Shown: piece after piece, positions 1-64,000 of the stretch
How positions within the stretch are numbered: the first letter of the stretch is position 1
Layout: each line of letters begins with the position of its first letter
Assembly (NCBI RefSeq): GCF_003385235.1
Contig: NZ_PQIA01000011.1
Coordinates: 1 to 64,000 of the forward strand
DNA: 64,000 nt
From: Amycolatopsis circi
GTDB taxonomy: Bacteria > Actinomycetota > Actinomycetes > Mycobacteriales > Pseudonocardiaceae
Reading direction: 5' to 3'
Notes under the pieces: generated by a model
What the model was told of the DNA's origin: nothing
The model's input: only the letters and a program-made list of their open reading frames with translations
Database searches by the model: none
Position numbers and translations under genes: made by a program

Positions 1-49
1 CCGCCGCCCGCGCGCAGTCCTCGCCGTGCGGAAGGCGCGCGGGCGGCGG
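1..49. repeat. GC-rich 15-bp inverted repeat at the left edge
   Basis: Positions 1-15 and 35-49 are perfect reverse complements around a 19-base loop. It lies beyond the end of hspR and may be the terminator of a gene left of the window. The arm may continue outside the window, so its full length is unknown. Confidence 0.5.
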
Positions 50-105
50 GGGTCAGCCAGGGCAGCAAAAACCCCTCCGGCGGCGGCGGGAGGGGGGTGG
101 GTCTT

Positions 106-145
106 GTGAGTGGCGATCACGGTTAGAACCGTGATCGCCACTCAC
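106..145. repeat. Family A intergenic palindrome, copy 1
   Basis: A perfect inverted repeat with 19-bp arms (left arm GTGAGTGGCGATCACGGTT, 106-124; right arm 127-145) and the spacer AG. It ends 7 bases from the hspR stop codon, so it could fold as an intrinsic terminator of the dnaK operon, but no T-run follows. Related copies lie at 54687-54734 and 56208-56251. The copies share outer GTGAGTG and inner CGGTT blocks and differ in between, with matching changes on both arms. Confidence 0.85.
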
Positions 146-152
146 GACACGT

Positions 153-596
153 TCAGCGGCGCTTGGGCTTCCACACCACCAGCGCGGTGTTCTGCTGCAA
201 CGGCACCAAATCCTTGCGATAAGAAGCGTGCACCGCCGCAGCGGCTCGTTCGGCAGCCACGTAGGCAGCGGCGAGTTCTTCGGTCAGCTCGTGGACCCGG
301 GACTGCAGCGCGTCGACCTGGTTCTCCAGTTCGATGATGCGCTTGATCCCGGACAGGTTGACCCCGTCCTCCTGCGAGAGGCGCTGGACTTCGCGCAGCA
401 GGGCGATGTCGCGCATCGAATAACGCCGCCCGCCGCCGGCGGTGCGGCCTGGCGAGACCAGGCCGTGCCGGTCGTAGGAGCGCAGCGTCTGCGCGTGCAG
501 CCCGGAAAGCTGGGCCGCCACCGAAATCACGAATACCGGGGTGTCCTCGTCCGCGCCGTGCGGGAGTCCCGGATTGCCGCCGAACATCGACCTCAC
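153..596 (-). CDS. hspR: HspR, MerR-family heat-shock repressor
   Basis: A 147-residue MerR-type regulator, last gene of the dnaK-grpE-dnaJ-hspR operon. The winged helix-turn-helix lies at about residues 22-75 (AAQLSGLHAQTLRSYDRHGL, then the GGGRRYS wing), followed by a probable coiled coil at about 85-120. In Streptomyces and mycobacteria HspR binds HAIR operators with DnaK as co-repressor and represses its own operon; a HAIR-like site lies upstream of dnaK at 4502-4522. The GTG start overlaps the dnaJ stop as GTGA, indicating translational coupling. An internal ATG three codons downstream is an alternative start. Family and operon position agree, so the call is firm. Confidence 0.96.
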   Translation of the reverse strand: MRSMFGGNPGLPHGADEDTPVFVISVAAQLSGLHAQTLRSYDRHGLVSPGRTAGGGRRYSMRDIALLREVQRLSQEDGVNLSGIKRIIELENQVDALQSRVHELTEELAAAYVAAERAAAAVHASYRKDLVPLQQNTALVVWKPKRR

Positions 597-1777
597 CTGC
601 CTTCGAGCAACTCGGTGATCTCAGGGCGCGGGTCGTGGCCCTTCATCGCCTCGGCGTAGGTCTCGAGTGCCGACCGCGCCTTGTCGTCGAGTTTCGCCGG
701 GACCGCCGCCTCCAGCGTGACCAGCAGGTCGCCTTGCGCGCCGTCCCGCTTCTGAATGCCCTTTCCGCGCACTCGCAACACTCGGCCGCTCGCGGTACCC
801 GCGGGCACCTTCAGCGACACCTTGCCTTCGAGCGTCGGAACGGTGACGGTGGTGCCCAGCGCGAGTTCGGTGAAGTCCACCGGCACGGTGAGCGTGAGGT
901 TGAGGTCCTTGCGCCCGAACAGCTTGTGCGGGGCCACGTGCACGCGCACGTACAGGTCGCCCGCCTGCGCGCCGCCGCGGCCGGGTTCGCCCTGGCCGGC
1001 CAGCCGGATCCGCTGGTCGTCCTTCACGCCCGGCGGGATGCGCACGGTGAGCGTGCGGGTGCGGGTGCTGATGCCCTCGCCGCCGCACTCCGGGCACGGG
1101 TCGTCGATGATCTTGCCCCGGCCGCGGCAGTCCTGGCACGGCTCGGAGAACGCGAACGCGCCCTGGCTCCGGCTGACCAGCCCGGATCCGCTGCAGGTCG
1201 GGCAGATCCGCGGCGCGGTGCCCGGCTTCGCGCCGTTGCCGCCGCAGGTGCTGCAAGTGGCCGGGCTCGACAGCCGCAACGGCAGCGTCGCGCCCTTGAC
1301 CGACTCGAGGAAATCGATCCGCACGTCGGTCTCGACGTCCGCGCCGCGCTGCGGCCGGTTCGCCGTGGCACCAGCGGCACCGCCCCGGCCGCGGCCGAAA
1401 ATGCCGCCCAGGATGTCGCCGAGTCCGCCGAAACCGCCCTGCTGACTCTGCGCGCCGGCCTGGTTGAACAGGTCGCTCATGTCGAACCCGCCGGCCCCGC
1501 CGCCGCCGGGGAAGCCGCCGAATCCGCCCGCGCCGCCGGAGCCGAAGAGCGTGCGCGCCTCGTCATACTCCTTGCGCTTGGCCGGATCGGACAGCACGCC
1601 GTACGCCTCGGACACGGCCTTGAACTTGTTCTCGGCCGCGGTGTTGCCCGCGTTGGCGTCCGGGTGGTTTTCCTTGGCCAGCTTGCGATAAGCCTTCTTG
1701 ATCTCGTCCGCGGTCGCGTCGGAGGAGACACCCAGCTCTTTGTAGAAGTCCTTGCCGATCCACTCCCGAGCACTCAT
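593..1777 (-). CDS. dnaJ: Chaperone DnaJ (J-domain protein, type I)
   Basis: A 394-residue co-chaperone that stimulates the DnaK ATPase and delivers unfolded clients. The J domain is N-terminal, with HPD at about residues 38-40. A Gly/Phe-rich linker runs from about 78 to 135. A zinc-binding region at about 175-240 has four CxxCxGxG modules (CSTCGGNG, CPTCSGSG, CQDCRGRG, CPECGGEG), followed by the C-terminal substrate-binding domains. Length is normal for type I DnaJ. An AAAGGAGG ribosome-binding site stands 9 bases before the ATG, and grpE ends 33 bases upstream. It matches the dnaJ1 that sits with dnaK and hspR in actinobacteria. Confidence 0.97.
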   Translation of the reverse strand: MSAREWIGKDFYKELGVSSDATADEIKKAYRKLAKENHPDANAGNTAAENKFKAVSEAYGVLSDPAKRKEYDEARTLFGSGGAGGFGGFPGGGGAGGFDMSDLFNQAGAQSQQGGFGGLGDILGGIFGRGRGGAAGATANRPQRGADVETDVRIDFLESVKGATLPLRLSSPATCSTCGGNGAKPGTAPRICPTCSGSGLVSRSQGAFAFSEPCQDCRGRGKIIDDPCPECGGEGISTRTRTLTVRIPPGVKDDQRIRLAGQGEPGRGGAQAGDLYVRVHVAPHKLFGRKDLNLTLTVPVDFTELALGTTVTVPTLEGKVSLKVPAGTASGRVLRVRGKGIQKRDGAQGDLLVTLEAAVPAKLDDKARSALETYAEAMKGHDPRPEITELLEGR

Positions 1778-1810
1778 CGGGTGTCTCCTCCTTTCGCTGC
1801 AAACCGATTG

Positions 1811-2514
1811 TTACTGCTGGCCGGACTCATCGACCGAACCGTCGAGCGGCAGTTCGCCGCCGACCGGCGGATCGACCGGCTGCTGCGCCGGAGCCTCGCC
1901 CGGCTCGTGGTCGGTCACGCCGACCAGCGCCGCCCGCAGCACCCGCTCGCCGAAGCGGAACCCGCGGCGCATGACCAGGGTGACCGTCGGGCCCTTCACG
2001 TCCGGGGACGTGCTGTGCTGCACGGCCTCGTGGACGCTCGGGTCGAACTCCTCGCCCTCGGCGCCGAACGACTCCAGTCCGGCCCGCTGCAGGCTGCTGA
2101 CCAACTTGTCGGCCATCGCCTTGAACGCTCCGGTGAGGTCGCCGTGCTGCTCCGCGCGCTGGAGGTCGTCCAGCAGCGGCAGCAGATCGCCGACCACGGA
2201 CGCCTTCGCGCTTTGCGCGACGGCTTCGCGATCGCGGTCGACTCGCTTGCGGTAGTTCGCGTACTCCGCCTGCAAACGCTGCAGGTCGGCAGTGCGCTCG
2301 GACAGTTGCTTTTCGATGTCAGAGGCGGCCGGAACGGCTTCGTCCACGGAATCGCCCAGCGAGGGGCCCGCGTGCTGCACGGGCTCCTCACCGGCCGGAG
2401 TCTCCTCCGCGGCGGGCGGGCGGACCTCGCCGGTCTGCGGGTCCACCCGTCGCCGATCCCGCACGACTACCGGTTCCTCGGGGCCAGGACCCTCGGTCTC
2501 GGAGTGGCGGGGGG

Positions 2515-2518
<4 letters not shown>
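1811..2518 (-). CDS. grpE: GrpE nucleotide-exchange factor
   Basis: A 235-residue exchange factor that releases ADP from DnaK. An acidic, Pro-rich N-terminus of about 65 residues precedes the long dimerisation helix ([20 protein letters not shown], then [11 protein letters not shown]). The compact beta domain follows, with [12 protein letters not shown] and [11 protein letters not shown] Pro/Glu-rich tail of about 30 residues ends the protein; such tails are common in actinobacterial GrpE. The GTG start overlaps the dnaK stop as GTGA, so translation is probably coupled to dnaK. Confidence 0.96.
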
Positions 2519-4380
<1,862 letters not shown>

Positions 4381-4501
4381 GGTGCTTCCTCTCGTGTTCT
4401 GTCCAGTACTGATGCTATGTTCGTGACCTGCGGTTTCGAGGCACTCTTGAGTACCTTCCTAGCAGGTTCTCCCGGTCTCGCGCTCGGCCTGGTCCGACAG
4501 A

Positions 4502-4522
4502 CTTGAGCCGACTGCACTCAAC
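4502..4522 (-). promoter_or_regulatory. HAIR-like HspR operator upstream of dnaK
   Basis: The sequence reads CTTGAGC-N7-ACTCAAC, against the known HspR-associated inverted repeat CTTGAGT-N7-ACTCAAG; 12 of 14 half-site bases match and the 7-base spacer is exact. A further left half-site CTTGAGT at 4446-4452 is followed, after the right 7 bases, by only a weak partner, so a second degenerate site is possible. The position upstream of dnaK, with hspR closing the operon, supports autoregulation. Confidence 0.85.
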
Positions 4523-4566
4523 CTTGATACCAGGATAACGGGCAACTGCCCTCGGTTGTTCCGGGT

Positions 4567-5973
4567 TCACCCGCAGAATTCGCCCCGCGGCGGTGTGACG
4601 CCACTCACCAGATACCTGGCCTCGGCGAGCTGCACGCACTTCGAGTTGAGCAGTCCGGTGTGGCCGTCGCCGAGGTAGGTGAGCAGCACCGATCGGTCGA
4701 TGCTCGCGGCGAGCCCGTGGGCCCACGGCAACGGCGTCGCCGGGTCGTGCGCGCCGCCCACGACGAGGATCGGCGGGGCTCCGTGCACCGGATGCGGCTG
4801 CGGCGGGTTCAGCGCCGGAAGCGGCCATCCGGTGCAGCCCGCGGAGAGGTCCCAGTACTCGGTGTAGCGCCAGCTGTGCGGGGCGACCGCGCGGATCGTC
4901 CTGGCCGCCGCGCGCAGGTCCGCCGGGCCGGTGAACGGCGACGGGAGGTCCTGGCAGCCGATCGAGCGGTACGCGCCGTAGGTGTCGCTCGCGAACTGCG
5001 AACTCGTCGCGAGCGTGCTCGCGTCCGGGTCCGCCAGCGCACGGCTCAGGGTCGGCCATTCGGCCAGGAGATAGAGGTGGCCGTACGCGCCGGAGGCCAA
5101 TTCCTCGCCGGTTGCCTTGCGGCCCAACGCTTTCGCGTACGCGCCATGGGTGACGAGGTCGTCGTAGCGGGCGAGCGCGTTCTTGCCGTGCAGCGCGCAG
5201 TCGGTCGAGCGGTCGCACCACGCGGCGAACCGCAGCAAGGCGTCCTCGGTCGCGGCGGCTTCCTCGATCATCGCCTGCCGCGTCGGACGGGCGTGGTCGA
5301 CCGCGCCGTCGAGCACCATGGTGCGCACCCGGTCCGGATGCTTCGACGCGTACACCGCGCCCAGTTCGGTGCCGTACGAGACGCCGAGCCAGGAGATCTT
5401 CTGCTCGCCAAGCGCATTGCGGATCGCGTCGATGTCCTCGGCGGCGCTTTGCGTGTCGACGTGCCCGAGCATCGGGCCGGTCTTGGCGAGACAGTCTTCG
5501 CCCGCCGCGCGGTTGTGCGCGACGAAGGCGGCGTACTGCTGGTTCGTGGCCGGGAAGAGGCCGATCTTCGGGTCGTACAGTTTTGACTGGGCACAGCTGA
5601 TCTTCGGATCGCTGAACCACACGCCGCGCGGGTCGAAGCCGATGATGTCGAAGCGGTCCCGCAACGGTTTCCGCGCCGAGCCGATGACTTTGGTGTCGAG
5701 TCCGCCGAAGCGCACGAAGCCGACTCCGGATCCGCCCGGCCCGCCCGGATTGACCAGCAGCGAACCGACCCGGTGCTTCGGGTCGGCGGCGGGCAGCCGG
5801 GTGAGCGGGAGGTGCGCGATGCCAGTCTCCGGATGGGCGCGGTCGATCGGCACCTCGATCTGGCTGCACTGCGCGGTCGGTTCCTGCTCGGTCCCGCACG
5901 GTGTCCAGGTCAACGCCGGAGTCGGTGCGCTGACCAGCGGAAGCATGGTCAGCACGGCTGCGGCCAGGTTCAT
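4567..5973 (-). CDS. Secreted alpha/beta-hydrolase, tripeptidyl aminopeptidase (TAP) family
   Basis: A 468-residue hydrolase of the Streptomyces TAP/SlpD type, which removes tripeptides or short peptides from N-termini outside the cell. A hydrophobic N-terminus (about residues 1-20) looks like a signal peptide. NPGGPGGSG at about 75-83 is the family's oxyanion-hole loop and WLGVSYGTELG holds the nucleophile Ser at about 199. A C-terminal domain carries the candidate acid (GGAHDPATP) and histidine (GDGHTGL). Paired cysteines near both ends suggest disulfides. The substrate is unknown. The ATG overlaps the stop of the small gene upstream by 4 bases. Confidence 0.88.
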   Translation of the reverse strand: MNLAAAVLTMLPLVSAPTPALTWTPCGTEQEPTAQCSQIEVPIDRAHPETGIAHLPLTRLPAADPKHRVGSLLVNPGGPGGSGVGFVRFGGLDTKVIGSARKPLRDRFDIIGFDPRGVWFSDPKISCAQSKLYDPKIGLFPATNQQYAAFVAHNRAAGEDCLAKTGPMLGHVDTQSAAEDIDAIRNALGEQKISWLGVSYGTELGAVYASKHPDRVRTMVLDGAVDHARPTRQAMIEEAAATEDALLRFAAWCDRSTDCALHGKNALARYDDLVTHGAYAKALGRKATGEELASGAYGHLYLLAEWPTLSRALADPDASTLATSSQFASDTYGAYRSIGCQDLPSPFTGPADLRAAARTIRAVAPHSWRYTEYWDLSAGCTGWPLPALNPPQPHPVHGAPPILVVGGAHDPATPLPWAHGLAASIDRSVLLTYLGDGHTGLLNSKCVQLAEARYLVSGVTPPRGEFCG

Positions 5974-6188
5974 GCCCGGCGCACCTGCGCAGCCCGGTCC
6001 TCGGCCACGGTGCGAAGCACGACCGCCTCCGCGTTCCGGACCACCCCCTGCTGCACCGGCACCTCCACCACCGCGACCGGCGTCGTGGCCTGCGGTTCAG
6101 GCGAGTGGCCGAGCGCCGCGGTGATCGCGAACGCCCCCACCGCGCCCGCCAGCACCGCGGCCAGCAGCCGCGTTTCGAGTTTGCGCAT
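5970..6188 (-). CDS. Small single-pass membrane or exported protein
   Basis: A 72-residue protein not assigned to a named family. A basic start (MRKLETR) is followed by a hydrophobic, Ala/Gly-rich segment at about residues 8-27, then a short polar tail. That is the shape of a signal anchor or signal peptide. It overlaps the downstream hydrolase by 4 bases (ATGA), so the two are probably co-translated. The function is unknown. Confidence 0.65.
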   Translation of the reverse strand: MRKLETRLLAAVLAGAVGAFAITAALGHSPEPQATTPVAVVEVPVQQGVVRNAEAVVLRTVAEDRAAQVRRA

Positions 6189-6226
6189 GATGTGTCTGTT
6201 CTCCCCTTCAGACGGCTCAGATCAGG

Positions 6227-7003
6227 TCAGACGGCCTTGACGGTGACGCTGCCGCTGTCCGTGTTCAGCTCGAGCGTCTTCGTGTCCGGGCCGGAATTCT
6301 GCTGGATGTCGATGCTGCGGTGACCGCTCTCGCTGTTGCCGGTGACCTGGTAGGACCCGCCCCGCGGCACGGTCAGCGCGATCCGGCCGGAGTCGGCCTG
6401 CGCCTTGACGGCGTTGGGCTGGGTGAGCGCGAGTTCGATCCGCCCGCTGCCCGCGGAAACGTCGACCGGCCCGCGCAGTCCGTCGCCCTCGATCCGGCCG
6501 GACTGGCTGTGCACCTGCACCTCGCCGACGTTGTGCAGTTCGGCCGCGCCGCTGTCCAGCTTGAGTTTGACCAGCCCGGGAACGTCCTGCATCTGCGCCC
6601 GCCCGGAATCGGCGGTGACGTCGACGCTGCCGACGCCCGCGAAGTCCAGCGTGCCGGAGTCGGAGGTGCCCGTGACCGGAATGCCCGCCGGGACGACCAG
6701 CTCCAGGTCGGCGGTGCAGTTGCGGCCGCAGTCGAGGATGACGAGCTGGTCGCCCTCGACGCGGTAAGCGTCGCCGGGCTGGCCGCTGAAGTGGTAGCGC
6801 AGGGTCTGGTGGACCCGGGCCGCGCCGGGCGCGGTGCGGATGCGCACGTCGCCGGAGCCGTTCTCCAGCTTCACCCCGCGGATCTCCTGCGTCAGCGTCG
6901 CGTCCCGCGAAACCGTGGACCCGACCCCCCACCCGCCGAATCCGATCGCCACCCCAACGCCGATCACCGCGATGCCGGCCAGTGCCAGAAGCGGGCGTGC
7001 CAT
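6227..7003 (-). CDS. DUF4097-like exported beta-repeat protein
   Basis: A 258-residue protein. The chosen ATG (MARPLLALAG) has a GAGGGG ribosome-binding site 7 bases upstream; an in-frame start 21 bases earlier lacks one. One N-terminal hydrophobic segment (about residues 3-23) should anchor or export it. The rest is a run of short Gly/Ser/Asp-rich beta repeats such as ENGSGDVRIRT, SDSGTLDFAGVGSVDV, DSGRAQMQDV and ESGHRSIDIQQNSG. That pattern is typical of DUF4097 'adhesin-like' proteins. Its role is unknown; relatives are linked to envelope stress. It ends with LNTDSGSVTVKAV. Confidence 0.78.
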   Translation of the reverse strand: MARPLLALAGIAVIGVGVAIGFGGWGVGSTVSRDATLTQEIRGVKLENGSGDVRIRTAPGAARVHQTLRYHFSGQPGDAYRVEGDQLVILDCGRNCTADLELVVPAGIPVTGTSDSGTLDFAGVGSVDVTADSGRAQMQDVPGLVKLKLDSGAAELHNVGEVQVHSQSGRIEGDGLRGPVDVSAGSGRIELALTQPNAVKAQADSGRIALTVPRGGSYQVTGNSESGHRSIDIQQNSGPDTKTLELNTDSGSVTVKAV

Positions 7004-7121
7004 GTCTGTTCCCCTCAGTACCACTCTCGGCTGTCTCGAGAGACGTTAGAAGGTGCGGACCCCCGGGGACATCCGGTAAACCCCCCGAAACATCCCTGAG
7101 GCGCCATGCGTGCCGTCAGGG

Positions 7122-7172
7122 CCGTGAGGGGAACCTTCAGGGACTCAGAGTCCCTGAAGGTTCCCCTCACGG
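7122..7172. repeat. Family B intergenic palindrome, copy 1
   Basis: A perfect inverted repeat with 25-bp arms (7122-7146 and 7148-7172) around a single A. The arm begins CCGTGAGGGGAACCTTCAGG. It lies between two divergent genes, so it is not an ordinary 3'-end terminator. A second copy with the same arm length and spacer is at 36944-36994. The arms differ at six positions and every difference is compensated on the other arm. Confidence 0.92.
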
Positions 7173-7278
7173 ACAGCAAACCCGCACCCTCGACCAGGGC
7201 AGGCACACCTGAGGCGGCGAGGGGAGGGCCAGGGTCCTAACCTGGCGGCCGGAGAGCCCCGTTGATCAGGAGGAACCC

Positions 7279-7818
7279 ATGCCCCAGCCGCCCAATCCGT
7301 ACGACTACCTGCCGTCGGTTCCCTCGTTCATCCTGCACAGCACGGACATCGCCAACGACGAAAGCCTGGCCCAGCCGCACCTGTCGGGCATCTTCGGCGC
7401 TGGTGGGGAGGACCGGTCGCCGCAGCTGTCGTGGGAAGGCTTCCCGGAAGGCACCCGCAGCTTCGCGGTGACGGTGTACGACCCGGACGCCCCGACTGCC
7501 AGCGGTTTCTGGCACTGGGCGGTGTTCAACATTCCGGCCTCGGTGACTTCGCTGCCAGCCGGCGCGGGGGACTCCGCGGGGTCGGGACTGCCCTCTTCGG
7601 CGGTCACGCTCAAGGGTGACGGCGGGGTTCGGCAGTACCTGGGGGCCGCGCCGCCTCCCGGACACGGGCCGCACCGGTACTTCTTCGTGGTGCACGCGCT
7701 GGACGTGGAGACGCTGGAGGTTCCGGAGGACGCTACGCCCGCGTTCCTGGGGTTCAACATGTTCGGACACACGTTGGGGCGGGCGATGTTGGTGCCGGTT
7801 TACGAGAACAAGGGCTGA
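7279..7818 (+). CDS. YbhB/YbcL family PEBP-like protein
   Basis: A 179-residue cytoplasmic protein of the phosphatidylethanolamine-binding (Raf-kinase-inhibitor-like) family. The anion-pocket motifs are visible: [23 protein letters not shown] (DPDAP and W-HW) and a later [13 protein letters not shown]. It has no signal peptide. Bacterial members have no settled biochemical role. A GGAGGAA ribosome-binding site precedes the ATG. It is transcribed alone, divergently from the DUF4097-like gene across the family B palindrome. Confidence 0.9.
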
Positions 7819-7919
7819 GGGTTTGGCGGAGGCGCCGGGGGTCGCGGTTGCGGCGGGGTTCGCCTCCCGCAACCGCGCCTCGGACTTCGCACCCGTGCTC
7901 CTCACGGTCCACAATGGAC

Positions 7920-8360
7920 CTACCGGAGAGACTCCCGGTTGACCCCCTCGCGTTCGAGGAACCGGCCCTTCGTGTGCTCCTCGAACCCGAACTGCCGGTA
8001 CAACCCGTGCGCGTCCGCCGTGTGCAGCATCCACCTGAACTGCGCGCCCGGCCCGTGGTCGATCATCTCGCGTACGAGTTCCTTGCCCAGCCCGCTTCCG
8101 CGCGCGGACTCGACCACGAACACGTCGCCGAGATATGCCGAGGTCACGCCGTCGGAGAAGGCTCGCGCGAAGCCGACCTGCCGTCCGTCCGCGCGCGAGT
8201 AGGCCCCGACGACCCGCCACGATCCGGCGATCGCCGCTTCCACCTGTTCTCGCGTCCGCCATCGGCCCCAATAGGCCTCGGTGGAAAGGAATTCCCACAG
8301 CACGTCGAGGTCGAGCCGCTCCCGCCGGTCGTCGACCTCGTATTCACCCACGACCCTCAT
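7920..8360 (-). CDS. GNAT family N-acetyltransferase
   Basis: A 146-residue acetyl-CoA-dependent acyltransferase. The fold is recognisable from YLGDVFVVESARGSGLGKEL, where RGSGLGK is the acetyl-CoA pyrophosphate-binding loop (RGxGxGx form), and from the C-terminal GLYRQFGFEE motif. The substrate cannot be told. The start MRVVGEY is preferred over an ATG three codons upstream because family members begin close to this point. It is convergent with the PEBP-like gene. Confidence 0.85.
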   Translation of the reverse strand: MRVVGEYEVDDRRERLDLDVLWEFLSTEAYWGRWRTREQVEAAIAGSWRVVGAYSRADGRQVGFARAFSDGVTSAYLGDVFVVESARGSGLGKELVREMIDHGPGAQFRWMLHTADAHGLYRQFGFEEHTKGRFLEREGVNRESLR

Positions 8361-8403
8361 GCCCGGCAAGCTAGCCGACCGCGTCCCGGGAACTCCACCG
8401 AAT

Positions 8404-8964
8404 TCAGGCGGGTTTGAGCAGGTAGTCCACCACCGGCCGAAGCTCCTCCGCGGACGGTGGCTCGTCGTCGATCAGCCCCTGGATCAGCAGCCCGTCGATA
8501 CCCGCGAGGAACACCCGGAACGCGACCTCGTCGTCGTGCCGGACCATCGACGTCAGGACATCCAGCCAGCGTCGCGCGGCCGGGCGCAGCTCAGGTTTGC
8601 GTGCGGCCAGCAGGTACAGCTCGTACTCCGCCATCGTCCGACCACGGCGCGGCCCGAGCGCCTCCGCGAGCAGGCCAGCCACTTCCTCGGCACCACGGCT
8701 GCCACGGGAGCGGGCGCGGTCGATCATCCAGTACACCTCGGTCGCCATGTCGCGCGCGCACGAGATGAGCGTCGCCACGAGCAGGTCGTCCAGCGAGGAG
8801 AAGTGGTAGGTCGTGGACGTCGTCGGCACACCGGCTTCCAAGGCGACCGTGCGGTGCGTGACCCCGGCGACGCCGTCGCGTTCGATCACTCGCAGGGTCG
8901 CTTCGATGATCTCCGTCCGCCGCTTCTCGCCGCGGACCTTGCGGCCGTCGGTCTGGATTTTCAC
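8404..8964 (-). CDS. TetR-family regulator of the adjacent SMR pump
   Basis: A 186-residue TetR regulator. The N-terminal helix-turn-helix is at about residues 11-55 (EIIEATLRVIERDGVAGVTH, then TSTTYHFSSLDDLLVA). The C-terminal ligand-binding helical domain shows no recognisable specificity. The start is the GTG that overlaps the stop of the SMR gene as GTGA. A longer in-frame extension would run antisense to the pump gene and is rejected. Pump and regulator form one unit, as in local autoregulated efflux systems; this regulatory link is inferred. Confidence 0.88.
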   Translation of the reverse strand: MKIQTDGRKVRGEKRRTEIIEATLRVIERDGVAGVTHRTVALEAGVPTTSTTYHFSSLDDLLVATLISCARDMATEVYWMIDRARSRGSRGAEEVAGLLAEALGPRRGRTMAEYELYLLAARKPELRPAARRWLDVLTSMVRHDDEVAFRVFLAGIDGLLIQGLIDDEPPSAEELRPVVDYLLKPA

Positions 8965-9287
8965 GACTGGCTCCCGACCTCGATGAGCACCACCCCGCCG
9001 ATCACCAGGACCAGCCCAGAGATAATCGCCAGGTTGATCGGCTCCTTCAGGAACAGCACGCCGACCAACGCGACCAGCGCGACCCCGGCCGCGGCCCACA
9101 CCGCGTAGACCACCCCGATCGGCAGCCCGAGCTTCAGCACCCGCGACAGCGCGAAGAACGCCAGCCCGTATCCGACGACCACGAAGATCGACGGCGTCAG
9201 CTTGGAAAAGCCCTCGGAGAGTTTGAGCGAAACCGTAGCGGTCACTTCTGCGGCGATGGCCAAAGCGAGGTACAAGTAAGCACCCAT
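8961..9287 (-). CDS. Small multidrug resistance (SMR/EmrE-type) transporter
   Basis: A 108-residue protein with four transmembrane helices, the usual SMR length. Glu at about residue 13 in YLYLALAIAAEV matches the essential membrane-embedded Glu14 of EmrE. Other family hallmarks are SLKLSEGFSKL and GVVYAVWAAAGV. Members are proton-coupled exporters of quaternary cations or guanidinium, acting as dimers in the inner membrane. The ATG at 9287 is chosen because longer starts add a non-conserved N-terminus. The ribosome-binding site is weak. No guanidine riboswitch is obvious upstream. Confidence 0.9.
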   Translation of the reverse strand: MGAYLYLALAIAAEVTATVSLKLSEGFSKLTPSIFVVVGYGLAFFALSRVLKLGLPIGVVYAVWAAAGVALVALVGVLFLKEPINLAIISGLVLVIGGVVLIEVGSQS

Positions 9288-9456
9288 AGCAAAACAAGGT
9301 ACCTGAACGATCGTCCCACTTGCTAGAGAGGCGTGCACCACATCGGTGGGACTTGGGACCGTCGGACCGGTTACCCATCAGTAAGAAGCGTTACCCTGCT
9401 CGGCACCGGCGCGCTCGCGCGGCGGCACCACCACACCGGACGAAAGGCACCCGACG

Positions 9457-11748
9457 ATGGGCGCTGTACAGCTGACGCTCGGGGGGATCTCCGTCCTCCT
9501 GGGCATCATCGCCTGGGGAATGTTCATCGCGACCATTGCCCGCTTCGTGCGGGTGATCAAGCTCGGCCAGCCGGACGCGACGCGCAACGGCCCGTTCGTG
9601 GCGCGGATGATCACCCTGGTCAAGGAGTTCGCGGCGCACACCCGCATGGCGAAGTTCCGCCAGGTAGCCCCGTGGCACTGGCTGGTCATGTGGGGCTTCC
9701 TGATCGGGTCGCTCGCGCTGTTCGAGGCCTACGGCGAGGTGTTCGTCCCGACCTGGGGCTGGCCGATCCTCGAGGACTGGTCGCTGTGGAGCCTCCTGAT
9801 GGAGCTGCTCGGCGTCGGCACGGTCGTCGGCGGCGTCGCGCTCGCGATCATCCGGCAGCTGAACCACCCGCGCCGGGCCGACCGGCTGTCGCGTTTCGCG
9901 GGCTCGAACTTCAAGTGGGCCTACTTCGTCGAGGCCGTGGTGATCGTCGAGGGCATCGGCATCATCGGCGTGCGCGCCGGCAAGGCCGCGATGCACGTCC
10001 ACGAGACGCCGACCTGGGCCGCGTTCGTGTCGAACCCGCTCAGCGAGCTGCTGCCTTCGAGCGCGGCGCTGGTTTCGGTGTTCGCCTTCATCAAGCTGAT
10101 GAGCGCTACGGTCTGGCTGATCGTCGTGGCCCGCACGATGACGATGGGCATCGCCTGGCACCGGTTCAGCGCGTTCTTCAACATCTACTTCAAGCGCGAG
10201 GCCGACGGCGGCGTCGCACTCGGCGCGGTCAAGCCGATGATGAGCAAGGGCAAGGTGCTCGACCTCGAAGAGGCCGATCCGGACGAGGACACCTTTGGCG
10301 TCGGCGCCATCGAGGACTTCAGCTGGAAGGGCTGGCTGGACTTCTCCACCTGCACCGAATGCGGCCGTTGCCAGTCGCAGTGCCCGGCGTGGAACACCGG
10401 CAAGCCGCTGTCGCCGAAGCTGCTCATCACGCAGCTTCGCGACCACGCCTACGCGAAGGCTCCGTACCTGCTCGCGGGCGGCAAGCGCGACATGGCAGGT
10501 GACGAGGTCGGCCTGTCCGGCGACAACATGTACGCGGGCATCGACGTCCTCGCGATCGCTGAGTCGCAGAAGGCGCTCGTCGGCGACGACGGCGGCGTCA
10601 TCGACCCGGACGTCCTGTGGTCCTGCACCTCCTGTGGTGCGTGCGTCGAGCAGTGCCCGGTCGACATCGAGCACGTCGACCACATCGTCGACATGCGCCG
10701 CTACCAGGTGATGATCGAGTCGTCGTTCCCCACGGAGCTGAACGGCATGTTCAAGAACCTGGAGAACAAGGGCAACCCGTGGGGCCAGAACGCCAAGGAC
10801 CGGCTGCAGTGGACGGAGGACCTCGACTTCGAGGTTCCGGTGTTCGACGGCGACCTGGGCGACGCGGAGTACCTGTTCTGGGTCGGCTGCGCCGGTGCGT
10901 TCGAGGACCGCGCGAAGAAGACCACCCGCGCCGTCGCCGAGTTGCTGCACATCGCGGGCGTCAAGTACACCGTGCTCGGCTCGGAGGAGTCCTGCACCGG
11001 TGACCCGGCTCGCCGCGCGGGCAACGAGTTCCTGTTCCAGATGCTCGCGCAGCAGAACGTCGAGGTGCTGAACTCGGTGTTCGAGGGCCGGGAACGCAAG
11101 GCGCGCAAGGTCGTCGTCACCTGTGCGCACTGCTTCAACACCCTCGCCAACGAGTACCCGGAGCTGGGCGGCCAGTTCGACGTCGTGCACCACACGCAGT
11201 TGCTGAACCGCCTGGTGCGGGAGAAGCACCTGACGCCGGTCGCGCCGGTCGCCGAGGACGTCACCTACCACGACCCCTGCTACCTGGGCCGGCACAACAA
11301 GGTCTACGACGCCCCGCGCGAGCTGGTCGGCGCGTCCGGCGCGAAGCTGCGCGAAATGCCGCGGCACGGCGACCGGTCGATGTGCTGCGGCGCGGGCGGC
11401 GCGCGGATGTGGATGGAAGAGAAGATCGGCAAGCGGATCAACGTCGACCGCGTGGACGAGGCGCTCGGCACCGCCCCGTCGAAGATCGCCACCGGCTGCC
11501 CGTTCTGCCGCGTGATGCTCACCGACGGCGTCACCTCGCGCCAGAGCGACGGGCTCGCGAGCGAGAAGGTCGAGGTCGTGGACGTGGCGCAGCTGCTGCT
11601 CACCTCGGTGAAGCGCAAGCCGGAACCGGCGCTGGTCGCCTCGGGCGCGCCGTCGCTCGACGAATCGGACGCGGAGCTGTCGGCCAAGCCGGACGTCCCG
11701 ACCGACGAGAAGCCGACCGGAACGCCGTTGCCCGAGGGCGACGACTGA
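9457..11748 (+). CDS. Membrane-bound (Fe-S) heterodisulfide-reductase-like oxidoreductase
   Basis: A 763-residue protein of the type annotated as iron-sulfur-binding reductase in mycobacteria (Rv0338c). The N-terminal ~250 residues hold about five to six membrane helices resembling the nitrate-reductase gamma/HdrE cytochrome module. Two 4Fe-4S motifs follow, CTECGRCQSQC (about 299-309) and CTSCGACVEQCP (about 390-401). Two cysteine-rich CCG-type domains come next, with HDPCYLGRHN near 605 and MCCGAGG near 642. A charged tail closes the protein. The donor and acceptor are unknown; it probably links a quinone pool to a cytosolic or disulfide substrate. In M. tuberculosis the homologue also lies not far from dnaK. 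Confidence 0.9.
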   Translation: MGAVQLTLGGISVLLGIIAWGMFIATIARFVRVIKLGQPDATRNGPFVARMITLVKEFAAHTRMAKFRQVAPWHWLVMWGFLIGSLALFEAYGEVFVPTWGWPILEDWSLWSLLMELLGVGTVVGGVALAIIRQLNHPRRADRLSRFAGSNFKWAYFVEAVVIVEGIGIIGVRAGKAAMHVHETPTWAAFVSNPLSELLPSSAALVSVFAFIKLMSATVWLIVVARTMTMGIAWHRFSAFFNIYFKREADGGVALGAVKPMMSKGKVLDLEEADPDEDTFGVGAIEDFSWKGWLDFSTCTECGRCQSQCPAWNTGKPLSPKLLITQLRDHAYAKAPYLLAGGKRDMAGDEVGLSGDNMYAGIDVLAIAESQKALVGDDGGVIDPDVLWSCTSCGACVEQCPVDIEHVDHIVDMRRYQVMIESSFPTELNGMFKNLENKGNPWGQNAKDRLQWTEDLDFEVPVFDGDLGDAEYLFWVGCAGAFEDRAKKTTRAVAELLHIAGVKYTVLGSEESCTGDPARRAGNEFLFQMLAQQNVEVLNSVFEGRERKARKVVVTCAHCFNTLANEYPELGGQFDVVHHTQLLNRLVREKHLTPVAPVAEDVTYHDPCYLGRHNKVYDAPRELVGASGAKLREMPRHGDRSMCCGAGGARMWMEEKIGKRINVDRVDEALGTAPSKIATGCPFCRVMLTDGVTSRQSDGLASEKVEVVDVAQLLLTSVKRKPEPALVASGAPSLDESDAELSAKPDVPTDEKPTGTPLPEGDD

Positions 11749-11764
11749 GGTTCTCTCGCTGACG

Positions 11765-11798
11765 ACGGCCCCTGGTATCCGAGGATGCCAGGGGCCGT
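11765..11798. terminator. Intrinsic-type terminator after the Fe-S reductase gene
   Basis: Arms of 16 bp (11765-11780 and 11783-11798) pair with one T-G wobble and only two unpaired loop bases. The hairpin starts 17 bases after the reductase stop codon. No long T-run follows, as is common in high-GC actinobacteria. Confidence 0.7.
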
Positions 11799-11879
11799 TC
11801 TGTCACCGGGACATTTGTCAGTGCCAGATCATGATGTTCGACCCGGGTCCGCAAACGCGCGCGCTGCGACTGTCCCGGC

Positions 11880-12812
11880 ATGACCTTTCGAAAGACAGCG
11901 GTCGCCACCCTGGCCGGGCTTTCTCCGCTCTTCGCCGAGTTCCTGCTCGGCGACCAGTACTTGGCTGGCCCGCCGGAAGCCGGTCGGCAGCTGGCCATGT
12001 TCGCGATGTTCGTGACGCTGTACGACGCCGGAGCGGTGCTGATTCGCGAGGTCGCGCGGCGGATGAATCGCGGCTGGCCGACCATCCTCGCGCTGTCGGT
12101 CGCGTACGGCGTCGCAGAAGAAGGACTGCTGACCCAGACCCTCTTCAACCCGCACTATCTCGGCCTCGATCTGCTTAAGCCCGCATACATTCCATGGCTG
12201 GGCATCGGCGGACAGTGGACGGTGTATGTGGTGACGCTGCACGTCGTGTGGAGCATCGCGACGCCCATCGCGATCGCGGAAGCCTTCTTCGGCCGTACGC
12301 CATGGCTGCGTCGGCCTGGGCTCTGGGTGTGGGGCTGTGTCTTACTCGTCGGCTGTGCGGCAACGTTCTTCGTGAGTTACCAATTGGGGCATTTCCTCGC
12401 GGCTCCGGCACAGCTGATCGGCGTGTTCCTCGTGGCCGCCGGACTCGTGTTCGCCGCCCTGCGGTTGACGGCCACCCCGAAGCCGGTACGCGGCAACGGC
12501 TGGATCGGCTTCGCGGTCGGCTTGATCGCAAGCACTGTGTTCCAGCTCGTCATGAAGGCGAACCTGCCTCCGTGGCCGACTGTTGCCGTCATGCTGGCGT
12601 TGGAAGCGGCGGTGGTCGGGTACGCGATCCGCGTGCGTCCTCCAGCCATTTCGCTGGCCGCGGGCGCCACCGCGACGTACGGCTGGGTCGGACTATTGAC
12701 CGCGGTGGACGCGGGCCTCGCCGCGACGGTCGAACAGTCGGTATTGGTCGCGGGCGCATTCGTGCTCGTCGTGGCCGCTTGCAGCAGGCGGCGTACCCCG
12801 CACTGCCGTTAG
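11880..12812 (+). CDS. Polytopic membrane protein of unknown function
   Basis: A 310-residue integral membrane protein with roughly eight hydrophobic helices. A paired-glutamate segment (YGVAEEGLLTQTLFNP) in one helix and a later HVVWSIATPIAIAEAFF recall the EE...H arrangement of CPBP-type intramembrane proteases. The canonical CPBP motifs are incomplete, so that assignment is only a possibility. The CDF transporter starts 10 bases downstream, so the two are probably co-transcribed. Confidence 0.7.
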   Translation: MTFRKTAVATLAGLSPLFAEFLLGDQYLAGPPEAGRQLAMFAMFVTLYDAGAVLIREVARRMNRGWPTILALSVAYGVAEEGLLTQTLFNPHYLGLDLLKPAYIPWLGIGGQWTVYVVTLHVVWSIATPIAIAEAFFGRTPWLRRPGLWVWGCVLLVGCAATFFVSYQLGHFLAAPAQLIGVFLVAAGLVFAALRLTATPKPVRGNGWIGFAVGLIASTVFQLVMKANLPPWPTVAVMLALEAAVVGYAIRVRPPAISLAAGATATYGWVGLLTAVDAGLAATVEQSVLVAGAFVLVVAACSRRRTPHCR

Positions 12813-12822
12813 TCTTCCTGGA

Positions 12823-13815
12823 GTGAGCGACGAATCGGAAGGCGGCGGCGAAAGCACCCTCACCGTGGTACTGGCCGGCGGGGTGAACCTGGCGATCGCG
12901 GTGCTGAAGCTCGTCGCGGGCATCATCACCGGATCGGGCGCGATGCTGTCCGAGGCGGCGCATTCGGTCGCCGACACCATCACCGAGGTGCTGCTGCTCA
13001 CCGCGCTCAAACGGTCGGAGCGGCCGGCGGATCGCCGCCATCCGTTCGGATACGGCAAGGAGCGGTACTTCTGGTCGCTGCTGGCCGCGGTGTCGATCTT
13101 CGCCTCCGGTGCGGTTTTCGCACTATACGAAGGATTTAGCACCGTTTTCGGGGAAGGCGCGGAGCAGACGAAACCGATCGTCGGCTACGTCGTGCTGGCG
13201 ATCGCGTTCGCGCTCGAATCGGTGTCGTGGACGCAGGCGGTCCGTCAGGTTCGCCGCGACGCGAAGGCCGAGCAGCGGCCGTTCTTCGCCTACCTGCGGA
13301 TGATCGACGACCCGGCTCCGAAGACGGTGCTCTTCGAGGATTCGGCGGCGCTGATCGGCTTGCTGCTCGCGTTCGCCGGGATCGGGCTGCACCAGCTGAC
13401 CGGTTCGGACGTGTGGGACGGCATCGCGTCGATCCTCATCGGCTTGCTGCTGGCGTGCGTCGCATACCTGCTCGGCAGTACTAACCGGGGACTGCTGGTC
13501 GGCCGGCAGGCGGATCCGCGCCTGGTCCGCGGCATCCGGAACCACCTCGGTGCCGCACCGGAGATCGACGCGCTGGTGGATTTGCAGACCATGCTGATGG
13601 GCACCGACCACGTCCTGGTGTGCGCCCGCGTGGACTTCGACGACGCGCTCGGTGCCGCCGACTTGGAACACGCCTGCGTGCGACTGGCCGACGAACTGAG
13701 CGAGCGGTTCCCGGACGTCGCCGAAGTGTTCATCGAGCCGGTTCCGCGGACGGACGAGAAGCTGCGCGCGACGGTGCTGGCCCGGTACGGCCTTCCGCCG
13801 CGGCCGAGTCAGTAG
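12823..13815 (+). CDS. Cation diffusion facilitator (CDF) metal transporter
   Basis: A 330-residue divalent-cation/proton antiporter. An N-terminal transmembrane domain holds the metal-site motif SEAAHSVADTITEV (HxxxD) in helix 2 and LFEDSAALIGLLLA in helix 5, where the usual His-Asp is Glu-Asp. The C-terminal cytoplasmic domain (about 225-325) has the CDF ferredoxin-like pattern with VDLQTMLMGTDHVLVCARVDF. The metal (Zn, Mn, Fe or Co) cannot be assigned. The start is GTG with GGAG immediately before it. It is convergent with the CAP-domain gene and overlaps it by 7 bases. Confidence 0.88.
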   Translation: MSDESEGGGESTLTVVLAGGVNLAIAVLKLVAGIITGSGAMLSEAAHSVADTITEVLLLTALKRSERPADRRHPFGYGKERYFWSLLAAVSIFASGAVFALYEGFSTVFGEGAEQTKPIVGYVVLAIAFALESVSWTQAVRQVRRDAKAEQRPFFAYLRMIDDPAPKTVLFEDSAALIGLLLAFAGIGLHQLTGSDVWDGIASILIGLLLACVAYLLGSTNRGLLVGRQADPRLVRGIRNHLGAAPEIDALVDLQTMLMGTDHVLVCARVDFDDALGAADLEHACVRLADELSERFPDVAEVFIEPVPRTDEKLRATVLARYGLPPRPSQ

Positions 13816-14513
13816 CCGAAGTCCTGCGTCCAGTACCAGCCGTCCGTCGCGACGCCGACGCCGAGTTTCGTCAGCGAGCAGTTGAGGATGTTCTTGCGGT
13901 GCCCGCTGGAGTTCATCCACATCTGCATCACCTGGTCCGCGCTGGTCGCGCCCTTCGCGATGTTCTCCGCGCCCGGCTTGGAGTATCCCGCGGCGGTGAT
14001 GCGGTCAGCGAAGCTGTCGCCTTCCGGGGTGTCGTGGGAAAAGTAGTCACGGCTGGACATGTCGTCACTGTGTCCCTGCGCCGCCTTGTCGAGATGCGAT
14101 TCCTCGGTCACCGGGTCGCAACCCGCCTTGCCCCGCTCGTCGTTGACCAGCGCGAGGACCTGGCCCACCAGCGTCGTATCGCTGCGCGGCTTCGGCGACG
14201 GCTTCGCGCTGCTGCTCGTCGGAGTGTCCTCTTTGGACTCTTCGGTGGGCGGCGGGGGCGGCGCTGGCTTGGCTGACGTCGAGGGTGTCGTCGTAGTCGC
14301 GGGAGCGCTGGAACTCGGTGTCGCCGACGTGGAAGACGCCGGCGACACCGCGAAGGGCCGCAACGCACCCGCCGACAGCCCCTCGTTGCGCGTTTCCGGG
14401 ACTGCGACGCTCAGTGTGCCGAGGTGCCCGGAGCGCAGCGCGAAGGTTCCGCCAGCTGCCCCAAGCCCCCCGAAGAGAACACTGAGAGTCACACTCACGA
14501 CCCGGACGCGCAC
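13809..14513 (-). CDS. Secreted CAP (SCP/PR1)-domain protein
   Basis: About 234 residues. A hydrophobic segment near the N-terminus (VSVTLSVLFGGLGAAGG) serves as signal peptide or anchor. A Ser/Thr/Pro-rich linker of about 70 residues follows, then a C-terminal CAP domain of about 115 residues (YFSHDTPEG, PGAENIAKG, MWMNSSGHRKNIL, WYWTQDFGY). The His and Glu residues that line the CAP cavity are present (HDT, AENIA, GHRKN). Bacterial members are extracellular with unclear activity. The true start is uncertain: a GTG at 14513 is chosen because it begins just before the hydrophobic segment and avoids overlap with rph; a GTG at 14546 is also possible. Confidence 0.82.
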   Translation of the reverse strand: MRVRVVSVTLSVLFGGLGAAGGTFALRSGHLGTLSVAVPETRNEGLSAGALRPFAVSPASSTSATPSSSAPATTTTPSTSAKPAPPPPPTEESKEDTPTSSSAKPSPKPRSDTTLVGQVLALVNDERGKAGCDPVTEESHLDKAAQGHSDDMSSRDYFSHDTPEGDSFADRITAAGYSKPGAENIAKGATSADQVMQMWMNSSGHRKNILNCSLTKLGVGVATDGWYWTQDFGY

Positions 14514-14595
14514 ACTAATGGAGGACACAGCCGCGGAAACTATCACGAACTGATTACGATGGTTACCTCCAAATGGCGCAGCGGCCGGAGACCCA

Positions 14596-17187
14596 CTACC
14601 CAGCGTCGAGAACCTCGATGTACCCGTCAGTGCCATTGACCCGGATCCGCTGCCCGTCCTTGAGCAGCCGCGTCGCGTTCTGCACCCCGACGACCGCGGG
14701 CAGGCCGTATTCCCGCGCGATCACCGCGCCGTGTGTCATCAGGCCGCCGACCTCGGTCACCAAACCGGTGATCGCGACGAACAGCGGTGACCAGCTCGGG
14801 TCCGTGTACGCCGTGACGAGGATGTCGCCCGGTTCGAGGTCGGCGTCAGCGAGATCCAGGATGACGCGGGCGCGTCCCTCGATGGTCCCGGCGGACACGG
14901 GCAGCCCGACCAGCGCGCCTTCGGGCAGGTCGTCGCGTCGGTAGCTTCCGGAGACCGCCTCGCCGTCCGACGTGAGCACGCGGGGCGGCGTCAGCGATTC
15001 GTAGTTCCGGAACGCTTCCTTGCGCTGCTGGATCAGCTCGCGGTCGACCTCGTTCGTCTTCACGACCTCCTGGAATTCCTGCAGCCGCAAGAAAAAGAGG
15101 TCCTCCGGCTCATCGAGCACCCCGGCCCGCACCAGCCGTTCCGCCTCGCCCAGCAAAGCTTGCTTGTACACGAAGTAGCGGCTGATCATGCCGTACTTCG
15201 GGTACTCGCGGTATCCGGTGAACGTCCGGACCCGCTCGATCATCCGCTCAGTTTCCTCGGCCTTCGCCTCGCCGTCCTCCAAGGCGCGCAAGCATTCCAG
15301 CACTTCTTGCGCCTTGTCCAACGCCTCCTGCCGCCCTTGCTCGAAGCGGCGCTGCCCGGCTCCCGGCTCGAAGTTTTTGATGTTAGACAACAACATCGGC
15401 ACCAGCGCGACCGGCTGTTCGCTCCACCGCGGCCGGGTAATGTCGATCTCGCCGACGCAGCGCATGCCGTACCTGTCGAGGTACCCCTCAATGGCCGCGC
15501 GCGATTCCTCGCCGCCGGCCAGCTTGGGCAACTCGTCGAGGAAGCCGTTGTCCTCGACGTCCTGCAGGAAGGCGACCACCTCGGGATGCGTCCGGAGCAC
15601 GTCGGCGACGTCGAGGAGGGCCAGGCCCATCTCCGCGGTGACGTTGTGCGGAACGGACTGGGTGAGCGTGTCCGCGACGTTCTTCTCGCCGAGCCAGTCC
15701 TCCAGGTGGCTATTCAGCCACCAGGACGCCTGCATCGCCGCGGTGAACACCTGGTGGCTGCGCGGATCGAAGAGGATCCGGCGCATTTCCTTGATGTCCT
15801 CGAAGAGGAAGTCGAGCAACTCGCTGCCGGACTTCGTCGCGATTTCGCGCTGCAGCGTGGCGATGGAGGCCTCGCTGTGCTGGATCAGTTCGGTGACGAC
15901 GGCCGGATCGGTCTCGATGGTGGCCGGTGCGGCACCGGGGATCGGCTCGCCGGGGCCGTCGTCCTCGGTCAGCGGGAGGAAGCCGTCGCGGGAAAGGACG
16001 GTCTCCAGCGCGTCTCCCATCAACGGGTCGGATTTCCCCACCACCTCAAGGAAACTGGTGCGGCTCTTGGGCACGGACAGCAGCGCGGTGGCGTCCGCGA
16101 ACAGCCGCCCGCCGGCCTCGGCCATCGGCCGCGGGGTCGTCAGCTGCCAGACCGACAGGCCGAGCGGCTTCATCGCGTCGGTCATCATCTGCTGGTGGCC
16201 GACGGAGAGGTAGACGTGGTTTCCCTTGTCGGCGGACTCCGGGATGGGGAACAGCGTCGTGATGGGGCGGCTCTGGACGATCTGGAACTCGTCGTCGGCG
16301 AGGCACCATTCGATGTCCTGCGGACGGCCGAAATGCGCCTCGATCGTGCGACCGAGTTCCACGAGGCGGAGAGCCTGCTCGTCGGTCAGCGCGGCTTGTT
16401 CCTGCTGGTCCGCGGCGATCAGTTGTTCTTCGGTGCCGCCGCCCTCGACGGCCAGGATGGCGCGCTGCTTGGCGGCGATCGCCTTGTCGATGATCGCGCC
16501 GTCGCGCACCTGGTAGCTGTCGGCGTTGACGAGGCCGGAAACCAGCGCCTCGCCCAGGCCGAAGCTGGCCTCCACGGTGGCGATCTTGCGGTTGGACGTC
16601 ACCGGGTCGGCGGTGAAAAGCACCCCGGCCGCCTCCGGGAAGACCATCTGCTGCACGACCACGGCCATGTGGACTTGCCGGTGGTCAAAGCCGTTGCGCA
16701 GCCGGTAGGTCACCGCGCGTTCGGTGAACAGCGACGCCCAGCACCGGCTGACGTGCCGCAGGACCGCCTCCGCGCCGATGACGTTCAGGTAGGTGTCCTG
16801 CTGACCAGCGAAGGAAGCCCCCGGGAGGTCTTCCGCGGTCGCGCTGGACCGGACCGCGTAGGCGCGGCCTTCCACGAGCGCGCCGGTGATCTCCGCCGCC
16901 AGATCGTCCGGGATGACGATCGCTTCGAGCGCCTGCCGGACCTCCGCGCTGCCCTCGCTGATCGCGTCCCGGTCGTCCGCGTTCAGATTCGCCAACCGCT
17001 CCAGCGGCTTCGCCAGTTCCGGCGCGTTCTCCACGATCCGCTCGAACGCTTCCGTCGTCACGCAAAAGCCGGGCGGCACGCGGACCCCGTCGATCCGCGC
17101 GAGTTCGCCCAGATGCGCGCCCTTGCCTCCGACGATCGCGACCTGCTCCTGGTCGATCTCCTGGAGACCGAGCACGTAGCTGCCCAT
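14596..17187 (-). CDS. rph: Rifampin phosphotransferase (Rph), PEP-synthase-like
   Basis: A 863-residue dikinase that inactivates rifamycins by transferring the beta-phosphate of ATP to the ansa-chain hydroxyl. Three modules are visible. The N-terminal ATP-grasp domain (about 1-320) has VGGKGAHLGEL, AYAVRSSATAEDLPGASFAG and DIEWCLADDEFQIVQSRPIT. A rifamycin-binding helical domain spans about 330-750. The C-terminal swivelling phosphohistidine domain has GLMTHGAVIAREYGLPAVVG with the catalytic His near 819. The 863-residue length fits Rph (Listeria 867) rather than PpsA, which is shorter at about 790. The ATG at 17187 (MGSYVLGL) is the conserved Rph start. A RAE-like site lies about 120 bp upstream, supporting rifamycin-induced expression. 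Confidence 0.9.
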   Translation of the reverse strand: MGSYVLGLQEIDQEQVAIVGGKGAHLGELARIDGVRVPPGFCVTTEAFERIVENAPELAKPLERLANLNADDRDAISEGSAEVRQALEAIVIPDDLAAEITGALVEGRAYAVRSSATAEDLPGASFAGQQDTYLNVIGAEAVLRHVSRCWASLFTERAVTYRLRNGFDHRQVHMAVVVQQMVFPEAAGVLFTADPVTSNRKIATVEASFGLGEALVSGLVNADSYQVRDGAIIDKAIAAKQRAILAVEGGGTEEQLIAADQQEQAALTDEQALRLVELGRTIEAHFGRPQDIEWCLADDEFQIVQSRPITTLFPIPESADKGNHVYLSVGHQQMMTDAMKPLGLSVWQLTTPRPMAEAGGRLFADATALLSVPKSRTSFLEVVGKSDPLMGDALETVLSRDGFLPLTEDDGPGEPIPGAAPATIETDPAVVTELIQHSEASIATLQREIATKSGSELLDFLFEDIKEMRRILFDPRSHQVFTAAMQASWWLNSHLEDWLGEKNVADTLTQSVPHNVTAEMGLALLDVADVLRTHPEVVAFLQDVEDNGFLDELPKLAGGEESRAAIEGYLDRYGMRCVGEIDITRPRWSEQPVALVPMLLSNIKNFEPGAGQRRFEQGRQEALDKAQEVLECLRALEDGEAKAEETERMIERVRTFTGYREYPKYGMISRYFVYKQALLGEAERLVRAGVLDEPEDLFFLRLQEFQEVVKTNEVDRELIQQRKEAFRNYESLTPPRVLTSDGEAVSGSYRRDDLPEGALVGLPVSAGTIEGRARVILDLADADLEPGDILVTAYTDPSWSPLFVAITGLVTEVGGLMTHGAVIAREYGLPAVVGVQNATRLLKDGQRIRVNGTDGYIEVLDAG

Positions 17188-17309
17188 TCGTTCGTTTCCC
17201 CCGTCTGTGGTCGTTCTCGGCTTTCGTTCGCCAATGAGCGGCAGCCTGCCGGCCGGCACCGGTGTTTCCGCTGGTGCCGGCTTCGGCTGGAGATTGTGCG
17301 GCACCACCC

Positions 17310-17328
17310 GGGTCTTGCGGCAAGCCCC
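17310..17328 (-). promoter_or_regulatory. Rifamycin-associated element (RAE)-like site upstream of rph
   Basis: On the minus strand this reads GGGGCTTGCCGCAAGACCC: 8-base half-sites with one mismatch around three bases. From memory it matches the 19-bp rifamycin-associated element found before rifamycin-inactivating genes in Streptomyces and other actinomycetes. It lies between the rph start and the start-free end of the large repeat-protein gene, where the rph promoter must be. I could not place a convincing -10/-35 pair. Confidence 0.8.
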
Positions 17329-17393
17329 CCAGTGCGTTATAAGTTAAATACGGCAGGGAGATGAGTTCTCTTCTGCCTTTTCTTTTTCCCTCG

Positions 17394-20300
17394 TCACGGA
17401 CTGACCTTCGTCGTCGTGGTGGCCTCCTTGGCGACCGGACGGCCGGTCTGGTCCGTTGCCGTCGCGGTGGTCGTCGTGGTCACGTCCGCGCGAGCCGAGA
17501 GCGTGCAGGCGCGGGTGACCTGCTCGCCAGGGCCCAGCTGGGTGACGGTGAACGAGCAGGCCGGGTCGGCGTCGCGAACGGTCACGTCGTGCAAGGGCGC
17601 GTCGCCGGTGTTGCGGAGGGTGCTCACGTACGTCACCGGGTCGCCCGGCCGGATCGGCTGCTGCAGGTAGTCGCGGCGCAGGTCCAGTGCCGGATGAATG
17701 ACCGCGAAGTCCGCTTTCCCGGTCGCGGTGACCGGCGGGCCCCACGGTGCGGCCGCGGTCGCGGTTGCCGGGGCGGCGGTTGCCGGAGCCACGCACTGGT
17801 AGCGCTGGGTTCCGCCGACCGGCAACTCGGCGAAGGTGCGGCCGCAGGCGGGGTCAGTCGCCCGGACGTCGTGCAGCGGCTGGTCGCCGGTGTTGGTCAG
17901 CACGACCTCGAACGGCACCGAGTCGTCCGCTCGATACGCGCTGCTGGCGGCGTGCTTGGCGACGGTAAACGCGGGCTTCTTCACCTTGAACGACGCCTGG
18001 CCGGAGGCGCTCACTGTTCGCTGCGTCGGGTCGGTGCCGGTCACCTTCGCGGTGTTCGTGAACCCGGTCGCGCCCGCGGTGATCGTGCACTGGTACTCGA
18101 TTTGGGCGTCCGGAGCCAGGCTCGGGATCTGGTGCGCACAAGCCGGGGTGCGATCATCCACAACGGACACCGCGGTCAGCGGGACGTCGCCGACGTTGCG
18201 GACCAGCAGCGAGAAGGTGACCTTGTCGCCCTGGCGCACCTCGTAGGGCTGGGCGTCCTTCATGATCGCGAGTTCCGGGTGGATTACGTCGATCTTCGCC
18301 GAGCCGGACGCGGTGACCGGGCGGTTCGTCGGGTCGGTTCCGGTCAGGGTCGCGAGGATGGTGAAGTCGTCCGGTTTGGCCTTCACCGTGCACTGGTAGC
18401 TCTGCGCGGCACCGGGTTCGAGGCGGTCGAACTTCGTCGGGCAGCCGGGATCGTTGCTGGTCACCGCGGTGAGCGGGACGTCGCCGGTGTTGGTGACGGC
18501 GACCGTCACGGTGAGGGCGTCGCCAGCCCGTGCGACGGTCGGGTTCGACGAGGTCATCACAGTGAGCGCGGGGTGGATGACGTCGATGTGCGCGTCGGCG
18601 GACGCGGTGAGCGGCGGGCCGACCGGCGGAGTGCCGGTCGCGTGCGCGGTGCTGACCGTGTCGTCGGCCGGGGCGGGGATGGTGCAGTCGTAGGTCTTGT
18701 TCGCCTTCGGCGCGAGGGTGTCGAGAGCCTTCGCGCACGGGCCTTGGTCGGTGACCTTGACGGCGGTCAGCGGGGCGTCGCCGGTATTGGTGACCGTGAT
18801 GGTGAAGGTGACCGGATCGCCTGCGCGGAAGGGACCGCCGTGGACGGTCTTCGTCAGCGCCAAACCTGGGTGCACGACGGTGAACGCAGCGTCCGCCGTG
18901 GCGGTTACCGTGCCGCCGAGCGGGTCTGCGGCGGTCACCTTAGTGGTGTTCGAGTAGCCGTCCGGTCCGGCTTTGGCGGTGCAGGTGTAGTGCTGTTCTT
19001 CTCCTGCCGCCAGGGCGGGGAAGTCGCGGGCGCAGTCCGGCGTGTTTTGGTCCACAATGGACACCTTGGTCAGCGGGACGTCTCCGCTGTTGCGCACGGT
19101 GACGGTGAAGGTGACTTGGTCACCCTCGCGCACCTGCGTCGGCGCGACGGTCTGAGTGATCTGGACGGCAGGGTGGATGACGTCGACGTGCGCGCTCGCG
19201 TTTGCGTTGACCGGACGGCTGGACGGATCGGTGCCGGTGACGGTCGCGTCGCTGATGAGGTCGTCGGTTGTGGGATGAGTGCAGGTGTAGGTCTGTTTTG
19301 CCTGTGGGGCAAGGGTTCCCAGCCGCTTCGCACATTCTGGGACGGAGGCGTCGGCGACCTGGGTGTCGTGGAGTTCGGTGTCGCCAGCATTGGTCACGGT
19401 CAGAGCGAACGTCGCGGGCTCGCCTGGGTGCACGACGATCGGTGCCGCACTTTGCGCGAGCGTGATGAGCGGATGGATCACGTCGATTGCCGCTTCAGTC
19501 GCCGCTGTCACCGGTGCACCGACCGGCGGTTTCGCGGTGACCTGCAGTGCTTCGGTCACGTCGGCGCCCGGCGCGGTCGTGGCGCAGTCGAGCGTCCAGT
19601 TGGCTCCGGGGGCGAGTGTGTCGTGTTGCTGCGTACAGCCTTCGGCGCGGGCCATCGACGTGACGGCCAGTCCGGTGAGCGGCACGTCGCCGGTGTTCGC
19701 CACGATCACGTGCACTGCAACGGCGTCGTTCTCGCGGAACGGCCCGCCTTGGACTGTCGCGGTCATGGTCACCGCTGGGTGCTGAACGGTGAATGCCGCG
19801 CTCGCCTTCGCGGTTACTGGACGTCCGGTCGGGTCGGCACCGGTTACGGTCAGGTCGTTCGCGAAGCCCTGCGTTCCGGCGACCGTGGTGCAGGTGAAGG
19901 TCTGTTTACCTTGCGCAGCAATGGTTCCGATGGCCCGAGCGCATTCCGCGACACGGTCGTCTGCCACTGCGACGTCATGCAGCTCGGCGTCACCCGTGTT
20001 GCTTACCGTGACCGTGAACGTGACACGGTCCCCCTCGCGCACCTGCGAAGGCGCGGCGGCAGCGCTGGCTTCCAGCGCCGGGTGAACCACGTCGACCCGC
20101 GCCTCCGCGGTTGCGCGCTGTGTTGTTCCGAGCTGATCTTTGCCAGTCGCGACAACGGTATTGGTCACGTCGTCCGCCCGGGCTAACTGTTCGCACTTGT
20201 ACGTCTCGACCGCGTTGGGGGCCAGGGTGCCGAATTCGCGGACACAACCGGGCACGCTGTCGTCAGCTACCGCGACGGCGTCGAGCGGCACGTCGCCAGG

Positions 20301-21389
20301 GTTGCGCACCGTGACCGTGAAGGCGACGCGGTCCCCTTCACGCACCTGCGCGGGGGAGGCCGCCGCGGTGACCGTCAGGGCCGGGTGGATCACTGTGACC
20401 GTCGCCGAGGACTTGGCCGTGACCGGTCGGCCGGTTCCGTCCGTACCCGTGGCGGTGATGCTGTTTGTCGTGGTCTGCGCGGGTTTCGCGGTGCAGGAGT
20501 AGGTCTGCTGAGTCCCAGGCGTGAGTACGCCGAAGGACCGCGAGCACGCCGGATTCGTGTCGTCAGTGACGTCGACCGGATTGAGGGGACTGTCGCCGGT
20601 ATTGCGCACGGTGACATTCCAGGTGACCTGGTCCCCGCCGTGCACCACAGGCGGGACGGCCGCCTTCGAGACGGACAGTGCAGGCGTGATGAGGGGGACT
20701 TTCGCGTCCGCAGACGAGGTGACGACCTTGCCGAGCGGGTCGATCCCCTTCACGGTCGCGCTGGCTCCGTCCGGCAGCGGAACCGTCGCCGCGCAAGTGC
20801 CCACCACCGATTGCCCCGGCGCGAGAGACCCGACGGCGCGAGCGCACGAGGGGACCGCTGGGTCGCCGATGGTCACGTCACGCAGCGGAACGTCGCCGGT
20901 ATTGATGGTCTTGAGCGTGAAGGTCGCCTGATCGCCAGCACGATAAGCCGGTTTGTCGACCTGCTGACTCAACGTCACGGCCGGACGGAGGACATCGACG
21001 TTGCTGCCCGCCGAAGCCGAGAACTGTTCCCCGCCGGAGCCAACGCCAGTCACCTTGACCGTCGAGACGAAGCCCTTTTCGGGCGCGGCGAACGTGCATT
21101 GATAGCGCGTGCTGGCCCCCGGAGCGAGGGTCCCGATCTTCTTGCCGCACTGCGGGTTCTGCTCGTCCACGGCGTCCACATCGGACACTGGGCCGGAAGC
21201 CGGGTTCGTCACGCTCACCGTGAACGTCACCTGGTCGCCAGCGTGTACCCGATGCGGTGCGGCGACCGCCGTGACCTGCAGATCCTGCGTCGGCCGGGCA
21301 GGTGCCGCCGTCGCGGCGTGCGCGGCCGGGGGCAGCAGGGTGGCCATCAGGCCAAGGACTAAGAGCAGACGTTTCCCGGCCGAAACCAT
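17394..21389 (-). CDS. Giant secreted protein with 13 Ig-like DUF11/CARDB-type repeats
   Basis: A 1331-residue protein with a clear signal peptide (MVSAGKRLLLVLGLMATLLP, cleavage after AHA). The rest is 13 tandem repeats of about 93-101 residues. Each has the pattern PA.VR.GD.VTFTVTV.NTGD.PL..V.V.D, a first Cys, LAPG, then YxC, and ends VTAxAxVxVIHP. The two cysteines per repeat suggest one disulfide per domain. There is no LPxTG motif or C-terminal membrane helix, so it is probably released or held non-covalently. Repeats fall into three subtypes in the order A-B-C (see findings). Function is unknown: a surface stalk, adhesin or matrix protein. A marR gene ends 64 bases upstream of its start, and rph is divergent at its 3' side. 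Confidence 0.85.
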   Translation of the reverse strand: MVSAGKRLLLVLGLMATLLPPAAHAATAAPARPTQDLQVTAVAAPHRVHAGDQVTFTVSVTNPASGPVSDVDAVDEQNPQCGKKIGTLAPGASTRYQCTFAAPEKGFVSTVKVTGVGSGGEQFSASAGSNVDVLRPAVTLSQQVDKPAYRAGDQATFTLKTINTGDVPLRDVTIGDPAVPSCARAVGSLAPGQSVVGTCAATVPLPDGASATVKGIDPLGKVVTSSADAKVPLITPALSVSKAAVPPVVHGGDQVTWNVTVRNTGDSPLNPVDVTDDTNPACSRSFGVLTPGTQQTYSCTAKPAQTTTNSITATGTDGTGRPVTAKSSATVTVIHPALTVTAAASPAQVREGDRVAFTVTVRNPGDVPLDAVAVADDSVPGCVREFGTLAPNAVETYKCEQLARADDVTNTVVATGKDQLGTTQRATAEARVDVVHPALEASAAAAPSQVREGDRVTFTVTVSNTGDAELHDVAVADDRVAECARAIGTIAAQGKQTFTCTTVAGTQGFANDLTVTGADPTGRPVTAKASAAFTVQHPAVTMTATVQGGPFRENDAVAVHVIVANTGDVPLTGLAVTSMARAEGCTQQHDTLAPGANWTLDCATTAPGADVTEALQVTAKPPVGAPVTAATEAAIDVIHPLITLAQSAAPIVVHPGEPATFALTVTNAGDTELHDTQVADASVPECAKRLGTLAPQAKQTYTCTHPTTDDLISDATVTGTDPSSRPVNANASAHVDVIHPAVQITQTVAPTQVREGDQVTFTVTVRNSGDVPLTKVSIVDQNTPDCARDFPALAAGEEQHYTCTAKAGPDGYSNTTKVTAADPLGGTVTATADAAFTVVHPGLALTKTVHGGPFRAGDPVTFTITVTNTGDAPLTAVKVTDQGPCAKALDTLAPKANKTYDCTIPAPADDTVSTAHATGTPPVGPPLTASADAHIDVIHPALTVMTSSNPTVARAGDALTVTVAVTNTGDVPLTAVTSNDPGCPTKFDRLEPGAAQSYQCTVKAKPDDFTILATLTGTDPTNRPVTASGSAKIDVIHPELAIMKDAQPYEVRQGDKVTFSLLVRNVGDVPLTAVSVVDDRTPACAHQIPSLAPDAQIEYQCTITAGATGFTNTAKVTGTDPTQRTVSASGQASFKVKKPAFTVAKHAASSAYRADDSVPFEVVLTNTGDQPLHDVRATDPACGRTFAELPVGGTQRYQCVAPATAAPATATAAAPWGPPVTATGKADFAVIHPALDLRRDYLQQPIRPGDPVTYVSTLRNTGDAPLHDVTVRDADPACSFTVTQLGPGEQVTRACTLSARADVTTTTTATATDQTGRPVAKEATTTTKVSP

Positions 21390-21452
21390 GCGCGCAAGTT
21401 TTCCACCATCCGGTGACGCCGCGGCGATTCTTTACCCGGCAGTGGGATTACC

Positions 21453-21923
21453 TCACTCCGCTGAGCGATGAGTGAGACGCACGGTTGACTCGTGGGTGAT
21501 AGCCGCTGCCTGTTCGAGGAAGCCGATCACCGTTTGGAGTTGCTCGTCGGAGTAGCCGGCCGCCATCGACTTCATCGCCGCGACCATGTGGTCCCACAGC
21601 GGCGCGATGCGCTCGACGTTCGCCGGGTCGACGCGGACGAGGACTTTCCGCCGGTCGTCCGGATGCGGCATCCGGTTGACGACGCCCTTGCGCTCGAGCC
21701 GGTCGACCAGCGCGGTGACGGACGCGGGCGCGAGCCCGGCGTACCCGGCCAGTTCCTTCGGCGTGAGCGGGCCGAGGCGGGCGAGGTATTCGGTGACCTT
21801 GCTTTCGACCGTCGAAAGCCCGTTCTGCTCGGCGAGCGCGGTGTGGAACATGACCGTCTCGGTCGACATCACCCGAGAACGATGCAGCAACTCAGCGACC
21901 AGATCCTCGCGCTCGCTTGACAT
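21453..21923 (-). CDS. MarR-family transcriptional regulator
   Basis: A 156-residue winged-helix regulator. The DNA-binding part spans about residues 35-105, with LTPKELAGYAGLAPASVTAL, the recognition helix, then LVDRLERKGVVNRMPHPDDRRKV, the wing. It is divergent from the FAD-dependent monooxygenase gene. The 71-bp gap between them holds an imperfect palindrome (21946-21963). Local repression of both genes, relieved by a phenolic or aromatic ligand, is the usual arrangement, but the ligand is inferred only. Confidence 0.9.
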   Translation of the reverse strand: MSSEREDLVAELLHRSRVMSTETVMFHTALAEQNGLSTVESKVTEYLARLGPLTPKELAGYAGLAPASVTALVDRLERKGVVNRMPHPDDRRKVLVRVDPANVERIAPLWDHMVAAMKSMAAGYSDEQLQTVIGFLEQAAAITHESTVRLTHRSAE

Positions 21924-21945
21924 GCCAGGGAGTCTAGCGGACTAT

Positions 21946-21963
21946 TTAGTTCGATAGAACGAA
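21946..21963. promoter_or_regulatory. Candidate MarR operator
   Basis: TTAGTTCGATAGAACGAA is an 18-bp interrupted palindrome: TT-GTTC-N4-GAAC-AA with a mismatch at positions 3/16. The size and divergent-promoter position are typical of MarR sites. The surrounding sequence is AT-rich compared with the rest of the window. Confidence 0.6.
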
Positions 21964-21994
21964 TTACTTTCTAAGATATTCGAGGGGACGAATC

Positions 21995-23191
21995 ATGGCA
22001 CGAGTTTTGATCGCGGGCGGGGGTATCGCGGGGGCGATCACCGCGATCGCGCTGCACGAGGTGGGCCACGAACCGGTGCTGTACGAGGCGTACGACCGAA
22101 GCTCGGAAGGGGTCGGCGCGTTCCTGACGCTCGCTGTGAACGGTATCGACGCGCTGACGCCGTTGGGCCTGAAACCGCTGGTCAAAGACCTGGGCTTCGA
22201 CACGCCGCGGATGACGCTCAGGCTCGGCAACGGCCGTCGGCTCAGCGAGTTCCCGCTCGGCGGGCCGCTGCCGGACGGCACGGTGAGCCAGACCGTCTTG
22301 CGCTCCGACCTCTATGTGGCGCTGCGTGACGAGGCGGCCAGACGCGGCGTGCACACGGAGTTCGGCAAGCGCCTGACCGACGCCCAGCAGACGGCGGACG
22401 GCGTCACCGCGACCTTCGCCGACGGCACGAAAGCCCATGGTGACCTGCTGATCGGGGCGGACGGCCTCCGGTCGGCCGTCCGCGGAATCCTCGATCCCTC
22501 CGCGCCGTCGCCGCGGTATGTGCCGCTGCTCAACACCGGCGGCTTCGCGCGCGGCCTCGATCTCGACGACGAGCCGGGCGTCATGCACATGGTGTTCGGC
22601 CGCAAAGCATTCTTCGCGTACGTGCTCGCCCCGGACGGGGTGATCTGGTGGTTCGCGAACGTGCCGCACGCCAGCGAGCCGACGGAATCCGACCTCGCCG
22701 CGATGCGCGGTCCGGGCTGGCGGAAGCGGCTGCTCGACTTGGCCCGCCCCGACCGCACGCCGGCCACCGCGCTCATCGAGGCCAGCGAAAACATCTACGA
22801 ACCGTGGGCGACGTACGACTTTCCGACGGTCCCAGTGTGGCACCGCGGCAGGATCGGCCTCATCGGCGACGCCGCGCACGCGACGTCACCCGCGGCCGGC
22901 CAGGGTGCGTCGATGGCGATCGAGGACGCGGTGACGCTCGCGAGGTGCCTGCGCGACGTGCCCGACCCGGCGGCCGCGTTGACGACCTTCGAGGCGTTGC
23001 GCCGGGAGCGGGTCGAAGCCGTTGTGGCGCAAGGAAAACGCAACGGCGACGCCAAAGCCCCCGGCCCGGTCGGCCGCGTGCTCCGCGACTTCTTCATCTC
23101 CCGCGCCGTGCGCAAACCGGCGACCGACGACCCGAACCGGTTCATGTGGGACTACCGGCTCGACTGGGAGGCCCCGGTGAAAGCGGCTTAG
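21995..23191 (+). CDS. FAD-dependent aromatic-type monooxygenase
   Basis: A 398-residue flavoprotein of the class A (p-hydroxybenzoate hydroxylase-like) monooxygenases, which use NAD(P)H and O2. The dinucleotide-binding motif [19 protein letters not shown] lies at about residues 5-23. The DG motif region is [14 protein letters not shown] at about 150-165. The second FAD-binding motif [20 protein letters not shown] lies at about 288-307. The substrate is unknown. It is divergent from and probably controlled by the MarR gene. Its TAG stop interlocks with the dcd stop on the other strand (two shared bases). Confidence 0.9.
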
Positions 23192-23769
23192 CGCCAGGTG
23201 TCGACGCGGTGGAAGTTCTTGTACGCCCGGCTCGGCGTCGGCCCGCGCTGCCCCTGGTAGCGGGAGCCGGCCTCGCTGGAGCCGTACGGGAATTCCGCCG
23301 AGCTGGACAGCCGGAAAATGCACAGCTGGCCGATTTTCATGCCTGGCCACAGCGTGATCGGCAGGTTCGCGACGTTCGACAGCTCGAGCGTGATGTGCCC
23401 GGAGAAGCCGGGGTCGATGAAGCCCGCGGTGGAGTGGGTGAGCAGCCCGAGGCGCCCGAGCGAGGACTTGCCCTCGAGCCGTCCGGCGAGGTCGTCGGCG
23501 AGGGAGACCTGCTCGAACGTGGACCCGAGCACGAACTCGCCGGGGTGCAGCACGAACGGCTCGTCGCCCTCTTTTTCGACCAGCGAGGTCAGCTCGTCCT
23601 GCTGCAGCTGCGGGTCGATGTGGGTGTACTTGCTGTTGTCGAAGACCCGGAAGTAACGGTCGAGCCGGACGTCGATGCTGGACGGCTGGACCATGTCAGG
23701 GTCGAAGGGGTCGATGCCGAGTCGGCCGGCGTCGAGCTCTTTGCGGAGGTCACGGTCACTGAGCAGCAC
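23188..23769 (-). CDS. dcd: dCTP deaminase (probably dUMP-forming)
   Basis: A 193-residue trimeric deaminase acting in dUMP supply for thymidylate synthesis. Conserved motifs are [12 protein letters not shown], the nucleotide-binding [11 protein letters not shown], and [21 protein letters not shown] with the catalytic Glu. The C-terminal [13 protein letters not shown] closes over the nucleotide. Length and motifs fit the actinobacterial enzyme, which in M. tuberculosis is bifunctional (dCTP to dUMP). Convergent with the monooxygenase gene. Confidence 0.96.
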
Positions 23770-23778
23770 GGATGCAGC

Positions 23779-24951
23779 CTATCGGGCGGGCAGGCGGTGC
23801 CGAGGCACCCCTCCGTTCAGCCGCTTGAGGTACCGCCGGCGCCCGAACGCACCGAGCGCCTCCTGCAGCGCAGTCGCCCCGGGGACGAGCTGCCGGACAG
23901 TCTCCGCCGCGTAATTCACCCCCGCGACGGCGAGCACCGCGGCCTGCGCGACCGGGTTGTCCGGCAGCCCGAGAAAGTCGGCGTTGTCGCGCCCGAGCAC
24001 GAGCCGGCTGATCGCGGAATGCACGCCGACGTTCACCTGCGCGAGGACCTTCCCGGCCGCCCCGCGCCCCTCGCCGATCGCCGCGTGCGCATCGACGAGG
24101 GCGCGGGCGAGCCGCTTCGAGTCGTCGTCCGGAATGAACTCGGTGGCGGCGAGCATCCAGAGCAGCCGCCAAGCGTCGTCCTCGTCGGCGGGCAGCAGTT
24201 CGTCAGCGACGCCCATCAGCCAGCCGACATAACGCCAAAGATGCAGGATGTCGGCCTTCTCGCGGGCGGTGTAGCGGAGGCCGAGGAGTTGCGTGCCGAA
24301 GACGTAGACGAGCGAGAAGAGCAGGAGGGTGCCCGCGGTCTGGACCTGATTGACCGGACGATCCCACCGATCGTAATCCCAGTCAGGCCGGTTGTTCATC
24401 GCCCGACGGACGTGCGCGTGCACCAGCCGAATCCGGAGCGCTGCCTGGTAGCCCGTGCCATGTTTCTCGAGCGCCCCCGGGGTCGTGACGTCGATCCACC
24501 ACGCCGCGGTCTCGACCAGCCGCCGCGGTGCCCGATGTTCGATTTCCCCGGTGCCGACCAGGGATTTCGTCGCGCGCGAGGCTAGGTAGCCGCCCATCAA
24601 CGACATGTCACCGAGCGGGAAGAGCCCGAGCAGCCCCGCTCTGGTGATCGCCTTCGCGCCGCTGACGAGCCTTTGGTGATCAACCCAGTACGGGGTGGCT
24701 TCGACGTGGTCTATGAAGGTTGTGAGTTCCGATGGGACTTGTTCCCCGGCCAGCGCTTGGTCAACTCGGGTTTGATTGTGGGGTTCGCGGTGCAGCCACT
24801 CGACGACCGCGTCGGCCAGGGCGTCTTCCTGCTGCGCGAACGTCCGGAGCTTTTTGAGCTGGCCTTCGTCCGCAGTGGCACCTCTCGTTCGGGCTGCCAG
24901 CCGGAACCCGCCTTGGCGAAACATCTCCGGGGGCATCTCGGGGCCGTCCAT
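23779..24951 (-). CDS. DUF2236 family oxygenase-like protein (Lcp/MpaB-type)
   Basis: A 390-residue, largely helical protein of the DUF2236 superfamily. This family includes the haem b latex-clearing protein Lcp and MpaB-type oxygenases. Visible family features are ASRATKSLVGTGEIEHRAPRR and RIRLVHAHVRRAM, which hold the Lys/Thr, Glu, Arg and His positions seen around the haem in Lcp. There is no twin-arginine signal, so unlike secreted Lcp it is probably cytoplasmic. The substrate is unknown. The ATG has GGAGG 7 bases upstream; longer starts would overlap the tRNA promoter region. Confidence 0.72.
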   Translation of the reverse strand: MDGPEMPPEMFRQGGFRLAARTRGATADEGQLKKLRTFAQQEDALADAVVEWLHREPHNQTRVDQALAGEQVPSELTTFIDHVEATPYWVDHQRLVSGAKAITRAGLLGLFPLGDMSLMGGYLASRATKSLVGTGEIEHRAPRRLVETAAWWIDVTTPGALEKHGTGYQAALRIRLVHAHVRRAMNNRPDWDYDRWDRPVNQVQTAGTLLLFSLVYVFGTQLLGLRYTAREKADILHLWRYVGWLMGVADELLPADEDDAWRLLWMLAATEFIPDDDSKRLARALVDAHAAIGEGRGAAGKVLAQVNVGVHSAISRLVLGRDNADFLGLPDNPVAQAAVLAVAGVNYAAETVRQLVPGATALQEALGAFGRRRYLKRLNGGVPRHRLPAR

Positions 24952-25066
24952 CGCGCACCTCCGCACCGTGGGTCGACAACAAGTGTTGTCACTTCGCCGT
25001 GCGGGCGTCAAGGCATGCCCCCGCTGGACATGGGGGTGCTGAGGTTGTGTATGCTGGCCGAGTACT

Positions 25067-25137
25067 GCGGATGTAGTTCAATGGTAGAACATCAGCTTCC
25101 CAAGCTGAATACGCGGGTTCGATTCCCGTCATCCGCT
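25067..25137 (+). tRNA. tRNA-Gly (anticodon CCC)
   Basis: A 71-nt cloverleaf. The acceptor stem GCGGATG (25067-25073) pairs with CATCCGC (25130-25136), and T at 25137 is the discriminator. The D-arm contains AGTTCAATGGTAGAACA. The anticodon stem TCAGC/GCTGA holds the loop TTCCCAA, giving anticodon CCC. The T-arm is GCGGG-TTCGATT-CCCGT. The CCA end is not encoded. It reads GGG glycine codons. Confidence 0.97.
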
Positions 25138-25162
25138 CTCTTGGTTGTTTTTGCAGCTCATG

Positions 25163-25193
25163 AGGGCCACTTCCCGAAACGGGAGGCGGCCCT
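25163..25193. terminator. Hairpin downstream of tRNA-Gly
   Basis: AGGGCC-A-CTTCCCG, loop AAA, CGGGAGG-C-GGCCCT. Fourteen pairs form with a single A-C mismatch and one wobble. It begins 26 bases after the tRNA and probably ends its transcript. Its outer bases (TGAGGG...CCCT) faintly resemble the family B palindrome and it may be a decayed relative. Confidence 0.55.
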
Positions 25194-25430
25194 TGCGAGT
25201 TTCTTCTGGCCTTATTCGGCTGCACTGTTTCGAAGAAATCCATTATGGACATTCAGCGCAGCTGCGGCAGCGCACATCCCGCTGATTGAGCCAGCCCTTC
25301 TGGTAAGCCTCCGGATCCTCGACTGTCGCCAGTTGATCGACTGGTGTTTTGGGCTGCGATGCGCAAGCCTCGAGGCTCCACTTGGCAACGCATCCGGACG
25401 AGCGCTTCGATTCAGGCAGAGCGCTCCGGA
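25194..25430. other. Intergenic stretch between tRNA-Gly and permease gene
   Basis: About 240 bases with lower G+C than the flanking genes. I see no convincing gene, promoter or repeat. It lies next to a tRNA 3' end, a common integration point. However, no integrase fragment or duplicate of the tRNA 3' end is visible here. Confidence 0.4.
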
Positions 25431-26813
25431 TTACCCGGCGTCAGTCATCGCGTCTTCCTGCAGAGCCGACGGCGTTGCCCTGCGGTGGAACCAAAACAAC
25501 CCGCACAGCACCGCCAGCCAAACCACCCCGACGAGGAGCGCCAGGCGGGTGTCCTCGGCGAACGCCATCACCACGAAGATGAACACCATGAACACCATCG
25601 TCAAAACCTGACCCACCGGCCAGAACGGCACCGGGAACGCCAGATCCGCAGCAGGCGACCGGCGGCGGGCTCGGTAGTGCGTCAGCAGGATCATGAACCA
25701 AACCCACACAGTCGCGAACGTGCCCACCGACGCGATCAGCAGGAAAGCGCTGTCCGGCAACAGGTAGTTCAGAACCACAGCCAGGCTTAGGGCGGCAGCA
25801 ACGACCAGAACGGTCATCCACGGGATGCCATTGCGCGTAACCCGAGCCATGACCGCGGGGGCTTGGCCTCGCTGGGCCAGGCCGTAGATCATTCGTCCGG
25901 CGCCGAAGATGTCGCTGTTGATGGCGGACAGCGCGGCCGTGACCACGACGATGTTCAGAACCGTTGCGGCGGAGTGCAATCCAAGGCCGGCGAAGATTTG
26001 GACGAAGGGGCTTCCGGAGGTGCTGATCGTGTTCCACGGGTTCAGCATCATGATGATCGCCAGGGTCGCCACGTAGAAAAGCAAGACCCGTACGGGAACG
26101 GTGTTGACGGCCTTTGGCATGGCGGTGCGCGGGTCTTCCGACTCGGCTGCGGTGAGGCCGAGAATCTCCGTGCCGCCGAAGGCGAACATCACCAAGGCGA
26201 ACGAAGCGATGAAACCGCCGATGCCGTTGGGGAACCAGCCGCCGTGGGACCACAGGTTGGTGACGCTGCCGGAATTAGCACCGAAGCCGAAGATCAGGAT
26301 TGCCGCGCCGCCAAGGATCATCGCGACGATGGCGACTACTTTGACCAGGGTGAACCAGAATTCCAGTTCACCGTAAACCCGTACGCTGACCAGGTTTGCG
26401 GCGGCGATCACCAGGATCGTCAGCACTACCCAGATCCACCGTGGCACGTCGGGGAACCAGAATCCCATATACACAGCCAAAGCTGTCACATCGGCGACGC
26501 AGACGATCACCATCTCGAACGCATAGGTCCAGCCGGTCAGGAAGCCTGCCAGCGGACCCAGGTGTTTCCGTGCGTATTCGCCGAACGAGCCGGGCGCGGG
26601 ATCGTTGACGGCCATCTCGCCCAACGCCCTCAGGACGAAGAAAATCGCCGCTCCGCCAATGAGATACGCGAGCAGGACCGACGGCCCGGCCTTGGCGATC
26701 GTGTCCGAGGAGCCGTAGAACAATCCGGTGCCGATCGCCGAGCCCAAGGCGATGAACCGGATGTGCCTGCCGTTCAACCGGCGGCTCAAACCATCCCCGG
26801 ACTTCGTCGTCAT
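25431..26813 (-). CDS. APC-superfamily amino-acid permease (AAT family)
   Basis: A 460-residue inner-membrane permease with about 12 helices. The family signature [20 protein letters not shown] is at the N-terminus (about residues 13-32). [20 protein letters not shown] and ETFxxGxE-like [19 protein letters not shown] follow. It resembles the GabP/ProY/AnsP-type importers of amino acids or GABA; the substrate cannot be fixed. The ATG at 26813 is chosen for its GGGAGG site and because longer starts add a non-hydrophobic, non-conserved leader. Confidence 0.9.
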
Positions 26814-26952
26814 CGACGGAACCTCCCGAAATCGGCGGCCCGCGGCGCATCGGCGCGCGAGCGGGTCGGCACAGTAGAACTGATCCGGCCGGGGCCGCCC
26901 AACCAACGACGACGGGAAAGCGTCTGCGATTTCAGACGGTCCACAAAGGACG

Positions 26953-27603
26953 TCAGCCTTCCACCAATTCCCACGGCGCACCGGGTTCGGCGCGGTCGAA
27001 CACCTGGCCCGGCGCGGCGAGCAAGGTCGACACGACGTCCGGGTACAGCTGCACGACGTGTTCCAGTTCCAGGCCTTCCACCTCGAAGTCTTCCGCCTCG
27101 GGAACCTCGAAGCCGACGAACAGCCACGTTCCGTCCTGCTCCCGGACGACCTGGCGGACCGCGCGCGCCGGAGCGGTGGCGGTCGTTCCGATTTCGGTCA
27201 AGCCGGTGCTCAGCTGGACTTCTTCCAGCGGCGAACCGGGATGCGTCCAGGCGGCGATCCGGGCGTCGCGGTGGGCCAGGTCCTCGTCGACGTCATCGGA
27301 ATCCGACACCGAGCTGAGCAGCCAGGTGAGCCGCTCCGCGTCCCAGTCCGCGGCCATCCCCGCGGGCACGTCGGCCAGCGCGACCAGATGCGGCAGCAGG
27401 GCCACCGCCTCGCGCAGGACCATCGCGCCGAACAGCTGGCGGTTGACCTCCATGTCCTCTTCGAACTCGGCGCCGTCGCTGATGAACCAGTCCCCGTCGT
27501 CGTCGAGGACGACGAAGGCCAGTTTCTCCGGGTGCTCCACCAGCTCGTGCGCGATGATCACCGGGGATTCCGGGTCCTGTCGCAGCGGCCATTCCTCGGA
27601 CAT
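26953..27603 (-). CDS. Hypothetical protein, second of two tandem paralogues (possible DUF2185/Imm33-like domain)
   Basis: A 216-residue acidic, soluble protein with no signal peptide. It is clearly related along its whole length to the gene before it. Shared blocks are MSEEW..RQDP.S, WDAE...W, WTHPGSP/WPHPGSP, FVGFEVP, and LE.V.QLYP.VV. The N-terminal ~85 residues have a pattern ([10 protein letters not shown], then [11 protein letters not shown]) like DUF2185, an Imm33-type immunity domain, but this is weak. Its ATG lies two bases after the upstream stop. The function is unknown. Confidence 0.75.
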
Positions 27604-27605
27604 GT

Positions 27606-28274
27606 TCACTCCCCGTCGTCGATTACCTGCAACCACTCGGCATCCGGAGCCTCGCGGAAGAACACTTCGCCCGGCTCCGCGTCCAGCAGCTCGACCACCT
27701 CCGGATACAGCTGCGCCACGTGCCCGAGCTCCAGCGTGTCAACCTCGACCTCGGTCTGCTCGTCCGGGTCCGGCACCTCGAAGCCGACGAACATCCACCT
27801 GCCGTCGTCTTCCCGACTGACGTAACGCACGCTGCGCGCCGGAGCGTCCGCCGCGGTGCTGATCTCCATCAGCCCGAGGCTGAGGTTCGCCTCGTCCATC
27901 GGCGATCCGGGATGCGGCCAGTCGGCGACGCGGGCGGCCCGGCGCTCGGAAGCCTCTTCGTCATCGAGCGGATCGGTCGGCGAAAGCAGCTCCCAGGTCG
28001 CGGTTTCCGCGTCCCAGTTCGCGCCCATCCCGGCTGGCAGCCCCGCCAGCGCCGTCAACTGCGGCACCATCTCGACGGTGTCGTGCAGGCACACCGTGGC
28101 GTACAGCTCGTGGTTGCGTTCCGAGTCGCCGCCGAGCTTGGAGCCGTCGCTGACCAGCCAGTCGTCCTCTTCGTCCAGAAGCACGTATTCGAGCCGCTCT
28201 GGATGCTCGATCAAGCTCTGCGCGAAGATCACCGCTGAATGCGGATCCTGCCGCATGAGCCATTCCTCGGACAT
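27606..28274 (-). CDS. Hypothetical protein, first of two tandem paralogues (possible DUF2185/Imm33-like domain)
   Basis: A 222-residue acidic protein. The start is MSEEWLMRQDP, with GGGAG upstream. N-terminal features are DDWLVSDGSKLGGD and GLPAGMGANWDAE; the C-terminal half has RWMFVGFEVPDPDEQTE and LGHVAQLYPEVVELLD. It is co-transcribed with its paralogue. The tandem copy and DUF2185-like pattern would fit polymorphic-toxin immunity proteins, but no toxin gene is nearby, so this stays a guess. Confidence 0.75.
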   Translation of the reverse strand: MSEEWLMRQDPHSAVIFAQSLIEHPERLEYVLLDEEDDWLVSDGSKLGGDSERNHELYATVCLHDTVEMVPQLTALAGLPAGMGANWDAETATWELLSPTDPLDDEEASERRAARVADWPHPGSPMDEANLSLGLMEISTAADAPARSVRYVSREDDGRWMFVGFEVPDPDEQTEVEVDTLELGHVAQLYPEVVELLDAEPGEVFFREAPDAEWLQVIDDGE

Positions 28275-28388
28275 GCCCGCTCCCCACCTCGCGTCTGACT
28301 GCGGGCCCATCCCACCAGACCCGTCCGCTCAGGTGCACAGCGCGTCTCCGGCAGGAAATTCCACATCCGTTGGATTACGCTCGACGGC

Positions 28389-28766
28389 ATGGTGCTGCCA
28401 GAACGTCTCGCCCGGTTCAACCGCGTGGTCACCAACCGGGTGACGAAACCCTTCGCCGACAAGCTGCCCGGATTCGGGGTGGTCGTGCACCGCGGACGGA
28501 AGTCCGGCCGCGAGTTCCGCACCCCGCTGAACATCTTCCGCACCGACGACGGATTCGTCGTCGCGCTCACCTACGGGCCGGACGCCGACTGGGTCCGCAA
28601 CGTCCGCGCCGCGGGCGAGGCGGAGGTGCTCACACGCGGCCGTAAATACCGCGTGCGTGATCCGCAACTCGTGCATGATGAATCGCGCCTGCCGATGCCG
28701 CCCGGGGTGCGGCAGTTCCTTGGACTGGTCGGCGTCACGGATTTCCTTGTGCTTAAACGAGAATAA
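28389..28766 (+). CDS. Deazaflavin (F420)-dependent nitroreductase-family protein
   Basis: A 125-residue Ddn-like protein (split beta-barrel fold). The family pattern is visible: VVVHRGRKSGREFRTPLNIF, then GFVVALTYGPDADWVRNVRAAGEAEV. Members bind F420 and reduce quinones or nitro compounds at the membrane. The F420 dependence is inferred from the family. The GNAT gene starts 9 bases downstream, so the two are probably one transcript. Confidence 0.88.
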   Translation: MVLPERLARFNRVVTNRVTKPFADKLPGFGVVVHRGRKSGREFRTPLNIFRTDDGFVVALTYGPDADWVRNVRAAGEAEVLTRGRKYRVRDPQLVHDESRLPMPPGVRQFLGLVGVTDFLVLKRE

Positions 28767-28774
28767 GGGGCCAG

Positions 28775-29305
28775 ATGCTCACGGGGAAGCTAGTGCGGCT
28801 GCGGGCGATCGAGCCGTCGGACGCCGAATCGTTTTACCGGTGGATCCACGACCCGGAGGTGGGCCGGTACATGACCGGCGACCATCCGCGGTCGCTCGCG
28901 CAGTTGCGCAAGTGGGGCGACGAACGCCCGGTGAACAAGTACGAGAATGTCGCGCTCGGCATCGAATCCCTCGAAACGGGCAAGCTGATCGGTGCCGTCG
29001 ACCTGCGGGACGCCCGCCCAGAGATCGGCCGCGCCGAGCTGGACATCTACATCGGCGAGACCGACCACTGGGACGGCGGATACGGCACCGAGGCGCTGAA
29101 ACTCATGTGCCGCTACGGGTTCAACGTGATGCGGCTGCACCTGATCGCGCTCTGGGTGGTCGCCGAGAACGAGCGCGCGCGGCACGTCTACCGCAAGGTC
29201 GGGTTCGTGGAGGACGGCAGGCACCGCGAATGCCATCGCGGGCCCGACGGCCAGTACCACGACATGTACCTGATGAGCCTGCTCGAGCCGGAGCTGAACG
29301 ACTGA
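28775..29305 (+). CDS. GNAT acetyltransferase, RimJ/RimL type
   Basis: A 176-residue GNAT enzyme. The RimJ/RimL-like layout is seen in LVRLRAIEPSDAESFYRWIHDPEVGRY at the N-terminus, the acetyl-CoA loop in DHWDGGYGTEALKLMCRYGF (about residues 95-115), and NERARHVYRKVGFVEDGRHRE at the C-terminus. The target, which may be a protein N-terminus, an amino group of a small molecule or an antibiotic, cannot be told. Confidence 0.88.
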   Translation: MLTGKLVRLRAIEPSDAESFYRWIHDPEVGRYMTGDHPRSLAQLRKWGDERPVNKYENVALGIESLETGKLIGAVDLRDARPEIGRAELDIYIGETDHWDGGYGTEALKLMCRYGFNVMRLHLIALWVVAENERARHVYRKVGFVEDGRHRECHRGPDGQYHDMYLMSLLEPELND

Positions 29306-29306
29306 G

Positions 29307-29582
29307 CTAGCCCCGGACCTTCCGCTTGCCGTACAGGCCGGCGGCGAGGCTTACGCCGATCGCGGCCAGCACGACCTGCGTGATGATCTCGAGCCAGTCG
29401 ATGCCCTTGGTGTCGGCGTAGCCGAGCCCGCGGGCGATCGCGGTGCCGACGAACGCGGCGACGATGCCCACGATGATCGTCAGCCAGATCGGGATCGCTT
29501 GCTTTCCAGGTGCGACCAGCTTGCCGAGCAGGCCGAGGATCAGGCCGATCACGACCGCGCTGATGATGCCGGAAACCGCCAT
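29307..29582 (-). CDS. GlsB/YeaQ/YmgE family small membrane protein
   Basis: A 91-residue protein with three transmembrane segments. The N-terminal MAVSGIISAVVIGLILGLLG and the LVAPGKQ.IP...TI.VGI motif are typical of this 'transglycosylase-associated' family. Its members are often stress-induced in actinobacteria; the biochemical role is unknown. The ATG at 29582 has an AAGGAG site. It is convergent with the GNAT gene, with stops almost touching. Confidence 0.88.
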   Translation of the reverse strand: MAVSGIISAVVIGLILGLLGKLVAPGKQAIPIWLTIIVGIVAAFVGTAIARGLGYADTKGIDWLEIITQVVLAAIGVSLAAGLYGKRKVRG

Positions 29583-29690
29583 GGCGAAAACTCCTTCTGC
29601 GATAGGACCGGGCTCGGCCGGTATAGCCCGGAACCCGGGAGGCCAAACCCGGCTTACCGCCCGCATGGGGTCACCGCCACCGGAAGCACG

Positions 29691-29728
29691 AAAAATGCCC
29701 CGGTCCGGGTGCGGAGCGGGGCATTTTT
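29691..29728 (-). terminator. Intrinsic terminator of fadE5
   Basis: AAAAATGCCCC (29691-29701) pairs with GGGGCATTTTT (29718-29728). On the minus strand a TTTTT run follows the GC stem directly, 14 bases after the acyl-CoA dehydrogenase stop. This is the most classical rho-independent terminator in the window and can work in both directions. Confidence 0.85.
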
Positions 29729-29741
29729 CCAGCCAGTGCGA

Positions 29742-31586
29742 TCAGAACGCGGCTTCGTCGATCTCCATGAGGGCGTTGTCCGCGGCCTCCACGATGGCGC
29801 GGCGCGAGGTCAGCTCCGGCAGCACGCTCTTCGCGAAGAACGACGCCACCGCCAGCTTGCCCTCGTAGAACGGCTTGTCCTTGGCCGACGCGCCGTTGTC
29901 GAGCTTGGCCAGCGCGACCTCGGCTCCCTGCAGCAGCTTCCAGCCGACCAGCAGGTCGCCGACCGACATCAGCAGCCGCACGGTGTGCTGGCCGACCTTG
30001 TTGATGTTCTGCGGGTCTTCCTGCGACGAGGTCAGGTAGCCGATCAGCGAGCCCAGCATGCCCTGGGTGTCCTCGAGCGCCTGCTTGAGCAGCGCACGCT
30101 CGTTCTTGAGCCGGCCGTTGCCCGCCTCCGACTCGATGAACTTGGTGATCTCGCCCGCCACGTACGCGAGCGCCTGGCCCTTGTCGCGGACGATCTTCCG
30201 GAAGAAGAAGTCCAGCGACTGGATGGCCGTGGTGCCCTCGTACAGCGAGTCGATCTTCGCGTCGCGGATATACTGCTCGATCGGGTAGTCCTGCAGGAAG
30301 CCGGAACCGCCGAGCGTCTGCAGCGACTGCACGAGCTGCTCGGTGGCGCGCTCGGAGCCGACGCCCTTGACGATCGGCAGCAGCAGGTCGTTGACGCTGT
30401 GCGCCAGCTTCAGGCCCGCTTCGTCGCCTTCGCCGGTCCACAGCTGGTCCTGGAACGAAGCGGTGTACAGGTAGATCGCGCGCAGGCCCTCGGCGTACGC
30501 CTTCTGCAGCATCAGCGAACGACGCACGTCGGGGTGGTGCGTGATCGTGACGCGCGGCGCGGCCTTGTTCAGCATGTTCGGCAGGTCAGCGCCCTGCACG
30601 CGCTCCTTGGCGTACTCCAGCGCGTTCAGGTAGCCCGTGGACAGCGTGGCGATCGCCTTGGTGCCGACCATCATCCGGGCGTACTCGATGACCTGGAACA
30701 TCTGCGCGATGCCGTCGTGCACCTCGCCGAGCAGCCAGCCCTTGGCCGGGGTGCCGTGCTGGCCGAACGTCAGCTCGCACGTGGTGGACACCTTGATGCC
30801 CATCTTGTGCTCGATGTTGGTGACGTAGGCGCCGTTGCGCTCGCCCAGCTCGCCGGTCTTCGAGTCGAAGTGGAACTTCGGGACCAGGAACAGCGAGAGG
30901 CCCTTGGTGCCCGGCTTGGTCTCGATGCCGGGACCCTCGGGACGGGCCAGCACCAGGTGCATGATGTTCTCGACCATGTCGTTCTCGGCCGAGGTGATGA
31001 ACCGCTTCACGCCGTCGATGTGCCAGGAGCCGTCCTCCTGCTTGACCGCCTTGGTGCGGCCCGCGCCCACGTCCGAACCGGCGTCCGGCTCGGTGAGCAC
31101 CATGGTCGCTCCCCAGCCGCGGTCGATCATCAGCTGAGCCCAGTGCTTCTGCTCTTCGGTGCCGTTCTTGTCCACGATCATGGCGAAGTTCGGGCCCGCC
31201 AGGTACATGAACAGCGGGGCGTTCGCGCCGAGGATCAGCTCGGCCGCGGCCCACTGCACCGTCGGGGGGAGGCCGAAGCCGCCCAGGTCGTTGGTGAGAC
31301 CGAGACGCCACCATTCGCCGTCCATGAGCGCCTTGTAGCTCTTCTTGAACGACTCGGGGATCGTCACGCTGAACGTCTTGGGGTCATACACCGGCGGGTT
31401 GCGGTCCGCGTCGGCGTAGGACTCGGCGAGCGGGCCGGTGGCGAGCTTGTTCAGCTCCGACAAGACGCCGCGGGCGGTCTCCTCGTCCGACTCGGCGAGC
31501 ACGCCCTTGCCGAGCCGTTCCTGCACGCCGAGTACCTCGAAGAGGTTGAACTCCAGGTCTCGGACGTTGCTCTTGTAGTGGCCCAT
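29742..31586 (-). CDS. fadE5: Acyl-CoA dehydrogenase, FadE5 type
   Basis: A 614-residue flavoprotein matching mycobacterial FadE5 in length and N-terminus ([20 protein letters not shown]). The family catalyses the first beta-oxidation step, oxidising acyl-CoA to trans-2-enoyl-CoA with FAD; M. tuberculosis FadE5 accepts broad chain lengths. Middle-domain motifs are [19 protein letters not shown] and [15 protein letters not shown]. The C-terminal helical part has [20 protein letters not shown], then [14 protein letters not shown], followed by an extra C-terminal domain of about 130 residues usual for this subfamily. Two TTAC-N6-GTAA sites precede it, pointing to regulation by a fatty-acid-responsive TetR protein. 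Confidence 0.93.
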
Positions 31587-31634
31587 GTCGTCACTCCGTG
31601 TCGTGTTCGGCTTTCCGGCCGGGCACTGGCTCCC

Positions 31635-31672
31635 TTACTCGCCGGTAACATCAGGATATTACCTACCAGTAA
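31635..31672. promoter_or_regulatory. Tandem TTAC-N6-GTAA operator candidates upstream of fadE5
   Basis: Two copies of TTAC-N6-GTAA start 24 bases apart (31635-31648 and 31659-31672) within the 157-bp gap upstream of fadE5. Each is a short palindrome. Together they form an AT-rich block in otherwise GC-rich DNA. Spacing near two helical turns suggests paired dimers of a TetR-type fatty-acid regulator; the regulator is not in the window. Confidence 0.6.
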
Positions 31673-31743
31673 CCAGAGCAAGCGAATCCGCCCTTCCAGG
31701 GGCGGCAATTCGCTCGGAACAACGGATCGACCAGCGGCCGGCC

Positions 31744-32532
31744 TCACCGCGTGCTGCGCGCCACGGCCTGTTGCACCGCCGGGGGACCGGCGCTGTCGTC
31801 GAGCTGCGGGACCAGGATGCCGCTGCGGAACGCGATGGTCACCGCGTGTGTCCGGTCGCGCGCGGAGAGCTTGCGGAGAATGCTCTTCACGTGGGTCCGC
31901 ACGGTTTCCACGGACAGGAAGAGCAGCTTCGCGATCCCGGAGTTCTCCAGCCCTTCGGCGACGAGCTGCAGGACCTGGTACTCGCGCCGGGAAAGCGGCA
32001 TGGCGCCCTTGGGCTGCACGAGCTGACCGTCGACCGGAGCGGCTCTTGGCGACGGCTCGCGTTTGGGCCGTGCGGTGAGCGCGGACAGCGCCGGGTCGAT
32101 GTAGCGCCGGTCGTGGTGCGCGCGCCGGACCGCCTCGGCGAGCCGCCGGGAATCGACCGCGCGCGGCACGATGGCGTGCGCGCCCGCGCCGATGGCCGCG
32201 GCGAGGTACTGCTGGGTGCGATTGGTGTCGCGCACGAGGGTGACCAGCACGAGTGCCGGGTCGCCCGCGTTAAGCAGCTTCGCGAGATGGCAGTTGGGGT
32301 CGAGCGCGGAGTCGAGGATCACGACGTCCGGGCGGACCTGCTCGCACAACTGCATCGCCGCGTGATGGCTCGCCGCCTGACCGGACCAGTGCAGGCCCAG
32401 CGTGCGGTGCACCATCGCCGCGATGCCCTCGCGGAAAATCGGGATGGGGTCGACGACCGCGACTCCCAGGCTTCGACCGCCGGCTGGCTGACCAGCCGAC
32501 ATGGGCGTTCGGTGGGGCTCGATGCCACGCAT
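31744..32532 (-). CDS. LuxR/NarL-type response regulator with atypical receiver
   Basis: A 262-residue protein. The N-terminal receiver-like domain (about 20-140) has VAVVDPIPIFREG and VVILDSALDPN. The usual Asp pair is reduced to one and the conserved Lys is replaced in VPRAV, so phosphorylation is doubtful. A linker leads to a LuxR helix-turn-helix at about 195-250 (PLSRREYQVLQLVAEGLENS, then VETVRTHVKSILRKL). No histidine kinase is adjacent. The start is set by GGAGG 9 bases before the ATG at 32532; longer reading through the upstream gap is spurious. An alternative ATG lies at 32502. Confidence 0.85.
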   Translation of the reverse strand: MRGIEPHRTPMSAGQPAGGRSLGVAVVDPIPIFREGIAAMVHRTLGLHWSGQAASHHAAMQLCEQVRPDVVILDSALDPNCHLAKLLNAGDPALVLVTLVRDTNRTQQYLAAAIGAGAHAIVPRAVDSRRLAEAVRRAHHDRRYIDPALSALTARPKREPSPRAAPVDGQLVQPKGAMPLSRREYQVLQLVAEGLENSGIAKLLFLSVETVRTHVKSILRKLSARDRTHAVTIAFRSGILVPQLDDSAGPPAVQQAVARSTR

Positions 32533-32777
32533 CTCGGGCCTCCGTCCTCGAGGTCGCTCCCGGTGACCGGCACGCCCCCTCGGCGTGCCCGCCGGTCCCC
32601 CCTGCCGGAACCGGCCGGGAACGACACCTTGTCCCTGGTTCGACTCCGCCGAGAGCAGCTTGTGACGCGGTTTCCCCCTCTTGGCCGTAACGGCCGGTCG
32701 CAGCAAACTCTCAGTAGAAAATCGGCCCTGGGGTGCGGGTGAACGGCGCAGCGAGGGTCCGCCCACCTGGGTTAGCT

Positions 32778-33356
32778 CTACTGAGGGTTTAACTGCTCGG
32801 GTGAATCTCCGATGACCGCCCGTGCCCGCAGCCGGCCGAACTCGCCAGCGAGGGTTTTCGGGGTCCAGTGCGCGTTCAAACCGCTTGGATTGGGCAGGAG
32901 CCAGACCTCCGTTGTCCCAATTGTCCGGTCCTGTGGCCCGACGGCGGCACGGCGATCGCCGAACGCGACGCGGTAGGCGGTGATTCCGACCACTGCCAGC
33001 CAGCGCGGACGGTACTTCTCGACCTTCTTGGTCAGGATCTCGCCGCCTTCGCGGAGTTCGTCGTCGGACAGCTCGTCGGCGCGGGCGGTGGTCCGGGCTA
33101 CGACGTTGGTGATGCCCAGGCCCAGGTCGAGGAGCTGGTCTTGTTCGCTCGGGTCCAGCTGGCGCGGGGTGAACCCGCTGGCGTGGAGGGCGGGCCAGAA
33201 GCGGTTGCCGGGGCGGGCGAAGTGCAGGCCGAGCGCGCCGGAGTAGAGGCCGGGGTTGATGCCGCAGAACAGCACGTTCAGGTTGGGGGCCAGTACGTCC
33301 GGGATGGTGGCCCCGTGCGCGGCGGCTTGTTCGGCCTTGGTGGGTTTCGCGGGCAT
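32778..33356 (-). CDS. mug: G/U (T) mismatch-specific DNA glycosylase (MUG family)
   Basis: A 192-residue uracil-DNA glycosylase-superfamily enzyme that removes U or T mispaired with G and starts base excision repair. The active-site motif VLFCGINPGLYSG is at about residues 29-41 (GINPGL, MUG type, with Asn). The DNA-intercalation motif NPSGLNAHW lies at about 150-158. ATG at 33356 is chosen over one ten codons upstream. It is divergent from the methyltransferase remnant with only 28 bases between starts. Confidence 0.9.
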   Translation of the reverse strand: MPAKPTKAEQAAAHGATIPDVLAPNLNVLFCGINPGLYSGALGLHFARPGNRFWPALHASGFTPRQLDPSEQDQLLDLGLGITNVVARTTARADELSDDELREGGEILTKKVEKYRPRWLAVVGITAYRVAFGDRRAAVGPQDRTIGTTEVWLLPNPSGLNAHWTPKTLAGEFGRLRARAVIGDSPEQLNPQ

Positions 33357-33384
33357 GGGTCCAGTTTCCGGCACGCTGGGAGGC

Positions 33385-34024
33385 ATGAGCGTGACGCCCG
33401 ACGGCTGCCCGGTCGACCTGTACCTGGAGCTGCCCGCCGCTGGCGAGCCGGAGGTGATTCACGGGGCCGATCCCGGCGGGCGCCGCGGTGCTCGAACTCG
33501 GCTGCGGGTCCGGGCGCGTGACGCATCCGCTGCTCGCGCTGGGACATCCGGTGGTGGCGGTCGATGAATCGGCGGAGATGCTCGCGCACGTCCGGGGCGC
33601 GGAGACCGTGTGCGCGCGGATCGACGAGCTGCGGCTGGACCGGCGGTTCCCGGTCGTCGTGCTGGGCAGCCAGTTGGTCAACGGGCCGGACCGGCAGTCG
33701 CTGCTGGCGGCGGCGCGGCGACACCTGGCTCCTGGCGGACAGCTGCTGGTCGAATGGCATCCGCCCGCCTGGTTCGACCAGGTCTCCGATGGTTCCGGCG
33801 GCCAGCTCGGCGACGTGCGCATCGCCCTTGAAGACGTTCGCCGCGACGGAGACCAGCTCTCCGCCACCGTTCGCTACTCCCTCGGCGACCGGACCTGGAA
33901 ACAGCCCTTCACCTGCGAAAACTTCTCCCTCGAACCCGCGCTCGACCAGGCCGGGCTGAGGTTCGATCGCTGGGTTGCCGATGAGCGGGACTGGTTCTCC
34001 GCACGATCTCCCGACGCGGGGTAG
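33385..34024 (+). pseudogene. Class I SAM methyltransferase gene with an apparent frameshift
   Basis: The first 27 codons from ATG 33385 (MSVTPDGCPVDLYLELPAAG, then EPEVIHG) match the start of small class I methyltransferases. The next family block, PAGAAVLELGCGSGRVTHPL (SAM motif I, E-GCG-G), continues in a different frame to the stop at 34024. Deleting one G from the GGGG run at 33463-33466 joins them as VIHGPIPAGAAVLELGCG. Later motifs are present: VVAVDESAEML, and PGGQLLVEWHPP. So either the gene is broken or the base is a sequencing error. Initiation at GTG 33488 would give a 178-residue protein lacking the N-terminal helices. Confidence 0.8.
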
Positions 34025-34090
34025 CCAACGCGGCGCCCTGATCGGTAGCCTGTGTGATCTCTCGCACAACGGCGTCGATGAGGAGAGCAC

Positions 34091-34267
34091 ATGCAACTGT
34101 GGCTAGTGCTCGGCTTGGTAGCACTGATCATCGCCATAGCTTCGCTGATCGTGATCCTGGAAGACCGCCGCGCGGCACGCCAAGCCGCGATCGCGAGACG
34201 AGCCCGGTTAGCGCGTCTTGGCGAGGTCGATCCGCTCGCTCCGGGCAGGCTCCACGCGGAGGGTTGA
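34091..34267 (+). CDS. Small single-pass membrane protein (58 aa)
   Basis: A short reading frame with a good GAGGAGA ribosome-binding site 5 bases before ATG. It encodes one hydrophobic helix (residues 3-22, LWLVLGLVALIIAIASLIVI) followed by a basic stretch (EDRRAARQAAIARRARLARL). Such small membrane proteins are common but unassigned. It overlaps the end of the VanZ gene by 60 bases on the opposite strand, which lowers confidence. Confidence 0.5.
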   Translation: MQLWLVLGLVALIIAIASLIVILEDRRAARQAAIARRARLARLGEVDPLAPGRLHAEG

Positions 34268-34849
34268 AGAGATCGGACCGAGAGCGAGCAGCAGCGCTCC
34301 GGCCAGCCAGCCGAGCCCGGCCCCGAAGGTGTTGGTCATGAGGTCGTCGACGTCGAAGATCCGGTAGGCGAACGGCGCGGTCCCGAAGTTCGCGGTGAGC
34401 TGGGTGATCTCGACGGCCAGTGAGGCCGCGAAGCCGATCGCCACCGCGCCCACCAGGCCGCGGCGCCACAGCACCCGGGCGAAGAAACCGAGCGGTACGA
34501 ACAAGAGCACGTTCATCGCGGCCTGCTGGAAGGTCTGCGTGGTGAACCAGTCCGCCGCCGAAAGGCCGTGTTTCACCAGCTCGGTGTGGATGTCCGCGAT
34601 CCACTGGAACGGCTCCAGCTGCACGGTCTGCTCCAGCCGGCGGCTGTTCGGGCCGGGCAGCGGCAGGAAGACGACCGCCAGCGCCATGCACGCGTAGAAC
34701 ACGACCGCCGCCGTGGTCACCAGGCCGCGCAGCCGCAGGCGACCGTGGCGCGCGAACTGGAGTACGAGCTGCGGGATCAGGATCGTCGCCCATACGGCGA
34801 GGAACCCGATGAACCCGTACTGCAGGGCGGTGACCTGTGCGTTCGTCAT
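34208..34849 (-). CDS. VanZ-family membrane protein
   Basis: A 213-residue protein with four to five transmembrane helices. The VanZ core is visible: NVLLFVPLGFFARVLWRR, SLAVEITQL, FDVDDLMTNTFGAGLGWLAG. VanZ relatives affect teicoplanin susceptibility or envelope properties through unknown chemistry, and this one is not in a vancomycin cluster. The start MTNAQVTALQYGF at 34849 has a poor ribosome-binding site, so the exact N-terminus is uncertain; an ATG at 34906 would add 19 residues. Confidence 0.82.
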   Translation of the reverse strand: MTNAQVTALQYGFIGFLAVWATILIPQLVLQFARHGRLRLRGLVTTAAVVFYACMALAVVFLPLPGPNSRRLEQTVQLEPFQWIADIHTELVKHGLSAADWFTTQTFQQAAMNVLLFVPLGFFARVLWRRGLVGAVAIGFAASLAVEITQLTANFGTAPFAYRIFDVDDLMTNTFGAGLGWLAGALLLALGPISSTLRVEPARSERIDLAKTR

Positions 34850-34952
34850 ACCGAGAACGGTATTGAGCTTGCGGGGCGGGCACTTCGGTCGAAGAGCCCG
34901 AGGCACTGGGCCGGGGATCGGCCAGATGGCCGAGTGCTCGCCGACCGATCGG

Positions 34953-35078
34953 TCAGCGCTCCCGCGAGGGCGGTTCGTCGTCTCGTTCCGCCCGCTCAGA
35001 GCGCCAGGCCGCGAAGACGGTGCCAGCGATCAGCAAGAGCACCACCGCGAGCGTGAGCACGACGAGCTTCAGTTCCAT
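34953..35078 (-). CDS. Very small single-pass membrane protein (41 aa)
   Basis: MELKLVVLTLAVVLLLIAGT continues as a single hydrophobic helix to about residue 24, then a charged tail rich in Arg/Glu/Asp (WRSERAERDDEPPSRER). A strong GAGGGGGA site lies just before the ATG. No family is recognised. It is divergent from the 5'-nucleotidase gene. Confidence 0.55.
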   Translation of the reverse strand: MELKLVVLTLAVVLLLIAGTVFAAWRSERAERDDEPPSRER

Positions 35079-35247
35079 TTGTCCCCCTCGGCACCTAACG
35101 CGCAGATCGGTGCGGCGCGGCCGAACGTTACCGAAACTTTCACCCTCCACCGACCGTTCTGCCCTGTTCAGGACCGTCCGATTTGGGCAGACTGCTTCGC
35201 CGGGCGTCCGCATCAGGGGTCAAGCGGGCGCGAACACCGGAGGAAAC

Positions 35248-36936
35248 ATGAAGCTCTTCACCCGGCTCGCGGCCACCGCCGCGGCCGCACTGGCCGCCGT
35301 GGCCGTCACGAGCGCGCCCGCCGAGGCCGCACAGACCACCGATGTCCGGATCATCGCGCTCAACGACCTGCACGGGAACCTCGAGCCGCCGTCGGGGTCG
35401 AGCGGCCGGATCACGCTCCCGGACGGGTCCAAGGTGGACGCGGGCGGCGCGGCCTACCTCGCGACGCACGTGAAGCAGCTCGAGTCGCAGGTGCGCAACT
35501 CGATGGTGCTGTCCTCGGGCGACAACATCGGCGCGTCGCCGGTGATCTCGGCGCTGTTCCACGACGAACCGACCATGGACTTCCTCAACGAACTCGGCGT
35601 GAAGGCGTCCGTGGTGGGCAACCACGAGTTCGACGAGGGCTACCAGGAACTGCTGCGCATGCAGTTCGGCGGCTGCAACAAGACCGACGGCTGCCAGTTC
35701 CGCAAGAGCTACGACGGTGCGCGCTTCCCGCTGCTCGGGTCCAATGTGTACTTCGACAACGGACTGCCCGCGCTGCTGCCGTTCAGCATCCAGTACTCCG
35801 GCGGCGTCCCGGTCGGCATCATCGGCGCGACGCTCAAGGACCTCCCGTCGGTCGTGACGCCGGAAGCCATCAAGGGCCTCAAGTTCGGCGACGAGGTCGA
35901 GGCGATCAACCGCACGGCGAACATCCTCGACCGGCTCGGCGTCAAGGCCCAGGTCGTGCTGCTGCACCAGGGCGACGAGGCACTGCCCGGAGCCGGTCCG
36001 AACGACTGCAAGGTCCAGCCGAACGGCGACGCGGCGACCATCGCGAAGAACGTGACGCCGAAGGTCGACGCGATCTTCACCGCGCACAGCCACCAGCAGT
36101 ACAACTGCGTGATCAACGACCCGGCGGGCCAGCCCCGGCCGGTGATCCAGGGCGCGTCGTTCGGACGGCTGCTGTCGGTCGTCGACCTGAAGATCGACCG
36201 CCGCACGCGCGACGTCGTCCGGTCGCAGACCAAGGCGCACAACGAGATCGTCACCCGCGACGTCACGCCGGACCCGGCCGTGACGAAGCTCGTCGACGAG
36301 GCCAGGACGAAGGCCGCGCCGATCGCGAACAAGCAGGTCGGCACCATCACCGCGGACCTGCCCGCAGCGGGCGGGCCGTCCGGCGAATCGCCGCTCGGCG
36401 ACGTGATCGCCGACGCTCAGCTCGAAGGGACCAAGTCCAACAACGCGGTGATCGCGATGACGAACCCGGGCGGGATCCGCGCCGACCTGACGTACAAATC
36501 GTCCTCGGCCGGTGAAGGCGACGGCGTCGTCACCTACGGCGAGGCGTTCACCGTGCAGCCGTTCTCGAACATCATGCAGACGATCACGCTCACCGGCGCC
36601 AACCTGAAGAACGTGCTGGAACAGCAGTGGGGCCAGCCCGGCGGCACCAAGATCCTGCAGATCTCGAAGTCGCTGCACTACACGTACTCGGCGGCCGCCC
36701 CGGTCGGCTCGCGGGTCTCGAACATCACGGTCAACGGCACGGCGGTCGACCCGGCGGCCAAGTACCGGGTGTCGGTGAACAACTTCCTCGCTGCCGGCGG
36801 CGACGGGTTCGCCGAGTTCACCAAGGGCACCGACCTGGCAGGCGGGCCGGTGGACCTGGATGCGTTCATCGCCTACCTCGGCGCGCACCCGGGCATCGCT
36901 CCGCCGCCCGCGGACCGGATCACGGTGGCTCCGTAG
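35248..36936 (+). CDS. Secreted bifunctional metallophosphatase/5'-nucleotidase (UshA/CpdB-like)
   Basis: A 562-residue extracellular phosphoesterase. The signal peptide MKLFTRLAATAAAALAAVAV ends near AEA (about residue 28). The metallophosphatase domain carries the dimetal ligands: ALNDLHGNL, SSGDNIGASP, VGNHEFDEG and AHSHQQYN. The C-terminal 5'-nucleotidase domain has the substrate pocket NPGGIRADL and VNNFLAAGGDGF. It should hydrolyse nucleotides or cyclic nucleotides for phosphate or nucleoside salvage. ATG 35248 has AGGAAA upstream. A cysteine pair, GCNKTDGC, is probably a disulfide. Confidence 0.92.
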   Translation: MKLFTRLAATAAAALAAVAVTSAPAEAAQTTDVRIIALNDLHGNLEPPSGSSGRITLPDGSKVDAGGAAYLATHVKQLESQVRNSMVLSSGDNIGASPVISALFHDEPTMDFLNELGVKASVVGNHEFDEGYQELLRMQFGGCNKTDGCQFRKSYDGARFPLLGSNVYFDNGLPALLPFSIQYSGGVPVGIIGATLKDLPSVVTPEAIKGLKFGDEVEAINRTANILDRLGVKAQVVLLHQGDEALPGAGPNDCKVQPNGDAATIAKNVTPKVDAIFTAHSHQQYNCVINDPAGQPRPVIQGASFGRLLSVVDLKIDRRTRDVVRSQTKAHNEIVTRDVTPDPAVTKLVDEARTKAAPIANKQVGTITADLPAAGGPSGESPLGDVIADAQLEGTKSNNAVIAMTNPGGIRADLTYKSSSAGEGDGVVTYGEAFTVQPFSNIMQTITLTGANLKNVLEQQWGQPGGTKILQISKSLHYTYSAAAPVGSRVSNITVNGTAVDPAAKYRVSVNNFLAAGGDGFAEFTKGTDLAGGPVDLDAFIAYLGAHPGIAPPPADRITVAP

Positions 36937-36943
36937 GCAAGGT

Positions 36944-36994
36944 CCGTGAAGGACTCCTTGAGGGAATCAGATTCCCTCAAGGAGTCCTTCACGG
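36944..36994. repeat. Family B intergenic palindrome, copy 2
   Basis: A perfect inverted repeat with 25-bp arms (36944-36968, 36970-36994) around one A, the same design as 7122-7172. The arm begins CCGTGAAGGACTCCTTGAGG. It starts 7 bases after the 5'-nucleotidase stop codon and is followed by CTTTT, so here it can act as a terminator. Confidence 0.92.
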
Positions 36995-37051
36995 CTTTTC
37001 GGCTCTCGTTTCTCCAAGACCGGGGTGAACCGGCGGGGGAGAATGGTCCGC

Positions 37052-37384
37052 ATGACGATGACCTGGGACGACGTGACCGCGTGGGCGCGGGAGGAGCTGG
37101 CCGAGACCGAGGTGTCGACCTGGTACCGCACGCCCGCGTTGAAGGTGGCGGGCAAGGGTTACGCGCGGTTGCGTACCGAGGCCGAGGGCGGGCTGGTGCT
37201 GTTCGTCGGGCTCGACGAGAAGGCAGCGCTGCTCGCCTCAGACGATCCGGCCTTCTTCACCACGCCGCACTACGACGGCCACGGCTCGATCCTCGTACAC
37301 CTCGACCGCGTCGATCCGCAGCAGCTGCGGGAACTGCTGACCGAGTCGTGGCGGTCGAAAGCCCCGGCGCGGCTCAGCAAATGA
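37052..37384 (+). CDS. MmcQ/YjbR family DNA-binding-type protein
   Basis: A 110-residue protein with the YjbR fold. Family features are MTWDDVTAWAREELAETEV at the start, KVAGKGYARL, LVLFVGLDEKAALLASD, and the HYDGHGSILVHLDRVD block. No enzymatic role is known. The ATG chosen has GGGGAG about 10 bases upstream; three upstream in-frame starts are less likely. It overlaps the convergent VanW gene by 11 bases. Confidence 0.88.
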   Translation: MTMTWDDVTAWAREELAETEVSTWYRTPALKVAGKGYARLRTEAEGGLVLFVGLDEKAALLASDDPAFFTTPHYDGHGSILVHLDRVDPQQLRELLTESWRSKAPARLSK

Positions 37385-39212
37385 CGATCGGCTGCGGGGA
37401 GTACGTCGTGCTGCGGCTTTCCTCGCGGACCTCACCGCCGCTGGCCAGGTCGTAGAACACGCGGGTGTCGCTGACGGTGAAGCCGGACGCGCCCGGAGAG
37501 GCGTGGCACTGGCCGTCCGGCCCTGGCCCGAGCTGGACCGTCGGCGGCACCTGGTTCGACGGCGCGCCGCTGCGGCCTTCGACGCGGAAGTGCTTGGTAC
37601 CCCAGATCTTCACCGTCACGGAATCACCGCTGGCGCTCGCCTGGATCGCGAATCCGGTCGGATCGTTGTTGGCCAGCTTGAGGTCCACGGCGTTGCCGGA
37701 GCTGTCCACCGCCACCGCGTCGCGGCCCGCCGGGTAGCGGTTGATGAAGTGGTCGTGTGCGGCGTGGCCGCCGTCGCCGAGGCCGGCCAGGTAAGCCGCG
37801 TTGTACAAAGTGGACGAAAGCTGCGAGAGCCCGCCTCCGGACACTGCCGGGCCGGTGCCGTCCTCGTCGACCGGCGCGGACGCGTAACCGCCGCCGCGAT
37901 AGTCGTTGAGGCTAAAGGATTCCCCTGGTTTCACCAGGACACCGTTGATGCGTCCGGCGAGCGTGGCGACGTTCGCCGCGGCCGGGCCGCTGAGCCCGCC
38001 GGTCGTGTACTCGCCGATGACCTCCTTGACGCCCAGCGCGTTCGCGCCGTCGGTGGTCAGCGTCGGGTGCTTCTGGTCGTAGGCGACCGGCAGGTCGCGG
38101 CCGGTCGGCTTGGCGAGCACCTCGGTGAGGGACTTGAAAGTGTTGGCCCAGTTGATCTTTCGCCCGTCCTCGGACGGCGTGACGGCCGGTGCGCCGGAGT
38201 CGAGGCTGATCTGCGCGTCCTTGCTGTTCGTCTCGGTGGACGCGAGGTCCGGCTGGACGGCCGCGCGCAGCTTCTCCTGATCGATCCGCAGTTCGAGACC
38301 GCCGCCGCCGTTCGGCTGGAACTGGAACGACGACGCGATCGCCGACGGCTGCAGCGTGCTGTCCTTGCCCTGTCCGTGCAGCACGACCGGCGAGGCGACC
38401 GCAGGCGCGACGACGGTGTCCAGCAGCCGGTGCACGTCGGCGGAAGTGGTTTTGGGCGGCGTCACGGCCATTTTCAGCGTGACCCCGCGCGGTGAAAGCC
38501 AGTCCGCCACCACGGTTTGCACCGCGGCCGGGACGTCGGTCAGCTCCTGGCCCTGCCGCGGCTCGACCGCATACGCGGTGACGCCGTCCGACTCCTTCGG
38601 CGTGAATCCGATGCTGCCCTCGACCAGCGGATGGTTGAGCTGTTTCCCGGCGAGCTGCTGCACCGCGTCAGTCACCTCGAGCTGATCGCTGCGCGTCACG
38701 ACGCCCACCTCGCGGGTGGTGAAGAACGACAGCAGCCGGGTGAGCGGGCTCCACGGCTGGTGTCCGGCCTGGGCGAGCGTGCCGGGCCAGTCGAGGCCGA
38801 GCCCGGAATCCGCGGGAACGAGCGTGCCGGTGACGTCGCCGGCGTGGATCGCCACCGGACGGGTCAGCCGGGGCTGGAGTTCGCTGTGCAGCTTGGCTTC
38901 GGCCTCGGCGTAGGACAGGTCGCCGACGTCGATCCCGGCCACCTGCACGCCGCGCGGCACGTCGCCGGCGCTGGTCATCAGGTCGACCGTGTACAGCAGC
39001 ACGAACAGTCCGAGCAGGCAGCCGACGATCATGAACGTGCGGCCGACGCGTTTGCGGAACCGGCGGAAGCGCGTGTTCGGCGGCGGGGGCGCGTCGGCCA
39101 CCGCGAAGATCTCGGTGGCCAGGTCCGGTTCGCCGACCAGGGCGGGGTCGTTCAGCAGCTCGTCGCTCAGCAGGTCGTCGGCGAAAGCCGACGAACGGTC
39201 TTCTTCACGCAA
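37374..39212 (-). CDS. VanW family protein with peptidoglycan-binding-type repeats
   Basis: A 612-residue membrane-anchored protein. An acidic cytoplasmic N-terminus of about 55 residues precedes one transmembrane helix at about 58-80 (RTFMIVGCLLGLFVLLYTVD). The extracellular part has two PG_binding_4/YoaR-like modules (GVQVAGIDVGDLSYAEAEAK is the first) and a C-terminal VanW domain with KPGESFSLNDYRGGG, GGLSQLSSTLYNAAYLAGL and HFINRYPAGRDAV. A final Cys-containing tail ends PIVIC. It is probably cell-wall associated; the function of VanW is unknown. Last gene of a three-gene operon. Confidence 0.88.
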   Translation of the reverse strand: MREEDRSSAFADDLLSDELLNDPALVGEPDLATEIFAVADAPPPPNTRFRRFRKRVGRTFMIVGCLLGLFVLLYTVDLMTSAGDVPRGVQVAGIDVGDLSYAEAEAKLHSELQPRLTRPVAIHAGDVTGTLVPADSGLGLDWPGTLAQAGHQPWSPLTRLLSFFTTREVGVVTRSDQLEVTDAVQQLAGKQLNHPLVEGSIGFTPKESDGVTAYAVEPRQGQELTDVPAAVQTVVADWLSPRGVTLKMAVTPPKTTSADVHRLLDTVVAPAVASPVVLHGQGKDSTLQPSAIASSFQFQPNGGGGLELRIDQEKLRAAVQPDLASTETNSKDAQISLDSGAPAVTPSEDGRKINWANTFKSLTEVLAKPTGRDLPVAYDQKHPTLTTDGANALGVKEVIGEYTTGGLSGPAAANVATLAGRINGVLVKPGESFSLNDYRGGGYASAPVDEDGTGPAVSGGGLSQLSSTLYNAAYLAGLGDGGHAAHDHFINRYPAGRDAVAVDSSGNAVDLKLANNDPTGFAIQASASGDSVTVKIWGTKHFRVEGRSGAPSNQVPPTVQLGPGPDGQCHASPGASGFTVSDTRVFYDLASGGEVREESRSTTYSPQPIVIC

Positions 39213-39236
39213 CGCCTGCCTCCCCTGGTACGGGAG

Positions 39237-39569
39237 CTACAGGTAGAGCCCCGTGCCGTGTTCGGTCCGCTCCGTGGCCACCGCGTGGATGTCGCGTTCG
39301 CGCATCACCAGGTGGCCTTCGCCCTGGATCTCGACCTCGAGCTGGTCTTCGGGATTGAAGAGCACCCGGTCGCCATGCTTGACGTTCCGCACGCTGTTGC
39401 CGACACCCAGTACATCACCCCACACCAGCCTGCGCGCGACTTGCGCGGTGGCGGGAATCACGATGCCGCCGCTGCTGCGACGCTCGCCTTCCTCCTGCGA
39501 CAACCGCACGAGCACGCGGTCGTGCAGCATCTGGATCTCGAGCTTGGGCGTGTCCGGCACGCCAGCCAT
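39237..39569 (-). CDS. GroES-like (Cpn10) small protein
   Basis: A 110-residue Cpn10-fold protein. The pattern MLHDRVLVRLSQEEGERRSS, then GGIVIPATAQ, and VKHGDRVLFNPEDQLEVEI corresponds to GroES strands and mobile-loop region. However, the roof and loop sequences differ from true GroES, and no groEL is near. It is better seen as a GroES paralogue of unknown partner. The ATG is one base after the stop of the thioredoxin-NHL gene (TAGCATG), so coupling is likely. Confidence 0.83.
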   Translation of the reverse strand: MAGVPDTPKLEIQMLHDRVLVRLSQEEGERRSSGGIVIPATAQVARRLVWGDVLGVGNSVRNVKHGDRVLFNPEDQLEVEIQGEGHLVMRERDIHAVATERTEHGTGLYL

Positions 39570-39570
39570 G

Positions 39571-41433
39571 CTACTGACCGGTTGCCGGAGCCTTGGGCTC
39601 GCCCGCCATCATCAGGCTCAGCCCCTTCCCTCCTCCGCTCTCGAAACGCACCGGGACGCCCCAGTCCTGCCGGGTGATCCGGCACGCCGGGTGCTCGCCG
39701 CCGTCATCGCAGCTCGCGGCCTGCGCCACTACCTGCAAGACACCTTCGGTCGCGCCTTCGGCGAACTTGATACGCCGCACGAGGTCAGTTCCGACCCCGG
39801 CTCCGTCGGCGAGCAGTTCCGGCGGCGACGCGGTGATCTCCAGCCGCGTCGAGGGCCCGTAGCGCTCGTCGAGCTTCTCGCCGGGCGGCGGGGTGAAGAC
39901 AACGGAAAATTCGACTTCGCCGGGCGCGAGCACGGTCGGCGGACGCTGTACGGCCTGACGCTTGCCTGCGACGGCGGTCGCCTGGCCATTGCCCCCGAGC
40001 GGGGTAACCCGGTTGCCCGCCGATTCCACGACGTACAGCTCGCCGTCGTGGCGCACCAGGCCTTGGGGTTCGGCGAACCCAGTCGCAAGTGTCGTGACGT
40101 CGCGGGTGAACGGGTCGTAGCGGCGGATCGCGCCGTTGTAGGTGTCGGCGATCGCGACCCGGCCGTCGGACAGCACGGCGAGGCCGAGCGGATGCTGCAG
40201 CAGCGCCTGGTCGGACGGGCCGTCGGCGTGGCCGAAGGTGAACAGGTCCGTGCCGACCGCGGTGTGCACGGTGAACGACTCGTCCGCCGGTTCGATCCAG
40301 CGCAGGGCCGAGGTTTCCGCGTCGACGAACCAGAGTTTCTGCCCGTCCACGGCGAATCCGGACGGCTGGGCGAAGAACGCCTCGTGCACGTCGCCGTCGC
40401 GCAGGCCCTCGACGGTGGTGCCGGCGAACCGGCGGATGGTGCCCGAGGACGGGTCGAACACGCTCAGCGTGTGGTTTCCGGCCATCGCGACGACCACGCC
40501 GCCCGCGGGGGCCCACCACGCGACGTCCCACGGGCTGGTGAGGTCGGTGTCCAGCGCCTTGCCGGTGTCGGTGCCGTCGCGCCACTGTTTCCCGGTTCCG
40601 GCAACGGTTTTCACTTCGCCGGTGTTGAGGTCCAAGCCGCGCAGGCGATGCCCGGCGGTGTCGGCGACGATCGCGTGATACCCGGCGCGCTCGGCGACTT
40701 CGTTGGGCAGCAAGGCGATTCCGGACGGTTCGGCGAACTGGGCCAGGTCGAACGGCCCGTCCTGCGTTCCGCGAACCCCGCTGCCGAAGCGCCGGATGAC
40801 GGTTTCGCCGTCGGAAGCGAACTCGACGATCGAGTGATGTCCGGTGTCCGCCACCAGAATCCGGCCACCCGCAGTGACGACCGCCTTACTGGGGAAACGC
40901 AGTTCGGTGCGCTGTTCCTCGACCGGCACGTACGGGCTGCCGCCGCGCCGGAGCGTGCCCTTGGCGTCATGCTTCGCGACGAGGTCGGCGATCACGCGGC
41001 GTAACGCCTCGCCGTGGCCCTCACCGGCCGCGACATGCACGACGTAACCCTCGGGGTCCACGACGACCAGCGTCGGCCAGGCCCGCACGGCGTACTGCGA
41101 CCACAGCTCCATCTTCGGGTCGTTGACCACCGGATGGTGCACCTCGTACCGGCGCACCGCGGCCTCGATCGACGTGCGCTCGCCCTCGCGGCTGAACTTC
41201 GGCGAGTGCACCCCCACCGTGACCAGGACATCGGCGAATTCCTGTTCCAGCGGACGGAGTTCGTCGAGAACGTGCAGGCAGTTGACGCAGCCGCTGGTCC
41301 AGAAGTCCAGCAGCACCACGCGTCCGCGCAGTTGCGCCAGAGTGAGCCGGCGACCGCCGGTGTTGAGCCAGACGTCGCCGGTCAGCTCGGGCGCGCGTAC
41401 GCGGGCTTGCCGGGCTTGCGGTGAGGAAGTCAC
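39571..41433 (-). CDS. Thioredoxin-fold/NHL-repeat protein (NHLRC2-like)
   Basis: A 620-residue protein. The N-terminal thioredoxin-like domain (about 20-160) has DFWTSGCVNCLHVLDEL with a CVNC active site and the cis-Pro region YAVRAWPTLVVVDPEG. A six-bladed NHL beta-propeller (about 190-500) has blades such as GGRILVADTGHHSIVEF, and GLAVLSDGRVAIADTYNGAI. A C-terminal beta domain follows. The same domain order occurs in NHLRC2. There is no signal peptide, so it should be cytoplasmic; its redox partner is unknown. First gene of the operon with the GroES-like and VanW genes. Confidence 0.88.
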   Translation of the reverse strand: MTSSPQARQARVRAPELTGDVWLNTGGRRLTLAQLRGRVVLLDFWTSGCVNCLHVLDELRPLEQEFADVLVTVGVHSPKFSREGERTSIEAAVRRYEVHHPVVNDPKMELWSQYAVRAWPTLVVVDPEGYVVHVAAGEGHGEALRRVIADLVAKHDAKGTLRRGGSPYVPVEEQRTELRFPSKAVVTAGGRILVADTGHHSIVEFASDGETVIRRFGSGVRGTQDGPFDLAQFAEPSGIALLPNEVAERAGYHAIVADTAGHRLRGLDLNTGEVKTVAGTGKQWRDGTDTGKALDTDLTSPWDVAWWAPAGGVVVAMAGNHTLSVFDPSSGTIRRFAGTTVEGLRDGDVHEAFFAQPSGFAVDGQKLWFVDAETSALRWIEPADESFTVHTAVGTDLFTFGHADGPSDQALLQHPLGLAVLSDGRVAIADTYNGAIRRYDPFTRDVTTLATGFAEPQGLVRHDGELYVVESAGNRVTPLGGNGQATAVAGKRQAVQRPPTVLAPGEVEFSVVFTPPPGEKLDERYGPSTRLEITASPPELLADGAGVGTDLVRRIKFAEGATEGVLQVVAQAASCDDGGEHPACRITRQDWGVPVRFESGGGKGLSLMMAGEPKAPATGQ

Positions 41434-41569
41434 GGGAGGAGTGAACTACATCCGGTCACGCGGTGTTCCGTCAACCACGGCCGGAGAGAAGAACCTCACC
41501 CCGGCGAGGGAGCCCATTCCGGCGAAAAAGGGCGCGCGGACGCGGCGGGGCGCTACGTACGCTTCGGGC

Positions 41570-42142
41570 ATGGCACAAGTTCAGCCGGCCGAAGCCTTCA
41601 CCGTGGAGGAGGCCCGCATCCTGCAGCAGAAACTCGGCGAGCCCTTGCGGCCTGGCCTCACCCCCGCCGAACTGAGCGACGTCGAGGACCAGTTCGGGTT
41701 CACGTTTTCCGACGACCACCGGATTTTCCTCACCGCCGGGGTCCCGGTCGGCGACCGCTGGCCGGATTGGCGCCACGGCGACCCGGACCAGCTGCGCAAA
41801 CGCCTCGACTGGCCGGTCGACGGCGTCCTGTATGACGTGGAGAACAACGACCTGTGGCTTCCCGAATGGGGCACCCGGCCGCGGTCGATGTGCAACGCGC
41901 TCGCGGTCGCCCGGCGGCACCTGGCGACGGTGCCGCAGCTGGTGCCGGTGTGCGGGCACCGGTATCTGCCCGGGACGCCTGGGGAGTCCGGGTATCCGGT
42001 TTTGTCGGTGTATCAGACCGATGTGGTCTATTACGGCTGGGACCTGCGCAGTTACCTGCGGCACGAGTTCGGCGGGGAGCCGCTGGGGGAGGAACCGGCG
42101 GGCGTCCGGGTCGTGGAGTTCTGGTCGCGGTTCGTGGAATGA
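41570..42142 (+). CDS. SMI1/KNR4 (SUKH)-like protein
   Basis: A 190-residue soluble protein. The N-terminal TPAELSDVEDQFGFTFSDDH, then RIFLTAGVPVG, is the typical SUKH start, followed by WPDWRHGDPDQLRKRL and DLWLPEWGTRP. SUKH proteins are frequent immunity proteins or regulators; no toxin gene lies beside it. The ATG at 41570 follows a GC-rich gap without a strong ribosome-binding site. The palindromic element begins one base after its TGA. Confidence 0.8.
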   Translation: MAQVQPAEAFTVEEARILQQKLGEPLRPGLTPAELSDVEDQFGFTFSDDHRIFLTAGVPVGDRWPDWRHGDPDQLRKRLDWPVDGVLYDVENNDLWLPEWGTRPRSMCNALAVARRHLATVPQLVPVCGHRYLPGTPGESGYPVLSVYQTDVVYYGWDLRSYLRHEFGGEPLGEEPAGVRVVEFWSRFVE

Positions 42143-42206
42143 GCTGTGTCTTTGGCGCTGTGTTTGATGGCGCCGGCTTCGCCGTCGCGTGCGGGATCGC
42201 CTTTAA

Positions 42207-42273
42207 GTCGGCGGGTCGGGGAGCACCGCACCCGGCCCGGGGGGCCGTGCACGCTGCTCCCCGACCCGCCGAC
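42207..42273. repeat. Hairpin 1 inside the nested element
   Basis: Perfect 19-bp arms (GTCGGCGGGTCGGGGAGCA, 42207-42225; complement at 42255-42273). The loop contains a 23-base segment (42229-42251) that is found, inverted and unchanged, as the loop of hairpin 2, although the two stems differ in sequence. Confidence 0.9.
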
Positions 42274-42367
42274 GCGATCCCGCCGTTCGGGTCAAGTCGG
42301 CGTCGGACCTGGTTTGACCCAAACCGGCCAAAGACCACCACCCAACCCGACCCGAACGCGGGATCGC

Positions 42368-42436
42368 GTCGGCGTCTGGCGGGAGCGACGTGCACGGCCC
42401 CCCGGGCCGGGTGCGTCGTTCCCGCCAGACGCCGAC
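42368..42436. repeat. Hairpin 2 inside the nested element
   Basis: Arms of 23 bp (42368-42390 and 42414-42436) pair with one G-T wobble. The arm starts GTCGGCGTCTGGCGGGA, related to hairpin 1 only in its first bases. The 23-base loop (42391-42413) is the exact reverse complement of 42229-42251. Confidence 0.9.
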
Positions 42437-42442
42437 TTAAAG

Positions 42443-42524
42443 GCGATCCCGCCGCGACGGCGGAGCCGGCGCCAAAGACACAGCGATCCCGCACGCGACG
42501 GCGGAGCCGGCGCCAAAGACACAG
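42443..42524. repeat. Tandem 41/42-bp direct repeat at the right end of the nested element
   Basis: Copies at 42443-42483 and 42483-42524 share everything from GCGATCCCGC to GCGCCAAAGACACAG, differing by one inserted A. The left end of the element has a truncated version of the same duplication (42144-42157 followed by 42158 onward). This suggests slippage or repeated insertion at the element's border. Confidence 0.88.
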
Positions 42525-42525
42525 A

Positions 42526-44829
42526 TCAGGACTCCCGGCGCAGCATCCGGCTGACGCCCGCCGCGACTGTGGTCGCGAGGATCCAGCCGGACGCGGTGAA
42601 CCCGGCTGCCACCCAGTTGTCCGCGCCGTGCATGTACCAGCGTGACTTGTTGCCGAAGTCGACGATCGGCACCAGCAGGTCGGCGGTGTAGATGACCGGA
42701 TTCCACTGCAGCCCGGAGTCTTGCTGGTTGACGAGGCAACGCGGCCCGCTGGTCATGTAGCGGCCGGTGTGGTCGTTGACGCAGTCGTCCTTGCCGAGGC
42801 CGAACCAGAGGCTGCCCAGCACCAGCAGCGTGAGCAGCCAGCCGAGCGCACGTACCGGACGGAAGCCGTAGCCGACCATCGACCGCTGCAGCCAGCTCCA
42901 CAGCCGGACGCCGGGACCGAAGAACTTGAAGCCCTTGGCGAGTGCTTCGTAGCGGAACTGCTGCTTTCGCAGCGCGACCGTCGAGGCGTGCTCTTCGTTT
43001 CCAGCTGCGCGCAGGGTCGCGGCTAGCTGGTCGTACGGTCCTGGGCGGTAGCCGCGCATTGCCTTGCGGAGCAGGTCGATCCGGTGGTCCAGCGCGTTGT
43101 CGTCGTCGAGCGCGATGCCGTGTTTCAGTGCGTCGTAACGGAAATCCTCGAGTTCGAGTCCGTCGGTGGCTTTCCAGATCTCCTCGTTGTCGGCCAGCGC
43201 ACCGCAATGCGCCCGGCGCAGCCGCACCGACCCCGTCGGCGGCTCGGCGGGAGACAGCACGAACTCGTCCGCGGTGACGTCACTGGCGTCGAGCGCGATG
43301 TCATGCGGCGCAAGCGATCCCAGCTTCGCGCCGTTCATGTCGAGCCGCCTGGCGATCTGCGCCCCGTCGAGGTTCACGCCGCCCTCGGCCAGGAACGGCC
43401 GGTCCTTGTCCTCGGTCAGGACGACGTCGCGCCCGATCCGCGCGGTGCGGATGTCGACGGAGAAACTGCTCGATTTCCGTTGCCCTGGCTCGGTGAGCAA
43501 CGTGCCGAACATGTTCACGCTGCCGCCGATTTCCGCTCCCTGCAGCCGCAGCGTGCCCTGCAGGGTGGCGTCCGTCAGCTGGAAATTCCCGGAGATCTTG
43601 GCTCTGCGCGCGGAAAATACGTCTCGTCCCGGGTGGAGGAACATCGAGTTCCAGGCAAGGAAGTTGCCACCGACCGTGACGTCCGCGAGCCGGAGCTGCC
43701 CGATCGGCACCCGGAGGTTGGTCGCCTCGATGTCGCCGCCGATCGTGGACCCGTCGAGGTGCAGGGCGCGGTCGTAATACGGGGTCGCCCGTCCGCGGAC
43801 CATGGTGATTTCCGCGCCCGCGAGCCTTAACGACCCGCCGATGCGCGCGTTGACCATGCGCAGCGTCCCGAAGGCCCGGAGCCCGTCGGACAACTCGAGA
43901 TTGCCGTCCACCTTCAGCCGATCCGCGATCAACGCCGGTCGCGGATCGAGGTACGGATCCCCGGATTTCCAAGCGTCCACGACGATCGGCCCACGCTGGT
44001 CGACTTGAAGGCGAGCCTCGCGCATGACGATGTCACTGTCCACAGTGGCGCTGGGGAGATAGAGGACTCCCTTGGCGGAGAACCGTTTCCGCTCACTGGC
44101 CGGTCCGTAGTTGTCGACCTCGCACAGCAGACTGCCGCCGATGTGCAACCCGTTGCCGTTGAACGCGAAGCCGTCCGGGTTGTCGAACGTAGCCCCGGAA
44201 AAGTTGACGTTACCGCCGGTGCGCATGCCCGGCAGTCGCACTTCGCCCTTAGCGACCATCCGATACGCCAGCAGGGCACCGGTAATCACCAGCCGGTCGC
44301 CCTGAATCGCCTTCCCGTGCGGATGGCTGATCGTGGTCCTGGTGAGCACGACCGACCCGTCGATCACCGCGTCGGTGAGGTTGACGGCGGCGTTGGGCAT
44401 CCCGCGCTCGCGATCGTCCCCGCGCTGCACGGTCGTGGTCTCAAGCTCGAATTGATCCGGCGCGACCTCGACGACGCTGCGAATCAATCGCACGTCATTC
44501 CGGCTGCGCAAATTACGGGCGCGGAGACCGGGAAGCCAGCATTTCCGGAAAACGAGCCCGAGAAGGGTCGCCTCGCGAACGTCCGGCGGATGCTCGAACC
44601 GGCAGCGTTCGAATTGAAAGAGAAAATTGAGATCGGCGGCGCGCAGGTCGAGCGTGCCGGTGATGTAAGCGTCCTCGACCTGGACGATCGGCGCGTTCGT
44701 GGCCTGCCGTCTCCAGCGGAGGATGCCGCTGGTGCCAGGTTTCAGCAGGTCCGCGGCCTTCACCTCGTACCGCTTGTCGGGAACCCCGGCAAACGGATCA
44801 AGCGGCGGCAAGGTCGTATCGGTCGGCAC
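42526..44829 (-). CDS. Beta-solenoid membrane protein ('membrane-associated oxidoreductase' family)
   Basis: A 767-residue protein. Residues about 45-540 form a long series of short beta repeats of the form GG(S/N)(L/V)xLxGAxI, for example ARIGGSLRLAGAEI, TVGGNFLAW, EIGGSVNMFGTLL, GAQIARRLDMNGAKL. They probably fold as a right-handed beta-helix like pentapeptide or bactofilin proteins. A helical segment (about 560-650) and two membrane helices follow (ALGWLLTLLVLGSLWFGLG; the last ~25 residues before RRES). The loop between them has two Cys and IYTADLLVPIVDFGNKSRW. Streptomyces homologues carry the oxidoreductase label, but I see no cofactor motif supporting it. Confidence 0.78.
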   Translation of the reverse strand: MPTDTTLPPLDPFAGVPDKRYEVKAADLLKPGTSGILRWRRQATNAPIVQVEDAYITGTLDLRAADLNFLFQFERCRFEHPPDVREATLLGLVFRKCWLPGLRARNLRSRNDVRLIRSVVEVAPDQFELETTTVQRGDDRERGMPNAAVNLTDAVIDGSVVLTRTTISHPHGKAIQGDRLVITGALLAYRMVAKGEVRLPGMRTGGNVNFSGATFDNPDGFAFNGNGLHIGGSLLCEVDNYGPASERKRFSAKGVLYLPSATVDSDIVMREARLQVDQRGPIVVDAWKSGDPYLDPRPALIADRLKVDGNLELSDGLRAFGTLRMVNARIGGSLRLAGAEITMVRGRATPYYDRALHLDGSTIGGDIEATNLRVPIGQLRLADVTVGGNFLAWNSMFLHPGRDVFSARRAKISGNFQLTDATLQGTLRLQGAEIGGSVNMFGTLLTEPGQRKSSSFSVDIRTARIGRDVVLTEDKDRPFLAEGGVNLDGAQIARRLDMNGAKLGSLAPHDIALDASDVTADEFVLSPAEPPTGSVRLRRAHCGALADNEEIWKATDGLELEDFRYDALKHGIALDDDNALDHRIDLLRKAMRGYRPGPYDQLAATLRAAGNEEHASTVALRKQQFRYEALAKGFKFFGPGVRLWSWLQRSMVGYGFRPVRALGWLLTLLVLGSLWFGLGKDDCVNDHTGRYMTSGPRCLVNQQDSGLQWNPVIYTADLLVPIVDFGNKSRWYMHGADNWVAAGFTASGWILATTVAAGVSRMLRRES

Positions 44830-45111
44830 GAGCCCCTTCTCCCCACGATCGTCGGCCTTCAGGGAATCGGATCAACGGCGGATGGGCAAGGGGCTGGGCG
44901 GAGTAGTGCTGCGTGACCCTTTGGTTTGGTCACCTTGCGCATGTGGATGACTACTTGATTGATCCACTCGGCTCCCCGGCTAGCGCCGGACGATCTTGCC
45001 CGAACGTCCCTCGTGGGCGGTTCGTGCCTGCTAAGGTCACTTTCCGGAGCTGATCAAGAACAGAGGGTAGGCCGCACCCAGGAAGCCGCGGCCCGTGCGG
45101 GGAGGCACGAG

Positions 45112-45627
45112 ATGCCAGAAGGAACGAACAGCGGACTGCAGGGCGTCCAGAACCAGATCACCTCGACGGCCTCGACCGCGCCGCCGCCCGGATCCGGGTT
45201 GATCCCGGGGGCCAACGCGGCCGCGCCGCCTCCACCACCACCTCCACCGCCGAATTTCGGAGCCCTTGGGTCTGGTCAGGCGAAGGCGGACTTCGCGGCG
45301 GCCGCGTCCAACGGCGGCTGGGAATTCAACCCGGAGGCGATGGACAAGGTGATCCAGCAGCTCGAGGACAGCTTGGACAACGAGTACGCGAGGGCCCGGA
45401 CCATCGCGGTCCAGTTCGCGCAGCTCGGCCAGCCGGGTTCGGACACCGTCACGACGGAATACTCGAAGGCAGCGGACCGCGCGACCACCGCGTACAACGA
45501 ATTTCTCCGCGGAACGGTCGATTACCTGGATTCTTATGTCCAAACCCTGAAAGATATCCGAACCGCGTATGTGAAACAGGACCATGCCGCGATCGACGCG
45601 CTGCGCGGAACCCGAAAGGTCGACTGA
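45112..45627 (+). CDS. WXG100/ESX-type secreted-protein candidate with polyproline tract
   Basis: A 171-residue protein. A disordered N-terminus holds a run of nine prolines (about residues 40-48). A helical C-terminal half (about 70-165) has the size of an ESX helix-turn-helix unit, and the end carries YVKQD, matching the YxxxD/E type VII secretion signal. GGGGAGG precedes the ATG. It is first in a four-gene run with a DUF3558 lipoprotein, a PPE-like protein and EspG, which supports a type VII role. The exact family is not certain. Confidence 0.72.
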   Translation: MPEGTNSGLQGVQNQITSTASTAPPPGSGLIPGANAAAPPPPPPPPPNFGALGSGQAKADFAAAASNGGWEFNPEAMDKVIQQLEDSLDNEYARARTIAVQFAQLGQPGSDTVTTEYSKAADRATTAYNEFLRGTVDYLDSYVQTLKDIRTAYVKQDHAAIDALRGTRKVD

Positions 45628-46233
45628 ATGCGAATTCGTAGCGTCTGCCAACTCGTACTCGCCGGCGCGGGTGCGCTGCTGCTGACGGCTTGCGGAGGAG
45701 GCTCGACCGGAGGGCAGCCGACATCAGCGCCGGCCAATTCGCAGCCGTCGGAAGCCATGCTCGCGCCGAAGGTCGCGGTGCCGTTGACCAACACCGCTCA
45801 GTACGAGGCCGATCCTTGCTCCGCACTCCCGACGTCCGAGGTGGAAAAGGCAGGTGGCAAGGTCAAAAGCAGCTCTGTCGCTCAATCGATCGTCGGCAAA
45901 TCCTGTCAGTGGACGTTCGACGGGAGCGGCGGCAACGTCAGCGCTGGCTTCTTCTCGGGCAACAAGCGGGGCCTCAACAGCCTCTACTTGGAGAACCAAG
46001 CAGGCAGGCTGACCACTTTCAAGCCACACGCGCCGGTACTGGGTTATCCGTCGGTCGTCTACAGCAAAGGCGACGAGGGAACCGGATCGTGCGCGCTGGC
46101 GGTGGGGGTGCGCGACGACCTCACCTACACCGTCAACACCCAGCTGCGGTCGGGAAATCCCGCCGTCGCCGACCCCTGCGGGATGGCGGAGAAGCTGGCT
46201 GCCGCCGAGATCACTCGCCTGAAGGCAGGGTGA
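45628..46233 (+). CDS. DUF3558-family lipoprotein
   Basis: A 201-residue exported lipoprotein. The signal peptide MRIRSVCQLVLAGAGALLLT ends in the lipobox LTAC (Cys about 22). The mature part matches DUF3558: DPCSALPTSEVEKAGGK, CQWTF, and a late Cys pair (CALAVG, DPCGMAEKLA). DUF3558 lipoproteins of Pseudonocardiaceae often sit with ESX substrates. It begins directly after the upstream stop codon with no gap, so translational coupling is likely. Confidence 0.87.
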   Translation: MRIRSVCQLVLAGAGALLLTACGGGSTGGQPTSAPANSQPSEAMLAPKVAVPLTNTAQYEADPCSALPTSEVEKAGGKVKSSSVAQSIVGKSCQWTFDGSGGNVSAGFFSGNKRGLNSLYLENQAGRLTTFKPHAPVLGYPSVVYSKGDEGTGSCALAVGVRDDLTYTVNTQLRSGNPAVADPCGMAEKLAAAEITRLKAG

Positions 46234-46234
46234 C

Positions 46235-47464
46235 ATGGCGATCACCGGTCATGACATCTACAACCAGATCCACAGCCCGGGCGACACGACCGGCCTGGAC
46301 GCGATGGGCGGCGGGTGCGGCGACCTCAAATCCATCCACAACGAGGTAGCCACCAAGCTCACCGAAAGCCAGGCTGCGCTCAATTCGTTCTGGAAAGGGC
46401 AGGCCGCGGAAACCGGCAAGGCCGGGCTTGCCCCGCTGATCGCTACTTCCCACCTAGCCGCGGAAAAGATGGACTCGATGCAGAAGTCCATCGCGGAGCA
46501 GTCAGCAGCGTTCAACTATGTGAAGAACACTGTCGTTCCAGTCGCGGCTAGCAGGCCGGACGATCAGAAGCTCTCGGACTACGTTTCGCTCGGAGCGAGC
46601 GACGATGAAATCGCCGCCGCGGAGTTCGACGACAAGACCAAAAAGAATGTCGAGGCTTACAGCCAGTACCAACTGAGCACTGATCCTCGAACCCAGACCA
46701 TGCCCATGGACTATCCGGCCGCGCACGACCCGGATGTGTCCTCGGGTGGCATCACCCCTGATCAGCCGGTGCCCGGTACCACCGGCGGACGGGTTGGCTC
46801 GGGTACTGGACACCACTCGTCCGGCGGCGGTTCCTCGCACAACTACGGCGGCGGGCCGTCGCATAACTACAGCAGTGGGCCCAGCACGTACTCCGCTCCT
46901 CCCGGGGCGGCTGGCATGCCGGTGCCTCCGCCACCCGGGCATGGTGGGCCGGTGGCTCCGCCCGTGTCGCCGCCGAATGACAGCACTCGGGCGGCTTGGG
47001 CTGATCCCACTCCGCCTTCGCCGCCGCAGACTTGGCAGCCTCCGTCCTCTCTGCCGGGCGGCGGGAACACCGGCAACGGCGGGATGAACGGTGCGTTCGG
47101 GCCGGTCGGCGGGCTCGGTGGTTTCGGGCCTACCAGCGGTGGTGTCGGCGGGTTCGGCCCGGGCGGGTCTGGTTCCGGGGGCGCAGGCAGCCCAGGTGGT
47201 GCCGGACCCCGGGGCGTCGGTGGTGGTACCGGTGCGGGGGCGCTCGGCGAGGGTGCGGCTCGGCCTGGCATGGGTGGCGGGGCTGGTGCGGCCGGAGCGA
47301 AGGGTCAGCCTGGAATGGGCGGCATGGGTGGCGGCGGCAAGGGCGGGAAAGGCCCCGAGGACGAGGAGCACCAGCGCAAGATCCTGCTGGCCGAAGAGGA
47401 CCCGGATTCGATTTTCGGGGGTTATGACGGCAATCGGCCTACGCCGCCGGTTATTGGGGCTTAG
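46235..47464 (+). CDS. PPE/WXG-like protein with Gly/Pro-rich C-terminus
   Basis: A 409-residue protein. The N-terminal ~165 residues are helical, with FWKGQAAE as the WxG-type turn (residue ~50) in the position used by WXG100/PPE proteins. From about residue 170 it is Gly/Pro/Ser-rich (GGSGSGGAGSPGGAGPRGVG) and probably disordered. An acidic end, EDEEHQRKILLAEEDPDSIF, closes it. The start is one base after the lipoprotein stop. With EspG directly downstream it is the likely EspG client and a type VII secreted or surface protein. Confidence 0.82.
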   Translation: MAITGHDIYNQIHSPGDTTGLDAMGGGCGDLKSIHNEVATKLTESQAALNSFWKGQAAETGKAGLAPLIATSHLAAEKMDSMQKSIAEQSAAFNYVKNTVVPVAASRPDDQKLSDYVSLGASDDEIAAAEFDDKTKKNVEAYSQYQLSTDPRTQTMPMDYPAAHDPDVSSGGITPDQPVPGTTGGRVGSGTGHHSSGGGSSHNYGGGPSHNYSSGPSTYSAPPGAAGMPVPPPPGHGGPVAPPVSPPNDSTRAAWADPTPPSPPQTWQPPSSLPGGGNTGNGGMNGAFGPVGGLGGFGPTSGGVGGFGPGGSGSGGAGSPGGAGPRGVGGGTGAGALGEGAARPGMGGGAGAAGAKGQPGMGGMGGGGKGGKGPEDEEHQRKILLAEEDPDSIFGGYDGNRPTPPVIGA

Positions 47465-47478
47465 GGGGAGGGAAATCG

Positions 47479-48219
47479 GTGCTGCGCAAGCCCGTTGAGC
47501 TGAGCCTCCAGACTTTCGAGGTACTGCTGGAGCGGCTGAATCTCGGCGACATCCACCCGACGCTGGTCCGCGGCGCGCTGTGGTACTCGCCGGACGAGCG
47601 GAGGCAGTTGGCTGCCGACACCGATCGCGAGTTGCACAATGTCGGTCTGATGCAGCGTGGTCGTCTCGATGACGAGTTCGTCGAGACAATGCATCTGCTG
47701 CAGCGGCCCGGTATCGAGTACTACTCGTGGGTCAAATCGGAGCGCGGCGAGCGGACCGTGCGCGCGGCGGCGAGCGGCCGGGACGCGGCGACTGTTGTTG
47801 CGGTGAACCAGAAGTTGTACCTCGCGCCGTGTTCGGCGGATACGTTGGTTCGGGAGTTCCTCGCGTTGTTGCCGGAGGCTCCTGCCGCTCGCGTGCTCTC
47901 GCTCAATTGTTCTGACGCGGACCTGGATTTTGTTAAGAGCGGGCAGAACACTGGGCGGACTAGTCCGAGTATTCGGGACGCCAAGCAGGTCCTGCAGTGG
48001 CTTGATAAGCCGCATACGTATTTCGGGCGGCTGTATGTCGCGGTCCGGGACAGTCGCGGGAAGCGGCGGCGCAACGAGAATCCGCCGGGGTGGGCGGACA
48101 TGGAGGAAGGGCGGATCCTGTTCGGGGTGGACAAGTCCGGGTGGGTGAGTCTGGCTGGGGCTGGGCCGCAGGAGATGGCGAAGAAGTTGCAGCAGTTGGA
48201 GAATGAGCTGCGAAAGTGA
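47479..48219 (+). CDS. EspG-family ESX secretion chaperone
   Basis: A 246-residue cytosolic protein with the EspG pattern: ELSLQTFEVLLERLNLGDIH at the N-terminus, a central region with YYSWVKSERGERTVRAAASG, and C-terminal YVAVRDSRGKRRR, then GWADMEEGRILFG. EspG proteins bind the helical tip of PE/PPE substrates and keep them soluble for ESX export. The start is GTG with GGGGGAGGG upstream. No EccC ATPase or other ESX core gene is in the window, so the machinery must be elsewhere. Confidence 0.88.
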   Translation: MLRKPVELSLQTFEVLLERLNLGDIHPTLVRGALWYSPDERRQLAADTDRELHNVGLMQRGRLDDEFVETMHLLQRPGIEYYSWVKSERGERTVRAAASGRDAATVVAVNQKLYLAPCSADTLVREFLALLPEAPAARVLSLNCSDADLDFVKSGQNTGRTSPSIRDAKQVLQWLDKPHTYFGRLYVAVRDSRGKRRRNENPPGWADMEEGRILFGVDKSGWVSLAGAGPQEMAKKLQQLENELRK

Positions 48220-48221
48220 AA

Positions 48222-48250
48222 AGGCCGCCCGGAGAATCTCCGGGCGGCCT
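48222..48250. terminator. Bidirectional terminator between espG and ABC ATPase genes
   Basis: AGGCCGCCCGGAGA (48222-48235) and its exact complement (48237-48250) around a single A; in practice a 12-13 bp stem with a small loop. It sits between two convergent stop codons, 3 bases after the espG gene and 8 before the ABC gene end. Confidence 0.8.
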
Positions 48251-48258
48251 CAAACAAC

Positions 48259-49032
48259 TCAAGCGTTCGGGTTCAACACCCGGGCCAAGAACGCCTTGGT
48301 CCGTTCATGTTTCGGATCACCGATAACCTCGTCCGGAGCACCGGATTCCACCACCACGCCACCGTCCATGAAGAAGACCTTGTCGGCCACCTCGCGGGCG
48401 AACTGCATTTCGTGGGTTACCACGACCATTGTCATGCCGTCCTTGGCCAGTTGGCGCATGACGCCTAGGACGTCGCCCACCAACTCCGGGTCCAAAGCGG
48501 ACGTCGGCTCGTCGAAGAGCATCAGCTTCGGTTGCATGGCCAGCGCTCGCGCGATGGCGACGCGCTGTTGCTGGCCACCGGAAAGCTGGCCGGGGTAGGC
48601 ACCCGCCTTGTCGGCGAGGCCTACTCGGTCCAGCAGTTCCAGCGCGCGTTCCCGGACCTGCGACTTCGGCTCCCGGCGGACCTGAACCGGGGCCTCCATG
48701 ACGTTTTCCAGCGCAGTCATGTGCGGGAACAGGTTGAACCGCTGGAACACCATGCCGATGTCCTTGCGCTGAGCCGCGATTTCCTTGTCTCGCAGCTCAT
48801 GCAGCCTGCCGCCGCGTTCGCGGTAGCCGACCAGCACGCCGTCGACATACAGCCGGCCCGCGTCGATTTTCTCCAGGTGGTTGATGCAGCGCAGCAGAGT
48901 GGACTTGCCGGAACCGGACGGGCCGATCAGGCAGAGCACCTCTCGGTCGTGCACCTCCAGGTCGATGCCCTTCAGCACCTCCAGGGAGCCGAAGCTCTTG
49001 CACACCTTTTGCGCGGAAACAACGGGAGTCAC
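48259..49032 (-). CDS. Polar amino-acid ABC transporter, ATP-binding protein
   Basis: A 257-residue GlnQ/HisP-type ATPase. Walker A is [11 protein letters not shown] (about residue 38), the Q-loop is near [17 protein letters not shown], the signature is [15 protein letters not shown], and Walker B is [16 protein letters not shown] followed by the H-loop VVVTHEM. It powers import with the permease and binding protein upstream. The GTG start overlaps the permease stop as GTGA. Substrate class (glutamine, glutamate, cystine or similar) comes from family only. Confidence 0.93.
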
Positions 49033-49973
49033 CTCTGCGTACCTCCGCGACCGAAGCGGTAGCCCAGCATTCGCGCTCCCCACTTGTTCTTCTGCGCGGT
49101 CGCCCGCGAAGTGCCTCGGGCGAAATACCGCTCAATATAGAACTGCACGACCGTCAGCACCGACGTCATGAACAGATACCACGTCGCCGCGACGATCAGC
49201 AGCGGAACTGTCTTGTAGTTCTGCGAATAAATCGTCTGTGCCGACACGAACAGCTCGAAGTATCCGATCACGACCACCAGCGACGTGGTTTTCAACATCG
49301 AGATGGTCTCATTGCCGGTGGGCGGGATGATCACTCGCATCGCCTGCGGCAGGATGATCCGGCGCAAGGTCTTGCCCCGGCTCATGCCCAGCGCGGCCGA
49401 CGCCTCCAGTTGCCCGCTGTCCACGGACTGGATGCCGCCGCGGACGATTTCCGCCATGTACGCCGCCTCGTTCAGGCCGAGGCCCAGCAACGAGGCGACG
49501 AACTGGTTGATCAGCGTGTTCGTGTCCCAGCTGATGAAGGTCGGCCCGAACGGAATGCCGATTCCGATCTTCGAATACGCCAGCGCCAGGAAGTTCCAGA
49601 TCACCAGCTGAGTGATCAGCGGCGTGCCGCGGAACAGCCAGATGTACACCGACGCCGCGCCCGACATCAGCAGGTTCGGCGACAGCCGCATCACCGCGAG
49701 CAGCACGCCGCCGAAAATACCGATGATCATCGAGATCACCGTGAGCAGCAACGTGTTCCGCAGGCCGTTGAGAATCCGGTTGTCGAAGAGGTACTCGCCG
49801 ACGACCGGCCACTGCAACGCGGAATTCGTGACCACGCTGCGGATCACGATGAACGCGACGAACACGATGATTACGCCGGCGATCCAGCGTCCGTAATGCC
49901 GGACCGGGACCGCCTTGATCGGGGTGGTGTCGACCTCCTGCCAGGATTCGGCGGGGCCAGGGGGAGTGGACAC
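49029..49973 (-). CDS. Polar amino-acid ABC transporter, permease
   Basis: A 314-residue HisM/GlnP-type permease with a cytoplasmic N-terminus of about 28 residues and five to six transmembrane helices. The EAA coupling loop is seen in [20 protein letters not shown] (about residues 200-220). [15 protein letters not shown] is the characteristic family block. A GTG start lies 24 bases after the binding-protein gene. One permease is present, so it probably works as a homodimer. Confidence 0.92.
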
Positions 49974-49996
49974 GAGTAACTAAGTCCTCAGTTTCG

Positions 49997-50911
49997 TCAG
50001 GAAGCGGACGGGTTGATCTCCGACTTGGTGATGGCACCAGAACCCGACAAGCCCCACTTGTCGAGGATCTTCTTGTAGATTCCGCTGTCGATGAGCTTCT
50101 GGACGGCGCCCTGCACCGCCTTGCCGAAGTCGCCGCTGCCCTTAGGCAGCACGATCCCGTACGGCGCGGTGTCGTACGGCGCGCCCGAGGATTCCAGCTG
50201 GCCGCCGGTCTGCTTCACCGCGTAGTCGATCACCGGCGAGTCGGCCAGTTCGGCCTGCACGCGCTTTGCGGTCAGCGCCAGGTTCACGTCGGTCTGCGCC
50301 TGGAACTGGGTGATGTTGATGGCCTGCTTGCCCGCCTTGGTGCACGCGGTGTTGCGCTTGCCGAGGTCGTCGACCTGCGTGGTGCCCTTCTGCACGGCCA
50401 CGTTCTTGCCGCACAGGTCGTCCACCGACAGTTTGTCCGGGTTGCCCTTGAGCACCGCGAGCGAGGTGCCCGCGCTGTAGTACGAGATCATGTCGACGGT
50501 CTGCATCCGCTCGGCGTTGATCGTGAACGACGAGATGCCCATTTCGTACTTCTTCGCCGAAATACCGGGAATGATGCCGTCGAACGCCGAGTTCTGGAAC
50601 TCCGTCTGCACGCCCAGCACCTGGCCGACCGCGGTGGCGATGTCGACGTCGAAGCCGGTTGCCTTGCCGTTGTCGACGAATTCGTTCGGCGGGTAGGTCT
50701 GGTCCTGCCCGATCACGATCTTGCCGTCCGCTTTGACGTCGGCGGGCACGAGCGCGGCCAGCGCCGCGTCCTTCTGCGCGGTCGGCGCACTCTCGGCGCC
50801 GCCGGGTGCCTGGCTGGCACCCGAATCGCCGCCGGAACCGTTGCCACCCGCGCCGCACGCCATCGTCATGCCGACGAGCGCGAAGGCTGGGAGAAGGGCG
50901 AGCGCCTTCAT
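49997..50911 (-). CDS. Polar amino-acid ABC transporter, substrate-binding lipoprotein
   Basis: A 304-residue family 3 binding protein. A signal peptide ends at Cys about 19 (GMTMACG, an acceptable lipobox). The mature protein shows QDQTYPPNEFVDNGKATGFD, then VDIATAVGQVLGV, and ISYYSAGTSLAVLKGN, typical of cystine/glutamine/histidine-binding proteins. The ATG at 50911 has GAGGAC upstream. First gene of the operon. Confidence 0.92.
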   Translation of the reverse strand: MKALALLPAFALVGMTMACGAGGNGSGGDSGASQAPGGAESAPTAQKDAALAALVPADVKADGKIVIGQDQTYPPNEFVDNGKATGFDVDIATAVGQVLGVQTEFQNSAFDGIIPGISAKKYEMGISSFTINAERMQTVDMISYYSAGTSLAVLKGNPDKLSVDDLCGKNVAVQKGTTQVDDLGKRNTACTKAGKQAINITQFQAQTDVNLALTAKRVQAELADSPVIDYAVKQTGGQLESSGAPYDTAPYGIVLPKGSGDFGKAVQGAVQKLIDSGIYKKILDKWGLSGSGAITKSEINPSAS

Positions 50912-51077
50912 TTGTTGTCCTCGGGCCACTTCGTCACTCCTCGTAGTTCTCAAGGGCTGAGAGCTGGCATATTGCCACTCGGAAGCGGGTATGCACAGCA
51001 CTGCTGCGTCACGGGGAAGTTTCGCACAAGACTTGCCGAAAGACGGGTGTCACGGCCGCCCGGCGCGGTAAGTCGGG

Positions 51078-51560
51078 ATGTCCTCCATGAACAGCAACTC
51101 CGGTCCCCGGCTGCCTCCGGCCGGACGACGTGCGCGAACGGCGAAAGGCCGCCGCGCGGCCAGACCCGGCGCGCAGTTCGACGGATACCTCGCCCCGGAG
51201 CGGCCGCATGCTGGCGCGTACGACGAGATGTTCGCGCCCGACGGCACGGCCCGCGGCCCTCACCGGGCGCTGTACAGCTCGATCGCGGCCCTCGACGACA
51301 GCGATCTCACCAACCGCTCTCAGCCGCTCGACCTCGTGCCCCGCGTCATCCAGGCGACCGAATGGTCCCGCCTCGAACGCGGCGTGACACAGCGTGTCCG
51401 GGTGCTGGAGGGATTTCGCGCACGTCACGCTGGTGATGCAGCGGGCGATTGGCATTTCGGCGCGCTACTGCTCGGGGTACCTGCATACCAAGCCGGGGGC
51501 CAAGCTCGGCGAGAAGGTGGCGGGCGAAAGCCACGCCGGGGTCGGAGGGGGATCTTCACC
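51078..51560 (+). pseudogene. Deletion-fusion remnant: ATP-grasp N-terminus joined to transglutaminase-like fragment
   Basis: The first part (from ATG 51078) reads as a circularly permuted type 2 ATP-grasp protein: YLAPERPHAGAYDEMFAPDG, then HRALYSSIAALDDSDL and PLDLVPRVIQATEWSRLERG, ending VTQRVRVLE. At about 51400 the homology switches frame to a transglutaminase-like core: RDFAHVTLVMQRAIGISARY, then CSGYLHTKPGAK and VAGESHAGV, where the usual HAWV is HAGV. These proteins are normally encoded in one operon with an alpha-E gene between them. A deletion that removed the middle and fused the ends explains this. No intact product is expected. Confidence 0.82.
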
Positions 51561-51614
51561 GGAGTCAGTAAGTCCACTTTGGATGTTTCGGTGGAACTGA
51601 CCAGAATCGCTTAC

Positions 51615-52595
51615 TCACGCGGTCTGGCGGCGACGGGAAACCGCCAGCAGCCACAGCAGGTATCCGCCGCCCAGCGCGGCCGCGACCACGCCCACCGGCA
51701 GCAGTGAAGCGTCCAGAACCCGCTGGCCCACGAAGTCCGCCGCCAGCACCAGCACCGCGCCCATCGCCGCGGAGGCGACCAGGTTCGGCCCCGGGCGGCG
51801 GGTCAGGCGGCGAGCGAGTTGTGGTGCGGCAAGGGCGACGAACGGAATCGGCCCGGCCGCGGCGGTCGCGGAAGCAGCCAGCGCGACGGCCGCCAACAGC
51901 ACCACCGCACGCACACGCGGCACCGCGACCCCGACCGCCACAGCCGCGTCATCGCCCATTTCCAGCATTCGCAACGCGGGCTGGTGCACGAAGATGAACG
52001 GTGAAAGCACCAAAACAGCCAGGCACAGCGGGATGAAGTAGTTCCAGTCGCGGCCCGCGAGGTCGCCGGTCAGCCAGCCGACGGCCTGTGCGGCGGCTTC
52101 GAGTTTCGCTTGCACCAGCAGATAACCGTTCACCCCGGCCAGCACGGCGCTCACCGCGATGCCCAGCAGCACCAGTCGTGAGCTGAGCAAACCGTGCGGG
52201 GCGCACAGCGCGGTGACCACTAACGCGGTGAGCAGGCCGCCGACGACCGCGCCGACCGACACCAGTCCGGGGCCCGCGCCGAACAGCAGGAGCATCATGA
52301 TCCCGCCGGTCGCCGAGCCGGTGGTGAAGCCGATGATGTCCGGGCTGCCGAGCGGATTCCGAGTCACCGTCTGGAAAACCGAGCCCGCCAGCGCGAGCGC
52401 GATGCCGACGAAGATCGCCACCAACGCGCGCGGCAGGCGGCCGGTGACCACGAGGTACTGCGCCTTCGTGCCGGATCCGGCGAGCGTGCGCAGGACTTCC
52501 GCCGGCGTCATCTCGTAATCGCCGGTGCCCACGGCGAGCACCAGAAGCGCCGTCGCCACGAGGGTCAGCAATCCGACGACCACCCACGTTCTCAT
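51615..52595 (-). CDS. FecCD-type iron-siderophore ABC permease (second subunit)
   Basis: A 326-residue permease with about nine to ten transmembrane helices. Family blocks are GSVFQTVTRNPLGSPDIIGF (about residues 71-90), and a C-terminal GPIPFVALAAPQLARRLT with the coupling helix. It overlaps the other permease gene by 4 bases (ATGA), so the two form a heterodimeric channel for ferric siderophore import. No ATPase gene follows; downstream is a pseudogene on the other strand. Confidence 0.92.
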   Translation of the reverse strand: MRTWVVVGLLTLVATALLVLAVGTGDYEMTPAEVLRTLAGSGTKAQYLVVTGRLPRALVAIFVGIALALAGSVFQTVTRNPLGSPDIIGFTTGSATGGIMMLLLFGAGPGLVSVGAVVGGLLTALVVTALCAPHGLLSSRLVLLGIAVSAVLAGVNGYLLVQAKLEAAAQAVGWLTGDLAGRDWNYFIPLCLAVLVLSPFIFVHQPALRMLEMGDDAAVAVGVAVPRVRAVVLLAAVALAASATAAAGPIPFVALAAPQLARRLTRRPGPNLVASAAMGAVLVLAADFVGQRVLDASLLPVGVVAAALGGGYLLWLLAVSRRRQTA

Positions 52596-53608
52596 CGCCG
52601 CACCGCCTTCAGCCGCCGCGCCACGATCACGAAGGCGACGCCGCCGATCACGTCCGTCATCACGCCCACTTGGATTTCACCGTTACCGCCGAGCAACCGG
52701 CCGAGCACGTCGCAGCCGAGCAGCAGCACCGGCCCCAGCAGCGCGGACAGCGGCAGCACCCACCGCTCGTCCTGGCCGACCAGTGCGCGCACGACGTGCG
52801 GGATCATCAGCCCGACGAACGCGATGGGTCCACACGCGGCGGTCGCGGTCGCGGAGAGCAAGCCGACCGCGACCATGCCGACCGCGCGGGTCAGGGTCGG
52901 GTTCGCACCGAGACCGCGCGCGCTGTCGTCGCCGAGTGCGATCGCGTTGAGTGGCCGGGCGAGCACTCCCGCGATCACCAACGCGGCCAAGAAGAACGGC
53001 AGCAGTCCGGCGAGGCTGTCGAGGTTCCGGTTCACCAGCGAGCCGACGAGCCAGTACCGCATCTGGTCGAGGCTGTGCGTGTTGATCATCTGCATGCCCT
53101 GATTGATCCCGACGAACACGGCCTGCACCGCGACGCCCGCGAGCACCAGCCGCAGCGGGCTCACCGAGCCACCGATCACCGTGACCAGGACCGTTCCGGC
53201 CAGCGCACCGAAGAAGGCGAACCACACCAGTTGCTCCGGCGAAGAAACCGAGAACACCGCGCCGCCCAGGACAATCGCGACCGCCGCCCCGTGGTTGATG
53301 CCGAGCAGACCGGGGTCAGCCACTGGGTTGCGGGTGATCGCCTGCAATAGCGCGCCAGCCAATCCCAGCCCGACGCCGACCGCAAGGCCGAGCAGTGTCC
53401 GCGGAAGTCGATCGTCGCGGATCACGACGTCCTGGAAGGTGCCGCTGTAGGAGAACAACGCGTGCCAGACGCTGCCGAGCGGCAATCGGTTGGAGCCGAA
53501 GGCGATCGACAGCACCACCACCGCGGCGAGGGCGAGGAGCGCCGCGACCAGGACTGTCGCGCGGACGCCCCAGCGCCGGGATGTGACGCGCTCCCCAAGC
53601 AGGACCAT
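52592..53608 (-). CDS. FecCD-type iron-siderophore ABC permease (first subunit)
   Basis: A 338-residue permease. Motifs are GLGLAGALLQAITRNPVADP, then GLLGINHGAAVAIV, and GPIAFVGLMIPHVVRALVGQ, the FecCD signature. The ATG at 53608 has AGGGTG upstream; a GTG three codons earlier is possible. An IdeR/DmdR-type iron box at 53620-53638 abuts the start, so iron-replete cells should repress it. It is divergent from the binding-protein gene. Confidence 0.92.
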   Translation of the reverse strand: MVLLGERVTSRRWGVRATVLVAALLALAAVVVLSIAFGSNRLPLGSVWHALFSYSGTFQDVVIRDDRLPRTLLGLAVGVGLGLAGALLQAITRNPVADPGLLGINHGAAVAIVLGGAVFSVSSPEQLVWFAFFGALAGTVLVTVIGGSVSPLRLVLAGVAVQAVFVGINQGMQMINTHSLDQMRYWLVGSLVNRNLDSLAGLLPFFLAALVIAGVLARPLNAIALGDDSARGLGANPTLTRAVGMVAVGLLSATATAACGPIAFVGLMIPHVVRALVGQDERWVLPLSALLGPVLLLGCDVLGRLLGGNGEIQVGVMTDVIGGVAFVIVARRLKAVRR

Positions 53609-53619
53609 GGCGTTCACCC

Positions 53620-53638
53620 TAAGGCAAGGCTAACCTCA
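53620..53638. promoter_or_regulatory. DtxR/IdeR/DmdR-type iron box
   Basis: TAAGGCAAGGCTAACCTCA matches the 19-bp actinobacterial iron box TTAGGTTAGGCTAACCTAA at 15 of 19 positions, including the whole right half-core GGCTAACCT. It lies in the 62-bp divergent region between the permease and binding-protein genes and can control both. Confidence 0.85.
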
Positions 53639-53670
53639 GGCAGTACCTCACCCGATCCTCCGGAGTTCCG

Positions 53671-54684
53671 ATGACCATCTCACCGGCGCGGCTGTCCCGC
53701 CGCGGCTTTCTCGCGGGCACCGCCGCCGCGGGCACCCTCGGCCTGCTGAGCGCCTGCGGGTACAAAGACGAGCAGCCGGCCGCAGGTGACGGCGCGAGCT
53801 GGTCCTTCACCGACGATCGCGGCCGCAAGCTCAGCGGCGAGCGTCCACAACGGATCGTCGCACAGGTGACCGCCGCGGCCGCGTTGTGGGACTTCGGCGT
53901 GAAATCGGTGGGCATCTTCGGCCCGTCGAAGCTCCCGGACGGCAAGACCGACCCGCAGGCGGGCGGCGTCGACCTGAAGTCGGTGACCTCGCTCGGCAAC
54001 GTCTGGAACGAGTTCAACTTCGACAAGTTCGTCTCGCTGAACCCGCAGCTGCTGGTCAGCGTGATCTACCTGAAGCAGCAAATGTGGTACGTGCCGGACA
54101 CGATGGCGGACAAGGTCGACAAGGCCGCGCCGAGTGTCGGCATTGGACTCCAGGACATCGCGATGCCGCAAGGGATCGCGAAGTTCGAGGCGCTGGCGAA
54201 GGCGCTCGGCGCGGACGTCGCGACGCCGGAGATCCGGCAGGCGAAGGAGAAGTACGAGGCCGCGGACGCCAAGCTCGCCGAGGCGGTCAAGAAAACGTCC
54301 GGGCTCAAGGTGCTGCTGCTGTCGGCGCAGAAGGACACGACGTACGTGGCCAACCCGGCGAAGTTCGCGACCTCGAAGCACTACCAGGAAAAGGGGATGC
54401 AGTTCGTCCTGCCGGAGAAGCCCGACGAAAGCCAGGGCGGCTATTACGAGCAGGTGAGTTGGGAGAACGTCGGCAAGTACTCCGCCGACGTGATCATGTA
54501 CGACTCGCGCGGCGGATCGCTCTCGCTCGGGCCGGACGGGCTCGGCGGCGTCCCGACCTGGCAGCAGCTGCCCGCGGTGAAGGCGGGCAAGCTGATCCCG
54601 TGGAACAACGAGACGCCGTTCTCGTACCAGCGCTTCGCCCCGGAGCAGCTCCGCATCGCCGACGCGCTGGGCAAACTTGCGTGA
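53671..54684 (+). CDS. Iron-siderophore ABC transporter, substrate-binding lipoprotein
   Basis: A 337-residue FecB/FepB-type class III binding protein. A twin-arginine signal SRRGFLAGTAAAGTLGLLSA leads to lipobox Cys about 29, so it is likely Tat-exported and lipid-anchored. The mature part has the two-lobed pattern with FTDDRGRKLSGERPQRIVAQ and a long connecting helix. The sequence type is often linked to ferric hydroxamate or xenosiderophore uptake, but the ligand is not determinable. Family A palindrome copy 2 begins two bases after the stop. Confidence 0.9.
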   Translation: MTISPARLSRRGFLAGTAAAGTLGLLSACGYKDEQPAAGDGASWSFTDDRGRKLSGERPQRIVAQVTAAAALWDFGVKSVGIFGPSKLPDGKTDPQAGGVDLKSVTSLGNVWNEFNFDKFVSLNPQLLVSVIYLKQQMWYVPDTMADKVDKAAPSVGIGLQDIAMPQGIAKFEALAKALGADVATPEIRQAKEKYEAADAKLAEAVKKTSGLKVLLLSAQKDTTYVANPAKFATSKHYQEKGMQFVLPEKPDESQGGYYEQVSWENVGKYSADVIMYDSRGGSLSLGPDGLGGVPTWQQLPAVKAGKLIPWNNETPFSYQRFAPEQLRIADALGKLA

Positions 54685-54686
54685 GG

Positions 54687-54734
54687 CCTCGTGAGTGCCT
54701 ATCCCGGTTAGAACCGGCATAGGCACTCACGAGG
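54687..54734. repeat. Family A intergenic palindrome, copy 2
   Basis: Arms of 23 bp (54687-54709, 54712-54734; start CCTCGTGAGTGCCTAT) pair at 22 positions with one C-C mismatch; spacer AG. It sits between the convergent stops of the binding-protein and M20 peptidase genes, where it can terminate both. Confidence 0.88.
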
Positions 54735-54739
54735 GGAGG

Positions 54740-56161
54740 TCAGCTGCGGGCGTGCGCGTCCAGCAGGTGCGCGACCGCTTCGGTGACCTGCTGGGCGTAG
54801 TCCAGGTTCAGCCACTCGTCGGGCACGTGGATGTTGGAATCCGCCCCGCACGCGCCGGTGACCAGGAACTGCGCCTCCGGGTACTTCTCGCCGAGCAGGC
54901 CCATGAACGGGATCGACCCGCCCATGCCCGCCGCGCGATGCGGACGGCCGAACACCTCGTCGTCGACCCGGCGCAGCGCGTCGGTCAGCCACGCGGCTTC
55001 CTCCGGCGCGTTCCAGCCGTTCTCCGCCTGCTGGTCCTCGGCGATGGTGACCTTCGCGCCGTACGGAACATCCGTGGTGAGCACCCGCTTGATCGCCGCC
55101 AGCGCGTCTTCCGCGACCGCGGTCGGCGGCAGGCGGAAGCTGAGCGTGAGCGTGGTGCTCTGCCGCAGTACGTTGCCAGCTTCGGCGGGCAGCGGAAGTC
55201 CTTCGCCGCCGATGATCGACAGCGTCGGTCGCCAGTAGTTGTTCAGCAGCAGCTCAAGCGCGTCCTCGGACACCGTCTTTCCGCCGCTCACCAACGGGAA
55301 CGCGGTGCGCAGCGCTTCCGGGGCCACCTCCGCGACCGCCTCGATCTCGGCGCGACGGCTCGCCGGCACCTCGACGTTCAGCTCGGACAGCTTGATCTCG
55401 CCGGTTTCCGCGTTCTCGATCCGCTCCAGCAGCTGCCGCAGCACGCGGAACGAGCTGGCGACGACACCGCTGGCCAGGCCGGAGTGCTGTGCGGTGGCGA
55501 GCAGCTGGACGTTGACCGTCAGGTGCACCATCCCGCGCAGGCTGGTGGTGAGCCACAGCCGCTCGTAGTCCATGCCGCCCGCGTCGAGGCAGACGACGAG
55601 GCTGACTTCGCCGAGCCGGGCACTCAGGTGCTCCAGGTACGCGGGGAGATCGGGGCTGCCGGATTCCTCGCCGGTTTCCAGCAGCAGCGCGATTCGCGCG
55701 TGCTCGCCGCCGGCCGCGTGCACTGCTTCCACCGCGGCACTGGCCGCGTACCCGGAGTAGCCGTCGTCGACCGAACCGCGGCCGTACAGGCGACCATCGC
55801 GGATGACCGGCGTCCACGGGTCGAGGCCTTCGGACCAGCCGCCGACCGGGGGCTGCTTGTCGAGGTGGCCGTACATCAGGACGGTGCCCTTGTCTGTCGC
55901 GCCCGGGGTGGCCGGAACGTCGACGAACAGCAGCGGGGAGCGGCCTTCCAGCTCGACGACCTCGATCCGCGCGCCCGGCAGGTCGCGCCCTTCGAGGTAG
56001 GCCTTGACGTGCTGGACGGCGGCGGCGAGATGCCCGGTCGACGCCCAGTCCGCGTCGAACGCCGGGGACAGCGCGGGGATCGCGACCAGACCGGACAGGC
56101 TCGGCGTGACGTCGTTGATCCACGTCGAGACCACGGATTCGCGTACGGATTTTTGTTCCAC
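54740..56161 (-). CDS. M20-family metallopeptidase (dipeptidase)
   Basis: A 473-residue di-zinc peptidase of the carnosinase/DapE-like M20 group. Metal ligands and catalytic residues are visible: MYGHLDKQPP (His/Asp), GRGSVDDGYSG (bridging Asp), LETGEESGSPDLPAYL (catalytic Glu and ligand Glu), VCLDAGGMDY (Asp), and GGSIPFMG near the end. The dimerisation domain is inserted in the middle. No signal peptide is present, so it is cytosolic. It probably cleaves dipeptides for nutrition. The gene is bracketed by family A palindromes on both sides. Confidence 0.9.
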   Translation of the reverse strand: MEQKSVRESVVSTWINDVTPSLSGLVAIPALSPAFDADWASTGHLAAAVQHVKAYLEGRDLPGARIEVVELEGRSPLLFVDVPATPGATDKGTVLMYGHLDKQPPVGGWSEGLDPWTPVIRDGRLYGRGSVDDGYSGYAASAAVEAVHAAGGEHARIALLLETGEESGSPDLPAYLEHLSARLGEVSLVVCLDAGGMDYERLWLTTSLRGMVHLTVNVQLLATAQHSGLASGVVASSFRVLRQLLERIENAETGEIKLSELNVEVPASRRAEIEAVAEVAPEALRTAFPLVSGGKTVSEDALELLLNNYWRPTLSIIGGEGLPLPAEAGNVLRQSTTLTLSFRLPPTAVAEDALAAIKRVLTTDVPYGAKVTIAEDQQAENGWNAPEEAAWLTDALRRVDDEVFGRPHRAAGMGGSIPFMGLLGEKYPEAQFLVTGACGADSNIHVPDEWLNLDYAQQVTEAVAHLLDAHARS

Positions 56162-56207
56162 AGCGCCATCTTGCCACGGTGACCGACGTCACCGGCACGA
56201 GTGAACG

Positions 56208-56251
56208 TCGTGAGTGCCTATCGCGGTTCTAACCGCGATAGGCACTCACGA
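56208..56251. repeat. Family A intergenic palindrome, copy 3
   Basis: Perfect 21-bp arms (56208-56228 and 56231-56251; core GTGAGTGCCTATCGCGGTT) around the spacer CT. The spacer is the complement of AG in copies 1 and 2, so this copy is in the opposite orientation. It lies in a divergent promoter region upstream of both the M20 gene and the E1alpha gene, where a terminator would not be expected. Confidence 0.9.
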
Positions 56252-56521
56252 GGGCAGGTAGGACGCGGGATGGCCGCCCGACCATCGCCTCTCCCATACT
56301 CGGGCTTCCAAACGTTTTCCCTGTTCAGCGAGGTTTTCTCAGCAACAAATCAGCAACTCCCGCTCTCCATCGGAGCAATTCTCGTGCCAGGATGTGGCCA
56401 CGAACCGTCAACGCCGACGATGACCGGGAGCCTCGGACCCGAGGAGCCGGTCCCCGCCGGTGCAGTCGCTGTGGCCGCCACAAGCGGCCGTCAGAGGCAC
56501 CGACACCGAGGAGAACAGCTC
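56252..56521. other. Long leader upstream of the 2-oxoacid dehydrogenase operon
   Basis: About 270 bases without a convincing gene. The first half is less GC-rich and includes the partly repeated words CAGCAACAAATCAGCAACTC near 56341-56360, a possible promoter or regulator-binding region. The sequence ends with GAGGAGAAC before the E1alpha ATG. I cannot assign an operator or attenuator. Confidence 0.4.
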
Positions 56522-57727
56522 ATGCCGTCCGAACAGTGGACGCACCCGGAACCTGGAGACGGGCCGGCCGCCGTAGCGGCCCAGCCTTCCCCCGAACAGG
56601 TGATCGCCGGTTTGCGAGCGACAAGCGAAGGTGGCGCTGAGCTGACTCAGCTGCTCACCCCCGAGGGCCAGCGGGTCCCGTCCGAGCGGTTCGACCGCTA
56701 CGTCGAGGACGTGGACGACGAAACGCTGAAGAACCTCTACCGCGACATGGTGCTGGTGCGCCGCGCGGACCGCGAGGCCAACGCGATGCAGCGCCAGGGG
56801 CAGCTGGGCATCTGGGTGCCGCTGCTCGGCCAGGAAGCCGCGCAGGTCGGGTCCGGTCGCGCGCTGCAGCCGCGGGACATGGCTTTCCCGAGCTACCGCG
56901 AGCACGGCGTCGCCTACACCCGCGGCGTCGACATGCGCGACCTGATCGGGATTTTCCGGTGCACCGACCACAGCGGCTGGGACTACCGGGCGCACGGGTT
57001 CCACCCGTACACCATCGTGATCGGCAACCAGGTGCTCAACGCCGCCGGTTATGCGATGGGCCAGAAGTTCGAAGGCAAGGTCGGCGACGAGGGTGGCGAG
57101 GCCACCATCTGTTACTTCGGTGACGGCGCGACTTCGCAGGGCGACGTGCACGAAGGTTTCGTCTGGGCCGCGGTGTACGACGCACCGCTGGTCTTCTTCT
57201 GCCAGAACAACCAGTGGGCGATTTCCGAGCCGACCGAACGCCAGTCGCGGCTGCCGCTGTACCAGCGCGCCCGCGGCTACGGCTTCCCCGGCATCCGCGT
57301 GGACGGCAACGACGTCCTCGCCTGCCTCGCCGTCACCCGGTGGGCGCTGGAGGAATGCCGGCACGGCAACGGCCCGGTGCTGATCGAGGCGTTCACCTAC
57401 CGGATGGACGCGCACACCACGACCGACGACCCCACCCGCTACCGGCTCTCCGACGAGCTGGAGGAGTGGAAGCTCAAGGACCCGATCGAGCGCGTGCGCG
57501 CGTTCCTGGCTCGCAACGGCCACGCCGACCAGGCGTTCTTCGACAGCGTCCAGGCCGAGGCCGACCAGTTCGCCGCCGACCTGCGCGACTACACGTTCAA
57601 CATGCCCGAGCCGCCGCCGGAGCGGGTGTTCTCCCAGGTATACGCAGAACCTTCGCCGGTGCTGGAAGCGCAGCGCGAGGAGTATCTGGCCTATCTCGAC
57701 GGTTTCGCCGCGGCAGGTGAACACTGA
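56522..57727 (+). CDS. 2-oxoacid dehydrogenase E1 component, alpha subunit
   Basis: A 401-residue thiamine-diphosphate enzyme subunit. The ThDP/Mg motif is CYFGDGATSQGDVHEGF through FFCQNNQWAISEPTE (GDG-X-NN). The phosphorylation-loop-like region YRMDAHTTTDDPTRYR follows. With E1beta it decarboxylates a 2-oxoacid, either pyruvate or branched-chain, and passes the acyl group to lipoyl-E2. It corresponds to mycobacterial PdhA/BkdA (Rv2497c). The ATG with GAGGAGAAC upstream starts the conserved region; longer starts are not supported. Confidence 0.92.
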   Translation: MPSEQWTHPEPGDGPAAVAAQPSPEQVIAGLRATSEGGAELTQLLTPEGQRVPSERFDRYVEDVDDETLKNLYRDMVLVRRADREANAMQRQGQLGIWVPLLGQEAAQVGSGRALQPRDMAFPSYREHGVAYTRGVDMRDLIGIFRCTDHSGWDYRAHGFHPYTIVIGNQVLNAAGYAMGQKFEGKVGDEGGEATICYFGDGATSQGDVHEGFVWAAVYDAPLVFFCQNNQWAISEPTERQSRLPLYQRARGYGFPGIRVDGNDVLACLAVTRWALEECRHGNGPVLIEAFTYRMDAHTTTDDPTRYRLSDELEEWKLKDPIERVRAFLARNGHADQAFFDSVQAEADQFAADLRDYTFNMPEPPPERVFSQVYAEPSPVLEAQREEYLAYLDGFAAAGEH

Positions 57728-58719
57728 TGACTGACTTGCAGAAGCTCACGATCGGCAAGGCGATCAACCTCGGTCTCCGCCGCGCGATGGAGGAGGACCC
57801 GAAGGTCCTGATCATGGGGGAGGACGTCGGCAAGCTCGGCGGCGTCTTCCGGATCACCGACGGACTGCAGAAGGACTTCGGCGAGCAGCGCGTGCTGGAC
57901 ACGCCGCTCGCCGAGTCGGGCATCATCGGCACCGCGGTCGGCCTTGCCGTGCGCGGATTCCGGCCGGTGTGCGAGATCCAGTTCGAAGGCTTCATCTTCC
58001 CCGGCTTCGACCAGATCTCCTCGCAGCTGGCGAAACTGCACTACCGCACGCAGGGCAAGGTCAAGATGCCCGTCGTGATCCGGGTGCCGTTCGGCGGCGG
58101 GATCGGCGCGGTGGAGCACCACTCGGAATCGCCGGAATCGCTGTTCTCGCACATCGCCGGGCTCAAGGTGGTGTCGATCGCGAACGCCGTGGACGCCTAC
58201 TGGGGCATCCAGGAGGCGATCCGCTCGGACGACCCGATCCTCTTCTTCGAGCCCAAGAAGCTGTACCACTCGGGCGCTTTGAAGATGGAGGTCGACACCT
58301 CGACGGCACCGTCGCGAGTGTTCTCGTCGCAGGTGGTCCGCGAGGGCACCTCCGCCACGGTCGTCGCGTACGGCCCGTCGGTGAAGGTGGCGCTCGAGGC
58401 CGCCACGGCCGCCGAAGCCGAGGGCAAGTCGCTGGAGGTCATCGACTTGCGCACGCTCTCGCCGCTCGACCTCGGGCCGGTGTTCGAGTCGGTCCGCAAG
58501 ACCGGACGGCTCATCGCGGTCAGCGAAGCGCCGTCGGAATCCTCGCTGACCTCGGAAATCGCCGCCCGGGTTCAGCAGGAATGCTTCTACTCCCTTGAGT
58601 CCCCCGTCCTGCGCGTGACCGGATTCGACACGCCGTACCCGCCTGCGAAGCTCGAGGAGCACTACCTCCCCGACCTCGACCGGGTCCTGCACGCTGTCGA
58701 CCGCTCGCTCGCCTGGTAA
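57727..58719 (+). CDS. 2-oxoacid dehydrogenase E1 component, beta subunit
   Basis: A 330-residue partner of E1alpha. Family blocks are MGEDVGKLGGVFRITDGLQK, FGEQRVLDTPLAESGIIGTA, and RVPFGGGIGAVEHHSESPES. The active-site His is in the VEHHSES block. Its ATG overlaps the E1alpha stop by one base (TGATG), giving equal subunit synthesis. Like PdhB/BkdB of mycobacteria, it is probably branched-chain-type, but substrate preference needs more than sequence. Confidence 0.93.
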   Translation: MTDLQKLTIGKAINLGLRRAMEEDPKVLIMGEDVGKLGGVFRITDGLQKDFGEQRVLDTPLAESGIIGTAVGLAVRGFRPVCEIQFEGFIFPGFDQISSQLAKLHYRTQGKVKMPVVIRVPFGGGIGAVEHHSESPESLFSHIAGLKVVSIANAVDAYWGIQEAIRSDDPILFFEPKKLYHSGALKMEVDTSTAPSRVFSSQVVREGTSATVVAYGPSVKVALEAATAAEAEGKSLEVIDLRTLSPLDLGPVFESVRKTGRLIAVSEAPSESSLTSEIAARVQQECFYSLESPVLRVTGFDTPYPPAKLEEHYLPDLDRVLHAVDRSLAW

Positions 58720-58735
58720 GGGGGTTGCATCAGAA

Positions 58736-60079
58736 ATGCCCGAGTACAAACAATTCCCCCTGTCGGACACGGCGGAGGGGCTGACTGAAGCCGACATCCT
58801 CGCCTGGCGCGTCAAGCCGGGCGACACGGTCACGGTCAACCAGATCGTGGTCGAGGTCGAGACCGCGAAGGCGGCTGTCGAGCTGCCGATCCCGTGGGCC
58901 GGGGTGGTCACCGAGCTGCACGTCGAGCCGGGACAGACGGTGGAGGTCGGGACGACGATCCTGACCGTGGACGTGGATCCCGACGGGAAAGCCGCTCCCG
59001 CTCCCGCCGCTGCTGCCTCGGCTGAGTCCGCTCCGGCTCCGGCCGAGGAGGAGATGAAGCCGCTGGTCGGCTACGGCTCCAAGGCGGCCGGGACTACCCG
59101 GCGGGCGCGCAAGGGTGCCGCCGCGGCTCCCGCTGCGACTCCGGCACCCGCTCCCGTGGCGGCGGCTCCCGCACCGGTGGCCGAAGCCCCGCGCGGCGGT
59201 TACGTCCCGCTGGCCAAGCCGCCGGTCCGCAAGCTGGCCAAGGACCTCGGCGTCGACCTGCATTCGCTCACCGGCAGCGCGGACGGCGGTGTGATCACCC
59301 GCGACGACGTGCACGCCGCCGCAAACGGTTCCGCTGCACCCAAAGTGTCCACTGTGGACACTGCGGGCTATGACCCGGCCACCCGCGAGCGGCGCGTGCC
59401 GATCAAGGGCGTCCGCAAGGCGACCGCGGCCGCGATGGTGCAGAGCGCGTACACCGCTCCGCACGTCACGGAGTTCCTCACCATCGACGTCACGCCGATG
59501 ATGGAGCTGCGCGAGAAGCTCAAGAAGTCGCGTGAATTCAGCGGCGTCAAGCTCACTCCGCTGGTGTTCGCGGCGAAGGCCGTGTGCCTCGCGGCGAAGC
59601 GCACGCCGGACGTCAACGCGGTGTGGGACGAGGCCGCGCAGGAGATCGTCTACAAGGACTACGTGCACCTCGGCATCGCGGCGGCGACCCCGCGCGGTCT
59701 CGTGGTGCCGAAGATCCGGGACGCGGATTCCTTGTCGCTCAAGGAACTCGCGGTCGCGCTCACCGAGCTGACCGACGTCGCGCGCGAGGGCAAGACGACG
59801 CCGGCGGCGATGCTGGGCGGCACGTTCACGATCACCAACGTCGGCGTGTTCGGCGTCGACACCGGCACGCCCATCATCAACCCGGGCGAGTCGGCGATCC
59901 TGGCGGTCGGGGCCATCCGCGACACCGCGTGGGTGGTCGACGGCGAGATCAAGGTGCGCAAGGTGATGCAGTTGTCGCTGAGCTTCGACCACCGGGTGGT
60001 CGACGGGCAGCAGGGGTCGGAGTTCCTCGCCGACGTCGGCGCGCTGCTCGCCGATCCGGCGGTCGCGATCACGTACTGA
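58736..60079 (+). CDS. 2-oxoacid dehydrogenase E2 (dihydrolipoamide acyltransferase)
   Basis: A 447-residue E2. The single lipoyl domain (about 1-80) carries the lipoylated Lys in VEVETAKAAVELP. An Ala/Pro-rich linker follows. The E3-binding domain is at about 160-200 (PPVRKLAKDLGVDLHSLTGS). The catalytic acyltransferase domain has LSFDHRVVDGQQG near residue 418, with the His and Asp of the active site. Sixteen bases separate it from E1beta. No E3 gene is present; the complex would borrow the cell's lipoamide dehydrogenase. Confidence 0.94.
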   Translation: MPEYKQFPLSDTAEGLTEADILAWRVKPGDTVTVNQIVVEVETAKAAVELPIPWAGVVTELHVEPGQTVEVGTTILTVDVDPDGKAAPAPAAAASAESAPAPAEEEMKPLVGYGSKAAGTTRRARKGAAAAPAATPAPAPVAAAPAPVAEAPRGGYVPLAKPPVRKLAKDLGVDLHSLTGSADGGVITRDDVHAAANGSAAPKVSTVDTAGYDPATRERRVPIKGVRKATAAAMVQSAYTAPHVTEFLTIDVTPMMELREKLKKSREFSGVKLTPLVFAAKAVCLAAKRTPDVNAVWDEAAQEIVYKDYVHLGIAAATPRGLVVPKIRDADSLSLKELAVALTELTDVAREGKTTPAAMLGGTFTITNVGVFGVDTGTPIINPGESAILAVGAIRDTAWVVDGEIKVRKVMQLSLSFDHRVVDGQQGSEFLADVGALLADPAVAITY

Positions 60080-60084
60080 GCCGA

Positions 60085-60110
60085 GGGCCGTGTCCATCCG
60101 GGCACGGCCT
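60085..60110 (+). terminator. Terminator after the E2 gene
   Basis: GGCCGTGTCC (60086-60095) pairs with GGGCACGGCC (60100-60109) with one G-T pair and a four-base ATCC loop, followed by TTCGCTTT. It starts 7 bases after the E2 stop. Confidence 0.7.
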
Positions 60111-60126
60111 TCGCTTTGCCCAGTTG

Positions 60127-60148
60127 ACGGAGTGAGTGCTCACTCCGT
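60127..60148. promoter_or_regulatory. TetR operator overlapping the promoter of the exporter operon
   Basis: ACGGAGTGAG-TG-CTCACTCCGT is a perfect palindrome with 10-bp arms, ending 3 bases before the GTG of the TetR gene. GAGTGAG/CTCACTC sites are typical of TetR repressors of ABC exporters. A TTGACG just left of it (60124-60129) could be the -35 box, so repression would be direct. Confidence 0.82.
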
Positions 60149-60151
60149 ACC

Positions 60152-60757
60152 GTGGCAAACATGGAAACGAGGAAAAGAGCGCCGGGGATGGCGCCGGACG
60201 ACCGGCGGCGGATGATCGTCCGCGCGGTGCTTCCGCTGGTCGTCGAGCACGGCCACGGGGTGACGACCGCGCAGATCGCCCGGGCCGCCGGGATCGGCGA
60301 GGGCACCATCTTCCGGGTCTTCAAGGACAAGGACGAACTGTTCGACGCGTGTGTGGAAGCCGCGCTCAATCCGGCGGAGGCGCTGGAGATGATCGGGGAG
60401 ATCCCGGCTGAGCTGCCGCTGGAGAAGCGCCTGGCGGAGGCTGCCGAAGCGATGAACGCGCACCTGCAGCGGATGGGCGCGGTGATGGCCGCGACCATGA
60501 AGGGACGGCCGCGCGCGATAGAGGAGGCGCGCAACCGCAAGTCGGTGACCGGGGACAGCCGGCGCGAGTCGCTTGAGGCGATGCAGCGCGCGGTACGGGA
60601 GCTGTTCGTTCCGGACGCCGCCCGGCTGCGGCTGCCGGTGGACAAGGCCGCGTCGCTGTTCCTGGCGCTGCTGTTCACCCAGTCCCGGCAAATGCCCGGT
60701 TCCCCGACCACCGACGAGGTCATCGACGTCTTCCTGCACGGTTCGGTGCTGGCGTGA
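60152..60757 (+). CDS. TetR-family repressor of the downstream ABC exporter
   Basis: A 201-residue TetR regulator. The helix-turn-helix is at about residues 35-65 (HGVTTAQIARAAGIGEGTIF, then RVFKDKDELFDAC). The C-terminal ligand domain is Met/Arg-rich. The start may be GTG 60152 or the ATG three codons later. It lies in one operon with the exporter; the next gene starts within its stop codon (GTGA). It binds, by position, the palindrome at 60127-60148. Confidence 0.9.
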   Translation: MANMETRKRAPGMAPDDRRRMIVRAVLPLVVEHGHGVTTAQIARAAGIGEGTIFRVFKDKDELFDACVEAALNPAEALEMIGEIPAELPLEKRLAEAAEAMNAHLQRMGAVMAATMKGRPRAIEEARNRKSVTGDSRRESLEAMQRAVRELFVPDAARLRLPVDKAASLFLALLFTQSRQMPGSPTTDEVIDVFLHGSVLA

Positions 60758-62712
60758 TCCCCGGCGGTGGGGGCGGGATCGAGATGGCCCTCGGCCGCCG
60801 CGGTCGCCGCAGGATGGCGCAATCCGTGCCGGACAGCGGTCTCACCGGGCCGGTCGACATCCCGGAACCGGAACAGCCGGAACAGCCGAAAGGCCTGCGG
60901 GCGCGGCTGTCGCGGATGCGCACTTCGATCGCCGGCACCGTCCGCGGACTGCCGAAAGTCGCGAGGCTGACCTGGCAGGCCAGCCCGACGCTGACCATCG
61001 TGCTCGCGGTGATCACGCTGGCGTCCGGCCTGCTGCCGACGGTCACCGCGTACCTCGCGAAAATCCTGCTGGACTCGGTGGTCGCGGCGATCCAGCATCA
61101 CGGGTCGACGGCCGACATCGTGCGCATCACGCTGTTCCAGTTCGGCGTGCTGGCGGCGACCGCGATCAGCAGCTCGCTCACCACGATCGCGCAATCCCTG
61201 CTGCAGGAACGGATGACGCTCACCATCCGGCACCAGGTCATGCAGCACGCGAGCGACCTGCACCTGGCGTACTTCGAGGGTTCGACGTCGTACGACATGC
61301 TGCGCCAGGCCGCGCAGGAAGCGCCGACGCGTCCGTTGTCGATGATGACCTCGGCGCTCGGCCTGATCCGGACGCTGATCACCTTCGCCAGCATGATCGC
61401 GCTGCTGGTGTCGATCAGTCCGTTGCTCGCGCTGGTCGCTTTGCTGGCCCCGATTCCGGCGTTCATCTCGCAGTCGAAGTACGGCTCGCGGGCGTTCTGG
61501 CTCACCTTCATGATGTCGCCGATCAAACGGCGGATGGACTATCTGTCCTCTTTGGTCACTACGGACACGTATGCCAAGGAGACCAAGCTGTTCGGCCTCG
61601 GTCCGTACTTCGTGGACCGGTTCCGGAAGCTGGGCGTGGTGGCCTACGACCGGCAGCGGAAGCTGACGGTGAAACGAAATGTCAGCTCGACGTCGTGGGG
61701 ATTGCTGAGCACGCTGGTCGGCTCGGGGATCGCGTTGTACATCGCGCTGGAAGCCGTGGGCGGCCGGCTCACGCTGGGCGACCTGGCGCTGTACACCGCC
61801 GCCGCGACGTCTGTGCAAAGCTCGGTGACCGGGCTGTTCACCGCGTTTTCCGGGATGTACGAGAACAATCTCTATCTGGACACGCTGTACCGATTCCTCG
61901 ACACCAAACCGGAAATCACCGCACCGGCGAAGCCGCGACCGCTTCCGTCCACTGTGGATGGACACATCCAGTTCGAGTCGGTGAGCTTCAGCTATCCAGG
62001 CGCGGACGAACCGGCGTTGCACGGGGTGAGCTTCGAGATCCGTCCTGGCGAAACCGTCGCCGTGGTGGGCCGCAACGGCGCGGGCAAGTCGACGCTGTTC
62101 AAGCTGCTGTGTCGGCTGTATGACCCGACAGCGGGCCGGATTCTGTTGGACGGCGTGGACATCCGCGAGTACGACCCGGTGCAGCTGCGCACCAAGATCA
62201 GCGCGATGTTCCAGGATTACGTGACGTACCAAGGTACCGCGGCGGAGAACATCGGCCTCGGCGATCTGAACCGGCTCACCGATCGCGAGCACATCGAGGA
62301 GTCCGCCCGCCGAGCCGGAGCCGACGAGCGCATCGCCCGGCTGCCAACGGGTTACGACAGCCCGCTCGGCCGCTGGTTCGACCAGGGCGTGTCGCTGTCC
62401 GGCGGCGAATGGCAGAAAATCGCGCTGGCCCGGGCCTTCCAGCGCGAGGCCCCGATCCTGATCCTGGACGAGCCGACGTCTGCTTTGGACGCCCAAGCCG
62501 AGCACGACCTGTTCGACCGGCTGGACACGTTGTCGCGCGGCCGGACGACGCTGTACATCTCGCATCGCTTCTCGACGGTCCGCCAGGCCGAGCGCATTCT
62601 GCTGCTTGACCACGGGAAGGTCGCGGAGTACGGCACGCACGAAGCACTGATGGCGGCCGACGCCGGGTACGCGGAATTGTTCACGCTGCAAGCGGAGGCG
62701 TACTTGAAGTGA
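60754..62712 (+). CDS. ABC exporter half-transporter (MsbA/LmrA type)
   Basis: A 652-residue fusion of membrane and ATPase domains. A basic N-terminal extension of about 60 residues precedes a six-helix exporter domain (about 75-370). The nucleotide-binding domain has Walker A GRNGAGKSTLF (about 440), signature LSGGEWQKIALARAF, Walker [15 protein letters not shown] and an H-loop in ISHRFSTVRQAE. The substrate, a drug or lipid, is unknown. The GTG start overlaps the TetR stop as GTGA. Acting alone it would be a homodimer. Confidence 0.9.
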   Translation: MIPGGGGGIEMALGRRGRRRMAQSVPDSGLTGPVDIPEPEQPEQPKGLRARLSRMRTSIAGTVRGLPKVARLTWQASPTLTIVLAVITLASGLLPTVTAYLAKILLDSVVAAIQHHGSTADIVRITLFQFGVLAATAISSSLTTIAQSLLQERMTLTIRHQVMQHASDLHLAYFEGSTSYDMLRQAAQEAPTRPLSMMTSALGLIRTLITFASMIALLVSISPLLALVALLAPIPAFISQSKYGSRAFWLTFMMSPIKRRMDYLSSLVTTDTYAKETKLFGLGPYFVDRFRKLGVVAYDRQRKLTVKRNVSSTSWGLLSTLVGSGIALYIALEAVGGRLTLGDLALYTAAATSVQSSVTGLFTAFSGMYENNLYLDTLYRFLDTKPEITAPAKPRPLPSTVDGHIQFESVSFSYPGADEPALHGVSFEIRPGETVAVVGRNGAGKSTLFKLLCRLYDPTAGRILLDGVDIREYDPVQLRTKISAMFQDYVTYQGTAAENIGLGDLNRLTDREHIEESARRAGADERIARLPTGYDSPLGRWFDQGVSLSGGEWQKIALARAFQREAPILILDEPTSALDAQAEHDLFDRLDTLSRGRTTLYISHRFSTVRQAERILLLDHGKVAEYGTHEALMAADAGYAELFTLQAEAYLK

Positions 62713-62743
62713 TTATCTTGGGGTGATCAGCCGAGGGGGTTTC

Positions 62744-63328
62744 GTGCTCATCACCACTCAAGACCTGGGGGTCACCGCGGGCGAGACAGCGCTGTTCAGC
62801 GGTCTCGACCTGGCCGTCGACGCCGGCGAATGCCTGGTCGTCCGCGGTGCCAACGGGGCGGGCAAGTCGACATTGCTGCGCTGTCTCTACGGGAATCAGG
62901 CGCCGACGTCCGGTTCCGTGTCCGTCTGCGGCGGACCGCCGGACGAGCGGTCCGCCGCTTTCCGCCGCCGGGTTTCCGTCCTTTTCGACGATTCGGCGCT
63001 CTTCGACGAACTCACGCCGCGCCAGCATCTCGACCTGCTGCGCAATTCCTTCGGCGGCGAACTGGCCGACGGCCCGGTCCCGGCTCCCGATGTGCCCGCG
63101 TCGGAACTCTCCGCCGGACAACGGCGTCGGCTCCTGCTGCACGCGGCGGTCGCGCGTCCGCACGAGGTGCTGCTGCTGGACGAACCGGAACGCGCCCTCG
63201 ACGCAGAGGGACGCGCCTGGCTGTCCACGCTGGTCCGCACCAGCACCCAACGCGGTGCGGCGGTCGTCGTGGCGAGCCATCACCCGCCGCTCGCGGACGA
63301 GGTCGCGGATTACGTGGTGGACCTGTGA
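62744..63328 (+). CDS. ABC transporter ATP-binding protein (CcmA-like, short)
   Basis: A 194-residue single ATPase. Walker A is GANGAGKSTLL, the signature is LSAGQRRRLLLHAA, Walker B is VLLLDEPERALD, and the H-loop is VVASHHPPL. It is shorter than most, with a compact helical subdomain. The start is the GTG at 62744 with GAGGGGG upstream; an in-frame GTG at 62723 lacks one. The next gene, a membrane protein, begins in its stop codon, so the two form a separate export or ABC-2-like unit. Confidence 0.85.
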   Translation: MLITTQDLGVTAGETALFSGLDLAVDAGECLVVRGANGAGKSTLLRCLYGNQAPTSGSVSVCGGPPDERSAAFRRRVSVLFDDSALFDELTPRQHLDLLRNSFGGELADGPVPAPDVPASELSAGQRRRLLLHAAVARPHEVLLLDEPERALDAEGRAWLSTLVRTSTQRGAAVVVASHHPPLADEVADYVVDL

Positions 63329-64000
63329 AACGCCCGGACCTGGTCCTGGCGCTGGTCATCGCGGTCGGCTTGCTGGGATCGCCGTTCTACAACACCGAAC
63401 TGGTGCGAAGCCAGCTGATCGGCGGCGCACCGGTGGGCACGCTCGGCAGCATGCTCGTGCTGTGCACCGGCCTCGCGCTGGCCTGGCGAGCGACGCTGCG
63501 TCGCGGATATGTCTGGGCGCATCCAGCCACGCTGACCTGGGACGATTTCGACGACCAGCGTCCTGCCACTCTCACCCGACGGCTCGTCCTGGACTGGGCG
63601 GCCCGCTTCGCGGTCGCTGCGTACTTCTTCGCCGTTTCCGGGATGCTCATCGGCTTTCCCAGCTCGCTCGTCGGCCCGGTGGTGCTTTTCGTGGTCATCG
63701 CCGCGCTGGCCTTGGTGCAGGGCCGCCGCCGCTCGTTCCCCGGCGAATCCCTGCTGCCACTGACTCTCGCGCTGCCGCTGATCATTCCACTGTGGACATA
63801 CGTGCTCGCCGCTGTTCTCTTGGCGATCGCCTTGGCCCGCTCCTCTTCGTTGCCGCACACGGTTTCTCGCGACACCTTGATCCGGCACCACACCGAACGC
63901 ATGGTGCGCCGGACATCCGCCGCCTTCCTGGACGTCTGGGCGTTGCTCCCAGCGGGCCGCCCAGTGCCGTGGCGAAACGCGCTCGCCAGCCGATTCGTCG
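63325..64000 (+). CDS. Membrane protein, probable ABC permease partner (cut by the window edge)
   Basis: The reading frame starts at GTG 63325, overlapping the ATPase stop as GTGA, and stays open for 225 codons to the window end. The visible part starts MKRPDLVLALVIAVGLLGSP and has about six hydrophobic segments (for example PLTLALPLIIPLWTYVLAAV) with short basic loops. No family signature is clear. Coupling to the ATPase makes it the likely transmembrane subunit. Confidence 0.75.
   Translation, partial: MKRPDLVLALVIAVGLLGSPFYNTELVRSQLIGGAPVGTLGSMLVLCTGLALAWRATLRRGYVWAHPATLTWDDFDDQRPATLTRRLVLDWAARFAVAAYFFAVSGMLIGFPSSLVGPVVLFVVIAALALVQGRRRSFPGESLLPLTLALPLIIPLWTYVLAAVLLAIALARSSSLPHTVSRDTLIRHHTERMVRRTSAAFLDVWALLPAGRPVPWRNALASRFV

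Follow-up and report, generated by a model that had tools for sequence, protein, structure and literature searches.

The window analyzed here is the stretch of 64,000 nucleotides at the start of an Amycolatopsis circi contig, and the locus of interest is the gap between two convergent genes. This gap, 42143-42525, is filled completely by two copies of a single dispersed repeat in inverted orientation, and the pair abuts both stop codons (Table 1). The left gene end reads TGA-G-CTGTGTCTTTGGCGC at 42140-42158 on the forward strand and the right gene end reads TGA-T-CTGTGTCTTTGGCGC at 42528-42510 on the reverse strand, so that the TGA-N-CTGTGTCTTTGGCGC arrangement reported in an initial annotation of this DNA is present at both ends. 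The same annotation had described the two modules as inverted copies whose stems have diverged while each remains self-complementary, with a duplicated unit at the right border. All of this is borne out by the sequence, the border duplication being a 41-bp unit repeated at a step of 41 with 31 of 31 nucleotides identical. The 23-nt loop that it had called invariant is exact within the window, 42229-42251 being the complement of 42391-42413, but among copies elsewhere it is the apex of one subfamily only: the segment is exact in 7 of 74 parsed copies, and a different CCTTCGGC apex occurs in 14 of 74. Its stem lengths of 19 and 23 bp hold for module 1, where uninterrupted Watson-Crick pairing above the bulge spans 19 bp, and not for module 2, where it spans 17 bp; both modules have 10 basal pairs in addition. 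Folding of the 383-nt strand yields -194 kcal/mol, whereas 100 shuffled sequences average -102 (sd 3.8; z -24.7), a difference too large for the structure to be due to chance. There is no T-tract after the large hairpins in the window, and one weak terminator match lies at 42146-42158.

Table 1. Features of the convergent gap and its flanking genes, in window coordinates.
Feature	Coordinates	Strand	Remarks
Left flanking gene	41570..42142	+	TGA 42140-42142; start inferred; no Pfam family
Partial extra leader CTGTGTCTTTGGCGC of module 1	42144..42158	+	one base past the left stop codon
Module 1, leader CTGTGTTTGATG and two hairpins	42158..42300	+	covariance-model match 42151-42295
Module 1 small hairpin P1	42170..42188	+	8 positions, one C.T mismatch among them; TTC triloop
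Module 1 large hairpin	42191..42283	+	basal stem 42191-42200/42274-42283
Module 1 large hairpin, 5'-side bulge CTTTAA	42201-42206	+	
Module 1 large hairpin, upper stem	42207-42273	+	apex segment 42229-42251
Spacer between modules 1 and 2	42296..42345		50 nt
Module 2, inverted relative to module 1	42346..42491	-	large hairpin 42358-42452; bulge 42437-42442
Module 2 P1 and leader	P1 42454-42472; leader 42469-42483	-	
Tandem additional leader and P1 copy	42483..42524	-	41-bp step; stops one base short of the right gene's stop codon
Right flanking gene, pentapeptide-repeat protein	42526..44829	-	PF13576; stop codon 42526-42528

Copies of the repeat were taken from the same genome and twelve relatives, and an arm parser resolved 74 of 82 near-full copies and failed on 8. 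Two mis-parsed copies (L127 and L205) and the second copy at L139 were excluded to give an Amycolatopsis alignment (A1) of 71 rows; loci L083-L088, from named genomes, were excluded as duplicates. The unit is approximately 145 nt long and consists of a leader, an 8-pair hairpin (P1) with a UYC triloop, and a long bulged hairpin. The leader consensus is CTGTGTYTTTGG / CTGTGTTTGATGG, and typical variants among the parsed copies are CTGTGTTTTTGG, CTGTGTTTGATGG or CTGTGTCTTTGG. A short spacer separates P1 from P2, the 10-bp basal stem of the large hairpin, in which GCGGGATCGC pairs with GCGATCCCGC. Above it, a bulge of 6 nt interrupts the 5' arm alone (CTTTAA in 25/74 copies, CTTCAA in 18/74), the upper stem then runs for a median of 22 pairs without a break, and a short tail ends the unit. 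The leader and P1 are found on the 5' side only; single copies are asymmetric and therefore lack terminal inverted repeats of the MITE type. In some copies the leader-P1 unit is doubled or tripled in tandem, and in four (L091, L111, L130 and L144) the large hairpin has been cleanly lost in the same way, which is what slippage across a palindrome predicts.

The repeat is abundant and widely distributed. A DNA search of its own genome, with 40 of 157 candidates scored, returned 52 matches at no fewer than 25 distinct places, in support of the initially proposed non-autonomous, multi-copy, palindromic, REP-like element. Since 4-10 candidates were scored per genome in the multi-genome searches, their counts are lower bounds. 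DNA search matched 20 of 80 Amycolatopsis genomes. A covariance model built from the 71 Amycolatopsis copies matched 57 of 297 Pseudonocardiaceae genomes, spread over 11 of 46 genera, at E<=0.01; four genomes and three genera among them depend on E values of 0.003-0.009, and 53 genomes in 8 genera remain at E<=0.001. Six copy-rich genomes that were searched again gave 14, 39, 64, 31, 41 and 86 matches. A search across the order matched 17 of 397 genomes. Of these, 7 belong to a single genus in a second bacterial family, where the leader and P1 are recognizable and the P2 sequence is quite different, with pairing kept. Many element sites are orthologous and common to several species. A single scan of named genomes with a too-strict pattern found 6 loci, all in Amycolatopsis, while one exact pattern run on viral contigs and one distant DNA search of plasmids each gave 0 matches. 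In Rfam 15, the best match for window positions 41000-44000 at E up to 10 was 0.1, none near the gathering score, and 12 other loci gave no match at the gathering score. No description of the repeat family was found in Rfam or among the open-licence papers listed by the searches, and this stop-codon-anchored hairpin family is apparently uncatalogued.

Most copies are single rather than dimeric. Among 19 neighboring pairs less than 400 bp apart, a number inflated by the deliberate fetching of clustered loci, which leaves orientation unaffected, 11 have their leaders outside, 0 have their leaders inside and 8 are on the same strand. The 11 leaders-outside rows correspond to 9 distinct sites, with the window site contributing three rows from three species, and the 8 same-strand rows include one single interrupted copy. 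When both members are longer than 100 nt, 8 distinct leaders-outside sites stand against 0 (sign test p 0.008). The partners in the eight leaders-outside pairs that were compared are 70-82% identical, and the dimers are therefore not perfect palindromes. Elsewhere in the own genome, contig C27 carries five copies in approximately 24 kb (5123-28806; L042, L043 and L044), including a leaders-outside pair 187 bp apart, and copies lie within approximately 220 bp of the ends of contigs C8, C18 and C40. Repeats of this type may break assemblies.

Gene context was assigned from gene calls made by a rough codon-usage script. The 91 Amycolatopsis copies comprise 29 between convergent, 33 between tandem and 19 between divergent genes, with 8 not typed and 2 inside a gene. 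In other Pseudonocardiaceae genera, 82 copies divide into 23 convergent, 36 tandem, 20 divergent and 3 inside a gene, against a background of 23 convergent, 117 tandem and 29 divergent gene pairs at any distance (n=169); 18 copies from the second bacterial family include 8 convergent, 7 tandem and 3 divergent. Convergent gaps hold 29 of 81 typed Amycolatopsis copies as compared with 5 of 110 other gaps of at least 100 bp, a comparison that is biased because the element widens its own gap.

The clearest signal concerns the position of the element's 5' end relative to stop codons. Where this end points toward a gene 3' end, 24 of 46 Amycolatopsis copies (11 of 20 distinct sites) and 22 of 36 copies from other genera have it between -12 and +10 bp from the stop. 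The same interval contains the element 3' end facing a gene 3' end in 5/51 Amycolatopsis and 7/46 other-genus copies, and the 5' end facing a gene start in 6/41 and 5/43; for other genera, anchoring differs from these two controls with Fisher p values of 2e-5 and 4e-6. In the second bacterial family, the leader lies within -10 to +5 of a stop in 10 of 13 copies so oriented, with sites shared between copies counted separately. The stop codon is often inside the leader, at positions 2-4 (CTGA) or 4-6 (CTGTAA, CTGTGA), and it is also placed at positions 6-8 or 8-10 (TTTGA, TTTAA). These counts against controls support the initial claim of anchoring at stop codons, as far as the 5' end is concerned, and we have high confidence that the repeat family is real and anchored as described. 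The wider claim that the element targets gene 3' ends holds only in part, as the 5' end adjoins a gene start in about half of the copies. In 79 copies from other Pseudonocardiaceae, 36 have the 5' end and 46 the 3' end toward a gene 3' end. Stop-like triplets are not enriched at the junctions of copies that face gene starts, which leaves the notion that any TGA serves as the target without support. The leader is 5-6 bp from a start codon in L036 and L106 and approximately 5 bp from the called start of an htpG-like gene in L293. Several copies come as close as 4-12 bp to a called start; the repeat would then have to contain any promoter or ribosome site, and the genes concerned are possibly leaderless.

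Comparison of orthologous sites shows both presence and absence of the element. At the window site it is present in the own genome, G048, G071 and G035, and a 477-bp gap occupies its place in G032, G017, G015, G045 and G009. The G032 gap, which is bounded by the same two stop codons, codes for a Polyketide_cyc2 (SRPBCC-type) protein, and the gaps of the other four are close to it in sequence. The segment is inverted in G048 and G035, and most of one module has been lost in G071 and in G035. Three further orthologous sites were compared in 17 genomes. At one, the leader directly abuts the native stop in G048, G035, G017 and G009 and approximately 30-80 bp away in the own genome and G071; at the next, it is flush in the own genome, G048 and G017 and approximately 30-80 bp away in G035, G071 and G009. 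At the last, it is flush in the own genome, G035 and G009, while in G048 the element is inverted and flush with the opposite gene, and in G071 the opposite gene reads into it. The fact that one site can be flush in some species and approximately 30-80 bp off in others speaks against strict anchoring. Of 32 cases in which a genome is free of the element at one of these three sites, 21 have a hairpin scoring at least 10 no more than 150 bp away (5/10, 9/11 and 7/11 by site), and some of these hairpins belong to other palindrome families. Since element-free relatives mostly possess such a terminator-like hairpin, the element tends to replace a native 3'-end hairpin. At L139 of G017, viewed against the L143 entry of G015, two copies 330 bp apart have 102 bp of 3' flank in common at 80% identity; this looks like ectopic gene conversion or duplication, with conversion the simplest account. 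One comparison by eye at this place, of an empty site (G015) with a hairpin-less copy (G035), revealed no target duplication, and the compared sites included no recent empty/occupied pair with intact ends. With many sites common to several species, vertical descent and gene conversion could account for much of the distribution in Amycolatopsis.

Other repeats were seen alongside the element. One palindrome family (CTCGTGAGTG...GGTTAGAACC...CACTCACGAG) occurs in the window at 101-150, 54687-54732 and 56208-56253, and G046 and G068 carry a palindrome of this type at a gene end where others carry the stop-codon element. Another (CCGTGAGGGG...GACTC/GAGTC...CCCCTCACGG), with perfect 25-bp arms and 1 nt between them, occurs at 7122-7172 and 36944-36994. 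By eye, one of its members lies within the large-hairpin region of an element copy in the own genome (L047), and in G032 a member seems to substitute for the large hairpin. A tandem repeat array with steps of approximately 300 bp spans 17567-21265 and probably falls within one long repeat-protein gene.

Substitutions in the stems follow the pairing closely. Across the 71 Amycolatopsis copies and 30 pairs, 96.9% of pairs are standard, double changes fill 145 cells against 34.6 in shuffled and at most 24 in slid controls, and 14 of the 30 pairs have changed on both sides. The 83 distinct rows from other genera, whose alignment was fitted to the structure of the model and so favors that structure, contain 354 double-change cells, as compared with 99 after shuffling and no more than 48 after sliding, and only 5 one-sided cells; alignment A3 contains a few antisense self-matches. 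Wobble pairs are rare. In 69 Amycolatopsis copies, with 5 odd copies excluded, there are 1355 Watson-Crick, 5 G-T and 12 A-C pairs. Other genera have 2020, 7 and 9, respectively, when six of the 30 pair columns, misaligned or with a subfamily mismatch, are set aside. All columns together give 2394 Watson-Crick, 7 G-T, 71 A-C and 110 other pairs (total 2582), and these A-C cells fall mostly in a few upper-stem columns with a fixed mismatch in one subfamily. In RNA helices, G-U typically makes up several per cent of pairs. Because RNA helices tolerate G-U and G-T is no commoner than A-C here, the unit under constraint looks like a DNA hairpin. Stem covariation, by almost exclusively Watson-Crick swaps, thus points to constraint on folded DNA and not RNA. 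Watson-Crick-only pairing can also result from template-switch correction of palindromes, for which selection is not needed.

To what extent the repeat belongs with known REP systems can be judged from their transposases and sequence tags. The own genome contains 0 Y1_Tnp (PF01797) domains, as do the copy-rich genomes G254, G344 and G279. Across the family, Y1/RAYT is found in 61 of 297 Pseudonocardiaceae genomes, 14 of 57 element-positive and 47 of 240 element-negative, the Y1 and element counts being taken as referring to the same genomes. In the 72 of 74 copies in which P1 was placed for tag and box tests, a GTAG/GGAG or CGTC-type tag just before P1 occurs in 0/72, and 2/72 have GTAG or GGAG at any position of the 16-nt leader. 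At five loci in other genera, no transposase was recognized by eye beside element clusters, whose neighbors (ribosomal proteins, htpG and TetR-like regulators) we take to be ordinary and varied. With neither a Y1 link nor a REP tag, the behavior is REP-like and the defining marks of the known REP super-families are missing; by these tests the element does not belong to them.

We consider it fairly probable that the two copies in the window form an inverted dimer of a mobile, non-autonomous, REP-like repeat, which is recognized and kept as a folded single-stranded DNA hairpin. A trans-acting enzyme, other than a Y1/RAYT resident in the same genome, would copy the element as a folded strand and join the leader to gene ends next to short matching sequences (CTGA or CTGTRA, for example); the inserted leader may often supply or preserve the stop codon. 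The hairpins could then take over from the native 3'-end hairpin, serving as a terminator in both directions or as an mRNA end, and recombination between copies may yield leader duplications, inversions, gene conversion and hairpin-less remnants. Present or past mobility of the element as folded DNA has our moderate confidence, and its putative terminator action a low to moderate one. The explanation is weakened by the 19/91 and 20/82 copies located between divergent genes, which have no need of a terminator, and by the lack of a T-tract at the large hairpins. A bolder version is possible and on the doubtful side: a hairpin-DNA mobile system driven by something other than Y1/RAYT in two actinobacterial families, in which the leader is inserted at stops and the element becomes the new 3' end, stop included, in place of the resident terminator.

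Selection on RNA rather than mobility would make the element a structured 3'-UTR or terminator module that owes its spread chiefly to vertical descent and gene conversion, and not to transposition. Such a module would explain why the element occupies positions where relatives bear terminator-like hairpins (21/32), the convergent excess (29/81 against 5/110, from biased gaps, and 23/79 against 23/169 in other genera), and the many orthologous sites with one conversion-like case that carries its 3' flank. We nevertheless find it unlikely: wobble is not tolerated, the T-tract is absent, the conserved leader and bulge would be superfluous in a terminator, orientation relative to the gene shows no preference in other Pseudonocardiaceae (36 against 46 of 79), and the copies between divergent genes (19/91 and 20/82) weigh against it as well. 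A REP/REPIN family driven by a RAYT, with the Y1 transposase lost or acting from elsewhere, would share with REPs its hairpins, inverted dimers and extragenic location near stops (PMC3733652, PMC3116915). This REPIN reading, one of those offered initially, has become quite improbable, given that Y1_Tnp is missing from the own genome and the three copy-rich genomes, that Y1 occurs in 14/57 element-positive against 47/240 element-negative genomes, and that no copy has a GTAG/GGAG or CGTC-type tag before P1 (72/72).

The other initial reading, a classical MITE, would be a DDE insertion sequence with an internal deletion, bounded by terminal inverted repeats and flanked by target duplications. It fits a short, multi-copy, non-coding, palindromic element, and the window pair as a whole does have inverted ends; these stem from two copies, however, while single copies are asymmetric and without terminal inverted repeats, and no target duplication was seen in the one by-eye empty/occupied comparison, so that a MITE is very improbable. 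Two unrelated, look-alike convergent terminators, in other words a local accident, have practically no probability when the repeat occupies at least 25 places in the own genome, a copy number that refutes such an accident, and 57/297 genomes of the family. The initial annotation had tied a local accident to a single-copy element, or to copies with neither a preference for stop codons nor a conserved loop; the element is multi-copy and prefers stop codons, and lack of a conserved loop applies in part.

The folded-DNA mobile repeat preferred here would add a large superfamily to REP-like repeats, in a lineage rich in antibiotic producers. It raises the questions of which enzyme moves hairpin repeats without a RAYT and whether new transcription ends are steadily supplied by mobile hairpins.

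Among known systems, integron attC sites are DNA hairpins with conserved unpaired bases and variable stems that start near the stop codon of an ORF, and they carry the boxes R'' (RYYYAAC) and R' (GTTRRRY). The present element is likewise a DNA hairpin near a stop with conserved unpaired bases and variable stems; unlike attC, it is dispersed and forms no cassette arrays. The R'' and R' pair occurs in 0/72 copies and R' alone in 14/72, which speaks against attC identity. MIRU of Mycobacterium tuberculosis are tandem, coding-compatible units at DTGA sites and not long hairpins. They share with our element the character of a short actinobacterial repeat on stop codons and differ from it in the lack of long hairpins. 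BOX, RUP and SPRITE are modular stem-loop repeats with one module in variable number and with repeats nested in repeats. The element resembles them in its modular stem-loops, variable module number and nesting, and is unrelated to them in sequence and host; we know of no stop-codon anchoring of one end for BOX. The three are named as pneumococcal elements in PMC10969869.

The closest comparison is with REPs and REPINs of the GTAG and CGTC super-families (Di Nocera 2013, PMC3733652; Bertels and Rainey 2011, PMC3116915), which are dispersed extragenic hairpins, often in inverted dimers, near or overlapping gene ends, and whose GTAG termini often supply the stop codon of the flanking ORF (PMC3733652). 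The hosts here are Pseudonocardiaceae and one other actinobacterial genus, neither of which a term search of the main text of PMC3733652 returned. In common with REPs and REPINs, the element is multi-copy and extragenic, has a palindromic core, forms inverted dimers of non-identical units and lies near gene ends. Unlike these repeats of 20-40 bp, its unit is approximately 145 nt long with two hairpins and a long near-perfect stem, and it has no GTAG/CGTC tag and no Y1/RAYT link. To our knowledge, its stop-codon anchor is sharper and its Watson-Crick covariation stricter than in REPs. The family is best read as a new superfamily, larger than known REPs and structurally distinct from them, with REP-like behavior.
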